DNA from: Sutcliffiella horikoshii DSM 8719
GTDB taxonomy: Bacteria > Bacillota > Bacilli > Bacillales > Bacillaceae_I
Length of the DNA stretch: 64,000 nucleotides
NCBI GenBank assembly: GCA_001648575.1
Contig: LQXN01000062.1
Coordinates: 62,001-126,000 of the forward strand
Direction: 5' to 3'
Shown here: in pieces, positions 1 through 64,000 of the stretch
How the letters are laid out: each line of letters starts with the position of its first letter
Position numbering within the stretch: position 1 is the first letter of the stretch
The notes under the pieces: model-generated
The model's input: only the letters and a program-made list of their open reading frames with translations
Told to the model about the DNA's origin: nothing
Database searches by the model: none
Program-made: the position numbers and the translations under genes

Positions 1-436
1 AACGTAACTCAGCTAACTGATTAGGAAAATCCTCTCCACCTGTTCTGCGTTCACGTCTAAGTGCCGCCGCAGTCAGTTGGTCACTTCCTGGTGCCCGGCC
101 GAGACCAAGGTCGATTCTCCCTGGATACAAGGATTCCAACGTACCAAACTGTTCTGCAATGACAAGCGGGGCATGGTTTGGTAGCATTATGCCGCCGGAC
201 CCGACTCTTATAGATTTTGTTGCACCAGCTATATGTCCGATCACAACAGAAGTGGCAGAGCTTGCGATTCCTCTCATATTATGGTGTTCAGCCAGCCAAT
301 AGCGCGTAAAGCCCAGGCTTTCCACATGCCTTGCAAGCTCCACACTATTTTTAAAAGATGTTTGAGCATTACTGCCCTCAACGATTGGTGCCAAATCCAA
401 CACGGATAATGGTGTCTGATTATTTCGAACGGTCAT
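1..436 (-). CDS. LLM-class flavin-dependent oxidoreductase, C-terminus cut by the window edge
   Basis: The first 145 residues of a luciferase-like monooxygenase are visible; such proteins usually run to about 330 residues, so more than half lies outside the window. Family hallmarks are [20 protein letters not shown] (residues about 34-53), the [19 protein letters not shown] stretch and the [15 protein letters not shown] loop, which together shape the TIM-barrel flavin site. The ATG is preceded by GAGAGGAG at a normal distance. It starts 16 bases after the stop of the M20 amidohydrolase on the same strand, so the two are probably cotranscribed. The substrate cannot be told from the sequence. 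Confidence 0.88.
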
Positions 437-452
437 TATATATTCTCCTCTC

Positions 453-1622
453 TTACTTTGGAGCTTTATCAAACTCTGCTTTTATTTTCATAATAAGTTC
501 ATTATTTGTTAAAAGTTCATATGCAGTTGTGGCCATCGCGTTTGCCCCAAGGATCATTGCTTCTTTTCCTTGCTCACTCAGCGCTGCATCACGAAATTCA
601 ACAGTATGGCAACTATATAACTCATTGCAGATTTTTATATATGGATGTATGGATGGTACTACCAGACTTACATTCCCCATATCTAGTGAACCGGATCCAT
701 CTCTATTTTCAACAATCTCTCCTGATTCCACACCAAGTTCTATCAACTGTTTTGTAAAAACATCTGATAGTGTTTCATTGGTAACCATGTTATCGTAGGA
801 TAATTCATAGTTGGACATTTTCATCGATGCTCCAGTCATCATGGCAGCACCTTCTGCTATAGATTTCACTTTTTCTACTAATTCATTCACATAACTGCGT
901 GTTTTTGCACGAACATAAAATTGAGCTACAGCATAATCTGGCACAACGTTTGCAGCTTTTCCACCCTCAGGTATGATTCCATGAATTCGGGTATCACTTG
1001 TAACATGTTGTCTCAGTGCATTGATACCATTGAAAGTCTGAATAACAGCATCCAATGCATTAATCCCTTTTTCAGGGTTTGCCGCTGCATGCGCAGGTTT
1101 CCCAAAGAATTCAAATTGGATAGCATCCATTGCAAGTGAAGAACCACTCTTCACATAGGAATGTAATGGATGGACCATCATGGCTACGTCTAATTTATCA
1201 AAGATCCCCTGCTCCGCCATTGTCACCTTGCCGCCTTTGGTCTCTTCGGCAGGAGTGCCATAAACGATAACTTTGCCTCCGGTTTCTTGTAATACTTTAC
1301 TTGTGGCAATACCAGCAGCAATCCCCATTGTGCCAATTAAGTTGTGGCCACATGCATGCCCTATTGCAGGGAGCGCATCATACTCACACATGAATCCAAT
1401 GGTAGGGCCGGGTTTTTTGCTATCAAACACGGCCTCAAAAGCAGTTGGCAATTCACAAATCCCCTTTTCCACATTAAAGCCGTGCTCAGAAAGTTTATCT
1501 GACAGGACTTTGGCAGATTTGAATTCTTCATGTCCTAGCTCAGGATTTTCTCCTATATATGTACTGATCTCAAAGAAATCATTTTTATGTGAATCAAGGA
1601 AATCTGTTATGATTTGTTTCAT
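453..1622 (-). CDS. M20-family amidohydrolase (AbgB/PM20D2-like)
   Basis: This 389-residue protein belongs to the M20 zinc peptidase/amidohydrolase superfamily. It carries [14 protein letters not shown] at residues 80-93 (the metal-binding and catalytic segment), GTPAEE near residue 126 and [18 protein letters not shown] in the lid domain. The EYDALP form is typical of the AbgB/PM20D2 branch, which hydrolyses N-acyl or dipeptide amides, rather than of DapE or ArgE. No signal peptide is present, so it should be cytosolic. An AAAGGGG ribosome binding site precedes the ATG. It heads a likely operon with the LLM oxidoreductase. The exact amide substrate is not predictable. Confidence 0.9.
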
Positions 1623-1710
1623 TTACTAATCCCCTTTGGACAATTTATTTAGTGAATGGAAATATAGTAACATGAAGTTTCTTCAAATAATAATATTTTG
1701 CCTGAAAATA

Positions 1711-1741
1711 GAAAAGGGGGTTCCCTATTAAGGAAACTCCC
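1711..1741 (-). terminator. Rho-independent terminator after the OYE-type oxidoreductase
   Basis: Arms GGGGGTTCCC and GGAAACTCCC (plus strand) pair with wobble pairs, and the minus-strand transcript ends in UUUUC. It lies just past the stop at 1747. Confidence 0.7.
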
Positions 1742-1746
1742 GCGCT

Positions 1747-2970
1747 TTACACTCTTCTCATTTGAAATACATCTAATCCATTTTTCCACAATGACCGCAA
1801 TAGGGCTACTTTAGGGGATAGTCTTGGATTTGTTCCCTGACCATTCCCGATCCGCTCCAGTTGATTACTATACCATGTCAATTCTAACATTGCAGTTTGA
1901 TCCACCAGTTTTATCCCTGTTTTTCTTGGTTCCAGTTCGATAACTTCCCTTTTTCCTTGAAGTAGTTCTTTGGGGAGATATGGATAGACAGCCATTGGAC
2001 GAGCTAATCCTACCATAGATGTTGCCTCTTCCAAGACTGCGTCCTTCATTCCGTTCATCGTCCTGAATCCTCCGGTGACAACAAGGGGGGCTTTTGATAC
2101 CTTCCTCGCCTCTGTGGCAAATTCTAGAAAATACGCTTCCCTGTTTTTGGTGCTCTCTTTTACATTTACCCCCGTCATTTGCGGACTTTCATAGGAACCC
2201 CCGGATATTTCAATCAAGTCTATACCCAGTTGATCCAATACTTTAATAACATGTAATGCTTCTTCTTCTGAAAAACCTGCCTTCATAAAGTCTGCAGAAT
2301 TAAGCTTAACCCCTATAGGAAAAGTATCACCCACTTCTTGTCGAACCTTTTTGAATACCTCCAAAAGGAATCTCATCCGGTTCTCAAGCGAACCTCCCCA
2401 CTGGTCTGTTCTTTTATTATGTCGGGGTGATAAAAACTGACTGATGAGATAACCATGTGCACCATGGAGCTGAATACCCGTAAATCCAGCTTTCTTGGCA
2501 ATTCTAGCCGTGTTGGCAAACCGTTGGATAATATCAATTATCTCTTCTTCTTGCAGCTCCCTCGCAACAGGGAAGTAGCGTTGTAGTTTTGGATCGAATT
2601 CCACTTTGGACGGGGCGACAGCTTCTTTTACAATTCCTTTAAATACCTGTTTTCCTGGGTGGTTGATTTGCATCCAAAGGTGAGTTTTGTTTTTCGTTCC
2701 TGCATTTGCCCATCTCTTTAACAAATCTAGATCTTTTTCATTTTCCACTACGACGTTTCGCGGTTCACCAAGTGCCCGTTTGTCGACCATGACATTTCCT
2801 GTCACAACAATACCTGCTTCACTTTCAGCCCAAGTTTCATAAAGCCTGACAAGTTTTCCTGTCGGTCTATTGTGCTTATCCGCCATACCTTCACTCATCG
2901 CTGCTTTAAAAAATCTGTTTTTTATTTCACTTCCATTTGGAAGTACTAACTTATCATGTAACTGAACCAT
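1747..2970 (-). CDS. NADH:flavin oxidoreductase / Old Yellow Enzyme family
   Basis: This 407-residue FMN enzyme of the Old Yellow Enzyme superfamily would reduce activated C=C bonds with NAD(P)H. Diagnostic stretches are the N-terminal LPNGSEIKNRFFKAAMSEG, the HGAHGYLISQFLSPRHNKR signature and the downstream RTDQWGGSLENRMRF. It is a single barrel without the C-terminal FAD/NAD domain of dienoyl-CoA reductases. A 21-residue upstream extension is possible, but the ATG at 2970 has GGGGAGGT 6 bases upstream. The terminator of the preceding small gene also falls inside the extension, so the shorter start is preferred. It stands alone between two terminators. Confidence 0.9.
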   Translation of the reverse strand: MVQLHDKLVLPNGSEIKNRFFKAAMSEGMADKHNRPTGKLVRLYETWAESEAGIVVTGNVMVDKRALGEPRNVVVENEKDLDLLKRWANAGTKNKTHLWMQINHPGKQVFKGIVKEAVAPSKVEFDPKLQRYFPVARELQEEEIIDIIQRFANTARIAKKAGFTGIQLHGAHGYLISQFLSPRHNKRTDQWGGSLENRMRFLLEVFKKVRQEVGDTFPIGVKLNSADFMKAGFSEEEALHVIKVLDQLGIDLIEISGGSYESPQMTGVNVKESTKNREAYFLEFATEARKVSKAPLVVTGGFRTMNGMKDAVLEEATSMVGLARPMAVYPYLPKELLQGKREVIELEPRKTGIKLVDQTAMLELTWYSNQLERIGNGQGTNPRLSPKVALLRSLWKNGLDVFQMRRV

Positions 2971-3004
2971 CCTGTTACCTCCCCATGCTTGTCCATATTT
3001 GGAT

Positions 3005-3040
3005 AAGAAAAAATGGTTGGAATACATCTCCAACCATTTT
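3005..3040 (-). terminator. Terminator of the YjcZ-like gene
   Basis: A perfect 10-bp stem (AAATGGTTGG / CCAACCATTT) with a 9-base loop is followed on the minus strand by TTTTTTCTT. It follows the stop of the small gene at 3054-3146. Confidence 0.85.
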
Positions 3041-3053
3041 ACTTTATTGTAAA

Positions 3054-3146
3054 TTAGTATCTTAACGCTCCTGCGCCCGCAATAATCAAAATAATGAAAA
3101 GCACCACAATCAGCGCAAATCCACCACCATAATTTCCACCTGACAT
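3054..3146 (-). CDS. YjcZ-family small sporulation membrane peptide
   Basis: This 30-residue peptide starts MSGGNYGGGFALIVV and ends GAGALRY. The Gly/Tyr-rich head followed by one hydrophobic helix is the hallmark of the YjcZ/Sscp-type family found in spore-forming Bacilli. An AAGGAGGG site lies 6-7 bases before the ATG and a clear terminator follows. Upstream, CATAGATTG with an AC pair 16 bases before it loosely resembles a sigma-K promoter, but the match is weak. Other members of the family are expressed in the sporulating mother cell or forespore; for this copy that is inference. Confidence 0.85.
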   Translation of the reverse strand: MSGGNYGGGFALIVVLFIILIIAGAGALRY

Positions 3147-3232
3147 TCTATTCCCTCCTTCACGTAGACTACAATACAATCTATGCATGATACATGTCCT
3201 ACGTATAGGCTAAGGAATATTTTTTCATTGGA

Positions 3233-4462
3233 TTATGCCCAATTACCTTGGCGGAATAATGGTACTCTTTCTCCCTCTTTGGTGATACCGTCAATATCCA
3301 TGTCGCTTGATCCGATCATGAAATCAACATGGGTAATGCTAGAATTTGCCCCTGCTGCTTCAAGTTCTTCTTCTGACATCTGCTTCCCACCTTCAAGTGC
3401 GAAAGAATACGCGTTTCCAATCGCTAAATGGTGTGATGCATTTTCGTCAAATAGTGTGTTATAGAAAATCAGATTGGTATTTGAAATAGGAGAATCATGT
3501 GGTACAAGTGCTACTTCCCCTAAATAGCGTGACCCCTCATCCGTTTCAATCAATTTTTGCAGCGTTTCATACCCTTCCTCTGCTTCGAAGGAGACAATTT
3601 TTCCGTTTTCAAAAGTGATGGAAAAGTTATCAATCATGTTTCCTCCGTAGCTCAATGGTTTGGAGCTTTTAACCGTACCATTCACTCCTGTCTTAAGTGG
3701 CGTGGTGAAGACTTCCTCTGTCGGCATGTTGGCAATAAAGGCAACCCCATTTTCGTTAATGCTTTCAGGTCCAATCCACACATGCTTTTCAGCCAACTCA
3801 ATTTCCAAGTCCGTTCCTTCGGCTTTGTAATGAAGGGATTTGAATTTATTGTTGTTAAGGAACTCGACTTTTTCACTAAGTTTTTCTTTATGATCCATCC
3901 ATGCTTGTACAGGGTCCTCAAGATTTGCTCTTGTGGCATGGAATATGGCTTCCCATAATTTTTCTTCTTGTTCTTGTTCCGATAAATCCGGGAATACTTT
4001 TGCCGACCAGCCTATAGATGGAACAGCCACTATGGACCAGCTGATTTTATCTGCCATGACCATTTTACGATAGCCTTTGCTTGCTTCACCTGCCGCCTTT
4101 TGTAAGTTAGCGATTTTAGAAGCATCCACACCCTTTAGCAAATCCGGATTTACAGACGTGATAGCAAGCATTGCTGCTCCTTCTTCATATGCATTCTCAA
4201 GCATTTCCGCTCTCCACTTAGGAAAATACTCAAATGACTCGTTTGGTGCTTTATCGTACCGGATTCTTGTCACTTCCTCATCTGTCCATTCAATCTGAAC
4301 GAGTTTTGCTCCTGCTTCATATGCTTTTTTCGTAACAAGTCTAACAAAGGGTGCTGTTGCGATGTCAGCGTTTACAATCAGCGTTTGACCTTTTTGTATA
4401 TTAACTCCGACTTTAACTGCAAGCTCTGCGTATTTTTCCATGGTTGTATCAAGATTACTCAT
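3233..4462 (-). CDS. ampS: Aminopeptidase, M29 family
   Basis: This 409-residue protein is collinear with the M29 (AmpS/AmpT/PepS) aminopeptidases, whose usual length is about 410. These two-metal enzymes remove N-terminal residues from peptides in the cytosol. Recognisable parts are the N-terminal YAELAVKVGVNIQKGQTLIV and the C-terminal catalytic block, with EALVPHDSP-like ligands (EVALVPHDSPIS), HHLAIGNAYSFAL and THVDFMIGSSDMDIDGI. The ATG has AGGGGGA upstream. It is monocistronic as far as can be seen. Symbol given by resemblance to B. subtilis AmpS. Confidence 0.93.
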   Translation of the reverse strand: MSNLDTTMEKYAELAVKVGVNIQKGQTLIVNADIATAPFVRLVTKKAYEAGAKLVQIEWTDEEVTRIRYDKAPNESFEYFPKWRAEMLENAYEEGAAMLAITSVNPDLLKGVDASKIANLQKAAGEASKGYRKMVMADKISWSIVAVPSIGWSAKVFPDLSEQEQEEKLWEAIFHATRANLEDPVQAWMDHKEKLSEKVEFLNNNKFKSLHYKAEGTDLEIELAEKHVWIGPESINENGVAFIANMPTEEVFTTPLKTGVNGTVKSSKPLSYGGNMIDNFSITFENGKIVSFEAEEGYETLQKLIETDEGSRYLGEVALVPHDSPISNTNLIFYNTLFDENASHHLAIGNAYSFALEGGKQMSEEELEAAGANSSITHVDFMIGSSDMDIDGITKEGERVPLFRQGNWA

Positions 4463-4585
4463 TATGTATTCCCCCTAATATTTTTCCTGTGTTCCCAAAA
4501 AATATCATGTTCACTAGGATTTGTCTAGTTTCTAAGGCAAAAAGGCAGTAACCATTGTTGGTCCTGCCTGTATGTTGCATTTAGT

Positions 4586-4707
4586 GTTGATTTGCGTTTC
4601 TGGTGCTTCGCTTTCCGCGGGGCTCCCTTGAGCCTCCTCGCGCCCTGCGGGGTCTCAAGAATGTCGCTATCCCCCCGGAGGAGTCTTCACGCCTTACACT
4701 ACAATCA
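4586..4707 (-). repeat. Core-only relic of the terminator-associated repeat (copy 1)
   Basis: A GC-rich stretch begins GTTGATTTGCGTTTC, runs through GCTTCGCTTTCCGCGGGG, AGCCTCCTCG and CCTGCGGGGTCT, and ends in TTACACTACAATCA. It matches the core of the four complete copies at 6988, 24055, 26260 and 50090. It lacks the CAGACTGTTGACAAA-type ends and the flanking duplicated hairpin. A weak terminator-like hairpin (GGCAG...CTGCC, about 4543-4568) lies on one side only. The strand sign is nominal. It appears to be a decayed or truncated copy. Confidence 0.75.
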
Positions 4708-4736
4708 GTATGGTATTTGACATCAGATATTTTTTA

Positions 4737-6014
4737 TTACTTATTCAAAACTGTATTCACTCTTGGAAGGTTTGTGCTGAATAGTGTCATGCCATGTTTG
4801 AATGCGGCTAGACCATATAGCATGCTGCTCCAGTCGATCAGGGTTACTTTTGTTGGATACCATCGGTTAGGTTGTTCAAGATGCCACCAGGAAATGCGAT
4901 GTAATCCATATTTGTAAGCCGCTTTGAATTTTTCTTCATCCTCTTTATCCGTTGCATTAGCGTAAACATCATAAGGGATATGCAGGGAGTATTGTGCATA
5001 CAAATCATAAATACCAGCAGGATATACCGGTAAATAGCCGCCAATAATGTAGGATGAGGCTATATTGTGTGGGGCATCGTTAATTCTATCTGCATGGTAC
5101 CCTCCAAAAAGGCCATCATTCGGTCCTGCACCATATCCCCAGATATAAGATGGAACATCATCGAGTTCTTTCCATTTCATTCTGTCGGCAAGACAAGCAT
5201 TCTTATAGTATTCCAGATAAGTCGTACTTTCTGCATATTCCGGAACTAAGTAATAAGGAAACTGATGCACGAAGGATGATAAAAACGCCCCGGGATGATC
5301 ATTTAGAACCGCTAGTCCCCGAAACTCTTCTTGAGGCAGTTCCTTTATTTTATCCTCTGCAAAATTGTTCAACCAAAGTGCCTGAATGTTTTCATCATGA
5401 GGTTTTCCTAATAGAGCAAGATAAGAGACCATTACATATTCATTATAGGCGGGAAGTGGAGCAATACCTTCTCCATCCTTTGAAATCATATTAATGACAC
5501 CGTTTTCTTTGTCTGCAACCACAATACTCCAATCGATAGAGTATAGGAGTTTTTCTGCCATTTCTAATATCCTTGGCTCTTTATTTGCAAAATGATTGCC
5601 TGCAAATAGTGCACCCGTAAGGAGCAGGGTAGTATCTATAGTAGAGAACTCAGAGTTCAAATTTTCTCCTGTTTCCATATCTACAAAGTGTGCAAAGAAA
5701 CCGGATTTCTCATCTCTTGCCACCTTGCATCCTTCAATTTCACCGGATACACCTTGCATTGTTAGCAAAGCTTTTTGGTCAGCATTTTCATCCCGGCCTT
5801 CTAAATCAGCTATAGCGAGACTAATCAAGCCGACACCTGTAGCTGCAATGGAGCAGCGAAAATCCGGATTTTCTCCAAGAGTCATATATCCATCTGCAAA
5901 TAGACCTGTTCTCTGGTTTCGGGAAGCTTCAAATAGTGCATAAGAATCGAAATATTGTCGGTCAAAAAACTCTTTAACTTTAATGGGTAGATTTTTGTAA
6001 TCGGTGGTTGGCAT
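4737..6014 (-). CDS. Glucoamylase-like glycoside hydrolase (PF10091 / GH144-like)
   Basis: This 425-residue protein shows the pattern of the glucoamylase-like (alpha/alpha) barrel family. It has SIAATGVGLISLAIADLEGR at residues about 55-74, FFAHFVDMETG, then EFSTIDTTLLLTGALFAGNHF, PAYNEYVMVSYLALLG and a late SSYIIGGYLPVYP. Family members hydrolyse beta-1,2-glucans or related glycans. There is no signal peptide, so it should be cytosolic, unlike many relatives. It is transcribed divergently from an AraC-type regulator that probably controls it. I cannot assign the catalytic acids with confidence. RBS AAAGGGG precedes the ATG. Confidence 0.75.
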   Translation of the reverse strand: MPTTDYKNLPIKVKEFFDRQYFDSYALFEASRNQRTGLFADGYMTLGENPDFRCSIAATGVGLISLAIADLEGRDENADQKALLTMQGVSGEIEGCKVARDEKSGFFAHFVDMETGENLNSEFSTIDTTLLLTGALFAGNHFANKEPRILEMAEKLLYSIDWSIVVADKENGVINMISKDGEGIAPLPAYNEYVMVSYLALLGKPHDENIQALWLNNFAEDKIKELPQEEFRGLAVLNDHPGAFLSSFVHQFPYYLVPEYAESTTYLEYYKNACLADRMKWKELDDVPSYIWGYGAGPNDGLFGGYHADRINDAPHNIASSYIIGGYLPVYPAGIYDLYAQYSLHIPYDVYANATDKEDEEKFKAAYKYGLHRISWWHLEQPNRWYPTKVTLIDWSSMLYGLAAFKHGMTLFSTNLPRVNTVLNK

Positions 6015-6097
6015 ACTCTCTTGCCCCTTTCAACAAGTAATTGGAATAACCTTGTATATTTCATGCTTTTGTATATTATTATCAATCAAATTCTTTA

Positions 6098-6126
6098 TTG
6101 AAAATGATATAATTATCATACATAAT
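6098..6126 (+). promoter_or_regulatory. Promoter of the AraC-type gene with an operator-like palindrome in its spacer
   Basis: TTGAAA (6098-6103) and CATAAT (6121-6126) are 17 bases apart and fit a sigma-A promoter. The spacer holds the near-palindrome TGATATAATTATCA (6105-6118), whose arms TGATA/TATCA resemble half of a Fur or PerR box but are one base short of the 7-1-7 Fur consensus. Function is inferred; it could equally be the site of the AraC regulator itself. Confidence 0.45.
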
Positions 6127-6198
6127 TTATTGTTCTGTGAAAATAGACAAAACCATACTAGTTGGATAATTCATCGATTTTAATAGATTGGAGAGAGT

Positions 6199-6957
6199 AT
6201 GATGCCCACTATTCATGGGGTTTTCTACGATATTTCTCCCCATTGGGACGTGGAGAAAGCAAAAGGTTTGGATACGCTTGTTTACGTAACAGAGGGGAAA
6301 GTACATTACCAGGTAGAAGAAAGGGTAATGCACTTGAAAAAAGGTGATCTTTTGTTCATTCCTTCAACATACACCAGGTCATGGAAAAACGATAGCAACA
6401 AGAGTCATCGTAAATATACCGTAGTTTTTGAAAAAAATCAGTCAAACCACCAAAATTTTATTGAAGATGAAATCGTTTCTTTCAAACCACGCAAATCTGC
6501 TTATTATGAACAACGACTGACATTTTTAAATGAACAGTGGCTTAGCAAAAGATTTTTTTATGAAGAACTGTCTCAAAATATCTTAGTGGAGCTATTAATC
6601 ATGATTGCACAAGAAAAGGCAGAATGGCACACTTCCCCTGTAAAAGAAACATCTGTGCGTAACATGCAAGAATATATTCTGCAACATTACCGCAGGAACA
6701 TTACGATAGAAGAATTGGCAGCTTTGATCGGGGTCACACCGAATTATGTCACTGTGTTATTTAAAGAGGTGTTAGGTATCACCCCAATCCAGTATCTTCA
6801 TCAGACTCGTATCAATAATGCCTGGAATTTAATTAGTACGACAAGAATGACGATTAAGGAAATCGCAGAGCATTTAGGTTATTGTGACCAGTCGTATTTT
6901 AATAGGATGTTTAAAAAGTGGATGGGTATACCTCCTTCGCATGTGAAGAAAACATAG
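6199..6957 (+). CDS. AraC-family transcriptional regulator with cupin domain
   Basis: This 252-residue regulator has an N-terminal cupin-like sensor (residues about 1-100; VTEGKVHYQVEERVMHLKKGDLLFIPS) and two helix-turn-helix units at the C-terminus. The second unit contains the family signature IKEIAEHLGYCDQSYFNRMFKKWMG. A GGAGAG site lies just before ATGATG; either ATG may be used. It is divergent from the glycoside hydrolase at 4737-6014, which suggests a sugar-responsive activator of that gene. This is inference from context. Confidence 0.88.
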   Translation: MMPTIHGVFYDISPHWDVEKAKGLDTLVYVTEGKVHYQVEERVMHLKKGDLLFIPSTYTRSWKNDSNKSHRKYTVVFEKNQSNHQNFIEDEIVSFKPRKSAYYEQRLTFLNEQWLSKRFFYEELSQNILVELLIMIAQEKAEWHTSPVKETSVRNMQEYILQHYRRNITIEELAALIGVTPNYVTVLFKEVLGITPIQYLHQTRINNAWNLISTTRMTIKEIAEHLGYCDQSYFNRMFKKWMGIPPSHVKKT

Positions 6958-6961
6958 GAAA

Positions 6962-6987
6962 AGCATAGAGAATGGTCTCTATGCTTT
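6962..6987. repeat. Left copy of duplicated terminator hairpin, element copy 2
   Basis: The stem AAGCATAGAGA / TCTCTATGCTT (6961-6986, loop ATGG) is repeated at 7197-7222 with four substitutions. After this copy the plus strand runs straight into the element (CAGACTG...) with no U-tract. On the minus strand the hairpin is followed by TTTTCC. The left stem is fully paired although its sequence differs from the right copy. Confidence 0.85.
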
Positions 6988-7196
6988 CAGACTGTTGACA
7001 ACCTATTAAGCAGAAAAGTTATTGTTTGGAACAGTTGATCTCCGTTGCAGGAGCTACGCTTTCCGGCGGGCGGTCCGTAAGCCTCCTCGGCTACGCCTGC
7101 GGGGTCTTACATGTCCCTTCCTCCCGCGGGAGTCTTCGCTCCTTCCACTGCGATCAACTAGGGAATTTCATTATTCTAAGGTTTGTCTACACGGTG
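6988..7196 (+). mobile_element. Terminator-inserted MITE-like element, copy 2
   Basis: This 209-bp non-coding element begins CAGACTGTTGACAA and ends TTTGTCTACACGGTG. The ends are imperfect inverted repeats. The core starts with GTTGATCTCCGTTGCAGGAGC, ends with GCTCCTTCCACTGCGATCAAC-like sequence and folds back on itself, with GGCGGTCCGTAAGCCTCC and CCTGCGGGGTCTTACATG in the middle. It lies between the convergent AraC and D-amino acid aminotransferase genes, between two copies of their shared terminator hairpin. No transposase is present; it would have to move in trans. Confidence 0.8.
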
Positions 7197-7222
7197 AGCC
7201 CAGAGAATGGTCTCTAGGCTTT
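7197..7222. terminator. Right copy of the duplicated hairpin, with U-tract, element copy 2
   Basis: The stem AGCCCAGAGA / TCTCTAGGCT has one mismatch and is followed on the plus strand by TTTTTCTG, so it can stop transcripts from the AraC gene after they have crossed the element. The stop codon of the aminotransferase gene (7214-7216 on the minus strand) lies inside this hairpin. Confidence 0.8.
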
Positions 7223-8074
7223 TTCTGTTGTCGTTTTTGTTTCAGCTTTGACTGCTTCGCTGAATGCTGTTTGGAACTTACGTGTAAAAGGGCCAGGCTG
7301 TGCCCCAGAAAATGTAACGCTATCGATTTTGATGATTGGCATGACTTCACTTGTGGTTGATGTAAGGAAAACCTCATCGGCCTCCATCAGTTCTTCTTTT
7401 TGAAATGGTTCTAGTTTATACTCCCAGCTGTTCACATCCATAATTTCTAAAAGTTTCGTTCTTGTAATCCCATTTAAAATCAAATTATTGGCTGGATGGG
7501 TTTTAAGAACCCCTTCCTTGACAATGAAAATATTAGAAGATGAACCTTCCGTAACAATCCCGTCTCTAATAAGAATGGACTCAAATGCCCCTGCCTCGCT
7601 TGCTTTTTGTTTAACCAATATATTATAAAGCAGGTTGAGGCTTTTGATATCGCAACGAAGCCATCTCATATCCTCTGCCGTAATTGCTTCAACACCTTTT
7701 GCTTGAGCATCCTGAACACTTTTATAAGGAAGAGGATATGCAACGAGTTGAGGTGTTAGTGTTTGTTCATATTGGTGTGTTCTGTTTGTTACTCCTCTTG
7801 AAATTTGGAGGTAGAGGCCTCCATTTGTCATGTTGTTACATTTTATCAGCTCTAGTAGCCTGTTACATAACTGTGCAGGTTGCTCTGAAAGCTTTATACC
7901 AATTTCCGACGCACTGCGATACAATCTTGCAATGTGTTCATTTAAGGTAAATGGAATTCCTTCGTATATGTTGACAACCTCATACACCCCATCCCCAAAT
8001 TGATACCCTCTGTCTTCGATATCCACTTTCGCTTCATTTCTTTCAATAATCTCATCATTCACCAATACTTTCAT
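7214..8074 (-). CDS. dat: D-amino acid aminotransferase
   Basis: This 286-residue fold-type IV PLP enzyme interconverts D-alanine and D-glutamate, feeding peptidoglycan synthesis. It has the start VLVNDEIIERNEAKVDIEDRG, the GDGVYEVVNIYEG segment, the PLP lysine in DIKSLNLLYN (about residue 144) and SSSNIFIVKEG with the C-terminal LTSTTSEVMPI cofactor loop, all typical of bacterial Dat. Length matches the family (about 280-290). GGAGGT precedes the ATG. Its last codon and stop lie in a duplicated terminator hairpin. It is followed on the same strand, 5' side, by exoA with a 20-base gap. Confidence 0.94.
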   Translation of the reverse strand: MKVLVNDEIIERNEAKVDIEDRGYQFGDGVYEVVNIYEGIPFTLNEHIARLYRSASEIGIKLSEQPAQLCNRLLELIKCNNMTNGGLYLQISRGVTNRTHQYEQTLTPQLVAYPLPYKSVQDAQAKGVEAITAEDMRWLRCDIKSLNLLYNILVKQKASEAGAFESILIRDGIVTEGSSSNIFIVKEGVLKTHPANNLILNGITRTKLLEIMDVNSWEYKLEPFQKEELMEADEVFLTSTTSEVMPIIKIDSVTFSGAQPGPFTRKFQTAFSEAVKAETKTTTEKA

Positions 8075-8094
8075 TATCAGTACCTCCAGATGTG

Positions 8095-8859
8095 TTATTT
8101 ATTCAACATAAGTACAATGGGGCAATGGTCGCTTCCCATTATATGAGAATGTATTTCAGCCCCCATTAACCCATCACGTAATTGATCTGACACGATGAAA
8201 TAATCAATGCGCCAGCCGATATTTCTTTCGCGTACTTTACTCATATACGACCACCATGTGAAGCTGTCTGTCAATTCAGGATTAAAGTGGCGGAAGGTAT
8301 CCGTAAAGCCTTCCCCTAACAATCGAGTCATCTTCCCCCGTTCTTCTTCTGTAAAACCAGAATTGTTCCGGTTGGATTTGGGGTTTTTCAAATCAATTTC
8401 AGAGTGCGCTACGTTCAGGTCGCCGCATAAGATGACGGACTTCTCCTGATCTAGCATTTTTATGTAAGCTAAGAAACGGTCCTCCCAGTCCAGCCTGAAA
8501 GGGAGTCTGGCCAAATCCCGCTGAGAGTTTGGAGTATACACATTCACTAGATAGAAATCCTCGTACTCAAGTGTTAATATCCTTCCTTCTGGTTCGCATT
8601 CTTCGACCTTTTCCTGATCCAATCCATAACGCACTTGAAGAGGTTTAACTTTAGTGAAAACAGCGGTGCCTGAATATCCTTTTTTGATTGCATAGTTCCA
8701 ATATTGATAATAACCTGGAGTTTCAAGGTCGATTTGTCCCTCTTGAAGCTTCGTTTCCTGAATGCAGAAAATATCCGCATCCATCTCATTGAAATAATCC
8801 ATAAATCCTTTTTTAACACAGGCCCTGATTCCATTCACATTCCAAGATACTAGTTTCAT
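8095..8859 (-). CDS. exoA: Exodeoxyribonuclease III / AP endonuclease ExoA
   Basis: This 254-residue protein matches the Xth/ExoA family of magnesium-dependent AP endonucleases used in base excision repair. It shows NVNGIRACVKKG at the N-terminus, IQETKLQ (the metal-binding Glu), GDLNVAHSEIDL and the terminal SDHCPIVL motif with the catalytic Asp-His. B. subtilis ExoA has about 252 residues. It sits directly upstream of dat on the same strand, a pairing I cannot explain functionally. Confidence 0.95.
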   Translation of the reverse strand: MKLVSWNVNGIRACVKKGFMDYFNEMDADIFCIQETKLQEGQIDLETPGYYQYWNYAIKKGYSGTAVFTKVKPLQVRYGLDQEKVEECEPEGRILTLEYEDFYLVNVYTPNSQRDLARLPFRLDWEDRFLAYIKMLDQEKSVILCGDLNVAHSEIDLKNPKSNRNNSGFTEEERGKMTRLLGEGFTDTFRHFNPELTDSFTWWSYMSKVRERNIGWRIDYFIVSDQLRDGLMGAEIHSHIMGSDHCPIVLMLNK

Positions 8860-8957
8860 AGTTGCACATTATTCTCCTTCTAAACTATTACTATATTTAG
8901 CCCAGTATAACAAAAAGAACCGCTTTTCAGAAAGAAAAGCGATTCCAGCCCTGCCCC

Positions 8958-9863
8958 TTACACTTGGAATAAATGAAATTTCAATCCATAAGGATCACTT
9001 ACCATCATGCTTTTTTCACTATACTCCTTAGTAATGGTACAGTTATTTGCGATTAAAACTTCCTTCGCCACTTCAATTTTTTCAACAGCAAATTCAAAAA
9101 ACACGGAGTTATCCGTTCCCTTATTAAGATTTTCAATATAAAGTTTCATACCATTCATTGTAAATAGTGTTTCAGAATTTGTACTTTTTTCGGGCTTCAT
9201 TCCAAGAACCCTGTGATAAAACTCAATAGCTTTCTCATATTCCATCACTTGAACAGCTATATTATTTGTTAACTGATATGGTGAACGCTCATTAATTTTT
9301 TTACTTGGTTTATAATCCTCGTAACCTGAAGGCAGCAAATCAAATAACGGCCATACTGAACAAAAGTCATCTCCAGGTCCAAAGAAAGAACTTGCATGAC
9401 GGTATATGCCCCCTTTATCATCTTTTGAAAAAACTGTTACTCCTGGATAAAACCCTTTATTAACAACAAACCCCATGTCTTCTTTGAATGATGTACCTTT
9501 GGTGGATACAACCGGGAAGTTCCAGCTTCTCTCTGCTGCGAAGTTCTCTTGCACTTCAGGATCATCTGGAGTAGATACGACAAATGCTGCCTTCCTGCGA
9601 ATATGATGATAGACACTATTAAATCCATCTGCCCACATCGTGCAATAAGAGCAGCTTTTCCCCATATTATGGACCACGATTAATTCATCTTTATCCTCGA
9701 ACAGCTCTGCTAGGCTTATAGTTCCATGCTGAAATGATGAAAAGATATAATCATCGACTTTTTCTTTTTCAATGTTGCGTTTCATTTCTGCCAACTGCTT
9801 TTTCTTTTCCAGGATTTCTTTCTCGAGCTGCTGGATATCAGTTAACAATTCCGTGTGATTCAA
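8958..9863 (-). CDS. DUF899 thioredoxin-like domain fused to a VOC/glyoxalase domain
   Basis: The N-terminal part (residues about 1-190) has a helical lead (IQQLEKEILEKKKQLAEMKR) and the DUF899 thioredoxin-like signature GKSCSYCTMWADGFN. It is followed by FVVSTPDDPEVQ and FFGPGDDFCSVWPLFDLLP. The C-terminal 110 residues form a VOC domain (NNIAVQVMEYEKAIEFYHRVLGM ... VSDPYGLKFHLFQV). The start is taken as TTG at 9863 because AAGGAG lies 8 bases upstream; a longer reading frame would lack a ribosome binding site. Each half is a known family; their fusion is less common. Function unknown, possibly redox or metal-dependent. Confidence 0.82.
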   Translation of the reverse strand: MNHTELLTDIQQLEKEILEKKKQLAEMKRNIEKEKVDDYIFSSFQHGTISLAELFEDKDELIVVHNMGKSCSYCTMWADGFNSVYHHIRRKAAFVVSTPDDPEVQENFAAERSWNFPVVSTKGTSFKEDMGFVVNKGFYPGVTVFSKDDKGGIYRHASSFFGPGDDFCSVWPLFDLLPSGYEDYKPSKKINERSPYQLTNNIAVQVMEYEKAIEFYHRVLGMKPEKSTNSETLFTMNGMKLYIENLNKGTDNSVFFEFAVEKIEVAKEVLIANNCTITKEYSEKSMMVSDPYGLKFHLFQV

Positions 9864-9977
9864 TGCGACCACTCCTTTTTGATAATATAGAAGAAATTTG
9901 TCAATCACATATACTGTTCTTTCCCATGTGAATCATTTAAGATGTAAATAACATTATGTACGTTAGGGAGGGATGGA

Positions 9978-10265
9978 ATGAAATTACCGAGAGTAGTTTT
10001 GATTTTTAGTATTTTTCTAATGACTGCCTTGTTCCAGGTGGACCATTCCACTCCCAATAATATTCTAGCTGTCTATGAGAAATCCTTTTATTTGGAGATG
10101 GAGAATGGCTTTTTTGATGAAAAGCCTGATGATGAGGGTGTATCCGGTTCAGTGCCTAATGCCATTTTGTTCATTAATACCCTTATATTCCTTATTTCTG
10201 AAGAACCTTTTTCCAAATTAAACTTTCATCTTGTGACTGTTTTTTACCAGGGGAATTACATTTGA
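9978..10265 (+). CDS. Hypothetical small exported or membrane protein
   Basis: This is a 95-residue protein with a good GGGAGGG site. The N-terminal LPRVVLIFSIFLMTALFQV could be a signal or anchor helix, and a second hydrophobic stretch (AILFINTLIFLIS) lies near residue 65. I do not recognise a family. It is followed by a 38-codon gene on the same strand, possibly in one transcript ending at 10478. Confidence 0.6.
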   Translation: MKLPRVVLIFSIFLMTALFQVDHSTPNNILAVYEKSFYLEMENGFFDEKPDDEGVSGSVPNAILFINTLIFLISEEPFSKLNFHLVTVFYQGNYI

Positions 10266-10321
10266 AGCGGATAGTTCTACCTCATTCTAATCCATCAGAA
10301 TAAAGAAGGAGGAATGTGATC

Positions 10322-10438
10322 ATGTTATGGGTCCGCATCATAGCCATCAGCTTTTTTTCGCTCACTTCGATCAGTCTCTTATTGTTTCAAGGAATAGAGT
10401 TTGTGAAAGCATTTAGTGATTTCTTGAACCATAGATAA
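10322..10438 (+). CDS. Hypothetical 38-residue membrane peptide
   Basis: The open frame MLWVRIIAISFF... ends in DFLNHR and encodes one hydrophobic helix (residues about 3-25) with a charged tail. AAGGAGGAA lies 7 bases before the ATG, and a strong terminator begins 11 bases after the stop, which argues for a real gene. No family recognised. Confidence 0.55.
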   Translation: MLWVRIIAISFFSLTSISLLLFQGIEFVKAFSDFLNHR

Positions 10439-10448
10439 ATACTTTATA

Positions 10449-10478
10449 AGACCGGATCCTCCATGGATCCGGTCTTTT
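10449..10478 (+). terminator. Terminator after the small membrane peptide
   Basis: An 11-bp stem (AGACCGGATCC / GGATCCGGTCT) with loop TCCAT is followed by TTT. Confidence 0.85.
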
Positions 10479-10584
10479 GCATGAAACAATATTAAATTTT
10501 CAAAAAACACAAAATATTTCAGGTAGTTCTTCATATAATAATATAACTACCACTAACCCCATTTCATATAAAGGAGAGATGTTC

Positions 10585-10923
10585 ATGAGAGAAGCTCCTA
10601 ACTACGGAGAATTTTATCCAAAGTCATTGGTTCCGATCAATAAGGATGATCTTGTGATTTTTCTAGAAAAAGTTACAGACTTTGAGTGTTGTGACAATTA
10701 CAGCCATTGGTTGATTGCCCTTGAAGGCAGAGCGATGGGGACCGGAGAAGATTATTACCATTGGCAAGTAGTTGTATTCCCTGCAGAAGTAGGTGGTGGT
10801 TTTGACTATAAGCATCCCCTGTATGTTTCTACCTTCTTTTTATCCATTGACGAGGCCATTGACTACACCTCTGAAGTGGAACGAATAGCAAGTGACGGAC
10901 AACTCTATACGATTGCCGGGTAA
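10585..10923 (+). CDS. Hypothetical protein, 112 residues
   Basis: This is a soluble acidic protein starting MREAPNYGEFYPKSL, with an aromatic-rich centre (YSHWLIALEGRAMGTGEDYYHW). I do not recognise the family. Of two in-frame ATGs, the one at 10585 lies 8 bases after AAGGAG, whereas the one at 10579 is too close to it. An A/T-rich hairpin follows the stop. Confidence 0.65.
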   Translation: MREAPNYGEFYPKSLVPINKDDLVIFLEKVTDFECCDNYSHWLIALEGRAMGTGEDYYHWQVVVFPAEVGGGFDYKHPLYVSTFFLSIDEAIDYTSEVERIASDGQLYTIAG

Positions 10924-10936
10924 TAATCAAAGTGTA

Positions 10937-10965
10937 AAAAAGAAAAACGCCATGTTTTTCTTTTT
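10937..10965. terminator. Bidirectional terminator between convergent genes
   Basis: The stem AAAAAGAAAAAC / GTTTTTCTTTTT with loop GCCAT has A/T-rich arms that provide a U-tract in both directions. It lies between the hypothetical gene ending at 10923 and fixX ending at 11066. Confidence 0.65.
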
Positions 10966-11065
10966 GCAAACGTTTGTGAAAGAATATACATATGTTGCTC
11001 CGTTTCTCCCCTTTTACAACTTCCTCCCTATAACAAAAAAAGCCCACCGCTAACGCGATAGACTC

Positions 11066-11362
11066 CTAGGCTAATCGGAACACTATTCCATGACCGCCCT
11101 TTGGATATTCCCATTTAATATTCTGATGTGGACAACCAATTCGACAGCTGCCACATTCATGACAACCCTCGTACCCAACATGCATCCGAATATTTTCCCA
11201 TTTATAAATTTCCGCCGGGCAAAAAATCGTGCAAATTTTATCGGGACATTTCGTCAGGCATATGTCTTCATCCATTACGGTCAAATGAGATTTGGTATCG
11301 GCGTTGAAACGAACAAGGTATTGTTTTTCTTCGATAGACTGACCTTTCTTCTGTTCACTCAT
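11066..11362 (-). CDS. fixX: Ferredoxin-like protein FixX
   Basis: This 98-residue FixX-type ferredoxin has two cysteine clusters, CPDKICTIFCPA and CHECGSCRIGCP, that should bind an iron-sulphur cluster. The start is the ATG that overlaps the fixC stop by one base (TAATG), giving MSEQKKGQ. FixX is thought to pass electrons between the EtfAB flavoprotein and the FixC quinone oxidoreductase. It is the last gene of the fixABCX operon. Confidence 0.92.
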   Translation of the reverse strand: MSEQKKGQSIEEKQYLVRFNADTKSHLTVMDEDICLTKCPDKICTIFCPAEIYKWENIRMHVGYEGCHECGSCRIGCPHQNIKWEYPKGGHGIVFRLA

Positions 11363-12657
11363 TACTTCATCACCTTCCATGCCCTGTAAGCGTCTCGGGC
11401 TAGTTTGAGTTTCTCTTTTGGTGAGCCAAGATCCTTCCAGATCATTTTTTGTTTCTCCCACTTCGACTTACCATCAACTGTAAACATCTGGCTGGCTGCA
11501 CGGTTGACCATTGGGATATACTGGTCGAAGTATTGCGGAAACTTATTAAAGTGATGGGTGGAATCCTTGTATTTCTTCATATCCTGCCCAACAAAACTCT
11601 TCATGAGATTGACGCGGTACTGATCCAGTGTACGTTCGGAGAAATCCTCGATTGACATGGCTTCTAGAATAGTGGCTGCCGCCAACCTCCCTGAGGTCAT
11701 CGCAAGGTTCGATCCTTCACGGTGGATGGCATTCACAAGCTGTGCCGCGTCCCCTACCACTAGTACCCCGTCTGCCACGATACGTCCCATTGATTTCAGG
11801 CCACCTTCTGGAATCAAGTGGGCCAGGTATTCGACAGGTTCCCCACCAGCAAGATACGGTCGGACCATTGGGTGTGTCTTCACATATTCCAACAGTTCAT
11901 ATGGTCTTATTTTATGCTCGATTAATCCAGATAGAAGTGTTCCGACCCCGATACTTAATGTGTCTTTGTTGGTGTAGAGAAATCCTGTGCCAAGTATACC
12001 TTTTGTGGCATCTCCTAAAAGTTCAATAGTACAACCCTGGTTCTTCTCCAGGTTGAATCGGTCCTCAATCACCTTACTGTCCAGTTTAATGATTTCCATC
12101 GTGGCAAGGGCCACTTCATCCGGCCGGTATTCTTTGTGGAACCCAAGGGATTTACCAAGTAGGGAGTTTACTCCGTCCGCCAATACAACGACATCCGCGT
12201 AGACTTCTCCGTCAGGCCGGTCTGTCCTTACTCCAACCACTTTTCCGTCTTTTACGATACATTCCAGCACGACCGTTTCATTGACTAGCAATGCTCCCTG
12301 CTCCACCGCTTTCCCAGCAAACCATTGATCAAACTTCGCCCTGAGGACGGTGAAATTATTATAAGGCTCCTGTGCCCACTCCAGGCCTTTGTAACCGAAT
12401 GTAACAGCGGATTCTTTGTCCATCATCATGAAGCGTTGCTCGACAATGGGTCTCTCAAGCGGAGCTTCTTTATGAAAATCAGGTATGATATCTTCCATCA
12501 TCTTTCTGTATAACACTCCACCCATTACATTTTTAGATCCGGGATATTCCCCCCTTTCGAGCAAAAGAACATTCGCTCCGCCCTTAGCGAGTTCATATGC
12601 ACAAGAGATACCCGCAGGTCCTGCCCCAACCACGATACAATCAAATTTTTCCGCCAT
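11362..12657 (-). CDS. fixC: Electron-transfer flavoprotein:quinone oxidoreductase FixC
   Basis: This 431-residue FAD protein begins with the dinucleotide-binding motif FDCIVVGAGPAGISCAYELAKGGANV and has the GDAAQLVNAIHREGSNLAM segment of the ETF-QO/FixC family. It would hand electrons from the EtfAB pair to membrane quinone. It overlaps its neighbours by one base at each end (TAATG junctions), which indicates translational coupling. Confidence 0.94.
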   Translation of the reverse strand: MAEKFDCIVVGAGPAGISCAYELAKGGANVLLLERGEYPGSKNVMGGVLYRKMMEDIIPDFHKEAPLERPIVEQRFMMMDKESAVTFGYKGLEWAQEPYNNFTVLRAKFDQWFAGKAVEQGALLVNETVVLECIVKDGKVVGVRTDRPDGEVYADVVVLADGVNSLLGKSLGFHKEYRPDEVALATMEIIKLDSKVIEDRFNLEKNQGCTIELLGDATKGILGTGFLYTNKDTLSIGVGTLLSGLIEHKIRPYELLEYVKTHPMVRPYLAGGEPVEYLAHLIPEGGLKSMGRIVADGVLVVGDAAQLVNAIHREGSNLAMTSGRLAAATILEAMSIEDFSERTLDQYRVNLMKSFVGQDMKKYKDSTHHFNKFPQYFDQYIPMVNRAASQMFTVDGKSKWEKQKMIWKDLGSPKEKLKLARDAYRAWKVMK

Positions 12658-13679
12658 TAAACCTCAACCTCCTTTCCGTGTAAAGCTTTGTTAAATTCTT
12701 TTACAAGCAATGGGACGATTTCAAAAGCATCTCCTACGATCCCATAGTGACAAGAATTAAAAATGGCTGCATCAGGATCTTTATTGATGGCAATAATCAT
12801 TCCTGAATTCTTCATTCCGACAATATGCTGAATTGCTCCGGAGATGCCGATGGCAAAATAAATCTTCGGTGTTACCGTGACACCAGTCTGTCCAACCTGA
12901 TGATGGTGCTCGATCCAGCCTGCTTCGACTACATCCCTACTAGCTCCAACCACCCCTCCAAGCGTTTTGGCAAGTTGATGGACAAGTTCAAATCCTTGTT
13001 CACTTCCAAGGCCTTTTCCTCCAGCCACAACAATATCCGCCTCATCTATCCTGATTTTTTTGGTGGCTTCCCTGACAATCTTTAAAACTTTTGTCCGCAT
13101 ATCCTCTTCATTAATATCAATATTCTCTGCAATTAACCTACCGGTACGGCCCTTTTCCGATTGTAGTGCTTTCATCACTTTCGGACGGACTGTCGCCATT
13201 TGCGGGCGGTATTTTTTACAGAGGATCGTGGCCATTATATTTCCGCCGAATGCCGGGCGACTTGCCAAAAGCAATCCAGAATCTTCTTCTACATCCAGTT
13301 CGGTCGTGTCAGCAGTCAAGCCTGTTGGAAGGTCCGTTGCCACGGCACTAGCAAGGTCTTTTCCAGTTGAGGTTGCCCCGTACAAAATGATCTCCGGCTT
13401 GTACTTTTCACTGCAATGAAGTAGTGCTTTCATAAAAGATTCCGTACGATACAATTGGAAAATCGCTTGGTCATACACATAAACAGTATCTGCTCCATAT
13501 TCAAAAACTGTATTTGAAAGTGCTGTAACATTTTCACCGATTATTATTCCGGCAAGCTCCACCCCACGTTTGTCCGCAAGTGTTCGCCCGGCCCCAAGCA
13601 ATTCCAAGGAAACCGGTGCGATCTTCCCTTCATTTTCTTCAATGAAAACCCAGACCCCGCTATAATCCTCAAAACTCAC
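12657..13679 (-). CDS. fixB: Electron-transfer flavoprotein alpha subunit (FixB)
   Basis: This 340-residue ETF alpha subunit has the C-terminal FAD-binding region DIVVAGGKGLGS, GGVVGASRDVVEAGW, VGQTGVTVTPKIYFAIGISGAIQH and IIAINKDPDAAIFNSCHYGIVGD. It pairs with FixA. In FixABCX complexes this dimer carries the bifurcating flavin. Position inside the fixABCX order supports the FixB name over a generic EtfA. Confidence 0.94.
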   Translation of the reverse strand: MSFEDYSGVWVFIEENEGKIAPVSLELLGAGRTLADKRGVELAGIIIGENVTALSNTVFEYGADTVYVYDQAIFQLYRTESFMKALLHCSEKYKPEIILYGATSTGKDLASAVATDLPTGLTADTTELDVEEDSGLLLASRPAFGGNIMATILCKKYRPQMATVRPKVMKALQSEKGRTGRLIAENIDINEEDMRTKVLKIVREATKKIRIDEADIVVAGGKGLGSEQGFELVHQLAKTLGGVVGASRDVVEAGWIEHHHQVGQTGVTVTPKIYFAIGISGAIQHIVGMKNSGMIIAINKDPDAAIFNSCHYGIVGDAFEIVPLLVKEFNKALHGKEVEV

Positions 13680-14506
13680 TTCGATCCCCTCATTTCTGCG
13701 AACAACTCTTTCTTTTCCAACACTACGGAAAGCAACTGTTGTACCTGTTGGTCCGGGTTGCCCTCAAGTAGCTTTCCACCTTCTGGTTTAGGGGGGGCCC
13801 AAACTTTTGCAACAATGGTGGGTGATCCCTTTAACCCTAACTGTTTCCGGTCAATATCTTCTAAATCATTAACAGACCAGATGACAGGTTGGTATCGCGC
13901 TGCCTTCAGCATATTGGGGAAAGTGGAGTATGGTACTTCATTAATCTCTTTTTCTACTGAAAGCAAGCAAGGCATTGTAGTCTGCACCACTTCATACCCA
14001 TCTTCAAGTTTCCTATGAACCACCATATAGCCATCCTCATTGTTGATTTCGACGACTTTATTAACAGATGTCAAAGGTGGTATATCAAGACGCCGGGCAA
14101 TGCCTGGCCCTACTTGTCCTGTATCACCGTCAATGGTCATTTTTCCGCAGATAATTAAATCGACCGGCTTAATTTCGCTGATTTTATCGATAGCCTTTGT
14201 CAGTGCATAACTGGTTGCTAAGGTATCCGCTCCAGCAAAGGCCCTGTCGGATATCATATATCCCTCGTCGGCCCCGATCTCAATGCATTTTCGAATGGCT
14301 TTGACCGCTGGTGGAGGTCCCATCGTAACGACTGATACGGTTCCACCATATTTATTTTTTAGGCGTACAGCTTCTTCTACCGCGTGGGCATCATAAGGAT
14401 TTAATATCGCCGGTGCACTGGCTCTGTCCATCGTGTTCGTTTTCGGATTCATCTTTATTACTTTCGTATCCGGTACTTGCTTTATACAGGCAACTATGTG
14501 AAGCAA
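13676..14506 (-). CDS. fixA: Electron-transfer flavoprotein beta subunit (FixA)
   Basis: This 276-residue ETF beta subunit starts HIVACIKQVPDTKVIKMNP and contains NPYDAHAVEEAVRLK and DLIICGKMTIDGDTGQVGPGIARRL, as in FixA and EtfB proteins. The start is TTG: GGAGGG lies 8 bases upstream and the frame begins LLHIVACIKQ. It is the first gene of the operon and overlaps fixB by 4 bases. I see no obvious promoter motif in the 200 bases upstream. Confidence 0.94.
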   Translation of the reverse strand: MLHIVACIKQVPDTKVIKMNPKTNTMDRASAPAILNPYDAHAVEEAVRLKNKYGGTVSVVTMGPPPAVKAIRKCIEIGADEGYMISDRAFAGADTLATSYALTKAIDKISEIKPVDLIICGKMTIDGDTGQVGPGIARRLDIPPLTSVNKVVEINNEDGYMVVHRKLEDGYEVVQTTMPCLLSVEKEINEVPYSTFPNMLKAARYQPVIWSVNDLEDIDRKQLGLKGSPTIVAKVWAPPKPEGGKLLEGNPDQQVQQLLSVVLEKKELFAEMRGSK

Positions 14507-14650
14507 ATCTATTCCCTCCTGCCCCTAATCTATTTATTGAATAAGTTCATGATGAGTAATGTCTATTCGTCCCACTACTATTACTATATAAAGTTATCAA
14601 AGAGAAAATACCGATTTTTATGGATTTCTTGGGAAGCTGTTGCAAAAAGA

Positions 14651-14690
14651 AAAAACATTACTCCCCATTGTTGAGAAGTAATGTCTATTT
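14651..14690. terminator. Hairpin terminator downstream of the NUDIX gene
   Basis: The stem ACATTACTCC / GAAGTAATGT (loop about 12 bases) is flanked by T-runs on both strands (minus: TTTTTTC). It serves the minus-strand NUDIX gene and lies upstream of fixA. Confidence 0.75.
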
Positions 14691-14715
14691 TTTGTTATAG
14701 AAAAGGAGATTCCTG

Positions 14716-15333
14716 TTAATCTATCTGAACCTCTTTAGAAGGTTTTTCATAGTGGGCGAACATCTGCATGATTTGGGATTCAGTATTTCTGTCTATAGAA
14801 AGGTTTGGTAGCTCGTCCTTATGAAAGAATGCGACATTGGATGTCTCGATGCCTGAGCGGGCTTCTCCTCCGATGATTTCACATGCGATAAATATTTTAT
14901 ATATATGATAAGGAGATGGCGGATGAGGATGGTACTTCTTATCAAAGACTCCCAATAACTTTGTAGCTTTTACATGGTAACCGGACTCTTCATATGCCTC
15001 CTTTACGGCAACTTCAGTAGGAGAAAAACCAATGTCTGCCCATCCTCCGGGAAGCGACCAACCTTCATCCTGCTTTTCTTTTACAAGCAATATCCTACCA
15101 TCTTTAATAATGACTGCACGTATATCTACTTTTGGAGTTTGATAACCCGTTTCATTGGCAAACAATTCCCTAATTTTCTTTTTATCCAAGCCGGTCTGCT
15201 CTGACATCATTTCTACACTCAATTCCCTTAATTGTTCAAAACGTTCTATATCATAGATATCCTTAGAGTAAGTTAAACCCGCTTGTGCTATAGCCTGCAT
15301 TTGTTTTGCCCAATCCAACCACTTGTATGACAT
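14716..15333 (-). CDS. NUDIX hydrolase with N-terminal NUDIX_N domain (YjhB-like)
   Basis: This 205-residue protein has an N-terminal helical domain (WAKQMQAIAQAGLTYSKDIYDIERFEQLR) typical of the NUDIX_N family. A C-terminal NUDIX fold follows, with the box GWADIGFSPTEVAVKEAYEE-SG at residues about 97-119. The catalytic glutamates are present, and Lys replaces the usual Arg of REUXEE. It probably cleaves a nucleoside diphosphate derivative. It resembles B. subtilis YjhB in length and layout. Confidence 0.88.
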   Translation of the reverse strand: MSYKWLDWAKQMQAIAQAGLTYSKDIYDIERFEQLRELSVEMMSEQTGLDKKKIRELFANETGYQTPKVDIRAVIIKDGRILLVKEKQDEGWSLPGGWADIGFSPTEVAVKEAYEESGYHVKATKLLGVFDKKYHPHPPSPYHIYKIFIACEIIGGEARSGIETSNVAFFHKDELPNLSIDRNTESQIMQMFAHYEKPSKEVQID

Positions 15334-15402
15334 ATCATAACTCCTTCCTTTTTTGACTCTAACCTACTTCTATAACTAAATGAATATACCTTTATTAAAT
15401 AG

Positions 15403-16281
15403 TTAAATCCGATATTTTGAAAGAAAGCTTAAAAATTCCCTCTGGATGGAGTGCTCATATTTTATCAAAGCGTACGTTCGGGCACTTGGAAGGTTTATGC
15501 TGCGACAGTCCACTTCAAGGAACCTACCTTCTAACAATTCTCTTCTTACAGTTGATTTAGGCAAAATCGACATGCCCAACCCCTCCGTGATAAACCGTTT
15601 AGTTATATGAGTCTGTGAAACTTTCATCATTTTCGTAAAAGGATACTTTACTTTAATCTTCTGGCATAATTCTTCCCAGTAACCTGGATGATTATGGGTC
15701 AATAACGTATGGTTTTGGAACATTTCCTCTTCCTCTAATGGACTGCCCGTTTCAGAATCATATCCATCATGCGGTACCACAAGAACCAGTGAGTCATCAT
15801 AAAGAGGATAGCAATATATGTCCAATTCCCTTTTTGGCAGGCAAGAGAATCCAATATCCACTTCCTCTCCTCCCACTGCCTGTTCAATATTTATTGACTC
15901 GATAATTTTTACATTGATTTCGATATTGGGATGTGATTCTACAAACTTCTTTAGTACGTAAGGTAGTATGGTATCTGCAATTATTGGTGATATGCCGATT
16001 GTAAGTTTGGAGCTATACCCCTGTTGAAAGGAATGAAGATCCGCTATCCCATCATCATGAAGGGAGAGTAATTTTTTTGCATGTTTTAAGTACATCCTTC
16101 CTGGCTCCGTTAGACTCACTTTTCTACCATCCCGGACAAAAAGGTCTGCTCCAACTTCTTTTTCCAATTGTTTTATATGTACCGTCACTGTTGGCTGAGA
16201 AATATATAAAAGTTCTGCCGTTTTTCTAAAATTATTGCTTTCTGCTGCGATTATAAAGGTTCTAACCCAATTAAGATCCAT
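15403..16281 (-). CDS. citR: LysR-family regulator, CitR-like
   Basis: This 292-residue LysR protein has an N-terminal HTH (LNWVRTFIIAAESNNFRKTAELLYISQPTVTVHIKQLE) and a type 2 periplasmic-binding-like effector domain. It is divergent from a citrate synthase gene with a 110-base spacer, the same arrangement as B. subtilis citR-citA, in which CitR represses citA. The symbol is given on that context plus the family; effector unknown. RBS AGGAGTGG precedes the ATG. Confidence 0.82.
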   Translation of the reverse strand: MDLNWVRTFIIAAESNNFRKTAELLYISQPTVTVHIKQLEKEVGADLFVRDGRKVSLTEPGRMYLKHAKKLLSLHDDGIADLHSFQQGYSSKLTIGISPIIADTILPYVLKKFVESHPNIEINVKIIESINIEQAVGGEEVDIGFSCLPKRELDIYCYPLYDDSLVLVVPHDGYDSETGSPLEEEEMFQNHTLLTHNHPGYWEELCQKIKVKYPFTKMMKVSQTHITKRFITEGLGMSILPKSTVRRELLEGRFLEVDCRSINLPSARTYALIKYEHSIQREFLSFLSKYRI

Positions 16282-16391
16282 TTAAGTCCACTCCTGATTA
16301 ACTTTATTAATCAAATCATTTAATAATATTTAATATTCATAATCAATCTTATTTTATAGAATGAAGGTAATAAAGGAAAGGGTGATGAATA

Positions 16392-17474
16392 ATGAGTTTT
16401 AACAAAGGGTTAAAGGGAGTCATTGCTGCGGAAACCACTATTAGCGAAGTGGATGGTTCTAATGGTCGCTTGGTATATCGAGGTTATGAAATCAGGAACA
16501 TTGCTACTCAATATTCATTTGAAGAGGTTGCCCATCTATTATGGTATGGGAATCTTCCTTCTAGTAACCAATTAGTAAGATTTAAATCAAGTTTTGCATC
16601 TTACAGATTTCTCTCCCCTATTATGGAAAAGGTTTTGCATCTTCTTCCGCAAGATATGGATATGATGAGTGTTATAAGAACGGTTTTGTCATGTGCAGGT
16701 AATCCCTCAGTGAAATGGCCACCTACCGTTGAAGAGGCAATGAGGCTCACAGCAGTCGTACCAACAATCATTGCCTATCGAAAAAGGATTATCGCTGGGA
16801 AAGAAGTTATTCCTCCTAGCGAGTTAAATGGACATGTCGAAAACTATCTGCATATGTTAGATGGGGAAAAAGTAAGACAAGAGCATATACGTGCACTAGA
16901 AACATATATGAATCTGACGATGGAACATGGTATGAATGCCTCCACCTTTTCTGCCAGAGTGACTATCTCAACTGAATCGGACCTGGTTTCTGCGGTGACT
17001 TCTGCCGTTGGGACGATGAAAGGGCCACTACATGGGGGTGCTCCGTCAGAAGTAATTTTACTATTAGATGAATTACGAGAAGTTAACGATATAGAATCTC
17101 ATTTACGGGAAAAAGTAATGGCTGGAGAGAAGCTGATGGGATTCGGTCATCGTGTTTATAAAACCCAAGATCCTCGGTCTATTGCGCTAAAAGAAACGTT
17201 ATTGGGTTTTGTGGGAAAAGACGTATGGTTGGATTTAGCCTTAGAGGTGGAACATGCAGCAATAACAGTACTTGAAGAAGTTAAACCTGGAAGAGGTCTC
17301 TATACCAATGTTGAGTTTTATGCTGCAGCCATCATGAAAGCAATAAATTTTGATTCTTCCCTATTCACACCTACTTTTACTGCAAGTAGAATGGTCGGCT
17401 GGACGGCTCATGTTCTGGAGCAAGCTGAAGATAATGTGATATATCGTCCTATGTCGAGATATGTTGGGCAATAA
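16392..17474 (+). CDS. citA: Citrate synthase (CitA type)
   Basis: This 360-residue type II citrate synthase has the start GLKGVIAAETTISEVDG, the catalytic histidines in HGMNASTFSARV and MGFGHRVYKTQDPR, and GPLHGGAPSEVILLLDEL. It condenses acetyl-CoA and oxaloacetate. It is the shorter CitA-like paralogue rather than the citZ gene, because it lies next to a LysR gene and away from icd/mdh. RBS GGAAAGGGTGA precedes the ATG. Confidence 0.9.
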   Translation: MSFNKGLKGVIAAETTISEVDGSNGRLVYRGYEIRNIATQYSFEEVAHLLWYGNLPSSNQLVRFKSSFASYRFLSPIMEKVLHLLPQDMDMMSVIRTVLSCAGNPSVKWPPTVEEAMRLTAVVPTIIAYRKRIIAGKEVIPPSELNGHVENYLHMLDGEKVRQEHIRALETYMNLTMEHGMNASTFSARVTISTESDLVSAVTSAVGTMKGPLHGGAPSEVILLLDELREVNDIESHLREKVMAGEKLMGFGHRVYKTQDPRSIALKETLLGFVGKDVWLDLALEVEHAAITVLEEVKPGRGLYTNVEFYAAAIMKAINFDSSLFTPTFTASRMVGWTAHVLEQAEDNVIYRPMSRYVGQ

Positions 17475-17485
17475 AGGGTATTGTT

Positions 17486-17516
17486 GAGGCGCCTTAGAAG
17501 GACGGCGCTTCTCTTT
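17486..17516 (+). terminator. Terminator of citA
   Basis: An 8-bp stem GAGGCGCC / GGCGCTTC (one wobble) is followed by TCTTTT. Confidence 0.7.
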
Positions 17517-17609
17517 TACTAAAAAAAGTAAAAGTTTACATAATAATATTATAGTAAATTAAAATATGAAGACAATTTTATTCTCTTCCGCTCCTACAAG
17601 CCCTACACC

Positions 17610-17645
17610 AAAAAAGCCAGAACCTTATAAACAAGGTTCTGGCTT
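17610..17645 (-). terminator. Terminator of the DsbA-like gene
   Basis: A perfect 13-bp stem (AAGCCAGAACCTT / AAGGTTCTGGCTT) is followed by TTTTTTGG on the minus strand. Confidence 0.88.
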
Positions 17646-17660
17646 AAATACACTTTCCCT

Positions 17661-18374
17661 TTACTCACAGCAATCATCTGAACAATAAGATGTTTCACTT
17701 TTGTTCTTGGATTCGAAACTTTGTAACTTAGGCTTTTCATTTTCTTCTTCCCAAACTTTAGCCAATGCCTCTGCGAACACTTCCGGTGGCTGGGCCCCGG
17801 AAATGGCATATTTACTGTTCAAAACAAAGAAAGGGACTCCTTGAACGCCGATCTCTTTTGCTTCCTTTTGATCAAAGCGCACATCTTTTTCGTAACTGTC
17901 ACCTGATAAGACTTCTTCCAATTCAGAAGCATCCAATCCCAAGCTAACCCCTAACTCTTGTAAGAATTTTTTATCGCCAATATGCTTGGATTCGGTAAAG
18001 TGAGCTTTTAAAAGGCTTTCTGTCACTTCTTTTGCTTTGCCTTTTGTTTCGGCATACTTTGCCAAGCGATGTGCATCGAAAGTATTTGTTGGGACGGATG
18101 TATCAAAATTAAACTGCAAGCCTGCCTCAGCTGCCTGTTTCGCCACTCCTGCACTCATCCTCTTAGCTTCCTCAACAGGCATCCCGTATTTTTTAGCAAG
18201 TATTTCATATATAGTCAAATCAGTATCACGCTTTGCATTTGGATCTAATTCAAAGCTTTTGAATTCGATATCTATTTTATCTGTATGTGGGAAATCTTCC
18301 AATGCTTTCTCCAATCTTCGTTTTCCAATATAGCAGAAAGGACAAACATAATCAGACCAGATTTCTATTTTCAT
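17661..18374 (-). CDS. DsbA-family (FrnE-like) thiol oxidoreductase
   Basis: This 237-residue cytosolic DsbA-fold protein has CPFC at residues 11-14 (WSDYVCPFCYIGKRRLEKAL), the helical insert SAGVAKQAAEAGLQFNFD, and GVQGVPFFVLNSKYAISGAQPPEVF near the end with the cis-proline. This layout matches FrnE and B. subtilis YwbO. The tail SYCSDDCCE adds three extra cysteines, possibly a metal or redox site. RBS GAGGTG precedes the ATG. Confidence 0.9.
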   Translation of the reverse strand: MKIEIWSDYVCPFCYIGKRRLEKALEDFPHTDKIDIEFKSFELDPNAKRDTDLTIYEILAKKYGMPVEEAKRMSAGVAKQAAEAGLQFNFDTSVPTNTFDAHRLAKYAETKGKAKEVTESLLKAHFTESKHIGDKKFLQELGVSLGLDASELEEVLSGDSYEKDVRFDQKEAKEIGVQGVPFFVLNSKYAISGAQPPEVFAEALAKVWEEENEKPKLQSFESKNKSETSYCSDDCCE

Positions 18375-18492
18375 CGTTGCACCTCATTTCTTAAACTTAG
18401 TATTTAATATCATATCATAATGTCTAGAAAAGCTCTTTTATTATGCATTGATACCACAGGGAAACCTATGGACTAAAGGAATTAAAGTGGAA

Positions 18493-20679
18493 TCATGTGC
18501 CGAACTGGTGAATGAGCTCCTTGCACAAAGCTTTTGACTCTACTCTAACACTCACAAAGGGAGGCTTAGTATTTCGGGTCGCCTCTACCGGCACTCCTAG
18601 CCATAGGATTCGGTTGTCAATTATTATAAATGGAAAGGCAACTTCCTTAGTAATGATTGAAACTCTTTTCTGGATGTTAGTCAATTTACTTTGCCAATCC
18701 TCAGGGAGTGTTGCCTGATGCGGTAGACCCATAATGACATGTTGGGAATGCTTCATATCCTCAAATACTCTATCTAATTTTCTAGCATGCATCCATTGAA
18801 CACAGGTGTGCTGATGCTTAATCCATGCTCCGATCTCATGTGGTCCGATAAAGAGCTTTGAATTCATATGAAAATCCACAAGCTTTCTGATCATCTTGCT
18901 TTTGGGGACCTTCCTTTTAATAAATTGATCGTCACTGACATGGATAAATTTCCCTCTGGTCCGGGTAACAGCAACATTCAATAGACGCTCACTTTCTTTT
19001 CCGACCAATAACATTCCAGGTCTATCCATTGGATAACTGTCCACCGAGTCGAATATGATTATATCCCTTTCACTCCCTTGAAACCTGTGGACAGTCGCAG
19101 CTGTAATGTCAGCAGTTTGTTTTTCAAAGCGATAAAGATCTTCGAGCAATATATCCATCCATTGCGCCTGTGCCCGATAAGGGGAAATATAACCAATCGA
19201 GCGTGCTCCGTTTAAATAAGCCTCATGAATTAGTTGAAAGGATTGGAGCAAATTCCAGAGGTTTATCCTGGATCTGCTGCTTCTATCAACAAAAGCATGC
19301 TCCCCGGTATCACTTGTACTCAGAAGAAGCGATGCTTTTCCAGGAAAGGGCTGCTGTTGGGAAATCTCGTTTCTATTTTTAACTACACTTGGATGATCCC
19401 CAACTAGAGAATGATAGATATATTCATTCGTAAAGGCAGATATGTCAGGGTGCATCCTCCTTTGTTCTTTTAAAAGAAATAAATGAGGATGCAGCCTGGG
19501 TGAGTTGATGCTCTCTGCCACTCCAGTCCGGTGGAAAATATCCTCTTTTAACCACTTCTCCACTAGTTCATTCCTTGCTGACGCTATAGGAGGTAGTTGT
19601 TTAAAGTCACCACAAATAATTATACTTTTTGCCAGGGATGCCGCAAAAGCAGCTTGGGGTACATAGGCCATGCTGGCTTCATCCAATATAATTACATCGT
19701 ACTCTTTTTCATATATTGCAGGATCCATTGCCGCTTTTGTCAAAGTAGTACCGATGATGAATGCATCCTGCAAAAAATCCATTTCCATTTTCCTTATCTT
19801 TTCCATTACTTTAGCTATCTTCATTTCAACCTTCAATAAACTCTCGGAATCCCGCTTACTGAATGAATTTGATAAATCGTTTTTAAGATACTTTCTTTCT
19901 TCCATTACTTTTGCTTTTTCTTCAGCAAGTTTTGGGTCGCGGGTATGGAGTAGCTGTGAGGAAGTAATTGCTGGAAGGTCTGTCAACAATTCATGTTTTT
20001 GAGAACCATACCTAAGAACATCCCCTTCGCAGTACCGTTCCTGTTTGAGAAGGAAGATGGAGATTTCTCGCATAAGCACATCCACCGATTGATTGCTGTG
20101 AGAAAGCAGTAATACTTTTTTCTTTTTAAAATACTTATTGGCCGCAACTCTTGCCAGCGTGTAGGTTTTCCCTGTTCCTGGAGGCCCCCATACAAAAGTA
20201 ACAGGATTATATTTTGACCGGAGAATCAATTCATGGACACTGCTTTTGATGATATCGGTTGGGTGCTTTGGAATTCTATCAGGGCTCATCAACCTTTTGA
20301 TGCGTGTTCTTTTTTTCTTGCTCTCTTTTATATCATCTAAGCGGTTGAAAAGCTGATCCAATAACTCCCAGGGATCATGATAAAGATACGCTTCTGTGAT
20401 AATGTCCCCGAGAGATCCTTCAAGTGAAATAATCACGTTTTTACCTTCTGATGAAAGGATTTTCCCCTCGGTCTTTATTCCTCCCCATTCTATTTTCACT
20501 AATGATCCAATGGGGATATGGATAGATGTATAGGTTTCAAAAAAATAAGTATAGGTTTTATCGTTTGTCACTAGATGACCGTTAGTAATCAAATACCTCG
20601 TGCTTCCGTATCTTTTTAAGTGCTGTATTTCAGCCTTCAGGGCCTTTTTCCACTCTTTTATGTAATAAGACGTATTCAT
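18493..20679 (-). CDS. Superfamily 1 (Dna2/NAM7-like) helicase
   Basis: This 728-residue AAA_11/AAA_12 helicase has the Walker A motif GPPGTGKT at residues 165-172, LSHSNQSVDVL (motif Ia), DEAS at 333-336, GDFKQLPPI (motif III), EQRRMHPDISAF (IV), HRFQGSERDIIIFDSVD (V) and VAVTRTRGKFI (VI). The first 130 residues are unassigned. The last 110 residues resemble a PLD-like tail (FIIIDNRILWLGVP), but no clear HxK catalytic motif is seen, so nuclease activity is doubtful. It stands alone, without methylase, protease or other defence genes nearby. Specific role unknown; nucleic-acid unwinding is the family activity. Confidence 0.85.
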   Translation of the reverse strand: MNTSYYIKEWKKALKAEIQHLKRYGSTRYLITNGHLVTNDKTYTYFFETYTSIHIPIGSLVKIEWGGIKTEGKILSSEGKNVIISLEGSLGDIITEAYLYHDPWELLDQLFNRLDDIKESKKKRTRIKRLMSPDRIPKHPTDIIKSSVHELILRSKYNPVTFVWGPPGTGKTYTLARVAANKYFKKKKVLLLSHSNQSVDVLMREISIFLLKQERYCEGDVLRYGSQKHELLTDLPAITSSQLLHTRDPKLAEEKAKVMEERKYLKNDLSNSFSKRDSESLLKVEMKIAKVMEKIRKMEMDFLQDAFIIGTTLTKAAMDPAIYEKEYDVIILDEASMAYVPQAAFAASLAKSIIICGDFKQLPPIASARNELVEKWLKEDIFHRTGVAESINSPRLHPHLFLLKEQRRMHPDISAFTNEYIYHSLVGDHPSVVKNRNEISQQQPFPGKASLLLSTSDTGEHAFVDRSSRSRINLWNLLQSFQLIHEAYLNGARSIGYISPYRAQAQWMDILLEDLYRFEKQTADITAATVHRFQGSERDIIIFDSVDSYPMDRPGMLLVGKESERLLNVAVTRTRGKFIHVSDDQFIKRKVPKSKMIRKLVDFHMNSKLFIGPHEIGAWIKHQHTCVQWMHARKLDRVFEDMKHSQHVIMGLPHQATLPEDWQSKLTNIQKRVSIITKEVAFPFIIIDNRILWLGVPVEATRNTKPPFVSVRVESKALCKELIHQFGT

Positions 20680-20731
20680 TATCTTTATCCTCTAATCATT
20701 ACTTTTTAAAGATTTCATTAGGAAACTATAT

Positions 20732-20781
20732 CATAAAAAAAGCCAAGAAACTAACAACATAGTTGTTGGATCCTGGCTTTC
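20732..20781 (-). terminator. Terminator of the 121-residue hypothetical gene
   Basis: The stem AAAGCCA...TGGCTTT encloses AACAAC/GTTGTT. The minus strand continues with TTTTTTTA. It follows the stop at 20786. Confidence 0.75.
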
Positions 20782-20785
20782 TTTT

Positions 20786-21151
20786 TTACTTGTAAAAGCT
20801 AATAACATTCTTTTGTATCGCTTTATCCTGCTTACTTATTTTTTTCGGTTTGATAGGAGCTACGGCAGTTTTATCAGCAATTTCTAATGTGGAAATCTCG
20901 AGATAAAATGGATTTGAGCTTTTATCCCCGTTTAAATACCCTTTAAGGATTTTGATTTTTGTGGTAGAACCTTTCATTGATTCTTCATAATCCCACGAAA
21001 TATTGTTTTTGTAGGTTTTATCAATTCTTTCTTTTAAGCCAAATGCTTCTGAAACTGCGTCCTCAGCAGTTTCTAGGAAAGTATCAGATCTTTTCAAACC
21101 TCTTTTTTTAATACCATCTCCAGCTTTTGCTTGGAACAATAAACATGTCAT
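20786..21151 (-). CDS. Hypothetical protein, 121 residues
   Basis: This is a basic soluble protein beginning MTCLLFQAKAGDG and ending SKQDKAIQKNVISFYK. I recognise no family. Two in-frame ATGs exist; the one at 21151 is 8 bases after AAAGGA, so it is preferred over the one 9 bases upstream, which overlaps the site. Confidence 0.6.
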   Translation of the reverse strand: MTCLLFQAKAGDGIKKRGLKRSDTFLETAEDAVSEAFGLKERIDKTYKNNISWDYEESMKGSTTKIKILKGYLNGDKSSNPFYLEISTLEIADKTAVAPIKPKKISKQDKAIQKNVISFYK

Positions 21152-21389
21152 ACAGGTCATCCTTTCTGTGTGTCGGCTTCACACCTTTAGACGGTGAATC
21201 TTAACACCAGGATACCAAAGGAACTTACCTTCTCTTTATAGTGTAACCTTTAAGTTGAATTTCCACCACGATTTTCTATTATTATGCCACCTGATTAAAA
21301 AATATATTACGGTTTAAGTGGGAATATACGCCACTTTATGAGATAATGAAAGAATGATTAGAAATTCCCAATGGAAAGTAGGAGCAATA

Positions 21390-21560
21390 ATGAAACAAAA
21401 AAACAAGTTCCAAGATAATGAGAAAGTCATTCTAAAAAGCACCGGCGAAGAAGTAACCATCCTAAAATTCAACTACGTCCCCAACCTAAAAAGATACTCC
21501 TACACTATAAAAGAAAATCCGAAAACCTTTTATTTCGAAGAAGAGATCAAACCTAGTTAA
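21390..21560 (+). CDS. Hypothetical 56-residue protein
   Basis: This small, highly charged protein starts MKQKNKFQDNEKVILKSTGEE and ends YFEEEIKPS. The pattern suggests a small beta-barrel (KOW/SH3-like: DNEKVIL..TGEEVTILK), but this is a guess. The start at 21390 has AGGAG 5-6 bases upstream; a 12-codon longer version has no site. A strong terminator follows. Confidence 0.6.
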   Translation: MKQKNKFQDNEKVILKSTGEEVTILKFNYVPNLKRYSYTIKENPKTFYFEEEIKPS

Positions 21561-21598
21561 ATTTCCGAGTATCCTAATATAAGGAATATCTTCCTATT

Positions 21599-21630
21599 AA
21601 GAAACCAACATTGGTTTCTTTGTTTTTTTT
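21599..21630 (+). terminator. Terminator after the 56-residue gene
   Basis: A 10-bp perfect stem (AAGAAACCAA / TTGGTTTCTT) with a two-base spacer is followed by TGTTTTTTTT. Confidence 0.85.
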
Positions 21631-21676
21631 ATCTCTTATCGGGTATTTATTATAAAAACCCTTAGGAGGTATAAAA

Positions 21677-21991
21677 ATGATTTTAGTGTATGTAAGCATC
21701 GGGATATTGATTGTATCAGCAGGGATAATGGTTCAAGCCATTATCAGCTTTAAAAAGAAAACGGAACCGACTTTTTCATTTTTCAGTTCTGTAGGTGAAC
21801 GTATGCAAGAAGAAAATGACGCCATCCAAGAGCAAGTAGAGCAGATGAAGCATAAACAGGATGCGATCAAAAATGACCTGGATTGGAAAAAATCTGTTTT
21901 CCTCTTTACTCTGGATGAACTGAAGAAACTTCCAAATACTTTTAAGAGTAATTCAAAACAGAAATTTAGCGAATATGAACGTGGAATGTAA
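21677..21991 (+). CDS. Hypothetical single-pass membrane protein with coiled coil
   Basis: This 104-residue protein has an N-terminal helix (MILVYVSIGILIVSAGIMVQAII) and then a charged coiled-coil-like region (MQEENDAIQEQVEQMKHKQD). AGGAGG lies before the ATG. I recognise no family. A shared bidirectional terminator separates it from the convergent YihY gene. Confidence 0.65.
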   Translation: MILVYVSIGILIVSAGIMVQAIISFKKKTEPTFSFFSSVGERMQEENDAIQEQVEQMKHKQDAIKNDLDWKKSVFLFTLDELKKLPNTFKSNSKQKFSEYERGM

Positions 21992-22004
21992 AGATTCTCA
22001 CATA

Positions 22005-22034
22005 AAGAAACCGACCAAACATGGTCGGTTTCTT
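22005..22034. terminator. Bidirectional terminator
   Basis: A 13-bp stem (AAGAAACCGACCA / TGGTCGGTTTCTT) with loop AACA lies between convergent genes ending at 21991 and 22044. Confidence 0.85.
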
Positions 22035-22043
22035 ATATTTGTC

Positions 22044-22901
22044 TTAAAGGGCAGTGAACTTTTCATCATGATAATTTAAATTAGACTTGATTCTATCCTT
22101 ATGATAGATGGCATTTATTTCTCCTCCTATAACAAGCGCGAGTCCCGTTATAAAAAGCCAAAGCATCAATATGATTACTCCCCCGAGGCTTCCGTATGTT
22201 GCAGAGAAATTGCCAAAGTTGCTTACGTAAAAGGAGAAGCCAATAGACACCAACTGCCAGATTACAGTTGCCACAATCGCGCCAGGTAATAGCTCTTTTA
22301 ATGATTTGTTCACGTCAGGCGCAATTCTATAGAGTGCTGTAATAATGATGAAAATAACAAAGAATGCTATGAAGAATCTAAGTACATTCAATATGATTGC
22401 AGTACTCCCGGGAATGTCGATTAATTCTTCCACTTGACTGATAATGATACCACCAAATACGGGTAGGAAAAATGCAATTAGAAATGCGAAGATCAAACCG
22501 AGTGTAAGACCGATGGATAATAATCTTACCAGGTAAAATGGTCTGCTCTCTTCAACATTGAAGGCTTGATTCATCGCTCCGATAAAGGCGTTCATCCCAT
22601 TAGAAGCCGACCAAATCGTCCCTAATATCCCGACCGTCAATAGACCACCACTAGGATTATTGACAAAGTCGCTAATACTTTCTTCAAAAATTGATACCGT
22701 CTCTTGAGGCATCATGGTGTGAAGAAATTCTATTAGTTTTTGTGGATCAATGTTCAGATATGGAATAATGGAGAGTGCCAAAACCAGTAAGGGAAACACT
22801 GATAGCATATAATAATATGCCTGTTCTGCCGCTAACCCTGTTGCTCTATCTTTTTTCATTTCATCGCCAAGTCTTTTTAAAAATCGAATAAGTCGGCTCA
22901 T
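22044..22901 (-). CDS. YihY/BrkB-family inner membrane protein (YfkH-like)
   Basis: This 285-residue polytopic protein has about six hydrophobic helices. Family motifs are AEQAYYYMLSVFPLLVLALS at the start, LGTIWSASNGMNAFIGAMNQAFNVEESRPF in the middle and YGSLGGVIILMLWLFITGLALVIGGEINA at the end. The family was once called ribonuclease BN in error; the function is unknown. RBS GGGAGGGG precedes the ATG. Upstream 22902-23067 shows no convincing feature. Confidence 0.9.
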   Translation of the reverse strand: MSRLIRFLKRLGDEMKKDRATGLAAEQAYYYMLSVFPLLVLALSIIPYLNIDPQKLIEFLHTMMPQETVSIFEESISDFVNNPSGGLLTVGILGTIWSASNGMNAFIGAMNQAFNVEESRPFYLVRLLSIGLTLGLIFAFLIAFFLPVFGGIIISQVEELIDIPGSTAIILNVLRFFIAFFVIFIIITALYRIAPDVNKSLKELLPGAIVATVIWQLVSIGFSFYVSNFGNFSATYGSLGGVIILMLWLFITGLALVIGGEINAIYHKDRIKSNLNYHDEKFTAL

Positions 22902-23067
22902 TCTTTCCCCTCCCTTACTGCTGCTAATTATTAAATCCTATTGAATCCCGTTCCAACGAACACTTTCCGTTTGATGGTAGCCGATGTTATCTTTCTTGTA
23001 GGGTCTAACGTCAGCCGCTTCCTCCAGATGGAGTCGAGTCACTAACACTCGTAGATGCGCTCTACTA

Positions 23068-23931
23068 TTATTTTCTTAGCAGTGGCAATGTGCAGCATCT
23101 AAATGAACCACCTGATTTGATTATTTCTGAAATATCCACTTCAATGACCTCGTATCCCCTTTTTCTGAGCTGCTTATTAACATTTTTGTTGCATGGGAGG
23201 CTGAATATTTTCTTATTACCAATGGAAAGCACATTTGTCCCCATTGTGAATTGTTCTTCCTTGTTCACTTCGATTAACTCATATCGTTGGGATAATAAGT
23301 CTATTTCTGCTTTTCTTAATGCAGGAGAAAATATTAATGCTTCTGTTGGTGAAATGACATTGAATACACAATCCAAATGCAGATAAGATTTTTCGATTGG
23401 TATCGGAACAACCTGATGATCCTGGAGCGCTTTTTTAATATGATTCAAACCTTCAGGACTTGTACGGTCGCTGATACCTACATATACGGTATCCCTATCA
23501 ATTATCACATCTCCACCTTCTACACTGTTTCCGGATAAAGGTTTATAAGAAGAGTTCCTTTCATCTAGCCATGATTTCAGGACATCTTCCTCACCTGATC
23601 TAATGGTACTTCCCATATGTGATACGAAAATTGTCTCCCCTAAAGTAAAACCGATATCTCTTGTGAAAACTTGTTCCGGGTATTGTTCAGATGGAGGTAG
23701 ACTGTATACCTCGATTCCGTTCGCGAGCATCGCATTCACAAAATTCCTATGCTGTTTTAAGGCGATCGTCTCATCAATATTGTCATTCACATAATGCTTT
23801 TGTGTTTCATTAATGACCTCACTTATACTCATATGTGTCGGTGAACAGACGATCACCTTTTTCAAATCTCCGTACTCGCTTGTACATGTATGTTTTGTAA
23901 TATACTTGGTTGTTTCAAGATTTATCGTCAC
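23068..23931 (-). CDS. Amidinohydrolase/DDAH-like protein (YkgA-like)
   Basis: This 287-residue protein of the arginine deiminase / dimethylarginine dimethylaminohydrolase superfamily (pentein fold) has FTRDIGFTLGETIFVSHMG, SVEGGDVIIDRDTVYVGISDRTS, the catalytic His in YLHLDCVFNVISPTEALIF and the nucleophilic Cys near the C-terminus in GGSFRCCTLPL. The start is GTG at 23931 with GGAGGA 7 bases upstream, giving a length like B. subtilis YkgA. Substrate unknown; hydrolysis of a guanidino group is the family reaction. Confidence 0.85.
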   Translation of the reverse strand: MTINLETTKYITKHTCTSEYGDLKKVIVCSPTHMSISEVINETQKHYVNDNIDETIALKQHRNFVNAMLANGIEVYSLPPSEQYPEQVFTRDIGFTLGETIFVSHMGSTIRSGEEDVLKSWLDERNSSYKPLSGNSVEGGDVIIDRDTVYVGISDRTSPEGLNHIKKALQDHQVVPIPIEKSYLHLDCVFNVISPTEALIFSPALRKAEIDLLSQRYELIEVNKEEQFTMGTNVLSIGNKKIFSLPCNKNVNKQLRKRGYEVIEVDISEIIKSGGSFRCCTLPLLRK

Positions 23932-24020
23932 TTCTAGTCCTCCGATCAACGTGTATGTATGTGTTCTATGTTGTTTTATTCCCTCAACTAAGAAATGACT
24001 AAACCTTTTTTAATATAAAA

Positions 24021-24054
24021 AAGCAAATCTAATCTTTAGGGATTAGATTTGCTC
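24021..24054 (-). terminator. Left copy of the duplicated terminator hairpin, with U-tract, element copy 3
   Basis: A perfect 13-bp stem (AGCAAATCTAATC / GATTAGATTTGCT, loop TTTAGG) is followed on the minus strand by TTTTTTATATT. The 34-bp segment is repeated exactly at 24264-24297. This distal copy keeps the U-tract for transcripts of the CAP-domain gene. Confidence 0.9.
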
Positions 24055-24263
24055 CAGATTGTTGAAAAACTATAAATAAGTTAAGTTATCTGTTGGAACA
24101 GTTGATCTCCGTTGCAGGAGCTACGCTTTCCTGCGGGCGGTCCGTAAGCCTCCTCGGCTTCGCCTGCGGGGTCTTACATGTCCCTTCCTCCCGCGGGAGT
24201 CTTCGCTCCTTCCACTGCGATCAACTAGGAAGTTTCATTATTTTAAGCTTTGTCTACACACTG
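24055..24263 (+). mobile_element. Terminator-inserted MITE-like element, copy 3
   Basis: This 209-bp element begins CAGATTGTTGAAAA and ends TTTGTCTACACACTG. It is close to copy 2 along its whole length, including GTTGGAACAGTTGATCTCCG and CGATCAACTAGGAAGTTTC. It sits between two exact 34-bp copies of a terminator hairpin, between the CAP-domain gene and the YkgA-like gene. It carries no gene; short open frames in it are repeat artefacts. Confidence 0.85.
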
Positions 24264-24297
24264 AAGCAAATCTAATCTTTAGGGATTAGATTTGCTC
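24264..24297 (-). repeat. Right copy of the duplicated terminator hairpin, element copy 3
   Basis: This is an exact 34-bp duplicate of 24021-24054. On the minus strand the hairpin is followed by TTCAGTGTG rather than a U-tract, so CAP-gene transcripts would be expected to read through into the element. Confidence 0.9.
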
Positions 24298-24312
24298 CTC
24301 TGTGGTTATTGA

Positions 24313-25152
24313 TTATTTTCCGATGAACATTTGTGTCCAATAATTTCCTTCTTCAACATATCCGACACCTATGTGTGTAAATTCACCGTTAAGAATATTC
24401 TTTCTGTGTCCTTCACTATCCATCCAAGCTTGAACAACTTCTTCAGGAGAACGTTGTCCCATTGCGATGTTTTCTCCAGCTGTGTTATAAGAGATTCCAT
24501 AGTCCCTCATCATGTCAAAGGGGGAACCGTGAGTTGGGCTTGTATGTGAAAAATAATTGTTTGTTTGCATATCCTTCGACTTATCACGTGCAACATTGCT
24601 TAGTGAAGCATCCGCTTTTAAATCGGAAAGGCCATTCTTACGACGCTCTGCATTTGTGAGTTCGATTACTTTCATTTCAGTTTCAGAAATGCCTTCTGTG
24701 GATTCTTGAGCTTGTTGTTGATTATCTTCTGCAGGTTCCTCTGCAGGCTGGTTCTCTTGAGGAGCTGCCTGTTCATTTTGTGGTGCTTCTTGCGCTTGTC
24801 CTTGCTCAGGTTGTCCTTGTGGTGCTTCTTGTTCTTGGAACTTGTAAATTGCAAAAGGTCCTTGTTGTTGGAATTTCTCAACGTGAGGGAACTTTTCACT
24901 CGGGATTGAAGTGCTAAATGAGTTTTGATCAATCGTTAAGTATCCATTATGGATTTCTTGGACATCTGCACTTTGCCCCTGGCCTCTTGCATTTGTATCA
25001 TTTCGTACATTTGTAATACCGTTCCCATAGCCATTATCATTGAATGCGGTATTGTTTGTATCCAAATTTTCGTTTGCTGAATTGTTATTACAACCTACCA
25101 TCAAAGATAAGGCAAATGCAATTATTGTAGGGATTTTAACTAGTTTTTTCAT
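24313..25152 (-). CDS. CAP-domain lipoprotein (YkwD-like)
   Basis: This 279-residue exported protein has a signal sequence ending in the lipobox MVGC (KKLVKIPTIIAFALSLMVGC), then an Asn-rich segment and a low-complexity Gln/Glu/Pro linker (about residues 95-155). The C-terminal CAP domain is marked by LTNAERRKNGLSDLK, SHTSPTHGSPFDMM, GENIAMG and HRKNILN. YkwD-type proteins are cell-surface proteins of Bacilli with uncertain function. The start is the ATG after AAAAGGAG; an upstream in-frame start lacks a ribosome binding site. Confidence 0.9.
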   Translation of the reverse strand: MKKLVKIPTIIAFALSLMVGCNNNSANENLDTNNTAFNDNGYGNGITNVRNDTNARGQGQSADVQEIHNGYLTIDQNSFSTSIPSEKFPHVEKFQQQGPFAIYKFQEQEAPQGQPEQGQAQEAPQNEQAAPQENQPAEEPAEDNQQQAQESTEGISETEMKVIELTNAERRKNGLSDLKADASLSNVARDKSKDMQTNNYFSHTSPTHGSPFDMMRDYGISYNTAGENIAMGQRSPEEVVQAWMDSEGHRKNILNGEFTHIGVGYVEEGNYWTQMFIGK

Positions 25153-25251
25153 GATACATCTCCTTTTCATCATTAGTACTTCCTTAGTTTTGCTTCTTTT
25201 TAGGAAAGTATAAATGGTAAAAATAATGAAAAAGAGATATTTATCGAAAAG

Positions 25252-26211
25252 CTATTTTCCGATTAATTTCTCCAGCACTTTTTGCACCGCTAACCCCTGG
25301 TCGAAACCGACTATTTGTCCGTCTCTTTTGTTTAATTTTTTTACAAATTCTTCTACCAAGGAAACGTTTGATTGTTCTAAGGCAGAATCGTTTATAATAA
25401 CCCAATCTTCCCCTTCTTGCGCTGTTTTCACTTGCCTCCAGTTAACTAAAGATAAACTTTGCTTTGATCCGTGGATAGTAAAGGCGATTTCTTCTTTTTC
25501 CGCTTGTCCCACAAGCCCATCAATAAGTACATGAATTCCATTATTCAGCTTTAAAGTCGCAATTACTTCTTGCTCACTTATATCCTTATCTGCTGGATAA
25601 TTGACATTACTGGAAACTTCCAATACTTGCCCAAAAAAGTGTTGGATAATTTGGAGGTAATGAGGAGTAATTTCTCTAATGAACCCTCCCTGGAGACGGC
25701 TGTTTATCCAGTTTGTCTTTTGCCAAGGTCTTGGCCATTCATTAAAATGCATTTTAAGCGTAATTCGCCGTATCTCACCAAAAGCCTCTTCACTGAGCAT
25801 CTTTTCAATAGTGGCATAAGCGTTCTCATAGACAAGTGGAAAGTGCATAGCATGTATCAACCCTGATTTCTTTGCGGCTAACAACATATGTTCTGCTTCT
25901 TTTTCGGAATTTGCCAATGGTTTTTCACATAGTACATGCTTGTTGTTATCAAACGCTGCCATGACAACCTCATAATGGATAGCGGGTGGCACCGCTACAT
26001 ATACAAAATCGATTTCTTCAAGACGCATCAGGTCTTGATAATCTGTGAAGCAATCAGGATAACCACATTCTTTTGCCGTCTTTTGAATAATTTCTTCATT
26101 ATAATCACATAAAGCTTTTATTGAGATGTTAGAGGATTTTTTCAATTCTGATATTAATCTTTGCCCAACGACTCCTAATCCTACGATCCCCACATTATAA
26201 GTCTTATTCAT
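25252..26211 (-). CDS. Gfo/Idh/MocA-family oxidoreductase
   Basis: This 319-residue NAD(P)-dependent oxidoreductase has the Rossmann start VGIVGLGVVGQRLISEL, then DFVYVAVPPAIHYEVVMAAF and the conserved HVLCEKPLANSEKEAEHM (catalytic Lys in EKP). The C-terminal domain has RRITLKMHFNEWPRPWQKTNW. Substrate unknown, probably a sugar or inositol derivative. The start is chosen at MNKTYN because AAGGAGAG precedes it. Confidence 0.88.
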   Translation of the reverse strand: MNKTYNVGIVGLGVVGQRLISELKKSSNISIKALCDYNEEIIQKTAKECGYPDCFTDYQDLMRLEEIDFVYVAVPPAIHYEVVMAAFDNNKHVLCEKPLANSEKEAEHMLLAAKKSGLIHAMHFPLVYENAYATIEKMLSEEAFGEIRRITLKMHFNEWPRPWQKTNWINSRLQGGFIREITPHYLQIIQHFFGQVLEVSSNVNYPADKDISEQEVIATLKLNNGIHVLIDGLVGQAEKEEIAFTIHGSKQSLSLVNWRQVKTAQEGEDWVIINDSALEQSNVSLVEEFVKKLNKRDGQIVGFDQGLAVQKVLEKLIGK

Positions 26212-26234
26212 AAATTTTCTCTCCTTCATCAAAA

Positions 26235-26259
26235 AGCAGCTTTCCCATAGAAAGCTGCC
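26235..26259 (-). terminator. Left copy of duplicated terminator hairpin, with U-tract, element copy 4
   Basis: The stem GCAGCTTTC / GAAAGCTGC (loop CCATA) is followed on the minus strand by TTTTTGATG. The 25-bp segment recurs exactly at 26480-26504. Confidence 0.9.
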
Positions 26260-26479
26260 CAGACTGTTGACAAAGCCCTAAATATTTTTAGATTTGCACC
26301 CTGCTGTTGATCTTCGTTCCAGGCGCTTCGCTTTTCGCGGGCGGTCCGGAAGCCTCCTCGGGCTTACGCCCTGCGGGGTCTTCCATGTCCCTTCCTCCCG
26401 CAGAAGTCTGCGCGCCCTCCACAACGATCAACACAGGTTTTGCATATCTCAAAGATAAAATAACTTTGTCTATACACTG
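26260..26479 (+). mobile_element. Terminator-inserted MITE-like element, copy 4
   Basis: This 220-bp element begins CAGACTGTTGACAAAG and ends CTTTGTCTATACACTG. Its core runs from GTTGATCTTCGTTCCAGGCG to CCACAACGATCAAC. It lies between exact 25-bp copies of a terminator hairpin, between the PfpI-family gene and the Gfo/Idh gene, both on the minus strand. Confidence 0.85.
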
Positions 26480-26504
26480 AGCAGCTTTCCCATAGAAAGC
26501 TGCC
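26480..26504 (-). repeat. Right copy of duplicated terminator hairpin, element copy 4
   Basis: This is an exact duplicate of 26235-26259. On the minus strand it is followed by CAGTGTATAGAC, not a U-tract. Confidence 0.9.
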
Positions 26505-26528
26505 GGAATGCTTTTATAAATGGTTCAT

Positions 26529-27050
26529 TTACTGAGCCAATACTCGGATGAATTCTCTCATATAATCAGGAAGATCAGGTGGTCTTCTGCTCGAAACGAT
26601 GTTCGCATCCACAACCACTGGTTCGTTCACCCATTCTGCACCTGCGTTGATCATGTCATCTTTAATTCCCGGAGTACTTGTTACTTTCTTGCCTTGAAGT
26701 ATATCGGCAGAAATGAGCACCCATCCTGCATGACAGATTTGACCGATTGGTTTTTTTTGTTCATTCATCGTTTGAACCATGGACAGGATGCTATCATACC
26801 TTCTAAGTTTATCAGGGGACCATCCTCCTGGCACAAGGATCGCATCATATTCATCAGGGTCGGCATCATGGAATGAAATATCTGACTTGATGGGAACACC
26901 ATATTTCCCAATGTAAGTAGTGTTTTCCTCTTCACCTGCAATAACTACTTCTGCACCTTCTTCGCGTAAACGCAAAACAGGGTACCATAGCTCCAAATCT
27001 TCAAAGTCATCGCTTACTAATTGAATAACTTTTTTGTTATGTAATGACAT
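26529..27050 (-). CDS. DJ-1/PfpI-family protein (YfkM/general stress protein 18-like)
   Basis: This 173-residue class I glutamine amidotransferase-like protein has KKVIQLVSDDFEDLELWYP at the start, AILVPGGWSPDKLRR, the nucleophile elbow GQICHAGWVLISADI and VVVDANIVSSRRPPDLPDYMREF at the end. The PfpI/YfkM branch includes deglycase or stress proteins. The start at 27050 has AAGGAGG 6-7 bases upstream. No sigma-B motif is evident upstream. Confidence 0.9.
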   Translation of the reverse strand: MSLHNKKVIQLVSDDFEDLELWYPVLRLREEGAEVVIAGEEENTTYIGKYGVPIKSDISFHDADPDEYDAILVPGGWSPDKLRRYDSILSMVQTMNEQKKPIGQICHAGWVLISADILQGKKVTSTPGIKDDMINAGAEWVNEPVVVDANIVSSRRPPDLPDYMREFIRVLAQ

Positions 27051-27130
27051 AAGAAAACCTCCTTCACAATAGTATAGTTTTATTGTGAACGAGGGCTGAG
27101 GGTTTTGCAAATTTGAGAAATCTATATAGT

Positions 27131-28501
27131 TTAAATATGTTGTTCGGCGAGAACAAGTTGACTTTTCACTTGCTCAAATGATGTTCCACCCTCACTGTTC
27201 CGAGCCCCTACAACATGTTTCGGCTGAAGGATTTCAAAAATATCTTCTGAAAATAATGGTGAGAATTGCTGATATTCCTCAATGGACAGCCCGAGAAGAA
27301 ACTTTTTTTGGTTGATGGCGTAAAGAACAATCTTTCCTATAATTTCATGCGCCTGCCTGAATGGAAGTCCCTTAGTCACAAGGTAATCCGCAATATCCGT
27401 TGCATTGGAGAAGTCCTGGGAAACTGCATCGAACATGTTCTTTTGGTTTACAGTCATCGTCTCAATCATTGGCGCCAGCAATCTTAAGGATCCATCTAGC
27501 GTTTTGACTGTGTCAAACATTCCTTCTTTGTCTTCTTGCATATCTTTGTTGTATGCCAATGGAAGTCCTTTCAAAACGGTTAATAACCCTACGAGATTTC
27601 CATAAACTCTTCCGGTCTTTGCACGAAGCAGTTCAGGTACGTCCGGATTTTTCTTTTGGGGCATGATACTAGATCCAGTACAGAAAGAATCATCAAGTTC
27701 GATAAATTGGAACTCCTGACTCGACCAAATCACCAATTCTTCTGATAGACGAGAGATATGTGTCATGATCAGAGATGCATGGGATAAAAATTCGACGATA
27801 AAATCACGGTCACTGACGGCATCCATACTGTTAGGATAAATTTTTTCAAATCCTAGTAAGGAAGCAGTCTGTGCACGATCTATGGGGAAGGTTGTTCCAG
27901 CCAAGGCACCAGCCCCAAGAGGCGACCAGTTGATTCGCTTCATACTATCTTGCAACCTTTCCTTATCACGCTCCAACATCCAAAAATATGCCATTAGGTG
28001 ATGGGCAAAAGATACCGGCTGGGCTCTTTGCAGATGCGTGTATCCGGGGACAATGGTATGCACATTTTCTTTGGATTTAATTAAAATGGATTTTTGCACT
28101 TCCGTTAATAGTGAAATGATGCTTTCCGTTTGCTTCTTTAGATACAAGTGCATATCTGTAGCAACTTGGTCATTTCTGCTTCTGCCAGTATGAAGCTTCC
28201 CGCCCACTGGTCCTATTTCATCAATTAAAAGTTTTTCGATGTTCATATGAATGTCTTCATGTGCAACAGAAAATTCCACTTCCCCCGCCAATATTTTGTT
28301 TTCGATAACTTGTAATCCATGCTTGATAGCAACTGCATCTTCTACAGCTATGATTGCGCAGTCACTTAGCATTTGTACATGTGCCAAGCTTCCTTGTATA
28401 TCTTCTAGTGCGAGTTCTTTGTCGAATTCAATGGATGCTGTAAATTCTTCGACTAGTTTGTTGGTTTCTTTTGTAAATCGTCCACCCCAAAGCTTTGTCA
28501 T
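27131..28501 (-). CDS. argH: Argininosuccinate lyase
   Basis: This 456-residue protein splits argininosuccinate into arginine and fumarate. It has [18 protein letters not shown] at the start, [22 protein letters not shown], and the fumarase-superfamily signature [18 protein letters not shown] with the catalytic Ser loop. It is the last gene of the arginine cluster, 78 bases after argG. RBS GAGGAGG precedes the ATG. Confidence 0.97.
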
Positions 28502-28579
28502 GTTGCTGCCTCCTCTTACTGTTAGGTTGTTCGTAAACCATTGATTACCTATACCGCCGGTAGCTCCAATCGGCTTATG

Positions 28580-29791
28580 TTAAATGTTCACTTTTTCTTT
28601 TTTGTGGATTTCCGCATACACTTTTGTCGGCAAGCCCCATAGTTTGATGAAACCTACTGCTGCGTCGTGATCGAACATATCCCCTTTGGAATAGGTTGCA
28701 AGCTCTTCATTATAAAGACTATATGCCGATTGACGACCTACTACAGTGTGGTTACCTTTTTGCAATTTCACTCGTATCTTTCCAGTTACATTTTTTTGTG
28801 TTTCTTCAATAAATGCTCCCAGGGCGTTCACCAATGGAGAAAACCAAAGCCCTTCGTAGATGACCTTTGCCATCTGTTCTTCTACCGATGTTTTGAATTG
28901 TGTCACTTCTCTTGGAAGGGTCAGGAATTCAAGCTCCTTATGTGCTTGAATCAGAATCAATGCTGCCGGGTTCTCGTATACTTCACGTGATTTAATGCCA
29001 ACAAGACGGTTTTCGATATGGTCGATTCTTCCGACTCCGTGTTTTCCTCCGACAAGATTCAACTCTTCAATTAAATCCACTAGTCCCATCGGCTTGTCAT
29101 TTAGGGCAACCGGAACCCCTTGGTCAAATGTAATTTCCATGTATTCAGCTTGGTCGGGTGTCAGTTCAATTGGATTGGTCCAATCAAAAGCAGCTTCTGG
29201 CGCTTCATTCCACGGATTTTCCAGAACACCTGCTTCACATGCTCTTCCCCAGATGTTGGCATCAATAGAGAAGGGGTTATCCAAATTAACTGGAATTGGG
29301 ATATTATGTTTCATCGCATACTCAATTTCTTCATCTCTGGTCATTCCCCATTCACGGACTGGTGCAATGACTTTCAGGTTCGGATTCAAGGCCTGAATGG
29401 ATACTTCAAAACGAACTTGGTCGTTTCCTTTTCCCGTACAACCATGTGCCACAGCAACTGCTCCTTCTTCTTCAGCTACTTGCACAAGCAATTTAGAAAT
29501 CAGCGGACGTGATAAAGCGGAGGATAGCGGGTACTTTCCCTCATACATCGCGTTTGATTTTAGTGCAGGGAGAATATAATCGTTGGCTAACATCTCTTTT
29601 GCATCCACCATAATAGCTTTGATTGCCCCTACATCCAATGCCTTTTGTCTAATGGATTCCAGATCCTTGCCTTCCCCTACATCTAACCCAAGTGCAATAA
29701 CATCGTAACCATATTTCTCTTGAAGCCATTTAACAGAAACAGAGGTATCAAGTCCTCCGGAATATGCTAATACCACTTTTTCTTTCGCCAT
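28580..29791 (-). CDS. argG: Argininosuccinate synthase
   Basis: This 403-residue enzyme joins citrulline and aspartate with ATP. It has the PP-loop [15 protein letters not shown] at the N-terminus, [13 protein letters not shown] and [13 protein letters not shown]. It lies 67 bases after argF with AAGGAGG before the ATG. The short gap contains an ARG-box-like palindrome, so a separate or internal promoter under AhrC/ArgR control is possible. Confidence 0.97.
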
Positions 29792-29827
29792 TCAAATTTC
29801 CTCCTTAGGTATAAAAATCTACGTTGT

Positions 29828-29841
29828 TGTATTTTTATACA
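29828..29841 (-). promoter_or_regulatory. ARG-box-like palindrome upstream of argG
   Basis: TGTATTTTTATACA has arms TGTAT/ATACA, the same arms as in the site before argC at 39459-39472. In Bacilli the AhrC/ArgR repressor binds AT-rich palindromes of this kind. A second partial match (GGTATAAAAATC) lies about 20 bases nearer argG. Confidence 0.55.
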
Positions 29842-29858
29842 TTTTGTTGTAAAAAAAA

Positions 29859-30833
29859 TTAGTTTCCGAGTAAAGCCTTTAATAGTGCTTTTTGAGCATG
29901 AAGTCTGTTTTCAGCCTCATCAAACACCACGGAATGTGGGCCATCTATAATATCTGCAGTAACCTCTTCCCCACGGTGAACAGGTAGGCAATGAAGAAAT
30001 ATGAAATCCGGCTTTGCATGCTTGCAAAGTTCCGTATTAACTTGAAATGGTGCTAATGCTTTAAGTCTTTCTACGGTTTCAGCTTCTTGCCCCATGCTGG
30101 CCCAGACGTCCGTCACAACCACATCTGCCCCGTTGATCATCTCTACTGGACACATACCAACCAAAATAGATGATCCTGTTGCATTCGCCTCAATCTTCGC
30201 ATTTTCTAGAATAGAAGCATCCGGTTCAAACCCAGCTGGACATGCAATTGATATGTCCATTCCGACTTTAACGGCTCCTTCTATCAGTGAATGTGCCATA
30301 TTGTTGTTCGCATCTCCCAAATAGCAAAGCTTCAATCCTTTCAGCTTCCCTTTATGCTCCTGAATGGTCAGCAGATCTGCCAACACTTGTGCAGGATGAT
30401 GGGAGTCTGTCAGTCCATTTATGATCGGTACGGTAGAATGTAGTGCGAACTCTTCGATAATTTGATGTTCGAATGTGCGAATCATCAACCCATCCACATA
30501 TCTTGAAAGGACTTTTGCTGTGTCAGACGGAGATTCGCCACGTCCCAACTGGATATCATTGGAACTTAAAAATATTGCATGACCGCCAAGTTGCAGCATG
30601 CCTACTTCAAATGATACTCTTGTTCTTGTGGATGATTTTTCAAAGAGCATGGCAAGTACTTTTCCTTGTAGATAAGGATGTGCTTTTCCCTCTTTTTGAT
30701 ATTTCTTTAGTTTAATAGCTTCTGCCAATAAATAATGGATATCATTTTGTGTCAAGGATCCAAGTGTCAAAAAATGAGATTGACTCAATTGATAGGTATC
30801 CTTGTTCGTTTCCCATTTTAGTACACTTTGCAT
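29859..30833 (-). CDS. argF: Ornithine carbamoyltransferase
   Basis: This 324-residue enzyme makes citrulline from ornithine and carbamoyl phosphate. It has the carbamoyl-phosphate motif SSTRTRVSFEVGM, HPAQVLADLLTIQEH, and FLHCLPVHRGEEVT (ornithine and catalytic Cys loop). Its ATG lies inside the last 16 bases of carB, with GAGAGGT upstream. This overlap points to translational coupling. Confidence 0.96.
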   Translation of the reverse strand: MQSVLKWETNKDTYQLSQSHFLTLGSLTQNDIHYLLAEAIKLKKYQKEGKAHPYLQGKVLAMLFEKSSTRTRVSFEVGMLQLGGHAIFLSSNDIQLGRGESPSDTAKVLSRYVDGLMIRTFEHQIIEEFALHSTVPIINGLTDSHHPAQVLADLLTIQEHKGKLKGLKLCYLGDANNNMAHSLIEGAVKVGMDISIACPAGFEPDASILENAKIEANATGSSILVGMCPVEMINGADVVVTDVWASMGQEAETVERLKALAPFQVNTELCKHAKPDFIFLHCLPVHRGEEVTADIIDGPHSVVFDEAENRLHAQKALLKALLGN

Positions 30834-33800
30834 AAATATTCAACCTCTCTTTTTCTATTTTTTAAATATTTTTTGATGGTCCGATAATTTAGCTCTATTG
30901 GTTGGTCTAACAGATTTGCCTGAGAAGCCGTTTCAAGACATGTAAATATTTTAATCCCGTGTCTTGTACACATTGCTCGATAGTTGGCTCCCTCACGAGA
31001 TTGATCTCTTCCTTTGGTTGGGATGATGATGGCCGCAGCCAAGGATTTCGTTTTTAAAGTAGAGTGGATTTCTTCTTGTAAAACTGTCTTTACAGATATC
31101 CCATTGTTTCTCAAGAATTCTGATGTCCCTTTTGTTGCATATATATTAAAGCATTTCTTATGAAGTTCCGTAAGTAATGGAAGAGCCTGTTGTTTCTCCC
31201 GATCGGTTATGGAACAAAAAATTGACTTTTCCGCACCAGTGTATCTAAATGGACTTTCCTTACCAAGAAATAATGCTTTATTCATCGCTTCTTCCACTGT
31301 CATACCCATTCCGATAATTTCTCCAGTTGACTTCATTTCCGGACCGAGAACATGATCGACGTCCTTTAACTTGGAAGCGGAAAATATAGGTGCTTTTACT
31401 GTCCAGAAGTCCGGTTCCTCTTTTAATCCAATCTCAGTGAGCTTCTCACCCAATTGTGCTTTAACTGCAAGTTCTATCATAGGTACATCAGTTACTTTGC
31501 TGACAATAGGCACCGTCCTTGATGCTCTTGGGTTGACTTCCAGAACATAAATAATTTCATCAGAAACAACAAACTGAATATTGGCTATCCCGATGATCTG
31601 TGCTTTTTTACAGATACGTTTTGTGTAATCAACCAGTTTTTCTTTCATTTCTATTGTCAACGACAGAGGAGGAAAGACAGCATGGCTGTCACCTGAATGA
31701 ACACCGGCTTTTTCTATATGTTCAAAAATTGCCGGGATGAATATTTCTTCTCCATCAGATATTACATCCAGTTCACATTCAAGGCCAGGGATAAAGCTGT
31801 CCACTAACAACGGCCAGAGCGAGTCTTCTGTTCCATGCATGTGGATGAAGTCATCCAATTCTTCTTCCTTATATAAGGTGTACATGGATTGTCCTCCGAT
31901 GACATAGGACGGTCGTACCAATACCGGAAAGCCGATAACTTCTGCAACTGCCTTCAATTGATTTGGATGATCCACCATCTTACCTTTAATGTGTGGTATA
32001 CCTTGGGCTTCCAACAGGTTGTAAAAAAGGGAGCGGTCCTCTAGCTGATCAATTGAATCCCTGCTGGTTCCTGCGATGGTTACTCCCTCACGTTCCAAGC
32101 CTTCCGCCAAATTAATGGCAGTCTGACCACCAAATTGGATGAAGACAAGGTCGACATTCTCTTTATGAATGATCGGTAGAATATCTTCAACTGTAATCGG
32201 TTCAAAGTATAGATTATCAGCTATAGAAAAGTCCGTACTTACTGTTTCAGGATTATTGTTTACCACGATTGTGTCATATCCGGCATTTTTCAATGCTTTC
32301 ACCGCATGTACGGAACAATAGTCGAACTCAATTCCCTGACCGATCCGAATCGGTCCTGAACCGACTACAAGAGCCTTTTTGTTCTTGCCCACAAGCACCT
32401 CATCCCCCCCGTTGTATGTGGAATAGTAATAAGGGGTGATTGCTTCAAATTCTGCAGCACATGTATCAACTTGTTTGTAAGAAGGTTTAATGTGATATTC
32501 TTTCATAAGCCTTAATAATTCATCATTCGTACACCCCAGAAGAATACATAGCCTTTCGTTACTTATATTTTGCCTTTTAGCTTTATTTAACAGATCTGGA
32601 GTAAGAGTGGCCAATGTAACTTCGGATAGCTGTTGCTCTAAAGAAACCATATTCAGTAGTTTATTCAGAAACCATTCATCGATGGATGTCAGTTCATGGA
32701 TAGAATGGACAGACTTCCCTTGCATCAATGCATGCGTGATCGCGAATAGTCTCATATGGGTTGGTTCATAGAGAAGTTCCATCCATGAATTTTCACTCAT
32801 TTTTTCAATTGACGGATGGGTGATCCCGTGTACTTTTATCTCCATGGAGCGTAACCCTTTATTCAATGCCCCTTCAAAAGTACGGTCGATTGCAAGTACC
32901 TCGCCAGTTGCTTTCATTTGGGTGCTCAAGTTTATATCCGCTTCTGGGAACTTGTCAAAAGGAAATCGTGGGAGTTTCACTACTACATAGTCGAGAGCTG
33001 GCTCAAAGGATGCAAAAGTGCTTCCTGTGATAGGGTTTTTAATTTCGTCCAAATGATAGCCGATGGCACACTTGGCAGCGATTCTGGCAATCGGATATCC
33101 GGTGGCCTTCGAGGCGAGAGCCGATGAACGGCTAACACGCGGATTCACTTCAATGATATAGTAATTATCTGAATGGGGGTCCAAAGCAAATTGGATGTTA
33201 CAGCCTCCCACAATTTCTAAGCTTCTAATTATTTTTAGACTTGCATTTCTCAAGATCTGATATTGTCTGTCCGTCAAAGTTTGTGATGGAGCAACTACGA
33301 TGGAGTCTCCTGTATGGACACCGACCGGATCGAGATTTTCCATGTTGCATACGATAATGCAAGTGTCATTGTCGTCGCGCATTACCTCATACTCCACTTC
33401 TTTCCAGCCTTTGATGCTTTTTTCTACTAATACCTGATGTATGGGGCTTAAATTCAACCCATTTACCAATAACGATTCAAGCTCTTGTTCGTTATGTGCG
33501 AAGCCTCCACCCTCACCCCCCAATGTGTATGCGGGTCTTACGATGATGGGATACCCAATTTTTTTCACAAATTGTATTCCTTCCCCGAATGAGTGAACTA
33601 TTTCAGATTCTGGAATCGGTTCATTCAAATCCATCATAAGCTTACGGAATTTCTCTCTGTCTTCTCCTTGCTGTATGGATTTCACAGACGTTCCAAGAAC
33701 CTGGACATTATTTTTCTCGAGGATCCCTTTTTCGTACAGTTCCACAATTAAATTTAATGCTGTTTGACCACCTAGGGTTCCGATGATTCCGTCAGGCTTT

Positions 33801-34042
33801 TCCATGCTTATAATTTTCTCCAAACATTCAACGGTCAATGGCTCCATATATACACAATCTGCAATATCAGAATCTGTCATGATGGTTGCAGGGTTATTGT
33901 TTACTAGAACCACTTCGATGCCCTCTTCTTTCAGAGCCAGGCACGCTTGCGTCCCTGCGTAGTCAAATTCTGCTGCTTGCCCGATGACAATGGGTCCCGA
34001 GCCGATTACTAGAACTTTATGAATTTCTTTATTGAATGGCAT
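30818..34042 (-). CDS. carB: Carbamoyl phosphate synthase, large subunit (arginine-linked)
   Basis: This 1074-residue protein has two tandem ATP-grasp units (first about 1-550 and second about 550-930) and a C-terminal MGS-like regulatory domain. Signals include VLVIGSGPIVIGQAAEFDYAGTQA, its counterpart ALVVGSGPIRIGQGIEFDYC, and paired VNPRVSRSSALASKATG / VNPRASRTVPIVSKVTD motifs. It uses glutamine-derived ammonia from CarA. It overlaps carA by 14 bases. Placement in the arg operon implies an arginine-specific copy separate from a pyrimidine pyrAB copy elsewhere. Confidence 0.97.
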   Translation of the reverse strand: MPFNKEIHKVLVIGSGPIVIGQAAEFDYAGTQACLALKEEGIEVVLVNNNPATIMTDSDIADCVYMEPLTVECLEKIISMEKPDGIIGTLGGQTALNLIVELYEKGILEKNNVQVLGTSVKSIQQGEDREKFRKLMMDLNEPIPESEIVHSFGEGIQFVKKIGYPIIVRPAYTLGGEGGGFAHNEQELESLLVNGLNLSPIHQVLVEKSIKGWKEVEYEVMRDDNDTCIIVCNMENLDPVGVHTGDSIVVAPSQTLTDRQYQILRNASLKIIRSLEIVGGCNIQFALDPHSDNYYIIEVNPRVSRSSALASKATGYPIARIAAKCAIGYHLDEIKNPITGSTFASFEPALDYVVVKLPRFPFDKFPEADINLSTQMKATGEVLAIDRTFEGALNKGLRSMEIKVHGITHPSIEKMSENSWMELLYEPTHMRLFAITHALMQGKSVHSIHELTSIDEWFLNKLLNMVSLEQQLSEVTLATLTPDLLNKAKRQNISNERLCILLGCTNDELLRLMKEYHIKPSYKQVDTCAAEFEAITPYYYSTYNGGDEVLVGKNKKALVVGSGPIRIGQGIEFDYCSVHAVKALKNAGYDTIVVNNNPETVSTDFSIADNLYFEPITVEDILPIIHKENVDLVFIQFGGQTAINLAEGLEREGVTIAGTSRDSIDQLEDRSLFYNLLEAQGIPHIKGKMVDHPNQLKAVAEVIGFPVLVRPSYVIGGQSMYTLYKEEELDDFIHMHGTEDSLWPLLVDSFIPGLECELDVISDGEEIFIPAIFEHIEKAGVHSGDSHAVFPPLSLTIEMKEKLVDYTKRICKKAQIIGIANIQFVVSDEIIYVLEVNPRASRTVPIVSKVTDVPMIELAVKAQLGEKLTEIGLKEEPDFWTVKAPIFSASKLKDVDHVLGPEMKSTGEIIGMGMTVEEAMNKALFLGKESPFRYTGAEKSIFCSITDREKQQALPLLTELHKKCFNIYATKGTSEFLRNNGISVKTVLQEEIHSTLKTKSLAAAIIIPTKGRDQSREGANYRAMCTRHGIKIFTCLETASQANLLDQPIELNYRTIKKYLKNRKREVEYLCKVY

Positions 34043-35105
34043 ATGTCATTACTCCCGTTTTTTCATTGATGAGTTTCAGAAATTGTGTAAATACATGATT
34101 GGTATCTTGAGGTCCGGGGTGTGCTTCCGGGTGGAATTGAACACTTAAGATGGGAAGTTTTTTGTGCTGAAGTCCTTCAACGGTCCCATCATTGATATTT
34201 TTATAGGTTATGGAAAAAATCTCTTTATCTATGGAGTCTTCATTGACGTCATAGCTGTGATTCTGTGAAGTGATGTATACCTTCCCTGTGGTGATATCTT
34301 TGACAGGGTGGTTACCGCCCCTATGCCCGAAAAGTAATTTACTAGTCTTGGCACCGAAACTGAGTGCCAACAATTGATGACCTAGGCATATTCCGAGTGT
34401 GGGAAAAGCCTCTGCTATTTTCTTGATTTTTGGAAGTTGGTCTGTTAAGGTTTCAGGATTTCCTGGTCCGTTGCTCATGAGTACGCCGTCTGGGTTGAGA
34501 GATTGTAATTTTTCATAGCTGATTGAGTAAGGTAATACAGTGACCCGACATCCTGCGAAAAGTAGAGCATCCAAAATGGATTTTTTATAGCCGTAATCGA
34601 TTAAAGCGATATGTGCTCCAATGCCTGGATAGGTTTTCTGAACTTTGATGGAAACGAAATCTACCCAATTCTCCTCAACTTCCAGGGTTGGAATATCTTT
34701 CACAGAGTTTGTGATGAACCCTTTGACAGATCCATGATTACGTATTGTCTTCACCAGTTCTCTAGTGTCAACGTTACATATGCCGCTGACGCCCATCTGT
34801 TCCAGCAGCTCTGGTGCATCACCAACGGAAGCATAGTGATTAGGCAGATCGCAGGATTCTCCCATCACAACACCTTTGGCATATATGTTATCCGCTTCAT
34901 AATCATTAGGGTTAATACCGTAATTTCCTATCAACGGGTAACAAAACACGATAATCTGCCCAGCATAAGAAGGATCTGACATGATTTCTTGATAACCGGT
35001 CATACTCGTATTGAAAACCACTTCCCCGATCGTTTCTTCCTTGCTCCCGATTAATTTTCCGGGAAAAACCTCCCCAGTTTCAAGAATTAAATATCCTTTA
35101 TCCAT
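34029..35105 (-). CDS. carA: Carbamoyl phosphate synthase, small subunit (arginine-linked)
   Basis: This 358-residue class I glutamine amidotransferase has the N-terminal CPSase domain (GYLILETGEVFPGK ... TSMTGYQEIMSDPSYAGQI) and the catalytic LGICLGHQLLALSFGA with HPEAHPGPQDT. The start is the ATG preceded by AGGAGGATCAGC. It overlaps the end of argD by 8 bases; an 18-codon upstream extension would overlap argD further and has no ribosome site. Confidence 0.96.
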   Translation of the reverse strand: MDKGYLILETGEVFPGKLIGSKEETIGEVVFNTSMTGYQEIMSDPSYAGQIIVFCYPLIGNYGINPNDYEADNIYAKGVVMGESCDLPNHYASVGDAPELLEQMGVSGICNVDTRELVKTIRNHGSVKGFITNSVKDIPTLEVEENWVDFVSIKVQKTYPGIGAHIALIDYGYKKSILDALLFAGCRVTVLPYSISYEKLQSLNPDGVLMSNGPGNPETLTDQLPKIKKIAEAFPTLGICLGHQLLALSFGAKTSKLLFGHRGGNHPVKDITTGKVYITSQNHSYDVNEDSIDKEIFSITYKNINDGTVEGLQHKKLPILSVQFHPEAHPGPQDTNHVFTQFLKLINEKTGVMTYAIQ

Positions 35106-36294
35106 GCTGATCCTCCTCATAGTGCTGTAATACTTTGTTGAATTTATGAATAAATACATCCACTTCTTCTTTTGATACCGTTAATGGCGGAAGAAGCCTA
35201 ACCACATTTTGTCCTGCACTTAATAGTAATAGTTTTTCATTCAATGCTATCTTTACAAGCTCTATAGCATCTCCTTCAATTAAAATACCGATCAACATGC
35301 CCCTTCCTCTGATTTCTTTTATAAAAGGATGATGGCCTTTCAAAGCTTCAAGGTAAGACATTAAATACTGGCTTTGTTCGATGGAATTTCTTAGAACGTC
35401 TGTTTCATTTATAGCTTTTAATGTAGCTGTACCTGCACAGCTTGCCAACGGATTGCCTCCAAAGGTACTACCGTGCATGCCTGGTTGAAAGGCCGCGCCG
35501 ACCCTCGCTTTTGCAAGCATTGCTCCAATGGGGAACCCCGACCCCAATCCTTTTGCGAGCGTCATGATATCTGGCTCAATCCCGTATTGTTCATATAAAA
35601 ATAGGCTGCCTGTACGTCCCATTCCGGTTTGGACTTCATCCACGACCAACAAGATTCCATTTTCCTTACATATATAAGACAATTCCTTGATCCATTGGGG
35701 GTCAGCAGGAATTACTCCTCCTTCCCCTTGGAGAAGTTCCAACATCACTGCTGTAGGAGATATTTCTTTTATAGCTTGCAGTGATTGATCTTCATTGAAA
35801 GGCAAGTGGATGAACCCCTCTAGCATCGGTTCAAAGCCTGTTTTTATCTTCTCCTGACCGGTCGCTGCCACTGTAGCTAATGTTCTGCCGTGGAAACTTT
35901 GCTTAAACGTCACAATATTTGCTTGTTTGCCAACATTTTTCTTTGCAAAAGAACGAATAAGCTTGATGGCAGCCTCGTTCGCCTCTGCCCCACTGTTACA
36001 GAAAAACACCTGATCAAAGCAGGATTTTTCAACCAATAGCCCGGCTAGCTCTTCTTGTTTTGGAATATGATAAAGGTTAGAAGTATGCCAAAGTCTAGTC
36101 AGCTGCTCTTGAAGGGCCTCTTGGACATGTGGCGGGCAATGTCCAAGATTGCATGTTGCAATTCCACTTGTGAAGTCCAGGAACTCCTCTCCATCGTCAG
36201 ACCAGACATAAGTGCCTTTTCCATTTTGAATGGATAATGGAAGTCTATTGTATGTATTCATGACAGGTGACTGATTCATAGTAGATTTAAACAC
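35098..36294 (-). CDS. argD: N-acetylornithine aminotransferase
   Basis: This 398-residue class III PLP aminotransferase has VFFCNSGAEANEAAIKLIRSF, VDEVQTGMGRTGSLF, and the PLP lysine in MTLAKGLGSGFPIGAML. It converts N-acetylglutamate semialdehyde to N-acetylornithine. The likely start is GTG at 36294, which overlaps the argB stop by 8 bases and uses GGAGG inside argB. An ATG 5 codons later is possible but has no site. Confidence 0.95.
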   Translation of the reverse strand: MFKSTMNQSPVMNTYNRLPLSIQNGKGTYVWSDDGEEFLDFTSGIATCNLGHCPPHVQEALQEQLTRLWHTSNLYHIPKQEELAGLLVEKSCFDQVFFCNSGAEANEAAIKLIRSFAKKNVGKQANIVTFKQSFHGRTLATVAATGQEKIKTGFEPMLEGFIHLPFNEDQSLQAIKEISPTAVMLELLQGEGGVIPADPQWIKELSYICKENGILLVVDEVQTGMGRTGSLFLYEQYGIEPDIMTLAKGLGSGFPIGAMLAKARVGAAFQPGMHGSTFGGNPLASCAGTATLKAINETDVLRNSIEQSQYLMSYLEALKGHHPFIKEIRGRGMLIGILIEGDAIELVKIALNEKLLLLSAGQNVVRLLPPLTVSKEEVDVFIHKFNKVLQHYEEDQHG

Positions 36295-37084
36295 TTTTTT
36301 CCATAACCTCCTCCAGATAGAATGTAGTCCCCACTCCTCCCTGACCTAAAGCAAATAAAGTTAATGCATCAGGTGTTGCACCGTTTATGATGCCCACCTT
36401 TGTTACCCCATTCACCAGGCAGGATATTGCTGCATTAACTTTTGGAATCATCCCTCCAGTAATATGAGTTTCTTCTATTAATCTGACAACTTGTGAATCT
36501 GATAAACTAGCAACGATGGATTCCCCTACTTTCACACCGTCTACATCTGTAACCATGCATAAACTAGAATGAAAAGCACTAGCAATTGCAGCAGCTGCAA
36601 GATCCGCATTTATGTTATAGTGCTGTCCCTTATTATCCACAGCAACAGGAGATATGATCGGGATGACCTCCTGTGTCATCACCGCTATAAGCAATTGTTT
36701 GTTCACCCGTTCAATTTCTCCGACAAGCCCCAATTCCTCTGCATTGGTAATGGGCTTTGCCATCAGAAACTTTCCATCGACTCCGCTCAAGCCGAGTGCG
36801 TTTCCACCCGCTTTCATCACTTGACGTACAAGATGTTTATTCATACTCCCGGATAAAACCATCTCCACCACTTCCAATACAGGTTCCGTCGTCATCCTCA
36901 ACCCATTTACGAAAGTGGTTTCCACATTAAGGGTGGAGAGAAGCGAGGATATCGATGGACCTCCTCCATGTACGATGATGGGTTGGATATCATGAATGCT
37001 CTTCAATTCCACAAGTTCCTTATAGAAGGAAAAGGGAAGATTTTCGATGGTGCTGCCACCACATTTAATAATGAGTGCTTTCAT
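36287..37084 (-). CDS. argB: N-acetylglutamate kinase
   Basis: This 265-residue amino-acid kinase has KCGGSTIENL at the start, HGGGPSISSLLSTLNV, NINADLAAAAIASAF and GMIPKVNAAISCLVNGVTKVGIING. It phosphorylates N-acetylglutamate. The short form without an N-terminal helix suggests the enzyme that is not feedback-inhibited by arginine, as in other ArgJ-containing linear/cyclic pathways; this is family-based inference. AAAGGAGGG precedes the ATG. Confidence 0.96.
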   Translation of the reverse strand: MKALIIKCGGSTIENLPFSFYKELVELKSIHDIQPIIVHGGGPSISSLLSTLNVETTFVNGLRMTTEPVLEVVEMVLSGSMNKHLVRQVMKAGGNALGLSGVDGKFLMAKPITNAEELGLVGEIERVNKQLLIAVMTQEVIPIISPVAVDNKGQHYNINADLAAAAIASAFHSSLCMVTDVDGVKVGESIVASLSDSQVVRLIEETHITGGMIPKVNAAISCLVNGVTKVGIINGATPDALTLFALGQGGVGTTFYLEEVMEKSV

Positions 37085-37099
37085 CTTTTGAGCCCTCCT

Positions 37100-38338
37100 T
37101 TATGTTCGATATGATGCATTAATTCGAACGTAGTCATAGGATAAATCACAGCCCCAGGCTGTTGCTTTTTGATCACCAGCGAACAGGTCTACAAGTATTT
37201 CTATTTTTTCATTTTTTAGATAGTGTTTTGCTTCTTCTTCACTGAATGGTGCTGGCATCCCTTTATGGACAACTTGGATTGGTCCTAATTTCACTTGAAT
37301 TTCATTCGTGTCAACTCTAATACCGCTATAGCCTATCGCGTTGACGATTCTTCCCCAGTTCGGGTCTTCTCCATATACCGCAGTCTTGACCAAGCTGGAT
37401 CCAACAATGGTTTTGGCAATCACTTGTGCATCAAGAACAGTTACTGCACCTTTTACATGTACTTCAATTAATTTGGTTGCACCTTCCCCGTCACGGGCTA
37501 TCTGTTGTGACAGGGATTGGCAAACAAGCTGAAGACCTTCCTTGAATTTTTGGTATCCCAGATCATTTTGTTGCCACTCTTCATTTCCAGCCATACCGTT
37601 AGCAAGAACCAATACCATATCATTTGTACTTGTATCCCCATCGACAGTAATCATATTGAACGTATCCATCGTTACTTCTTTCAGAGCTTGTTGTAACGCA
37701 TTTTGGTTTATATTTGCATCCGTAGTGACAAAACCGAGCATCGTCGCCATGTTTGGATGTACCATACCTGAACCTTTAGCAGCACCTGCCATCGTGATGG
37801 TTTTTCCATCTATTTGCATATGAAAACAAATATTTTTCGTGAAAGTATCAGTAGTAAGAATTGCTTCTTCAAAAGCTGTTGAATCTACTATAGAAGCAAT
37901 TGCTGATATCGATTCCACTCCCTGTTCTATTTTTTCAATTGGCAGTTGTTCTCCAATGACTCCCGTGGAAATTACTGCAACCTTATGTTCTGCCAGGTCT
38001 GTCTTATCTGCAAAAGCCTTTCTCATTGTATATGCATTTTCTAAACCAGTTTTTCCGGTACAAGAGTTGGCATTACCGGAATTCACCAGGATTGCCTGAA
38101 TAGTTCCATCATTTGCGATGCTTTCTTGAGTAACTTTTAATGGTGCTGCCTGGAACTGATTGGTTGTATATACTGCAGCCGCATTGGCAGGTACTGAACT
38201 GTATATCCAACCTAAATCTTTTCTCTTCCGCTTAATCCCACAATGCAACCCACCCGCAGTGAAGCCTGCAGGGGTGCAGATATTGCCCCCTTTTGTCACA
38301 TTCCACTTTTCTTTCTTCGTTAAAGTTTCCACCTTCAT
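37100..38338 (-). CDS. argJ: Glutamate N-acetyltransferase / ornithine acetyltransferase
   Basis: This 412-residue ArgJ recycles acetyl groups from N-acetylornithine to glutamate. It shows the self-cleavage site AKGSGMVHPNMATMLGF (between Ala and Thr), GDPNWGRIVNAIGYSG and QIARDGEGATKLIEV. The start is the ATG after AGAGGTGAG. It makes a separate ArgE unnecessary. Confidence 0.96.
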   Translation of the reverse strand: MKVETLTKKEKWNVTKGGNICTPAGFTAGGLHCGIKRKRKDLGWIYSSVPANAAAVYTTNQFQAAPLKVTQESIANDGTIQAILVNSGNANSCTGKTGLENAYTMRKAFADKTDLAEHKVAVISTGVIGEQLPIEKIEQGVESISAIASIVDSTAFEEAILTTDTFTKNICFHMQIDGKTITMAGAAKGSGMVHPNMATMLGFVTTDANINQNALQQALKEVTMDTFNMITVDGDTSTNDMVLVLANGMAGNEEWQQNDLGYQKFKEGLQLVCQSLSQQIARDGEGATKLIEVHVKGAVTVLDAQVIAKTIVGSSLVKTAVYGEDPNWGRIVNAIGYSGIRVDTNEIQVKLGPIQVVHKGMPAPFSEEEAKHYLKNEKIEILVDLFAGDQKATAWGCDLSYDYVRINASYRT

Positions 38339-38370
38339 GAACTCACCTCTTTTTATGGAATATCTCAAAC

Positions 38371-39408
38371 CTATGGATAGACTGGTGAAATCTTCAGTCC
38401 TGCACTTTCATCCCATCCGTTCATCAGGTTCATGTTCTGTACTGCCTGGCCGGAAGCACCTTTCATTACATTGTCAATAACAGATACAATCATTATTCTG
38501 TTCGTTCTGCCATCCACTGTCACTCCTACATCACAAAAGTTGGAACCAAATACTTCTTTCGTTGCTGGCCATTTGCCTTCCTGTCTGATACGAACGAAGT
38601 ATTCGTCTTCATAAAACTCCTGATAATACTTCAGAACTGCTTCAGTGGTCAAAGGTTCCATTAAATCCGCATATATTGTACACATGATACCTCTAGACAT
38701 CGGAACGAGGTGTGGGGTAAACGTGATGGTGGCAGTTTCACCGGAGTAGGCTTGAATCACTTGTTCCATTTCCGGGATATGCTGATGACTTCCGAGCTTG
38801 TATGCTTTAACATTTTCGTTCACCTCACAATAATGGGTACCCATGGAAGCTTTCCTTCCTGCCCCGGTAACCCCGGACTTTCCATCTATAATGATGGAGT
38901 TTGTATCTATCAGGCACTCCTTTAATACAGGTGCCAGACCAAGCAAAGTTGCAGTCGGGTAACAACCGGGATTTGCAATCAATGTAGAGGTTTTGATTTC
39001 TTGCCGGAAAAGTTCTGGCAAACCATATGTAGATTTTTTCAAAACTGATTCAGGTGCTGATGAATATTTATACCATTTGTCGTATAATAAGGAATCCTTC
39101 AACCTGTGGTCTCCTGAAAGATCAATACATGGAATCTGTTTCTCTATAAAACGATGGATCAAGTTTTTGGAAACTCCAGAAGGTGTGGAAAAAAAGAATA
39201 ATTCTGCCTTACCCATTATCTCTTCAATGTTGATCTGCTCGAGTCTTGTCTCTGTAATTCCTTGTAAATGAGGATATTGTTCTGTTATCAATTGTCCGCT
39301 CGTTGAATGGGATGCCATAATGCTTATTTCCACTTCTGGATGTTGTTGCAGAATTCTTATTAATTCAGCTCCGCTATATCCGTTCGCCCCAATAATTCCA
39401 ACCTTCAA
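38371..39408 (-). CDS. argC: N-acetyl-gamma-glutamyl-phosphate reductase
   Basis: This 345-residue enzyme has the Rossmann start VGIIGANGYSGAELIRILQQHP and the catalytic Cys in IANPGCYPTATLLGLAP. It reduces N-acetylglutamyl phosphate. A TTG start at 39408 is chosen because GGAGAGG lies 9 bases upstream and the length then equals the usual 345. Two upstream ATGs (39417 and 39426) lie on or before that ribosome site and almost at the predicted transcript start. It is the first gene of the arginine operon. Confidence 0.92.
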   Translation of the reverse strand: MKVGIIGANGYSGAELIRILQQHPEVEISIMASHSTSGQLITEQYPHLQGITETRLEQINIEEIMGKAELFFFSTPSGVSKNLIHRFIEKQIPCIDLSGDHRLKDSLLYDKWYKYSSAPESVLKKSTYGLPELFRQEIKTSTLIANPGCYPTATLLGLAPVLKECLIDTNSIIIDGKSGVTGAGRKASMGTHYCEVNENVKAYKLGSHQHIPEMEQVIQAYSGETATITFTPHLVPMSRGIMCTIYADLMEPLTTEAVLKYYQEFYEDEYFVRIRQEGKWPATKEVFGSNFCDVGVTVDGRTNRIMIVSVIDNVMKGASGQAVQNMNLMNGWDESAGLKISPVYP

Positions 39409-39444
39409 TTCCTTCATCCTCTCCATGGATTTATAATATGAATT

Positions 39445-39473
39445 ATTATAACTACGTATGTATAAAAATACAA
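39445..39473 (-). promoter_or_regulatory. Promoter and ARG-box-like operator of the arginine operon
   Basis: Read on the minus strand, TTGTAT (39473-39468) and TATAAT (39450-39445) are 17 bases apart. The palindrome TGTATTTTTATACA (39472-39459) overlaps the -35 element and the start of the spacer, a position that suits repression by AhrC/ArgR with arginine as corepressor. The binding protein is inferred. Confidence 0.7.
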
Positions 39474-39490
39474 CAAGTTTTTAGAAGAAA

Positions 39491-39522
39491 TAAAAAAAAC
39501 ACGGAAGTCAGACACTCCCGTG
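39491..39522 (-). terminator. Terminator after the M20 peptidase gene
   Basis: The stem CACGGAAG / CTCCCGTG is followed on the minus strand by TTTTTTTTATTTC. It separates the peptidase gene from the arginine promoter. Confidence 0.75.
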
Positions 39523-39535
39523 GTCAATATTTTCT

Positions 39536-40669
39536 CTATTTTCCTAATGCAACAATCGTCTTAGCCAATAACTCTGTTCGTTCCGTAAGCGATGGGATTT
39601 CTAAGTATTCTTTTTCACTATGGGCATTTCCCCCAACCGGACCCATGCCATCGACCGTTGCTATCCCCATTGCAGCAGTGAAAGATGCATCCGACCCACC
39701 ACCTGTGGCTGTATCTTTAACCTCCAGTCCAATCTTTTCCCCCACTCTTTCTATAACATGGAGCAAGGATTCAGTCTGTTCGGTCTTTTCCATCGGTAAT
39801 CTATTCATCTCACCTACAAGCTCAACCTCTGTCCCTTTGACATCCGAAGAAGCACAGATTTTTTCCAATTTTCGCTCGATTGGTATGGCCTGTTCCTGTT
39901 CTGTTATCCGGATGTCTACATGTGCAACGGCACTGTCGGAAATAGTATTGACGGATGACCCTCCTTCAATTAGACCTACATTCACACTGATCCCTTTTGA
40001 GTGGTCATTAAGCGCATGTAATTGAATGACTTTATGCGCTAATTCTTCAATTGCACTTCTCCCTTTTTCAGGTTCGATCCCGGAATGTGCTGCCCGTCCT
40101 TTTACGCTTATGGTATATTTTCCTTTTCCTCTTCTAGCGGTTACTAGTGACCCATCTTTTCTTGCCGGCTCCATAATAAGTGCATATTTTTTCCCTTGTG
40201 CCTTGCTTTCGATTAAGGTTTTAGAGGAAGGAGAACCTATTTCCTCATCACTATTCAATACAAGGACAACATCCCTGTAAGCATTAGAACGAGTGTGGAT
40301 CAATGCTTTCATGGCATATAAAATGGAAACCTGACTTGCTTTCATATCAATTACTCCCGGTCCATAAGCCCTGTTACCTTCCACCCTGAATGGACGGACC
40401 TCTACAGTTCCATTTGGGAACACAGTATCCATGTGTGCGACTATGATGACTTTGGGGTCTGATGCCATAGGATGTTGGATGATCAGATGATTTCCGTATT
40501 CCTCTTCTTCTATAACTTGTACAGCGAATCCAATGGATCTATACTCCTTTGACAATATTGCCCCAATCTTATCAATACCTTCTTTTGAAGTAGAACCGCT
40601 ATCAATATTTACTAATTTCTCCAGCAGTTCAAGCATTTCTGATTGGTTGTTCTGTAAAAACTCTTGCAT
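39536..40669 (-). CDS. M20-family metallopeptidase (carboxypeptidase G2-like)
   Basis: This 377-residue M20 zinc enzyme has IIVAHMDTVFPNGT (first metal ligands), YGPGVIDMKASQVSILYAMKAL, LVLNSDEEIGSPSSK (catalytic Glu pair), KGRAAHSGIEPEKGRSAIEELA in the lid domain and GGGSDASFTAAMGIATVDGMGPVGGNAHS at the end. This matches glutamate carboxypeptidase-type enzymes better than ArgE or DapE. No signal peptide. It is upstream of the arginine operon on the same strand, but a terminator lies between. Confidence 0.88.
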   Translation of the reverse strand: MQEFLQNNQSEMLELLEKLVNIDSGSTSKEGIDKIGAILSKEYRSIGFAVQVIEEEEYGNHLIIQHPMASDPKVIIVAHMDTVFPNGTVEVRPFRVEGNRAYGPGVIDMKASQVSILYAMKALIHTRSNAYRDVVLVLNSDEEIGSPSSKTLIESKAQGKKYALIMEPARKDGSLVTARRGKGKYTISVKGRAAHSGIEPEKGRSAIEELAHKVIQLHALNDHSKGISVNVGLIEGGSSVNTISDSAVAHVDIRITEQEQAIPIERKLEKICASSDVKGTEVELVGEMNRLPMEKTEQTESLLHVIERVGEKIGLEVKDTATGGGSDASFTAAMGIATVDGMGPVGGNAHSEKEYLEIPSLTERTELLAKTIVALGK

Positions 40670-40884
40670 CTGACTCTCTCCTGACTTATTTTACGCATAA
40701 TACTAATATTTTTGTTTAGAACGTATCACCTTTACCATTATACCTCTTCTAATTATGAAGTCCTATATTTCCTTTATTCTACCTATTTAGAGATCTTAAA
40801 CCTAATCCACAAAAAGAGTTTCACTATCAGAATAAACAATCTATTATGCTTTCCCATTATTCTGTGGTATATTAGTTAAGCGAT

Positions 40885-40998
40885 GAGCTGAATTGTGTAA
40901 GTCGAGGGACACGCTCTTTGAGCAAGGCATGAATGTGGTCATGCTGTCCCTCGCCTCAATACGCACGAAGGCACCTTTATAGGTGCCTTCTTTTTTTT
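40885..40998 (+). ncRNA. Candidate structured small RNA (three-way junction plus terminator)
   Basis: A closing stem GAGGGACA (40904-40911) / TGTCCCTC (40945-40952) encloses two hairpins. These are GCTC-TTT-GAGC (40913-40923) and GCATGA / TCATGC (40927-40944). A perfect 10-bp terminator GAAGGCACCT / AGGTGCCTTC with eight Ts follows at 40967-40998. A TATATT box lies at about 40869. The 370-base gap (40670-41039) has no convincing open frame. The next gene has its own extended -10 (TGCTATACT), so this looks like a free-standing RNA rather than a leader. I do not recognise an Rfam family; the 5' end is a guess. Confidence 0.5.
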
Positions 40999-41000
40999 GT

Positions 41001-41008
41001 GCTATACT
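41001..41008 (+). promoter_or_regulatory. Extended -10 promoter element of the Gfo/Idh gene
   Basis: TGCTATACT-type sequence right after the terminator at 40967-40998 gives a transcript start near 41015, 25 bases before the ATG. No good -35 is visible, as expected for extended -10 promoters. Confidence 0.4.
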
Positions 41009-41039
41009 TGCTACATTCTTATAGAAAGAAGGAATTCAA

Positions 41040-42032
41040 ATGATACGTTTTGGGATTATCGGGACGAATTGGATAACAGAATCTTTTATTTCAGCTGCAC
41101 AGGAATTGAACGACTTCCGCTTAACTGCTGTCTATTCTCGAAAAGAAGAAACAGCTAAAGAGTTTGCAAGTAAATTTCAACTTTCAACTACTTATACTGA
41201 TTTAGATGACTTTTCAAAGAGCAATGAAATAGATGCCGTATACATAGCAAGTCCAAACTCCTTTCATGCCCATCAAGCCATAGCTTGCATGGATCAAGGG
41301 AAGCACGTTCTTTGCGAAAAACCAATAGCCTCTAATCTAAATGAATTATTGGAAATGAAAGCTGCTTCAGAAAGGAACAATGTCGTCCTTATGGAAGCAA
41401 TGAAAACCACCCTTTTACCAAATTTCCTTGCAGTAAAAGAAAACTTACATAAAATCGGAAAGATCAGGCGTTATAATGCCAGCTACTGTCAGTATTCTTC
41501 ACGCTATGATAAATACAAAGAAGGAATTGTTATGAATGCCTTCAAACCTGAATTTTCAAATGGTTCTTTGATGGATATTGGAATTTATACAATCTATCCA
41601 ATGGTTACATTGTTCGGAAAGCCAAAGGGGTTGCAAGCAAATGCACATTTGCTCGAATCAGGTGTAGATGGACAAGGAAGCATTTTGTTTGAATATGATG
41701 GTATGGATGCAACTGTTACCTACTCCAAAATAGCAAACTCCTACCTCCATTCTGAAATTCAGGGCGAAGAAGGAACGATTATCATAGATAAGATTCATAC
41801 TCCGGAGAAATTACTGATAAAATACAATGACGGCACAGAGGAAGACATTACTCTTCCTCAAAATACTAAATCCATGTTTTATGAAGCAGAAGAGTTCATC
41901 CGTTTAATAAAATCCGGAGAAAAAGAATCAACAATGAACTCTATAACAAATTCCTTGACTACCATGGAGTTAATAGAGAATGCACGCTATCAAATTGGCC
42001 TTACCTACCCCGCAGATCAAAAAGCAACATAA
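41040..42032 (+). CDS. Gfo/Idh/MocA-family oxidoreductase (YulF-like)
   Basis: This 330-residue NAD(P)-dependent dehydrogenase has the Rossmann start RFGIIGTNWITESFISAA, AVYIASPNSFHAHQAIACM and HVLCEKPIASNLNEL. The C-terminal part has GSLMDIGIYTIYPMVTLFG. The GTNWIT start recalls B. subtilis YulF. Substrate unknown. AGAAGGAA lies before the ATG and a terminator follows at about 42045-42082. Confidence 0.88.
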   Translation: MIRFGIIGTNWITESFISAAQELNDFRLTAVYSRKEETAKEFASKFQLSTTYTDLDDFSKSNEIDAVYIASPNSFHAHQAIACMDQGKHVLCEKPIASNLNELLEMKAASERNNVVLMEAMKTTLLPNFLAVKENLHKIGKIRRYNASYCQYSSRYDKYKEGIVMNAFKPEFSNGSLMDIGIYTIYPMVTLFGKPKGLQANAHLLESGVDGQGSILFEYDGMDATVTYSKIANSYLHSEIQGEEGTIIIDKIHTPEKLLIKYNDGTEEDITLPQNTKSMFYEAEEFIRLIKSGEKESTMNSITNSLTTMELIENARYQIGLTYPADQKAT

Positions 42033-42044
42033 TTCAAAACTTCC

Positions 42045-42082
42045 AAAGGAATCGTCTTTCATCTAGGACGGTTTCTTTTTTA
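42045..42082 (+). terminator. Terminator of the Gfo/Idh gene
   Basis: The stem GAATCGTC / GACGGTTTC with a small asymmetric bulge is followed by TTTTTTATTG. Confidence 0.65.
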
Positions 42083-42230
42083 TTGTCTTTATCGTTCTCT
42101 ATCATTTTTACAGGATTTTCGCCCTTTTTTATAAAATCTATTAAATTGGTCTCTTACTAGAGGACATTCGTCCACTCTCTTCTCTAGCATTTACATACAA
42201 TGTGGTAGATAAGAAAAAGGGGGTGTTAGA

Positions 42231-42440
42231 ATGGCAGACAGTAATGAGATGAGACGAGATATTTCAAAACTAACACAGGCAACTACCAATATGATGCTTC
42301 AAAATGTATTAAAGAAACACAATGTACAATTAAGTGGTAAGAATTTTTCAAAAGAACAAAAAGCTCAGTTAAAAAAATTGGTTTCAGACATCCAAGATTC
42401 CTTCGGGAAATTGGAAAAACTTCAAAAAGAAGAAAAATAA
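42231..42440 (+). CDS. Small charged protein cotranscribed with the coat protein gene
   Basis: This 69-residue helical protein (SNEMRRDISKLTQATTNMMLQNVLKKHNVQLSG) has a Lys/Glu-rich tail. AAGGGGG lies upstream, and the next gene follows after 36 bases on the same strand. I do not recognise a family; its place next to a CotX-like gene suggests a role in spore coat or crust assembly. CATACAATG at about 42190 weakly resembles a sigma-K -10 element. Confidence 0.7.
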   Translation: MADSNEMRRDISKLTQATTNMMLQNVLKKHNVQLSGKNFSKEQKAQLKKLVSDIQDSFGKLEKLQKEEK

Positions 42441-42476
42441 AAATTTAAAATTAAAATTAAATGGGGGATTTAAATT

Positions 42477-42962
42477 ATGAGTAAAGATTGGTTATTCGGT
42501 GGAAGAAACTGCGGTCATGATAAGGGTTGCGGTTATGATGGCGGAGGATGGAACGCACTTGATGCAGGTTGCAGACATCCACTTGACAACGAGGGTGTAG
42601 CTCAAGAAGCTGCTCAAGTAAACAAAATGATCCAAAAATCTTATGAGCAAATTATCATCAAAGACTCTTGTGATGTTGAGGTAACAACTACTGACACTAA
42701 AATCGCAGTTTCGTTGCAAGCAGCAATTCAAGCAGCGATCGCTCTAGTAATCAGCGTTAGTATCGCAGACAGCGACAAAGCAGAGCAAGTACTACAAGAA
42801 TTGCTTCAAGGCTCCAAATCTGTACAAGTAAATAAACAACAAACGTATATTCAGAATTCTCGAGGTGTTCGTGTTACAACTACTGATACAGACCTAGTAT
42901 TGAACATCCAATTACTTCTTCAATTATTGATTGCTCTAGTTGTATCTGTAGACATCTTATAA
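42477..42962 (+). CDS. cotX: Spore coat protein, CotX/CotV family
   Basis: This 161-residue protein has two copies of the CotX domain. The first copy is IKDSCDVEVTTTDTKIAVSL with QAAIQAAIALVISVSIA, and the second is IQNSRGVRVTTTDTDLVLNI with QLLLQLLIALVVSVDIL. The N-terminal third is Gly/Cys/His-rich (GGRNCGHDKGCGYDGGGW). CotX-type proteins build the insoluble outer coat or crust in late sporulation. It is paired with a small gene upstream, unlike the cotVWXYZ cluster of B. subtilis. The symbol is by domain; cotV is an alternative. Confidence 0.88.
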   Translation: MSKDWLFGGRNCGHDKGCGYDGGGWNALDAGCRHPLDNEGVAQEAAQVNKMIQKSYEQIIIKDSCDVEVTTTDTKIAVSLQAAIQAAIALVISVSIADSDKAEQVLQELLQGSKSVQVNKQQTYIQNSRGVRVTTTDTDLVLNIQLLLQLLIALVVSVDIL

Positions 42963-43293
42963 TCCTGTTGAAGTCTTGCCCGCTTCAACTACCTACGAAT
43001 AGGATATAACGAGTCATGTGACACTCTTTCTTATCTAAAAGCTCGGAACGGCCGCCTCCTGTTCCTCCTTACAGCTTTTTAAAAATTTGCCACCTCGTGT
43101 TACCCATCTTATAACACCACACCTACAAATAGTTCGTCACCAAAAGAAGACCTTTTAGGGGTCTTCTTTTGTCGACTTTTTTCTTGCCTACTCTAGTTAT
43201 TTGCCTAGTTTTAGTCAAAAGAAGCGCAAAACCTAGACTCTCTCATAAGATACTGTATCCATGGAACATTTTGTGAAGAAAAGGAGTCAACAC
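42963..43293. other. Intergenic region with two terminators
   Basis: This stretch of about 330 bases holds an imperfect hairpin (AAAAGCT...AGCTTTTT, 43037-43083) and a strong terminator at 43142-43171. No convincing coding frame or promoter motif was seen between them. Confidence 0.5.
43142..43171 (+). terminator. Strong terminator downstream of the coat gene pair
   Basis: The stem AAAAGAAGACC / GGTCTTCTTTT has its own U-rich 3' arm. It could act in both directions. Confidence 0.8.
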
Positions 43294-44232
43294 ATGAGAG
43301 AGAATAATAACGGCCTGCTTCCACTTCCAAAGATCTTTAAACAGAACCAAGTAAGCACTTCCAATCAGCAGGAATATCGTAAAAATTATCTAACCGAATT
43401 TTTGAAACAACAGGAAGAAACCAACACAACTATTAATTCTACCGTCACTGAAATAAATAGAAATCTTCAGCAAGGTCTAACTGTACAAGAAAAAAACTAT
43501 ATGCAGTTGGTCGAAAGGCTCAACATTCAAGAGTGTACATTTGATCATGTAAAGAACAAGCTAACTGATTATGATGATTATCATAATAGGCTGAACGATA
43601 AAATAATTGCTTTTGATGATTTTCACCAACAGCTAGAGGAAAAAATAAACGAACAAAATACCAACCATATGCGTCTTAATGACCAACTGATGATACAGGT
43701 TGCCAAGAGTGACGAACTTCTAGAATGTCTATTATCAACAGAAACCAGCACGATGCAAATAGAGAGAAGGTTGGATAAGATGGAAGTTTTGGTGGAGGAA
43801 GAAAAACAGTTGAGCCAAGCCACCATAGACCAGTTGGCTTTCCAGGAGGATCTTACAAGAGGAATTCATACAAAACTTGAAAAATATGAAGAGCTCTATG
43901 AAGATATTCAGTCAAGAATATCTAAGCAGGAACATATTTTTCACGATATCAACGACAAGCTCCAAATCCAAGATATGTTTCATCAATCCATTATGGAAAG
44001 GCTTGATAGTCAAGACGCAGTTTCACAAAAAATGGCTGTGCAACTTGATACATTAAGACAGACGCTTGTTGAAAAATTGGAAGCAGCAATTCTTTCCATT
44101 GACAGTAAGTATAAACAAACGTTGCATTATTTGGCTGGTATGGTTGGCTTGAAGGAACGAATCATTCAAAAACCATCTTCACAGGAAAGTGCTAACAAAG
44201 AACAGGAAATGGTTGAAATCAATCAAGAATAG
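43294..44232 (+). CDS. Coiled-coil protein made of about 13 14-residue repeats
   Basis: This is a 312-residue soluble protein. Residues 65-253 consist of 14-residue units of the form [QYF]xxxxxx[LIM]xx[KRQ][LI]xx, for example QEKNYMQLVERLNI, YDDYHNRLNDKIIA, FDDFHQQLEEKINE and QEHIFHDINDKLQI. There are seven units, a 7-residue half-unit (MEVLVEE) and then six more, so the heptad phase is kept. The tail (about 254-312) has HYLAGMVGLKERI and an acidic end. I recognise no named family. The start is the ATG after AAAGGAG. Proximity to a coat gene hints at a sporulation or surface role, unproven. Confidence 0.78.
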   Translation: MRENNNGLLPLPKIFKQNQVSTSNQQEYRKNYLTEFLKQQEETNTTINSTVTEINRNLQQGLTVQEKNYMQLVERLNIQECTFDHVKNKLTDYDDYHNRLNDKIIAFDDFHQQLEEKINEQNTNHMRLNDQLMIQVAKSDELLECLLSTETSTMQIERRLDKMEVLVEEEKQLSQATIDQLAFQEDLTRGIHTKLEKYEELYEDIQSRISKQEHIFHDINDKLQIQDMFHQSIMERLDSQDAVSQKMAVQLDTLRQTLVEKLEAAILSIDSKYKQTLHYLAGMVGLKERIIQKPSSQESANKEQEMVEINQE

Positions 44233-44405
44233 TCAGCTGGTGTAAAAAAAAGCACTTTTATAAAGAATTTTCTAAAAAACTGTTCCTATTTTTATTTTCC
44301 AACATCATGAGAGTAGTCACCTGGCTGCTCTTTTTCTATTTGATTTTTCTGAAGATTCGTAATAACATTTAGTCAATACATACTTATTTATTGGAGGTTG
44401 AGTTT

Positions 44406-46046
44406 GTGGCAGAAATCGTACATAAAACAATCGGCGTTCTTTTGGATGAAACAGTATCACTTTACCCGGAAAAAGAGGCTGTAATTTATTCTGAAACAGG
44501 GTTACGTTACAGTTACAAGGAATTTCAACATGCCTGCAATAAAGTGGCTAAAGGATTCATGAGTTTAGGTATTAAAAAGGGCGATCATATTGCGGTTTGG
44601 GCGTCCAATAAGCCGGAATGGCTTGTTGCTCAATATGCCAGTGCAAAAATTGGAGCAGTTCTTGTAACTGTTAATACGAGCTACCAATCCAAAGAGTTGG
44701 AATACCTTTTAAGGCAATCCGATTCAACCACACTCTTATTGATGGATGCATTTAAAGGAGTCAGCTACCTGGACATGCTTATGGAATTATGCCCTGAACT
44801 TAAGCAAAGTGCACCTGGGGAACTACAATCCCATAAGCTTCCAAGATTGAAAAATGTGGTCTATATGGGAGAACAAAGACTACCAGGTATGTTTATTTGG
44901 AATGATTTACTTGAAAAATCAGCCCAAATATCAGATATAGAACTAATTGAACGTCAAAGTAGTACAAAATATGATGAAGTCATCAACATGCAATACACTT
45001 CAGGAACAACAGGCTTTCCTAAAGGAGTCATGCTCACTCATTCAAACATAATCAATAATGCTATCAATGTCGCTGAATGCCAACGGATCACCCATCAAGA
45101 TAGGATATGTATTCCTGTTCCCTTCTTTCATTGTTTTGGCTGTGTGATGGGTACTTTGGCAGCAGTCGCAACGGGAGCGACCATGGTCCCCCTTATCATG
45201 TTCGATCCTCTTCAAGTCTTAAAAGCGATCGAAAAGGAAAAATGTACGGCTCTTTATGGTGTCCCAACCATGTTCATTGCAGAGTTGAACCATCCTGATT
45301 TTTCAGAATTCAACCTTTCAAGCTTGAGAACAGGTATAATGGCCGGATCTCCATGTCCCACAGAAATCATGAAAAAAGTGGTACATGATATGGGGGCAAA
45401 AGAAATAACCATCGCCTATGGTCAAACTGAGTCCTCTCCAGTAATCACCCAGACACGGCCGTTTGATTCGATAGAAAAGCGAGTATCGACTGTTGGAAGC
45501 GCTTTAGAAAATGTGGAAGTTAAGATTGTTGACCCCACCTCAGGTGAGGAAGTTTCAAATGGTATCCAAGGTGAGCTTTGTACCCGTGGTTACCACGTCA
45601 TGAAGGGATATTATAATATGGAGGATCAGACTAGGGAAGCCATTGATTCCGAAGGGTGGTTGCACACTGGAGATCTTGCGACCAAGGATGATGAAGGATA
45701 TATTGTCATCACAGGAAGATTGAAAGATATGATCATCAGAGGCGGTGAAAACATTTATCCTCGTGAAATAGAAGAATTTCTATACTCCCACCCTAAAGTG
45801 TTTGATGTTCAGATTGTCGGAGTCCCAGATGAAAGATTTGGAGAACAGGTGGCTGCTTTCATTAAAGTTAAGCCTGGGGAAGTTTTAACTAGTAAAGAAG
45901 TGAAAGAATATTGCGTAGGAAAAATATCCAAATATAAGATTCCCCATTATGTAGAAATCGTAGAAGATTATCCGATGACTGCTTCAGGAAAAATACAGAA
46001 ATTCAAACTCAGGGAACAAGCTGTCAAGACCCTCGTTAATCAGTGA
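44406..46046 (+). CDS. Acyl-CoA synthetase, AMP-binding family
   Basis: This 546-residue adenylate-forming enzyme has the P-loop YTSGTTGFPKGVMLTHSN, VPFFHCFG, AYGQTESSPVIT, GWLHTGDLATKDDEGY, GRLKDMIIRGGENIYPREIEEFL and the terminal catalytic Lys in ASGKIQKFKLRE. It should activate a medium- or short-chain carboxylic acid with CoA and resembles B. subtilis YngI. The start is GTG at 44406 with GGAGG 8 bases upstream; an upstream TTG in frame lies within the ribosome site region. Confidence 0.92.
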   Translation: MAEIVHKTIGVLLDETVSLYPEKEAVIYSETGLRYSYKEFQHACNKVAKGFMSLGIKKGDHIAVWASNKPEWLVAQYASAKIGAVLVTVNTSYQSKELEYLLRQSDSTTLLLMDAFKGVSYLDMLMELCPELKQSAPGELQSHKLPRLKNVVYMGEQRLPGMFIWNDLLEKSAQISDIELIERQSSTKYDEVINMQYTSGTTGFPKGVMLTHSNIINNAINVAECQRITHQDRICIPVPFFHCFGCVMGTLAAVATGATMVPLIMFDPLQVLKAIEKEKCTALYGVPTMFIAELNHPDFSEFNLSSLRTGIMAGSPCPTEIMKKVVHDMGAKEITIAYGQTESSPVITQTRPFDSIEKRVSTVGSALENVEVKIVDPTSGEEVSNGIQGELCTRGYHVMKGYYNMEDQTREAIDSEGWLHTGDLATKDDEGYIVITGRLKDMIIRGGENIYPREIEEFLYSHPKVFDVQIVGVPDERFGEQVAAFIKVKPGEVLTSKEVKEYCVGKISKYKIPHYVEIVEDYPMTASGKIQKFKLREQAVKTLVNQ

Positions 46047-46054
46047 TAATAGTC

Positions 46055-46085
46055 TAAGGGAAGGTCTTACCCTTCCCTTATTTGA
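46055..46085. terminator. Bidirectional terminator between acyl-CoA synthetase and threonine aldolase
   Basis: The stem TAAGGGAAGG / CCTTCCCTTA with loop TCTTAC lies between convergent genes ending at 46046 and 46086. Confidence 0.8.
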
Positions 46086-47126
46086 TTAATAACGTCCATT
46101 TCTCTCGTTCACTAATTCATGGATGGCACTCACTGCTTTTTGAATATCCCTTCTATTGACATCATAGTGGGTGGTAAGCCGCACAAGGATATCGCCAAAA
46201 GTCACAGATAGTACCCCCTTCTCTTTTAGTGCTTCTACAAATTCACCTGCATTCAAGTTCAGCCCCGAAACATCAATCACCACAATGTTGGTATCAACAG
46301 AGTTGACTACCTCAAGTCTCTCAAAGTTTTTTAGACATTCAGCAAGGAATCGGGCATTGTCATGATCTTCTGTTAGCCTTTCAGTCATCTTCGTCAAAGC
46401 AACCATTGCAGGGGCAGCGATAATCCCGACCTGCCTTAGTCCCCCCCCTAATCTTTTCCTCCACTTTCTGGCTTTTTTGATAAAATCCTTTGGCCCCGCG
46501 ATAATGGATCCTACTGGTGCCCCTAAACCTTTAGATAGGCAAATTTGAACTGTATCGCAATACTGGGTAAATTCTTTAATTGAATGGCCAGTACTTGCCA
46601 CAGCATTGAAAAGTCGTGCTCCATCTACATGAACCGGGATGTTATATTTTTGTGCCACTGTATATATATCCCTCATGTTTGACGGTGGAACAACTGCTCC
46701 TCCTGCCCGATTATGTGTATTCTCTATGCAAATCAGCCCAGTTTCAGGGAAATGCTGATCTTCCCCGCGAATTGCTGCCTCAATATGTAATGGATTCATT
46801 GCCCCATTCTCTCCTGAAATCGTTCTTGTTTGAACCCCAGCCAATGCTGCTACCGCTCCAGATTCATAAAAGAAAATATGAGATTCAGCTTCTAGCAATA
46901 TCTCATTCCCAGGTTGGCAATGAGTAAGCACGGCTATCTGATTTCCTTGCGTACCGCTTGTAACAAACAATGCTGCTTCTTTACCAAGTATTTCAGCAGC
47001 TTTTTTCTCAAGTAAGTTTACTGTAGGATCCTCTCCATACACATCATCCCCTACATCCGCTGCATATGCTGCCTTCCTCATCTCTTCAGTCGGTTTAGTT
47101 AAGGTATCACTCCGTAAATCAATCAC
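46086..47126 (-). CDS. ltaE: Low-specificity L-threonine aldolase
   Basis: This 346-residue fold-type I PLP enzyme splits threonine to glycine and acetaldehyde. It has the start IDLRSDTLTKPTEEMRKA, DVGDDVYGEDPTVN, CIENTHNRAGG, VHVDGARLFNA and the PLP lysine in CLSKGLGAPVGS. The start is GTG at 47126 with AAGGAGA about 9 bases upstream. It is monocistronic. Confidence 0.93.
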   Translation of the reverse strand: MIDLRSDTLTKPTEEMRKAAYAADVGDDVYGEDPTVNLLEKKAAEILGKEAALFVTSGTQGNQIAVLTHCQPGNEILLEAESHIFFYESGAVAALAGVQTRTISGENGAMNPLHIEAAIRGEDQHFPETGLICIENTHNRAGGAVVPPSNMRDIYTVAQKYNIPVHVDGARLFNAVASTGHSIKEFTQYCDTVQICLSKGLGAPVGSIIAGPKDFIKKARKWRKRLGGGLRQVGIIAAPAMVALTKMTERLTEDHDNARFLAECLKNFERLEVVNSVDTNIVVIDVSGLNLNAGEFVEALKEKGVLSVTFGDILVRLTTHYDVNRRDIQKAVSAIHELVNERNGRY

Positions 47127-47285
47127 TACACATGTCTCCTTATCATTTTTATTTCAGTTTACCAGAATCTCATTTATTTCGCATTCCGTAAAATAAGTTG
47201 TCACCTTCCTCCATGTTCCATGCTATGATTATTTAATCAGAAGAAACTTACCTATACTTTAGACAATTTAGAAGGAGTTCCTATC

Positions 47286-48527
47286 ATGCAGGCAGAGAAA
47301 TTAAAAATAGAATCAGCTAAACCTGAAAGTACCACCATCTACCCCATTCTTTACATTATCGGAATTGTACATCTATTGAATGACGCTCTTCAATCGGTAG
47401 TCCCGGCGTTGTTTCCAGTTTTACAAAGCTCAATGGGGCTGACATTCACTCAACTAGGTTTGATCGCATTTGCACTAAATGCCACATCCTCACTTATTCA
47501 ACCTGTTGTCGGCATCTATACAGATAAAAGGCCGTCGCCATATGCATTGCCCATAGGGCTTACCTTCTCCCTTTTCGGGATAATCGGTTTGGCCTTGGCG
47601 CAGGAATTCTGGCTTATCATAGTATCCGTCCTATTCATTGGGCTCGGGTCTGCCGCTTTTCATCCAGAAGGCTCCCGTGTCGCATATATGGCGGCTGGAA
47701 ACCGCAGAGGATTGGCTCAATCGATTTATCAGGTTGGTGGCAATTCAGGTCAAGCACTTGCCCCTTTGATGGCCGCCTATATTCTTTTGCCCCTCGGTCA
47801 AAAAGGGGTGCTGTGGTTTACAATTGTTGCCGCAGCAGGAGTCATTCTTCTTTTGTATATAGCAGCATGGTATAAGCAACAGGTTTTGGAAAAGGCAACA
47901 CCGGTCAAAAGAAAAATTGCAGAAAAAGCAAGTGTGAGAAAAGAAAATAATGCAAATAAGCGCATCATCATATTCTCCGTTTCTTTACTGGTTTTCCTTG
48001 TATTCGCACGCTCCTGGTTCCATGCAGGAATCACAAATTTCTATGCTTTTTACGCAATCCAGAATTATGGGCTTCCAATAGCAGATTCACAGATTTATAT
48101 ATTCGTATTCTTAGGTGCAGGTGCTGTCGGCACGTTCTTTGGGGGGCCATTAGCTGACCGTTTCGGGAAGAGGCTGGTCATCTCCCTATCCATGCTTGGC
48201 TCCGCACCGCTTGCATTATTACTGCCTTTTGTTGGTCCCAATTTCGCTTATATCTTGATAGCAATAATCGGATTTATCATACTCTCGAGCTTCTCTGTTA
48301 CTGTTGTTTACGCTCAAGAACTTGTTCCAGGAAGAATAGGATTGGTTTCTGGACTCATTGTAGGACTCGCATTTGGGATGGGTGCAGTAGGATCAATTGC
48401 TTTAGGTGTGCTGGCCGATTGGATCGGTTTGACAAATACGATCTTGTTTACCGTCTGCCTCCCATTAATCGGACTGTTGACATTCCTGCTGCCAACTGAT
48501 CAAAAAGTCAGAGAAATGCATAACTGA
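47286..48527 (+). CDS. MFS transporter, fosmidomycin resistance (Fsr)-like
   Basis: This 413-residue MFS protein has 12 predicted helices in two halves separated by a basic loop (about residues 195-225). The Fsr family traits are HLLNDALQSVVPALFPVLQ at helix 1, GLGSAAFHPEGSRVAYMAAG and GGPLADRFGKRLVISLSML. Relatives export fosmidomycin or other small compounds; the substrate here is unknown. AAGGAG precedes the ATG. Confidence 0.87.
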   Translation: MQAEKLKIESAKPESTTIYPILYIIGIVHLLNDALQSVVPALFPVLQSSMGLTFTQLGLIAFALNATSSLIQPVVGIYTDKRPSPYALPIGLTFSLFGIIGLALAQEFWLIIVSVLFIGLGSAAFHPEGSRVAYMAAGNRRGLAQSIYQVGGNSGQALAPLMAAYILLPLGQKGVLWFTIVAAAGVILLLYIAAWYKQQVLEKATPVKRKIAEKASVRKENNANKRIIIFSVSLLVFLVFARSWFHAGITNFYAFYAIQNYGLPIADSQIYIFVFLGAGAVGTFFGGPLADRFGKRLVISLSMLGSAPLALLLPFVGPNFAYILIAIIGFIILSSFSVTVVYAQELVPGRIGLVSGLIVGLAFGMGAVGSIALGVLADWIGLTNTILFTVCLPLIGLLTFLLPTDQKVREMHN

Positions 48528-48534
48528 ATCTGAA

Positions 48535-48566
48535 GAAAGGGTACCTGTTGACCCTTTCTTTTCTTT
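48535..48566 (+). terminator. Terminator of the MFS gene
   Basis: The stem GAAAGGGT / ACCCTTTC with an 8-base loop is followed by TTTTCTTTT. Confidence 0.8.
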
Positions 48567-48590
48567 TGCCTATACTTGTTTAAGTATTAA

Positions 48591-48642
48591 GCTCTTGTCG
48601 CATAGATTGTTACTATTCACTAGTAAAAAGTCGGCAATTGGA
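48591..48642 (+). repeat. Dispersed 52-bp repeat, copy A
   Basis: It begins GCTCTTGTCGCATAGATTG and ends AAGTCGGCAATTGGA. It matches 46 of 52 positions of the inverted copy at 60859-60910. Its 3' end forms a perfect 10-bp hairpin with the bases beyond it (GTAAAAAGTC / GACTTTTTAC, 48623-48650), which copy B lacks. Confidence 0.75.
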
Positions 48643-48783
48643 CTTTTTACTGCATACATACTCTAAATTTGCACGGTGTATATTTATTATTACAGGATTC
48701 CGGTTAGTTATAAAACGTAAAAGCAAAAAAGTTTACGAAGATAGCAAAGTATTAAATAGAACCTTTTGAAAATGGTGATGAAG

Positions 48784-49851
48784 ATGGATTTTGATATAAA
48801 ATCGTTAGCCTTTTATCTAATTGAAGTGGAAGGCAGTGGAGAAAATGCAAAAAAACGTTATAAATCGATGGCAGTATTAGGTGAAGATACATATGAAGAA
48901 AGTGCTTTGAAACCTTTCCTTGATGGAGAACTTATGAAAATTACGAAGAGAAAAGTGGATCGCCATCCAAAAAATGAACAGGTCCCGACTAAGATTGGCA
49001 GATTTATTGTAGAGCCGGGTTATGACCTAGGATCCAACCCCAATTATAATCTCTTCAACCGAATTAAAGATGCAGATACGCTCGAGTCATTTTCCACTTC
49101 CGCTGAAGAGATAGCAACCACCTATACGGACACTACAGCTGTTAGGGGCGGGGTCCTGATTGTTGCAAGAGCAAAGTTAAATAAATTTTTTGATGAGCCT
49201 TTTGTCTTTGTTTTAAAATGCGACTTCGAACAGAAGGTGGCTTCCATTACAGATGAGAGAACCCTCATACATAATGTCCAGATGGCCATTACGACGAAAA
49301 ACATGAAGTCTATCCAATACCCATTCATGGTGGAAGATGGAATGGTGGAAGACGGTGAATTGAAGATTCACCAGTCCTCTCACTCTCGCTATTTCGAAGA
49401 TTTCCTAAAATATGTAGAATACGGGGAGTCAATGCCGGAAATAATCAAGAATCAAGTAATGGGGATGGTACACCAAGAACTTTCTGAAACATATGAGGAA
49501 GAAAGTGAAGAAAAGGAGAAAATGGAACAAGCCATGGAAGCATGGGCAACCTCCCCAAAGAGGGAACTCCAAGAACGCTGGTCGGATGACCAGGTAATTG
49601 AGGCGTCATCAATGATCATAGAACAAACGCCAGACATCGAGCTTAAATTCAAGCTTGATCACATTTCAGTTAAGAGCCTATTAGCCGACTTTGGTGAAAA
49701 TGTCCATATTGCAAAAATAAATGACCGATTTGTCGTACTGCTTGAAGGAGACTTTCTTCAATTTGAGAAAAATATATCTCCTGTTGAAATGCTAAAGCCA
49801 AGTGAATTGACCATGATATTAGAAAGAATGAATAAAAAATACGGAAACTGA
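48784..49851 (+). CDS. DUF3900-family protein
   Basis: This 355-residue soluble acidic protein matches, from memory, the DUF3900 proteins of Bacillaceae. It has DFDIKSLAFYLIEVEG at the start, KRKVDRHPKNEQVPTKIGRF, TTAVRGGVLIVARAKLNKFF, FVFVLKCDFEQKVASITD and HSRYFEDFLKYVEYGESMPEI. Function unknown; the C-terminal third resembles a nucleoid-associated 37-kDa (NdpA-like) layout only loosely. Several in-frame starts are clustered; 48784 is chosen because GGTGAT lies 5 bases upstream. Confidence 0.7.
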   Translation: MDFDIKSLAFYLIEVEGSGENAKKRYKSMAVLGEDTYEESALKPFLDGELMKITKRKVDRHPKNEQVPTKIGRFIVEPGYDLGSNPNYNLFNRIKDADTLESFSTSAEEIATTYTDTTAVRGGVLIVARAKLNKFFDEPFVFVLKCDFEQKVASITDERTLIHNVQMAITTKNMKSIQYPFMVEDGMVEDGELKIHQSSHSRYFEDFLKYVEYGESMPEIIKNQVMGMVHQELSETYEEESEEKEKMEQAMEAWATSPKRELQERWSDDQVIEASSMIIEQTPDIELKFKLDHISVKSLLADFGENVHIAKINDRFVVLLEGDFLQFEKNISPVEMLKPSELTMILERMNKKYGN

Positions 49852-49865
49852 CAGTTCCATGAATA

Positions 49866-49917
49866 ATTGTCACCCTCCAAGCAAAAATAAGAACAAATAC
49901 CTTTTAGGGGTGACAAT
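49866..49917 (+). promoter_or_regulatory. Inverted repeat covering the ribosome binding site of a small gene
   Basis: ATTGTCACCC (49866-49875) and GGGTGACAAT (49908-49917) are perfect inverted repeats 32 bases apart. The right arm contains the AGGGGTGA ribosome site of the gene starting at 49920. If the hairpin forms in the transcript it would hide that site. Confidence 0.45.
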
Positions 49918-49919
49918 CA

Positions 49920-50042
49920 ATGGATTGGATGTCCATCATCCGGTATGCATGCTCATTTACAGGAATCATCTGTCTAGGTTTTACGTATAAGCATATGTTG
50001 AAAAGTGCACGGGCGAAGGAGAAAGCGATGAGTAAAGAATGA
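49920..50042 (+). CDS. Hypothetical 40-residue membrane peptide
   Basis: The open frame MDWMSIIRYACSFTGIICLG... ends AKEKAMSKE and encodes one hydrophobic helix and a basic tail. A ribosome site (AGGGGTGA) lies 6 bases before the ATG, and a duplicated terminator hairpin follows 22 bases after the stop. No family recognised. Confidence 0.55.
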   Translation: MDWMSIIRYACSFTGIICLGFTYKHMLKSARAKEKAMSKE

Positions 50043-50064
50043 ACAATTTGAAAGCACGACAAAA

Positions 50065-50089
50065 AGGCCGGGAACTGGTTTCCCGGCCT
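50065..50089 (-). terminator. Left copy of duplicated terminator hairpin, element copy 5
   Basis: The stem AGGCCGGGAA / TTCCCGGCCT (loop CTGGT) has a minus-strand U-tract (TTTTTGTCG). The 25-bp segment recurs at 50301-50325 with one substitution. Confidence 0.9.
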
Positions 50090-50300
50090 CAGTGTGTAGA
50101 CAAAGTTCAAATATGATAAAAATCCCTAGTTGATTGCAGTGGAAGGCGCGAAGACTCCCGCGGGAGGAAGGGACATGTAAGACCCCGCAGGCGTAAGCCG
50201 AGGAGGCTTACGGACCGCCCGCAGGAAAGCGAAGCGCCTGGAACGAAAATCAACTGTTCCAACAGATAACTTAACTATTTTTTAGTCTGTCAACAGTCTG
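50090..50300 (-). mobile_element. Terminator-inserted MITE-like element, copy 5 (reverse orientation)
   Basis: This 211-bp element starts CAGTGTGTAGACAAAG and ends CTGTCAACAGTCTG, the reverse orientation of the other complete copies. Read on the minus strand it shares GTTAAGTTATCTGTTGGAAC and the GTTGATTTTCGTTCCAGGCG core start with copies 3 and 4. It lies between the convergent small membrane gene and the VOC-family gene, inside a duplicated terminator. Confidence 0.85.
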
Positions 50301-50325
50301 AGGCCGGGAACTGATTTCCCGGCCT
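50301..50325 (+). terminator. Right copy of duplicated terminator hairpin, element copy 5
   Basis: The stem AGGCCGGGAA / TTCCCGGCCT (loop CTGAT) is followed on the plus strand by TTTATAAC. It is 24/25 identical to 50065-50089. Confidence 0.9.
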
Positions 50326-50348
50326 TTTATAACTAACTAAGAGCCTAA

Positions 50349-50741
50349 CTATTGCACTGGTGTTTCAAATAATTCAATCCATTCGCCGTCAGGACCAGAG
50401 AAGAAGATATATCTCGCACCGTTTGGCAATGTAGTGATTTCTTTATCTAGAAATGTAACTTCCAATTGCTTTAGTCTTTCATACTCCACTTCCACATCAT
50501 CCACAGTCAAGGCGATATGATGCACTTTCCCTTCAACGGGTAATTGATCGTTATAACCTGAAATTAACTCCAATTCCGTTTCATCTTCTTCATTAAAACC
50601 AAGAAAAGCTAATTTTATTGTCCCATTTGGATGGTCAAGCTTTCCTTTTAAAGTAAACCCAACGACGTTTGTATAAAATGCTATGGAAGTCACAATGTCG
50701 CTTACCATAATACCAACATGTTCTAATCTTTTAATAGCCAT
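50349..50741 (-). CDS. VOC-family (glyoxalase-like) protein
   Basis: This 130-residue protein has two beta-alpha-beta-beta-beta units of the VOC fold. It starts KRLEHVGIMVSDIVTSIAFY, has GKVHHIALTVDDVEVEYERL in the second unit and ends IFFSGPDGEWIELFET. His and Glu residues suit a metal site as in glyoxalase I, but the substrate is unknown. The start is chosen at MAIKRL because GGGAG lies 8 bases upstream. Confidence 0.88.
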   Translation of the reverse strand: MAIKRLEHVGIMVSDIVTSIAFYTNVVGFTLKGKLDHPNGTIKLAFLGFNEEDETELELISGYNDQLPVEGKVHHIALTVDDVEVEYERLKQLEVTFLDKEITTLPNGARYIFFSGPDGEWIELFETPVQ

Positions 50742-50883
50742 TTCCACACTCCCCAAATGTCTATTCTAACTGCCGTGTTCTTTCCCCAGTTTACTGAATA
50801 ATCTACTAGCAAAATTTTGAGGGGGAAAGTCCAAATGTCGATTTATTGCTATTAATCAGCAAAAATCCTTTAGAATAAACGCC

Positions 50884-52077
50884 TTATAAATTAGTACGCA
50901 ACCTTCTGATGTTATCCACTAAAAAGTTAACATATTCATCGTCTTTTACCAACCAAGCAGCATAGCTTCTCTTAATAAATGTTTCTGCTTCTTGAAAAGT
51001 GTTAAAAGTCTTATCCATGAGCTTTTCCTTGTTCTCCACTTGCCAAGTACCACCATCCTTCGGTAAAAGAAATAATGTTCCTTTTTCCTTGGAATCATAT
51101 AAGACCCCATTTGGAGATTCTTTTACATTAAAGACGTTTTTCTGTGCATCCTGTTTCAACGGTTCCAATGTAAATGCTTCCGCTACAAATAGTTTGTAGG
51201 CTTGTTCGTTCAGATTGCAGCCTGAAGCCTTTGCATGGCCTCCCCCATCAAACTTTGCGGCGACTTTAGATACATCAACCTCATCATGTATGGTCCTCAA
51301 ACTAATCCGCTTGCTTCCCATATTAATCATGGCAATATAGTCTAAATGAGGATTTTCTTTGCCAAGAGCATTACCTATCTCTGAAAGGAAAGACTCGGCA
51401 TGGACAATTCCTACCCATTTGTCCTCTACTGGCTTCTGCACTATCTCCCGACGTTTCTTACGCAAGTACCGTTCTAATTTCTGTTCTTCCATATCAAGTA
51501 TCTGAGTTTCAAAATCATCAAAATCAAACCGTTCTGAACTTGTTAGCTTCTGAAGCATACGCTCTTCAAAATCATCAATGGAAATCATATATAAAAGATC
51601 GTTCAATCTCTTTGCTTTCAAATTCTTATTACGATCCCATTCCCAAGTATCATATTGGCGGATCAATTCCACCACTTCATCTAATGCTTCCCCGCTCCTG
51701 ATTAGTTCGTTTTCAATAAGATACTCATAGTATAAGGAAGTAGCACTTGTCAATCTTCCGTCCTCATATTCTACACTGACAGCGGCCCAATTATATTGGT
51801 TTAAATGCAAGGCAGTTTTATGATGATCAATAAATTGCACCTTGCCCTCAAGTTCATTAGCAAAGTTATCAAGTTTTTTGGCATTATCTTCGTTTACAGA
51901 AAGATCGGTTATGTATATTTGATGTTGTGGTGTTGCTTCTTCCATGAATTCTGCCACTTGGTAATTGAGACTTCCAACAGAATTATAGTGGACCTTAACC
52001 TTTTCTTTGAAAGCCAATTTAGCCAAAATTCCACAGCCGACCCCGTCTAAATCATTATGAGTAAATAAATGAATCAA
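50884..52077 (-). CDS. nrnB: DHH-family oligoribonuclease NrnB
   Basis: This 397-residue protein has the DHH motif in VQFIDHHKTAL, an N-terminal FTHNDLDGVGCGILAKLAF metal-binding loop and the C-terminal DHHA1 block VSKVAAKFDGGGHAKASGCNL. NrnB degrades short RNAs 3' to 5'; B. subtilis NrnB (YngD) has about 399 residues. The start is TTG at 52077 with AAGGGGGA 7 bases upstream. It appears monocistronic. Confidence 0.9.
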   Translation of the reverse strand: MIHLFTHNDLDGVGCGILAKLAFKEKVKVHYNSVGSLNYQVAEFMEEATPQHQIYITDLSVNEDNAKKLDNFANELEGKVQFIDHHKTALHLNQYNWAAVSVEYEDGRLTSATSLYYEYLIENELIRSGEALDEVVELIRQYDTWEWDRNKNLKAKRLNDLLYMISIDDFEERMLQKLTSSERFDFDDFETQILDMEEQKLERYLRKKRREIVQKPVEDKWVGIVHAESFLSEIGNALGKENPHLDYIAMINMGSKRISLRTIHDEVDVSKVAAKFDGGGHAKASGCNLNEQAYKLFVAEAFTLEPLKQDAQKNVFNVKESPNGVLYDSKEKGTLFLLPKDGGTWQVENKEKLMDKTFNTFQEAETFIKRSYAAWLVKDDEYVNFLVDNIRRLRTNL

Positions 52078-52143
52078 TAGTAGTCCCCCTTAATAAAAAA
52101 TACTCATTAACAATACAAAGCCTTTTGCAAGTTTCTTAAGTTC

Positions 52144-52689
52144 TTACTTTGTATATTCTTCTCCCCAGTATTCCTTTATATGAGCATCTCTTCCAGATTC
52201 TTGACGCTCTTGCTTATATTTTTCAGGGTTTTTTTGATAAAATTTTTGATGGTATTCTTCTGCTTGATAAAAGTCCGTTGCCGGCATTATTTCCGTTACA
52301 ATCGGTTTGGTAAACCTTCCACTTAACTGCAGTTCTTCTCTTGTTTTCTCTGCGAGTTCTTTTTGGCGGTCATTATGATAGAATATCGCCGTTCGGTACT
52401 GACTCCCTCTATCAAAAAATTGACCACCATCGTCTGTAGGATCTATTTGCGGCCAAAATAACTCCAATAGTTTTTCATATGGGAAAAGCTCCGGATTAAA
52501 TTCTATTTGAACCGCTTCATAATGGCCTGTATCCCCTACCTTGATTTCTTCATATGTAGGATTTTTCACAACTCCCCCTGTATAACCGGATATAATTTTT
52601 TCAATTCCAGGCATCTCATCAAAAGGTTTGACCATGCACCAGAAACATCCCCCAGCGAAAGTGGCTAATTCTGTTTTAGTAATCCCCAT
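52144..52689 (-). CDS. msrA: Peptide methionine sulfoxide reductase A
   Basis: This 181-residue enzyme reduces methionine-S-sulfoxide in proteins. The catalytic Cys is in ATFAGGCFWCMVKPFDE near the N-terminus, followed by GYTGGVVKNPTYEEI, GHYEAVQIEFNP and FDRGSQYRTAIFYHN. A start seven codons upstream is possible; 52689 is chosen from the family length and a GAGGG site about 10 bases before it. No msrB is seen next to it. Confidence 0.94.
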   Translation of the reverse strand: MGITKTELATFAGGCFWCMVKPFDEMPGIEKIISGYTGGVVKNPTYEEIKVGDTGHYEAVQIEFNPELFPYEKLLELFWPQIDPTDDGGQFFDRGSQYRTAIFYHNDRQKELAEKTREELQLSGRFTKPIVTEIMPATDFYQAEEYHQKFYQKNPEKYKQERQESGRDAHIKEYWGEEYTK

Positions 52690-52905
52690 TATAATACTAC
52701 ACCCTCTCATACTTACTTATACTTGATGGAATTTTACACTATACGGGAAGCATATACAATTATGAAGTATATAATAGTCAATTATGTTTACATAATTAAG
52801 TTATTGTAAATAAAATATAAACAAAATTATTAAACTTTTTCATGGTTGCGTTTACAAACATTTACACTTCACTAAGAGTATTGTACGATAATTCTTTGTG
52901 AATAA

Positions 52906-54462
52906 ATGAACGATAGGAGTATGATTAGAGAAATGATAGAACAGTTTTCAAACACAGAGTTGATAAATCAGTTTTGGTTGATACTCTTTTTCCTAATACC
53001 CATGGTCTTAGTTTCGAGAATGGTTGTTGCAGGAACAAGGTTCTCCCCTATATTAATCATTGTCATTATAGGTCTCGGCATGGGATATTTATTGGTATTC
53101 ACAGGTGTAGCCACCCCTGGTTTAATTGAATTCCCATTTGTGGATCTCATGGCAAGAACGACAATCATCGCATTGACGGTTTCTTTTTTCGTAGGTGGTC
53201 AAGAGCTTAGAAAAATTCTTGGCAATAAAGATTTGGCAATGGAAGATACAGTTGTAGATTCTAATGAAGAAACGTTTCTTGGAACTTCGAGGACCCAATT
53301 CTTTTATATTGTACGTGCTTTTTTCCTATTGTTTGGGCTGGAAGGGATAACCCGTCTAATCTTATCAGATGGAACAGGTATGTTTGACAATATCTATCCT
53401 TTGATAGCGTACATCGGAATTATCGGTTCCGTCCTTTTTATAGATAATAAAGCAAAAATCACTGACAAGCATAAGTATGTTAAAAAAGGACTCGTGGAAA
53501 TAATTGCCATCATCACCCTGCTAGTCATTTCTTTTCAAATTGCAATGGCGATAAAATCCCTCATTGCACTACCTCAGATTTTCTTTGCCATGATGATTGC
53601 AGCTGCTTTGGGAGCGATATTCTACAACTGGAGCTTCGGACCTACCATTAGAGCACTACTTGTAGCTGGAATACCTGTTGTTTTGGCAGCAAACTTCATG
53701 ATTGGCGGATCACGAATCGGAGACGCCTTTGCAATTGAAGGGATGAACGCAGTACTTGCTTATGGATTCTTTGGTCAACTTTTTTGGATGTTTGGTGGAA
53801 TTGCCTTGATCATGTTCTTTGCCAGAACCGCAAATGCTCGTAATCTAGCGCCAGGTATGGCTGGGTCCTTATCCCATTCCGGTTTGACGGGAGCATGCAC
53901 CGCGGGCGACTTTGGCAAGACGGCTGCACAACGCGCCCCAATCATGATTAACATACCTTTCTTCGGTCATATATTTGTGTTCTCTGTACTGGCAATTAGT
54001 GCTGATCGTGGAAGCCTTTGGGTGTTCCCTTCATTATTGATAGTTGCTGTGGGAGTTGGTTTGACTATCCTTGCTTTGATTAACTTAAGAAAGTCAAATG
54101 GCGAAGACAAAAAAGAAGTGAAGGCGCTGATGCAATTTTCATTCGGTTGGCAAATGTGTGCAGTATTCGGAGGTTTGGCATTATTAAGTTTAAGTACCAT
54201 GCCTATTGATTACGCAGCAATGGCACAGTCTTCTGCGATTTCTCACTTCGGGTTGTTTGCAGCAATTCAGGGAGATATGTTCGGGACTGAGGCTTCTGCA
54301 TTGATTCCTTTCATTTTCTCGATGCCGTTTTTAGTTCATCCCCTTGTATTCTTCATGTTTGGAAAAGCGATGGAGAATAATGGAGAGATGCCGATTAAAC
54401 CAGTTTATAGCTTTGCCCTGATTGGAGTAATTGGTGTAACATACGCTATTTTCTTTGTTTAA
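52906..54462 (+). CDS. Uncharacterised polytopic membrane protein, 518 residues
   Basis: About twelve hydrophobic helices span the protein. A conserved-looking loop in the middle reads NARNLAPGMAGSLSHSGLTG then ACTAGDFGKTAAQRAPIMIN; small and polar residues between helices suggest a transporter. The pattern is not one I can name. Starts are uncertain: the first ATG lacks a ribosome site, AGGAG sits at 52914-52918, and an ATG at 52933 is 14 bases after it. A strong terminator follows the stop. Confidence 0.7.
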   Translation: MNDRSMIREMIEQFSNTELINQFWLILFFLIPMVLVSRMVVAGTRFSPILIIVIIGLGMGYLLVFTGVATPGLIEFPFVDLMARTTIIALTVSFFVGGQELRKILGNKDLAMEDTVVDSNEETFLGTSRTQFFYIVRAFFLLFGLEGITRLILSDGTGMFDNIYPLIAYIGIIGSVLFIDNKAKITDKHKYVKKGLVEIIAIITLLVISFQIAMAIKSLIALPQIFFAMMIAAALGAIFYNWSFGPTIRALLVAGIPVVLAANFMIGGSRIGDAFAIEGMNAVLAYGFFGQLFWMFGGIALIMFFARTANARNLAPGMAGSLSHSGLTGACTAGDFGKTAAQRAPIMINIPFFGHIFVFSVLAISADRGSLWVFPSLLIVAVGVGLTILALINLRKSNGEDKKEVKALMQFSFGWQMCAVFGGLALLSLSTMPIDYAAMAQSSAISHFGLFAAIQGDMFGTEASALIPFIFSMPFLVHPLVFFMFGKAMENNGEMPIKPVYSFALIGVIGVTYAIFFV

Positions 54463-54485
54463 CTCCTAATAATTTAGAATGCAGA

Positions 54486-54521
54486 AGGCGCATCGGTACG
54501 AATCCGATGCGCCTCTTTTTT
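54486..54521. terminator. Terminator between convergent genes
   Basis: A perfect 11-bp stem (AGGCGCATCGG / CCGATGCGCCT) with loop TACGAAT is followed by CTTTTTTA on the plus strand. Confidence 0.88.
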
Positions 54522-54789
54522 ATTGCATTTTTCTATTATAATAATCAACTGAATACTGGGCACCCTCACTTACCATCTTATTATCCTGGATATCTTCGGG
54601 ATCAGGGTTTCCTGCTTTTTCTATCGGAAGATCGGTTTTTCTTGCCTTTAAAGGAACAACTTTATTCTTTATACGCTTGGAATATTGAATCAATTTCTCC
54701 CTATATGGCTTATATGCAAGCAGTCCTGCACTTGTCAAGCTGGCTGCCCCTGCAATCAATAACGGTTTTTTTAGTTGACGTGTATTCAT
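54520..54789 (-). CDS. Hypothetical small membrane-anchored protein
   Basis: This 89-residue protein has one N-terminal hydrophobic helix (PLLIAGAASLTSAGLLAY), a basic middle and a polar tail (KMVSEGAQYSVDYYNRKMQ). AGGAGG lies before the ATG. It follows recQ on the same strand after 82 bases. No family recognised. Confidence 0.7.
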   Translation of the reverse strand: MNTRQLKKPLLIAGAASLTSAGLLAYKPYREKLIQYSKRIKNKVVPLKARKTDLPIEKAGNPDPEDIQDNKMVSEGAQYSVDYYNRKMQ

Positions 54790-54871
54790 TTCGAACGCCT
54801 CCTGGTTGTTGAATTTATTTATAAGTTTGATATTCCCCGCTCAAAATAAATTAAACATGAAGGTAAAACCG

Positions 54872-57007
54872 TTATTTCATCTTGTGCTTTACCATAACTG
54901 CTTTAATGGCCATATAATCAATATTTTCAGGGAGTTTTTCTTTTATTGGTTTCAATTTTTCGGTTCCTACTTCTTCAATCACTCTAACAATTTGATTCTC
55001 ATGCTCCAACGGAATGAAGTCATTCCAATCAATCTTTACTTCTTCTTCTGCACATTTAAAAATATGATTTTGAATGGTGATGAGACTCATATCTCTACCT
55101 TTGGCTATGTCCTTCAAGGAGGTGCCCTCTTCAAACAGCCTGAATGAGAACATGTGGCTGGATTCTCCATCAACAGGGGTTAATATGGTTGATCGTCTGA
55201 CAGGAGCTTGGCGGGTTGGTACCGGCTCTCTTACCCGATCCGGATCAGAAAAGTTAATGATTTCATGTAAGAACTTATCCCCGTATTTTTCATATTTCAA
55301 CATGCCCACTCCTTTGATCTCAAGCATTGATGCTTCATCTTGTGGGATGTGCTTACTCATTTCCTTTAACGTACTGTCAGGGAAAATAACATATGGAGGA
55401 ACCCCCTCCTTCGACGCCAGTTCTTTTCTCAGTTTCCGTAAGCGCTCGAAAAGTTCATCGTCTTCTACAATGGAAGTTACTTTTTCTTTCATTTTAAATA
55501 GCACCTTATCCTGTCCTTTGAGAACTGGAACAGCACGCACACCCAGTTTCACTATAGGATATTGCCCTTCCGTTAGAACCAAGTAACCTTCTGCAATCAA
55601 GATGTTGATTAAATCGACCAATTCTTTCTCTGTATAAGAATTCATAAGTCCATAGGTTGGCAAGAGGTCAAATCGGAATTGATGGATCCTCTTATCCTTT
55701 GATCCCTTCAAGACTTTAGCTACCAAGGTAGCCCCGAATCTTTCATTCATTCTGTGAATACAACTGAATATCTTCTGGGCTTCGAGTGTGATATCCTGTT
55801 CTACAAATTCCTGTGAGCAATTGCTGCATTTTCCACATGATAACTCTACTTCTTGACCGAAATATTTTACAATGTATCCTTGCAGGCATCGTTGAGTATA
55901 GCAATAATCCATCATTGCTTGAAGCTTTTGATATTCTTGCATTTTACGTTCTGGTGAACGCACACTTTCCTCTATCAAAAACTTCTGTATCTGAATGTCA
56001 CGGGCATTAAATAATAGGATGCATTCACTCTCTTCTCCATCCCTTCCTGCCCGTCCAGCTTCTTGATAATAGGCCTCCACATTTTTAGGCATGTTGTAAT
56101 GAATGACAAATCGCACATTTGACTTATCGATTCCCATGCCAAAAGCATTTGTTGCGACCATCAGCTTCAGGCGGTCATACAGGAATTCTTCTTGGTAACC
56201 CTTTCTCTCATCCTCTGATAATCCAGCATGATACTTACCGATTCGATAACCTTTTTTGGTCAAATTTGTGTAAATCTGATCTACTTCTTTTCTAGTAGTC
56301 GCATAGATAATTCCTGATTCTTCCTTGTTTGATTTAAGGAATCTATCTATATAAGTATCTTTATTTTGGCCACGAAGCACAGAAAAGGTCAGATTTTCCC
56401 GGGAGAAACCGGTAACGAATGTATTCTCAGCTGGTATCCCCAACATCGATTGGATATCTGCTATCACCTGTCCTGTTGCCGTGGCAGTGAAAGCTGTGAC
56501 AATCGGCATTCCGGGTATTCTTTTTACAAACGTTCCTACTTCCCGGTAGCTAGGCCTGAAGTCATGTCCCCATTGTGACATACAGTGGGCTTCATCTATT
56601 GCCACCATGGATACATCGATTGTGGAAAGCACGTTCTGAAAATCGTAGGAGTCCAATCTTTCGGGAGCCAGATAAAGCAATTTTATCTCTCCCATTTCCA
56701 CCATTTGCATTCTTTCTCTTATTTCCGCCCCATCTAAAGAGCTATTTATATATGTAGCAGCAATTCCCAAATCCACTAATGAATCCACTTGATCTTTCAT
56801 TAATGAAATCAATGGAGAAATGACAATTGTCAAACCTTTAAATAGCAGGGCGGGGATTTGATAGCAAATGGACTTCCCCCCACCTGTGGGCATTACTCCA
56901 AGTGTGTTGGATTGATTTAATATGCTGGAAATGATTTTCTCTTGTCCAGGTCTAAAATCCTGGTAGCCATAATACTTCTGCAAAAAAATCCTGCCTTGTT
57001 CGTACAT
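54872..57007 (-). CDS. recQ: ATP-dependent DNA helicase RecQ
   Basis: This 711-residue helicase has Walker A MPTGGGKSICYQIPAL, DEAHCMSQWGHDFRPSY (motif II plus the RecQ aromatic loop), GRAGRDGEESECIL (VI), a zinc-binding cluster CYTQRCLQGYIVKYFG...CGKCSNC, an RQC winged helix, an HRDC domain (residues about 500-590) and an HTH_40-like C-terminus. RecQ unwinds recombination and repair intermediates. Length fits the longer RecQ form of Bacilli. GAGGTG precedes the ATG. Confidence 0.95.
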   Translation of the reverse strand: MYEQGRIFLQKYYGYQDFRPGQEKIISSILNQSNTLGVMPTGGGKSICYQIPALLFKGLTIVISPLISLMKDQVDSLVDLGIAATYINSSLDGAEIRERMQMVEMGEIKLLYLAPERLDSYDFQNVLSTIDVSMVAIDEAHCMSQWGHDFRPSYREVGTFVKRIPGMPIVTAFTATATGQVIADIQSMLGIPAENTFVTGFSRENLTFSVLRGQNKDTYIDRFLKSNKEESGIIYATTRKEVDQIYTNLTKKGYRIGKYHAGLSEDERKGYQEEFLYDRLKLMVATNAFGMGIDKSNVRFVIHYNMPKNVEAYYQEAGRAGRDGEESECILLFNARDIQIQKFLIEESVRSPERKMQEYQKLQAMMDYCYTQRCLQGYIVKYFGQEVELSCGKCSNCSQEFVEQDITLEAQKIFSCIHRMNERFGATLVAKVLKGSKDKRIHQFRFDLLPTYGLMNSYTEKELVDLINILIAEGYLVLTEGQYPIVKLGVRAVPVLKGQDKVLFKMKEKVTSIVEDDELFERLRKLRKELASKEGVPPYVIFPDSTLKEMSKHIPQDEASMLEIKGVGMLKYEKYGDKFLHEIINFSDPDRVREPVPTRQAPVRRSTILTPVDGESSHMFSFRLFEEGTSLKDIAKGRDMSLITIQNHIFKCAEEEVKIDWNDFIPLEHENQIVRVIEEVGTEKLKPIKEKLPENIDYMAIKAVMVKHKMK

Positions 57008-57307
57008 GAATACACCTCGTTTAATGGAAATATGTTGATGGGGTTTAATAGGAAGTAGATTACTTGGGGAAGAGTGAATCAGGGATGCCTAAAGCACACC
57101 TTTATTTTAACTGAATAAAAAAATCTGTGCAACCAAGCTCTTTTACCCTATTACTAGATAATAACAACTTATCCCTTGCGTTTTATTGTCAGAATGTTTA
57201 AAATTTAATCTGCAATAGGTTGTCCTACCTCTTTCTTTTTTCGCGACATTTTGAATACGCTTACATAAAGGGGTGCAATCTATTAATTTATTTAAGGAGG
57301 AATTTTC
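57008..57307. other. 300-base intergenic region between divergent recQ and the aldehyde dehydrogenase operon
   Basis: It contains the cre-like site at 57252-57266 and the AAGGAGGA ribosome site of the dehydrogenase gene. I see no open frame with a ribosome site, no hairpin terminator and no repeat in the rest. Confidence 0.5.
57252..57266 (-). promoter_or_regulatory. cre (CcpA) site upstream of the aldehyde dehydrogenase operon
   Basis: On the minus strand ATGTAAGCGTATTCA fits the catabolite-responsive element consensus WTGNAANCGNWNNCW at every defined position. It lies 42 bases before the ATG, downstream of or across the likely promoter, so CcpA repression by glucose is expected. Binding is inferred. 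Confidence 0.7.
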
Positions 57308-58828
57308 ATGATTTATGCTAATCCAGGCGAGAAGGATTCAAAGGTCTCTTTTAAAAGTCGTTATGACAACTTTATAGGCGGGGAATGGGTCGCTCCGGTA
57401 AAAGGTGAATATTTTGAAAATGTCACTCCTGTAACCGGTAATGTATTTTGCGAGGTAGCCAGGTCCACTTCAGAGGATATTGAATTGGCACTAGATGCTG
57501 CACATAAGGCTAAGTCCGCTTGGGGACAGACTTCAGTGGCAGAAAGGGCGAATATATTAAATAAGATAGCTGATAGAATGGAAGAGAATTTGGAAATGCT
57601 TGCAGTGGCAGAAACATGGGAGAATGGAAAGCCTGTACGTGAAACAATGGCAGCCGATCTTCCACTTGCCGTCGATCATTTCCGCTATTTTGCAGGGTGC
57701 ATCAGGTCTCAAGAGGGCTCCCTTGGTGAGATAGATAATGATACAATTGCCTATCACTTCCATGAGCCACTCGGGGTAGTCGGCCAAATTATTCCTTGGA
57801 ACTTCCCTTTGCTTATGGCTACTTGGAAGCTTGCGCCTGCTCTTGCAGCCGGGAACTGTGTCGTTTTAAAACCTGCTGAGCAGACACCTGCTTCCATCAT
57901 GGTGCTGACAGAGTTGATAGCGGACCTCCTGCCTCCAGGTGTGTTAAACATTGTTAACGGATTTGGTGTAGAAGCCGGAAAGCCGCTCGCATCCAGTGAT
58001 AGAATCGCAAAGATTGCATTTACGGGCGAAACGACAACCGGGCGTCTGATCATGCAATATGCTTCTCAAAACATCATCCCGGTAACGTTGGAACTTGGCG
58101 GAAAATCCCCTAATATATTCTTTGAGGATGTCATGGCCCAAGACGACGATTTCTTTGATAAAGCAGTAGAAGGATTCGTCATGTTTGCCTTGAATCAGGG
58201 TGAAGTATGTACATGCCCATCCCGTGCCCTCATTCATGAATCCATCTTTGATAAATTCATGGAACGTGCACTCGAGCGGGTTTCACAGATCAAGCAAGGC
58301 AATCCACTGGATACCGAAACCATGATAGGTGCCCAAGCATCTTCAGAGCAACTTGAAAAGATCCTCTCCTACCTTGAGATCGGGAAAGAAGAAGGTGCAG
58401 AGCTTTTGGCAGGGGGAGAACGTAATATGTTGGACGGCGACCTTGCCAGCGGCTATTATGTGAAGCCGACAGTTTTCAAAGGTAATAACAAAATGCGGAT
58501 ATTCCAGGAAGAAATCTTTGGTCCGGTTGTTTCTGTCACCACCTTTAAAACGCCTGAGGAAGCTTTGGAAATCGCCAACAACTCACTTTACGGCCTTGGT
58601 GCTGGGGTTTGGACAAGGGATGTCAACACAGCCTATCGTTTTGGCCGACAAATTGAAGCAGGACGCGTTTGGACTAACTGCTATCATGCCTACCCTGCCA
58701 ATGCGGCATTTGGTGGATATAAAATGAGTGGAATCGGCAGGGAAAATCATAAAATGATGCTCTCCCACTACCAGCAAACCAAGAATCTCTTAGTAAGTTA
58801 CAGTCCAAAAAAACTAGGATTCTTTTAA
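57308..58828 (+). CDS. Acetaldehyde dehydrogenase (AcoD/ExaC-like)
   Basis: This 506-residue NAD-dependent aldehyde dehydrogenase has [35 protein letters not shown], the catalytic Glu in [13 protein letters not shown] and the catalytic Cys in [13 protein letters not shown]. The 506 length, the EVCTCPSR form and the DUF779 gene just downstream are typical of the AcoD/ExaC acetaldehyde dehydrogenases. Threonine aldolase (46086) could be one source of acetaldehyde. AAGGAGGA precedes the ATG, and a cre site lies in the promoter region. Confidence 0.93.
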
Positions 58829-58829
58829 A

Positions 58830-59159
58830 ATGGAAAAAATACTTGCTACCGACTCTGCCCTTGGATTAATCGAAAAGCTAGTAGGCAAACATGGACCTGT
58901 ACTGTTCCATCAATCAGGGGGCTGCTGTGATGGCAGTTCCCCTATGTGCTACCCAAAAGAAGACTTTATGATTGGAGGTTCTGATGTCCTCCTCGGGGAA
59001 ATTGGCGGTGCACCGTTTTATATGAATAAAAAGCAGTATGAATATTGGAAGCATACACAACTTATCATTGATGTTGTTCCTGGAAGGGGCGGCATGTTTT
59101 CCTTAGAAGGTCCTGAAGGTGTACGCTTCCTGACGAGATCAAAAGTATTCCCTAAATGA
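58830..59159 (+). CDS. DUF779-family protein
   Basis: This 109-residue protein has the DUF779 pattern HGPVLFHQSGGCCDGSSPMC, MIGGSDVLLGEIGG and YWKHTQLIIDVVPGRGGMFS, with a CC-containing motif that may bind metal. It starts one base after the dehydrogenase stop, so the two are one operon. The family is repeatedly found beside acetaldehyde dehydrogenases; its own activity is unknown. Confidence 0.92.
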   Translation: MEKILATDSALGLIEKLVGKHGPVLFHQSGGCCDGSSPMCYPKEDFMIGGSDVLLGEIGGAPFYMNKKQYEYWKHTQLIIDVVPGRGGMFSLEGPEGVRFLTRSKVFPK

Positions 59160-59160
59160 T

Positions 59161-59195
59161 AAAGGGCGTCCTGAACATGGACGCCCTTTTTATTC
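59161..59195. terminator. Bidirectional terminator after the dehydrogenase operon
   Basis: A perfect 11-bp stem (AAAGGGCGTCC / GGACGCCCTTT) is followed by TTTATTC. The 3' end of the convergent DUF3231 gene (59190) lies at its edge. Confidence 0.88.
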
Positions 59196-60176
59196 GGGGC
59201 TTTTTAATGACTGTGGGGGTTCTTCCATCCAGCCGTTCTTAACCATCAACTTTCCGCCATCTTTGGCAAAATCAAATATATCTTTTGCAATCAATGACAT
59301 CTTTGTCGGTAGATCCGAGCGAAGACTGAACGATGTACCAAGAGCATTACTTGTAAGTCCGAAGCTGCTTAGAAGATTTGTTAAATACATCATGAGCTTC
59401 TCTGAATATGGAGATTCTGTCGATAAGGTAGGATTCCCCCAAGCAACTTTTGGAGGTTGAATATCACTCTTTAAAAGAGTATCGCTGAAAGTATCGATAA
59501 TCTGTTTGGCAAGGTCTTTCCCTTTTTTGAAATATTTCTTCACCTCTTTGTCCTTACTTACCTGTTCAAACCCCCTTAATAATTGAAAACCGAGTACATT
59601 GGTTTCAATTCCCTGATATATCAGTGAAGTCTCGATTGCATTCAATGGTCGCTTATTACTGAAAATATTAAATCCAGCCATATACCCTTCCCCTTTAACA
59701 AACTCTACCTTTTCTGGCATAGGTATCATTGGCGGACGTGTAAGTACCCCCTCTTTCAATAAAAATTGAGTTGACTCATCGTATGTATTTTGCGCTACAT
59801 CCAGAAATCTTTTATATAATTCGGTTATGTCTTTTCGGTACGACATGCTGACATGCAAGGCATTAAGGCCGATTGTCACTTTCATCATCACCCTTAGGAA
59901 TAGTGCAGAAAAATACTGATCATATAATGGCTTTGCGGACGGATTCACATCGCTCTCTACAAACCCGACCGGGACCACAATATTTTCTTTCTTAAACAGA
60001 TCCGTTAGTTCATTTATAAAATTAACTTCATGATTGTAATAGGATTGTACTAGATTATATACATCTTCATTTTGTTTGTTCGCAAGAAAGTGCTCTAAAA
60101 TTCTCGCCAGCATTGTTTTATGTTGATAGGCCATCCACAAATTTCCTATTTCAGATGATGACAACTGCTTATCCAT
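59190..60176 (-). CDS. DUF3231-family protein
   Basis: This 328-residue protein has two similar helical halves of about 160 residues each, as in the DUF3231 family of Bacilli. Each half has a ferritin-like helical pattern (SEIGNLWMAYQHKTMLARILEHFL and, in the second half, LNAIETSLIYQGIETNVLGFQLL). The family is often linked to spores or sporulation, but function is unknown. GGGAGGGG precedes the ATG. Confidence 0.85.
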   Translation of the reverse strand: MDKQLSSSEIGNLWMAYQHKTMLARILEHFLANKQNEDVYNLVQSYYNHEVNFINELTDLFKKENIVVPVGFVESDVNPSAKPLYDQYFSALFLRVMMKVTIGLNALHVSMSYRKDITELYKRFLDVAQNTYDESTQFLLKEGVLTRPPMIPMPEKVEFVKGEGYMAGFNIFSNKRPLNAIETSLIYQGIETNVLGFQLLRGFEQVSKDKEVKKYFKKGKDLAKQIIDTFSDTLLKSDIQPPKVAWGNPTLSTESPYSEKLMMYLTNLLSSFGLTSNALGTSFSLRSDLPTKMSLIAKDIFDFAKDGGKLMVKNGWMEEPPQSLKSPE

Positions 60177-60332
60177 TCCAACATTCCCCTCCCAAATTTT
60201 ATTCTTTTAGTATGTCCCACAAAGCTGATTGTTAAAAAAAATATTAATTTTTTTGAGAATGTAGACAACCCTCCCACCCCCTTTGCATACACATTTAAGT
60301 AGAAGACAAGGAAAAGGAAGGGTGACATTCAC

Positions 60333-60785
60333 ATGAGATTTTTTGTCATTAGAAAAAGTTTTCTTATTGTGGTGGCAATTTGTATATTAACAGGTTTGGG
60401 TGGATGGTTTGTAGTAAATAAAGGCATTGTTCCCACCATTGGAAAACCGCATGCAGATGAAAAACTGGTATTCAATATGATTACTTCTGAGTTTAAAACT
60501 AAATTGGATGACGGTACTGAAATAGAGGCTTACCGTTTTGACCCTGGTACCATTACCGTTCCTAAGGGAAAAGATATCACTTTAAGTATATTTGGGGTCA
60601 ATGGAAGTGAACATCCATATTCCATCGAAGGAACGGATATTAACGGTGTCATAAAAAAAGGCGAGGAAACATTGATTAATGTGAAATTTGATAAAGAGGG
60701 TGTATATAAAATAATCTGTTCCACCCACTCCCATCATAACGGACATCATAGTCCCCCAATGGTCGCTTATATTTACGTTTATTAA
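60333..60785 (+). CDS. Membrane-anchored cupredoxin-domain protein
   Basis: This 150-residue protein has an N-terminal anchor helix (SFLIVVAICILTGLGGWFVV) and an outer cupredoxin domain. Likely copper ligands are His in GSEHPYSIEG, then Cys, His and Met in CSTHSHHNGHHSPPM near the end. The His-rich loop is unusual and may bind extra metal. It may serve copper handling or electron transfer at the membrane. AGGAAGGG precedes the ATG. Confidence 0.85.
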   Translation: MRFFVIRKSFLIVVAICILTGLGGWFVVNKGIVPTIGKPHADEKLVFNMITSEFKTKLDDGTEIEAYRFDPGTITVPKGKDITLSIFGVNGSEHPYSIEGTDINGVIKKGEETLINVKFDKEGVYKIICSTHSHHNGHHSPPMVAYIYVY

Positions 60786-60858
60786 TTATCTGAATCAAAC
60801 AACTAGAAATGACCAGTCAAATTGATGACTGGTCTTTAATGTTTTTAAACTGTGAGAA

Positions 60859-60910
60859 TCCAATTTCCGACTTTTTACTTGTGAATAGCAACAATCTTTG
60901 AGAAAAGAGC
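60859..60910 (-). repeat. Dispersed 52-bp repeat, copy B (inverted)
   Basis: Read on the minus strand it begins GCTCTTTTCTCAAAGATTG and ends AAGTCGGAAATTGGA, matching 46 of 52 positions of 48591-48642. It lies between the cupredoxin and ABC-F genes. Confidence 0.75.
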
Positions 60911-60950
60911 CTTTTTTTCATAAATATTGCTTCTATAGTAATTGAATCTT

Positions 60951-60978
60951 TTGCAACCCCCTCATTTAATGGTATAAT
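60951..60978 (+). promoter_or_regulatory. Promoter of the ABC-F gene
   Basis: TTGCAA (60951-60956) and TATAAT (60973-60978) are 16 bases apart, about 35 bases before the ATG. This fits a sigma-A promoter. Confidence 0.65.
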
Positions 60979-61012
60979 TTCAACGACATTAATTTTGGAG
61001 GAAACTAATTAC

Positions 61013-62632
61013 ATGCTTACAGTTACGAATATTGGACTACGCTATGGCGATCGAAAATTATTTGAAGATGTTAACATAAAATTCACTCCCGGGAACTGTT
61101 ACGGGCTGATTGGAGCAAACGGGGCTGGTAAATCGACGTTTTTGAAGATTTTATCCGGTGAAGTTGAAGCCCAAACTGGTGACGTTCATATGAATAAAGA
61201 TGAACGTATGGCTATCCTGAAGCAGAATCACTTTGAATATGAGGAGCACGAAGTTCTTAAAGTGGTAATCATGGGTCATAGTCGCCTTTATGAAGTCATG
61301 CAGGAGAAAGATGCTATTTATATGAAAGAGGATTTTTCAGATGAAGATGGCATGAGAGCTGCAGAACTTGAAGGTGAATTTGCTGAGTTGAATGGTTGGG
61401 AAGCAGAATCAGAAGCAGCAATCCTTTTAAAGGGTCTAGGGATTTCAGAAGATCTTCATACAAAGAAAATGGCTGATATCACTGGTGGCGAAAAAGTTAA
61501 AGTACTATTGGCGCAGGCCCTCTTTGGTAAGCCTGATGTGCTATTACTTGATGAGCCTACTAACCACTTAGACATTAAAGCGATTCAATGGTTGGAAGAG
61601 TTCCTGATCAATTTTGAGAATACAGTAATTGTTGTCTCTCATGACCGTCACTTCTTAAACAAGGTATGTACACATATTGCTGATTTAGACTATGGAAAAA
61701 TTCAAATCTATGTTGGTAACTATGACTTCTGGTATGAGTCCAGTCAGCTTGCTTCAAGATTGGCATCTGATGTGAACCGTAAGAAAGAAGAAAAGATAAA
61801 AGAGCTTCAAGCCTTTATCGCCCGATTCAGTGCAAATGCATCTAAATCCAAACAGGCAACATCCCGTAAGAAATTATTAGATAAGATTTCATTGGATGAC
61901 ATCAAACCATCTTCCCGTCGTTATCCTTATGTGAATTTTACACCAGAACGTGAAATTGGAAACGATGTGTTACGTGTGGAAGGCCTGACTAAAACAATCG
62001 ATGGCGTTAAAGTATTAGACAACGTCAGCTTCATCATGAATAAAGACGACAAAATTGCTTTGGTTGGCGGTAGCGAGATTTCCAATACAACTCTATTGAA
62101 AATCGTTTCCGGTGAAATGGAGCCTGACAGCGGGACATACAAATGGGGAATTACTACTTCCCAGGCATACTTCCCAAGAGATAACTCTTCCTATTTTGAA
62201 GGTGTCGATATGAACCTTGTGGACTGGTTACGTCAGTATTCCCCTAATGATCAAACAGAAAGCTTCTTACGTGGATTCCTGGGAAGAATGCTGTTCTCTG
62301 GAGAAGAAGTAATGAAAAAGGCAAGTGTTCTATCCGGTGGCGAAAAAGTCCGTTGTATGCTTTCTAAAATGATGCTGAGTGGATCTAATATATTATTATT
62401 GGACGATCCAACGAACCACTTGGACCTAGAATCCATTACGGCACTGAACAACGGATTGACCAATTTCAAAGGCTCTATGATCTTCACTTCACATGACCAT
62501 CAGTTTATTGAAACTATTGCAAATCGAATCATAGAAATCACTCCTAAAGGCTTGGTTGACAAGCAAATGACATATGATGAGTATTTAGAGGATGCAACTG
62601 TTCAACAACAGCTGGCGGAACTTAATTCTTGA
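61013..62632 (+). CDS. ABC-F ATPase (YkpA/YbiT-like)
   Basis: This 539-residue soluble protein has two ATP-binding domains and no membrane part. NBD1 is complete: GLIGANGAGKST (residues 31-42), ITGGEKVKVLLAQAL and LLLDEPTNHLD. NBD2 keeps LSGGEKVRCMLS, but its Walker A reads GGSEISNTT (about residues 350-358) without the lysine, and its Walker B ends LLLDDPTNHLD with Asp for the catalytic Glu. The arm and linker layout match YkpA/YbiT-type ABC-F translation factors. The start is the ATG with GGAGGAA upstream; an earlier TTG overlaps that site. Confidence 0.92.
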   Translation: MLTVTNIGLRYGDRKLFEDVNIKFTPGNCYGLIGANGAGKSTFLKILSGEVEAQTGDVHMNKDERMAILKQNHFEYEEHEVLKVVIMGHSRLYEVMQEKDAIYMKEDFSDEDGMRAAELEGEFAELNGWEAESEAAILLKGLGISEDLHTKKMADITGGEKVKVLLAQALFGKPDVLLLDEPTNHLDIKAIQWLEEFLINFENTVIVVSHDRHFLNKVCTHIADLDYGKIQIYVGNYDFWYESSQLASRLASDVNRKKEEKIKELQAFIARFSANASKSKQATSRKKLLDKISLDDIKPSSRRYPYVNFTPEREIGNDVLRVEGLTKTIDGVKVLDNVSFIMNKDDKIALVGGSEISNTTLLKIVSGEMEPDSGTYKWGITTSQAYFPRDNSSYFEGVDMNLVDWLRQYSPNDQTESFLRGFLGRMLFSGEEVMKKASVLSGGEKVRCMLSKMMLSGSNILLLDDPTNHLDLESITALNNGLTNFKGSMIFTSHDHQFIETIANRIIEITPKGLVDKQMTYDEYLEDATVQQQLAELNS

Positions 62633-62636
62633 TTTT

Positions 62637-62663
62637 AAAGCCCTTTTTATAAAGGGCTTTTTT
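62637..62663 (+). terminator. Terminator of the ABC-F gene
   Basis: A 10-bp stem (AAAGCCCTTT / AAAGGGCTTT) with loop TTAT is followed by TTT. Confidence 0.85.
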
Positions 62664-62714
62664 AAAATGATGAAACCTTTATGCAAATACTTCGTATGTA
62701 AAAAGAGCTATTTG

Positions 62715-62743
62715 TTACATTTTCATTGAAAGTCATGTATAGT
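62715..62743 (+). promoter_or_regulatory. Promoter of the AI-2E family transporter gene
   Basis: TTACAT (62715-62720) and TATAGT (62738-62743) are 17 bases apart, with a TG before the -10. The ATG follows 44 bases later. Confidence 0.55.
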
Positions 62744-62786
62744 AAATTAAAAATTCTATTTTTATAACAGAATGAGGTGTGGGAGT

Positions 62787-63887
62787 ATGCCACAGACGAA
62801 GTGGTTCAGGGTTGGTTACGGTATTATTGTAATACTATTGATTATTTTCTTGGCATCATTGGTTGACTTTATTTTCACACCATTAACGGTGATGATCAGT
62901 ACATTGTTTGCGCCGATTATTTTAGCAGGCGTGCTCTATTATTTGTTAAGACCCTTAGTGAATTTAGCGGCACGCTATATTCCAAGAGCTTTAGCAATCT
63001 TAAGTATTTATCTTATGTTTATCGGATTAATAACATTGCTCCTTTTCCTTATTGGTCCTACTTTACAACAACAGGTGAATAGCCTAGTAGAAAACACACC
63101 TAAAATAATTAATGAAATACGGGAATTCACTGTGGAACTTCAAGAAAATGAATATGTGGCTAGATTCCAACAGGATGAAAGGTTTTCTCTTGAAGAAATA
63201 TCAGGGAAAATTGCTGATAACTTGAATGCCTATCTCGCTTCCTTCGGTTCTAATGTTGTGAATGTCATCAGCGCTGTAACAGGGTTCCTGATTTTATTGG
63301 TGGTCATTCCATTTGTCCTTTTCTATATGCTTAAGGATGGAGAGAAATTACCTAATCAAGTTCTTAAAATCATTCCCCGCCAACATGAGCGTGAAGGAAG
63401 AAATGTGTTAAAAGATATGGACATTGCTTTGAGTTCATATATTCAAGGTCAGATTATTGTAAGTGTTTTTGTTGGTGTTCTAATTTATATCGGATTCTTG
63501 ATCATTGGTCTGGAATACTCGCTGGTGCTTGCATTGATCGCAATGTTCACAAACGTGATTCCTTTCATCGGCCCATTCATTGGAACGATACCAAGTGTTG
63601 TCGTCGCGTTTTTTGACAGACCGATCATGGCGCTTTGGGTGCTGCTTGTCGTCATCGTCGTTCAACAAGTGGAGAGCAATCTTATCTCCCCTCAAGTAAT
63701 GGGTAAAAAATTGGATGTCCATCCATTGACAATTATCCTGCTGCTATTGGTAGCCAGTAAGTTTGCCGGGCTCCTTGGCCTACTCCTTGCAGTACCTACC
63801 TATGCAGTTTCAAAAGTAATCGTTCTGCATACTATACGTTTCATTAAATTAAGAAAAGTGAAAGTAACAGAAGAATCATTGTTGTAA
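62787..63887 (+). CDS. AI-2E family (PerM/YueF-like) membrane protein
   Basis: This 366-residue protein has about eight hydrophobic helices and the family motifs FAPIILAGVLYYLLRPLVNL near the start, VVIPFVLFYMLKDGEKLPNQV in the middle and FTNVIPFIGPFIGTIPSVVV with VESNLISPQVMGKKLDVHPL near the end. The family includes exporters of AI-2 and sodium-linked antiporters; the substrate here is not predictable. The start is the ATG with GAGGTG about 9 bases upstream; the earlier in-frame ATG overlaps that site. Confidence 0.9.
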   Translation: MPQTKWFRVGYGIIVILLIIFLASLVDFIFTPLTVMISTLFAPIILAGVLYYLLRPLVNLAARYIPRALAILSIYLMFIGLITLLLFLIGPTLQQQVNSLVENTPKIINEIREFTVELQENEYVARFQQDERFSLEEISGKIADNLNAYLASFGSNVVNVISAVTGFLILLVVIPFVLFYMLKDGEKLPNQVLKIIPRQHEREGRNVLKDMDIALSSYIQGQIIVSVFVGVLIYIGFLIIGLEYSLVLALIAMFTNVIPFIGPFIGTIPSVVVAFFDRPIMALWVLLVVIVVQQVESNLISPQVMGKKLDVHPLTIILLLLVASKFAGLLGLLLAVPTYAVSKVIVLHTIRFIKLRKVKVTEESLL

Positions 63888-63953
63888 AAGCTTCCCTGTA
63901 AAATAGAAAAAAATATTAAGTTTAATTAATAGATTAAAGTGAGATGATAAAAA

Positions 63954-64000
63954 ATGGCTCAAACTCATACTTTCTCAAAAGGTGAGGAAATCGCCAATTC
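63954..64000 (+). CDS. Start of a probable hemolysin III/TrhA-family protein, cut by the window edge
   Basis: Only 15 complete codons are visible: MAQTHTFSKGEEIAN. The FSKGEEIAN pattern is the usual N-terminus of the hemolysin III (YplQ/TrhA) membrane protein family. GTGAG lies about 9 bases before the ATG. The short length makes this tentative. Confidence 0.5.
   Translation, partial: MAQTHTFSKGEEIAN

Follow-up and report, generated by a model that had tools for sequence, protein, structure and literature searches.

Known targets of IS1182-family elements

The target duplications of DDE transposons normally comprise a fixed number of a few bases, which is set by the enzyme. For the IS1182 family, the duplication range given in ISfinder is 0-60. 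Hairpin targeting by IS1182 elements is already known (PMC5678879; PMC4923244), and target duplication in this family is described in the part of PMC12056078 covered here as variable or absent in general. IS1272 and TnSha1, two members of the family, insert into hairpins that are often terminators and that have no primary sequence consensus, as do the elements reported here. According to the parts of PMC5678879 and PMC4923244 covered, these two elements remove the target stem-loop wholly or partly and form no duplication, whereas the elements described below keep the whole stem-loop and duplicate it. Joining at the 3' feet of the stem-loop, with loss of the hairpin, has been proposed for IS1272 (PMC5678879). 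In a published survey, which was also covered in part, IS1182 elements were over-represented between convergent genes (PMC9208149).

MITE copies in Sutcliffiella horikoshii

The window, that is, the whole stretch of DNA analysed, comprises 64,000 nt of Sutcliffiella horikoshii DSM 8719 (GCA_001648575.1, an assembly of 4.68 Mb) and corresponds to positions 62,001-126,000 of contig LQXN01000062.1 (contig C65 of the host genome, G000). The four elements of 209-220 bp listed in a first-pass annotation of the window were all confirmed at their positions. The elements and the hairpins on both sides of them are as follows:

6962..6987, no strand, left target hairpin copy of site 1 (target-site duplication), 23/26 identical to 7197-7222
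6988..7196, + strand, MITE copy 1, 209 bp, with the ends CAGACTGTTGACAAC...TTTGTCTACACGGTG
7197..7222, no strand, right target hairpin copy of site 1
24021..24054, no strand, left target hairpin copy of site 2, 34 nt, 34/34 identical to 24264-24297
24055..24263, + strand, MITE copy 2, 209 bp
24100..24226, + strand, G+C-rich inner part of MITE copy 2, AGTTGATC...GATCAACT, which folds as a long stem (bounds set by eye)
24264..24297, no strand, right target hairpin copy of site 2
26235..26259, no strand, left target hairpin copy of site 3, 25 nt, 25/25 identical to 26480-26504
26260..26479, + strand, MITE copy 3, 220 bp, of the 220-bp subfamily
26480..26504, no strand, right target hairpin copy of site 3
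50065..50089, no strand, left target hairpin copy of site 4, 25 nt, 24/25 identical to 50301-50325
50090..50300, - strand, MITE copy 4, 211 bp, in inverse orientation to copies 1-3
50301..50325, no strand, right target hairpin copy of site 4

Recounting gave the same identities as the annotation for sites 2, 3 and 4, and the value of 22/26 that it had stated for the hairpins at 6962/7197 was corrected to 23/26. A MITE-related partial repeat, with no full element, is present at window positions 4585-4707 (C65:66585-66707). When the whole window was scanned at the Rfam 15 gathering scores, no match to the element was found; the sole Rfam match in the window was the BsrF small RNA (RF01411, 90.5 bits) at 40880-40987.

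A BLAST search with MITE copy 2 detected at least 42 places in the host genome. With up to two mismatches allowed, the left-end pattern has 193 occurrences, 84 on one strand and 109 on the other, compared with 9 for the reversed control pattern. Copies with both ends number 41 in two whole contigs (698,654 bases), or about 275 when scaled to the genome. The family comprises roughly 190-280 copies in the host genome. Its members have the features of MITEs: they are 147-221 bp long, contain no transposase gene, have both ends in 51 of 52 clusters and are flanked by a duplication in 40 of 51. An alignment of 42 copies revealed subfamilies of about 209 and about 220 bp, whose members have a G+C-rich core between 15-bp ends. 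The core forms a long stem of 31 consensus pairs, four of them with compensatory changes; this fold was obtained from 42 of the 47 copies of 195-225 bp, five atypical ones being excluded.

Repeats related to the core were also observed by eye. A second repeat (C4:107252-107700), with a related G+C-rich core and different ends, interrupts a MITE of the family; cores of this kind seem to move in combination with two or more types of ends. The core alone, lacking the CAG ends and the hairpin duplication, was found at L100 (genome G001, beside the ortholog of window position 26260), at L105 (G008) and, in shortened form, at L102 (G013). This stand-alone core may represent a repeat family that is older or independent. 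L078 in G010 contains head-to-tail repeats (positions 811-1110) of a MITE-core-related unit about 142 bp long.

Locus-specific duplication of the target hairpin

The flanks of the MITE copies were compared over 778,654 bases of the host genome, consisting of the two whole contigs and four stretches of a third contig that was chosen for its copies. The count covered element clusters with a minimum length of 150 bp (52, of which 51 have both ends), 35 shorter or partial clusters were set aside, and a flank-repeat score of 14 was used as the threshold. A matching flank repeat of 18-35 bp was found in 40 of the 51 copies, and 13 of these 40 repeats are perfect. When the left flank of one element was paired with the right flank of another, none of 997 shuffled pairs reached 14 (maximum 6), and chance is excluded as the source of the matching flanks. 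The claim that the hairpins differ between loci and match within each locus was thus borne out beyond the window, and most copies are flanked in this way, as the annotation had expected. The two whole contigs alone gave 30 of 41 copies with a duplication, and 200 kb each of two relatives (G012 and G015) gave 9 of 12. Among the 11 copies below the threshold, seven have recognisable but diverged hairpins on both sides when inspected by eye (C4 90098, 171906 and 267193; C65 181865, 241372, 262391 and 290760); truncated copies, poorly delimited ones and unclear cases make up the remaining four.

Tandem arrays in which hairpin, element, hairpin, element and hairpin follow each other, with the hairpins shared, occur at L020, L053 and L057, so that an occupied site can be hit again. 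Such arrays are as expected if every insertion recreates its own target: both copies stay hairpins, and the site is therefore reusable.

The 40 MITE sites with a clear duplication lie between convergent genes (15), between genes of the same direction (22), between divergent genes (1) and inside a called frame (2). For comparison, all gaps of at least 40 nt in the simple frame calling used here comprise 93 convergent, 316 same-direction and 97 divergent ones. A gene ends at 37 of the 38 sites outside called frames, and the distance from stop codon to hairpin is less than 40 nt in 37 of 52 cases.

Empty orthologous sites

Contig C65 contains 19 elements. For 10 of these, the stretch fetched from one or more relatives included both flanks, which allowed 15 comparisons. 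All four window sites have an empty orthologous site with one hairpin in a congener. In G012, seven of ten sites are empty with a single hairpin (contig coordinates 58730, 68988, 86055, 88260, 112090, 136569 and 190426), two are filled (143600 and 152256) and one (170529) is uninformative. In G015, three of five sites are empty with a single hairpin (58730, 86055 and 112090); for 112090, which corresponds to window position 50090, only part of the stretch was examined in both relatives. At the remaining two sites in G015, which is another species, the elements at 68988 and 88260 (window positions 6988 and 26260) are oppositely oriented, and each has a perfect hairpin duplication of its own (27/27 and 23/23). 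These copies are read here as putative independent insertions into the same terminator. In a third relative, G002, the sites of window 24055 and window 26260 are both empty, with one hairpin each. Near 112090, G015 contains a degenerate core repeat with no such hairpin pair in the part examined. No empty site with two hairpins was seen among these sites (7/7 in G012 and 3/3 in G015 are single). The annotation had taken the paired hairpins to be target duplications, and the single hairpins at the empty sites support this interpretation.

Probable autonomous IS1182-family partner

The IS1182 family had been pointed to as a comparison in the annotation, and a search for an autonomous transposase with CAGACTGTTGACAAA-type ends had been suggested. 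Transposase genes of the IS1182 family do sit between such ends, and the insertion sequences (ISs) that carry them themselves duplicate whole hairpins. On sequence grounds, an insertion sequence of the IS1182 family that has CAGnnTGTnGACAAA ends is the probable autonomous partner of the MITE.

A search of the host genome with PF13751 identified five places, one of which lies between CAGCTTGTAGACAAA and TTTGTCTACGGTCTG ends. This IS copy (C4:393188-394685, equal to L061:463-1960) is full-length but decayed; its frame is in pieces and scores 91.1 bits against PF13751 (cut-off 25.1). It adjoins a diverged hairpin pair in which 17 identical bases remain in one run. The second sizeable copy (C58:24792-25719) is partial, and no other full-length autonomous copy was found in the host genome. 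A single decayed full-length IS is thus present beside some hundreds of MITE copies.

Intact copies were found in relatives. At L069, L072 and L073, open frames encode transposases of 448-456 aa, which score 477.4, 482.7 and 485.6 bits, respectively, against the IS1182 model NF033551 (cut-off 270). These loci have perfect hairpin duplications of 30/30, 22/22 and 24/24, respectively. In genome G027, the four fetched copies of the IS (L073, L082, L089 and L094) have duplications of 24, 25, 25 and 21. An AlphaFold model of the transposase, based on 21 aligned sequences, was too poor to use (mean pLDDT 50.8, pTM 0.35).

The MITE and the IS share the same 15-bp end consensus, and one MITE copy (L198:11984-12192) has exactly the 15-base left end of the host IS. 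By eye, the likeness between the MITE and the host IS extends only over the terminal 15 bp and stops soon after. The MITE would be mobilised in trans, now or in the past, by an IS1182-family transposase acting on CAGnnTGTnGACAAA ends.

Length and edges of the duplication

The duplication was measured on 80 IS loci from named genomes, which are the best 80 of 500 relatives obtained by transposase alignment, several of which share a genome. The IS ends were picked by pattern only. Paired CAGnnTGTnGACAAA ends are present in 74 of the 80 loci, the second end being absent from L116, L118, L120, L125, L158 and L165. A flanking duplication is present in 66 of the 80; it is 100% identical in 64 of these 66, its length is 19-42 bp with every length from 19 to 35 represented, and its centre is the dyad of the hairpin in 65. 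Eight loci with paired ends lack a strict duplication: L121-L123 end 3 nt beyond the element, the left ends of L126 and L127 are doubtful, the wrong end was picked at L146 and L182 (23/23 each with the other end), and L168 has paired ends, no duplication and no explanation. Eleven copies of one IS, with a constant length of 1738 bp, have duplications of 19, 21, 24, 25, 27, 27, 27, 28, 28, 29 and 33 bp. No helical phase was detected in the duplication lengths (R=0.094, p ~0.56).

The outer eight positions of the duplications pair symmetrically at 8/8 in 45 of the 66 loci, at 7/8 in 16, at 6/8 in 4 and at 2/8 in 1. In 3300 letter shuffles, 8/8 was never obtained, 7/8 was obtained three times, and 6 or more in 30. 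This measure replaced the strict extent of the stem, which correlates moderately with duplication length (0.50) because pairing continues outside the strict stem. The hairpins of the host genome, when bounded by G+C pairs, have a mean length of 23.3 at element ends (sd 3.5, n=24) vs 24.3 for free terminator-like hairpins (sd 4.4, n=81); the scan for free hairpins was strict and gives no reliable figure for occupancy.

In 58 of the 66, 1-3 A/T pairs separate the outermost G:C pair from the edge of the duplication. Pairing, mostly A:T, extends beyond this edge in 52, and A is found at positions -2, -1 and 0 in 53, 53 and 55 of the 66, which indicates some sequence preference at the edge. The edge is therefore not purely the end of pairing. 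This qualifies the earlier claim that the element inserts at the base of the hairpin.

A T- or A-tract (at least 5 of 8) lies beside 57 of the 66 duplications, and neither tract is present at 9. One-sided tracts are of the same sense in 16 cases and of the opposite sense in 10, which is little bias. A T-tract of at least five in 8 nt follows the proximal hairpin copy in 0 of 66 and the distal copy in 47 of 66. The edge lies just inside the A/T tract, so the proximal copy abuts the element and never a T-tract. The hairpin is thus duplicated, but the complete terminator is not. The annotation had described duplication of a whole terminator hairpin of 25-34 bp; the whole stem-loop with, as a rule, 1-3 A/T pairs is indeed copied, whereas the T-tract stays beyond the distal copy only.

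Distribution across the IS1182 family

A class-wide search gave matches in 212 of 299 genomes, 80 of them above the cut-off, and 30 further loci were kept. Hairpin duplications (19-31 bp) are present at ten of these; three others are flanked by two different hairpins, three have CAG-type ends without a hairpin duplication, and six could not be delimited. The remaining eight (L268, L274, L276, L277, L279, L282, L283 and L285) have other ends, which are less sure in their exact positions, and no hairpin duplication. Several of them have GGGGCTGTCCCA-like ends, and CAG-pattern matches with 2-5 mismatches at these eight loci were judged to be no match. Target duplication across the family is variable or absent, with 19-42 bp in the CAG clade and no hairpin duplication at the eight loci with other ends.

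Exceptions also occur within the CAG clade. L259 has an 8/8 direct repeat and L284 a 7/7 one, both without a hairpin duplication, and L267 has none; the short repeats perhaps represent an alternative target mode. Two different hairpins, one on each side of the IS, are found at L258, L261, L273 and L288. These probably arose by recombination between copies, and such sites may mark rearrangements. Five of 1918 matching plasmid records were examined. Two have a perfect hairpin duplication, one of them (L287) being the same locus as L069; among the others, L288 has the two different hairpins mentioned above and L289 and L290 have no hairpin duplication.

A quick tree of 40 rows contains a fully supported branch with the eight rows that have other ends on one side; the 24 duplicating rows are among the 32 on the opposite side. 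The tree was built without L258 (frame too short) and L278, L280 and L281 (loci cut short). It carries a warning of long branches meeting, for example those of the eight rows with other ends and of four basal CAG rows, and only the split by end type is relied on. Hairpin duplication looks like a mark of one of the two deep branches sampled, and it appears to be old and clade-wide with exceptions.

Proposed mechanism and alternative explanations

The preferred reading, to which a probability of about 0.8 is given, is that the MITEs are mobilised by IS1182 transposases that act on CAGnnTGTnGACAAA ends, that stem-loops, most of them at gene ends, serve as their insertion sites, and that the duplication consists of the stem-loop plus, as a rule, 1-3 A/T pairs, whatever its length, with strand transfer at the 5' feet. 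The choice of target and its duplication can be seen directly in the filled and empty sites, as can membership of the clade in the transposases. The hairpin would be extruded, and each of its 5' feet would receive one of the two strand transfers; the two phosphates are distant on linear DNA and would be near each other across a four-way junction. Gap repair would then copy the whole hairpin once per side. Extrusion is suggested by the symmetry and by the absence of helical phasing; if an extruded hairpin were joined at its 5' feet, symmetry, lack of phase and a length set by the target would all be expected. As read from the sequence, the proximal copy would be severed from the T-tract and the distal copy would retain it, so that a complete terminator would remain available to each neighbouring gene, with the element added to its 3' untranslated region.

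A wider proposal is that the whole IS1182 branch reads DNA shape and not sequence or distance, integrating into extruded cruciforms at their 5' feet with a duplication as long as the hairpin; this is considered somewhat better than an even bet. If it is true, the hairpin is rebuilt on both sides, termination survives and the site can be targeted again; this would explain the copy number of some hundreds and the arrays. The enzyme would then be a DDE transposase with no constant base distance between its two strand transfers, and each copy would record a hairpin formed in vivo.

Two alternatives accept the duplication and dispense with the cruciform. The hairpin might be exposed as single-stranded DNA, at a replication fork or in an R-loop at the terminator, with the second strand joined after replication. 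Terminators are transcribed, fork-linked insertion is known for other IS families (it is mentioned in the part of PMC4923244 covered), and no observation made here tells single-strand exposure from a cruciform. However, symmetry at both edges, in all but one of the 66 duplications, is most simply obtained with both arms present together, and one-sided tracts show little orientation bias, so this explanation is regarded as unlikely. It is more doubtful still that a transposase dimer recognises two inverted A/T-rich half-sites on duplex DNA with flexible spacing, the terminators merely supplying the half-sites. The preference for A at the three edge positions and the tract beside most duplications are what such a dimer would favour. 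Yet nine duplications have neither tract, a spacing of 19-42 bp without helical phase would be hard for a rigid dimer on B-DNA, pairing spans the G+C-rich stem and not the edges alone, and the hairpins at element ends resemble free ones in length.

Other explanations concern the origin of the hairpins or of the transposase. Movement of the MITEs by a transposase outside the IS1182 CAG-end clade would fit a host genome with only a decayed IS and a partial copy, and also the scant likeness of MITE and IS past their 15-bp ends; it is held to be very improbable in view of the end consensus and the unusual hairpin duplication that both share, although such ends were sought beside IS1182-type transposases only. 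That two tandem hairpins pre-existed, with the element inserted between them, or that gene conversion later equalised them, is hardly credible: no supporting point was found, the perfect identity at 64 of 66 IS copies speaks against it, and pre-existing tandem hairpins were rejected on the single hairpins at the empty sites of G012 and G015, even with 112090 examined in part. The presence of one hairpin per end in nearly all well-preserved copies could suggest that the hairpins are intrinsic parts of the element. This is refuted by flanking hairpins that are specific to each locus yet alike on its two sides, a match that no shuffled pair reproduced, and by the lone hairpins at empty orthologous sites, and next to no weight is given to it.

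Significance of the target rule

In the elements described here, the length of the duplication is set by the target, as the range of lengths and the centring on the dyad indicate, and not by the enzyme. If the mechanism of joining at the feet of extruded hairpins is right, each insertion marks an extruded hairpin, and genomes could show whether and where cruciforms form in living cells, a question of long standing. Elements of this clade should lengthen 3' untranslated regions. The two related transposase branches, the duplicating one and the one with other ends, constitute a natural comparison pair. Hairpins beside IS1182-type genes need to be checked before they are called parts of the element. 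In the part of PMC2965389 covered, terminators upstream of ISBma2-type transposase genes were taken as intrinsic to the IS; these could be target copies if the ISBma2 group duplicates hairpins.

Comparison with known systems

bcr1 of the Bacillus cereus group, which is listed in PMC2267715, is a small structured repeat of a Bacillaceae genome, and the title of a reference cited in that paper ascribes mobile-element characteristics to it. Its duplication is short according to the first-pass annotation. ISEfa7, an IS1182-like element of Enterococcus plasmids, has a transposase 58% identical to the enzyme of L155 and CAG-type ends at L289 and at the left of L290. Unlike the elements reported here, the two copies of ISEfa7 examined have no hairpin duplication, the right end of L290 being doubtful. 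The insertion sites of ISCbo5, another member of the IS1182 family, are, all but one, hairpins at gene ends (PMC3098183), as in the present case; duplication of the hairpin, which is the rule here, is not described in the part of that paper covered.

No report of whole-hairpin duplication as a rule, or of a MITE of the IS1182 clade, was found in the open-licence literature searched. The elements do not form a new class. What is apparently undescribed is an exact target rule within a known family, in a MITE and in its autonomous relatives.

Stem-loop replacement of the IS1272 type was not found here; a hairpin is present on both sides of the element and a single one at empty sites. Terminators can thus be used as safe harbours without being destroyed, in contrast to the hairpin removal by IS1272 (PMC5678879; PMC4923244, both covered in part). 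In the model of PMC5678879 (Fig 13), pathway b, in which joining occurs at the 5' feet of the stem-loop, would duplicate the whole stem-loop at both ends. Pathway b is presented as a hypothetical alternative, with no example in the parts of that paper covered, and the elements reported here have the outcome that it predicts.
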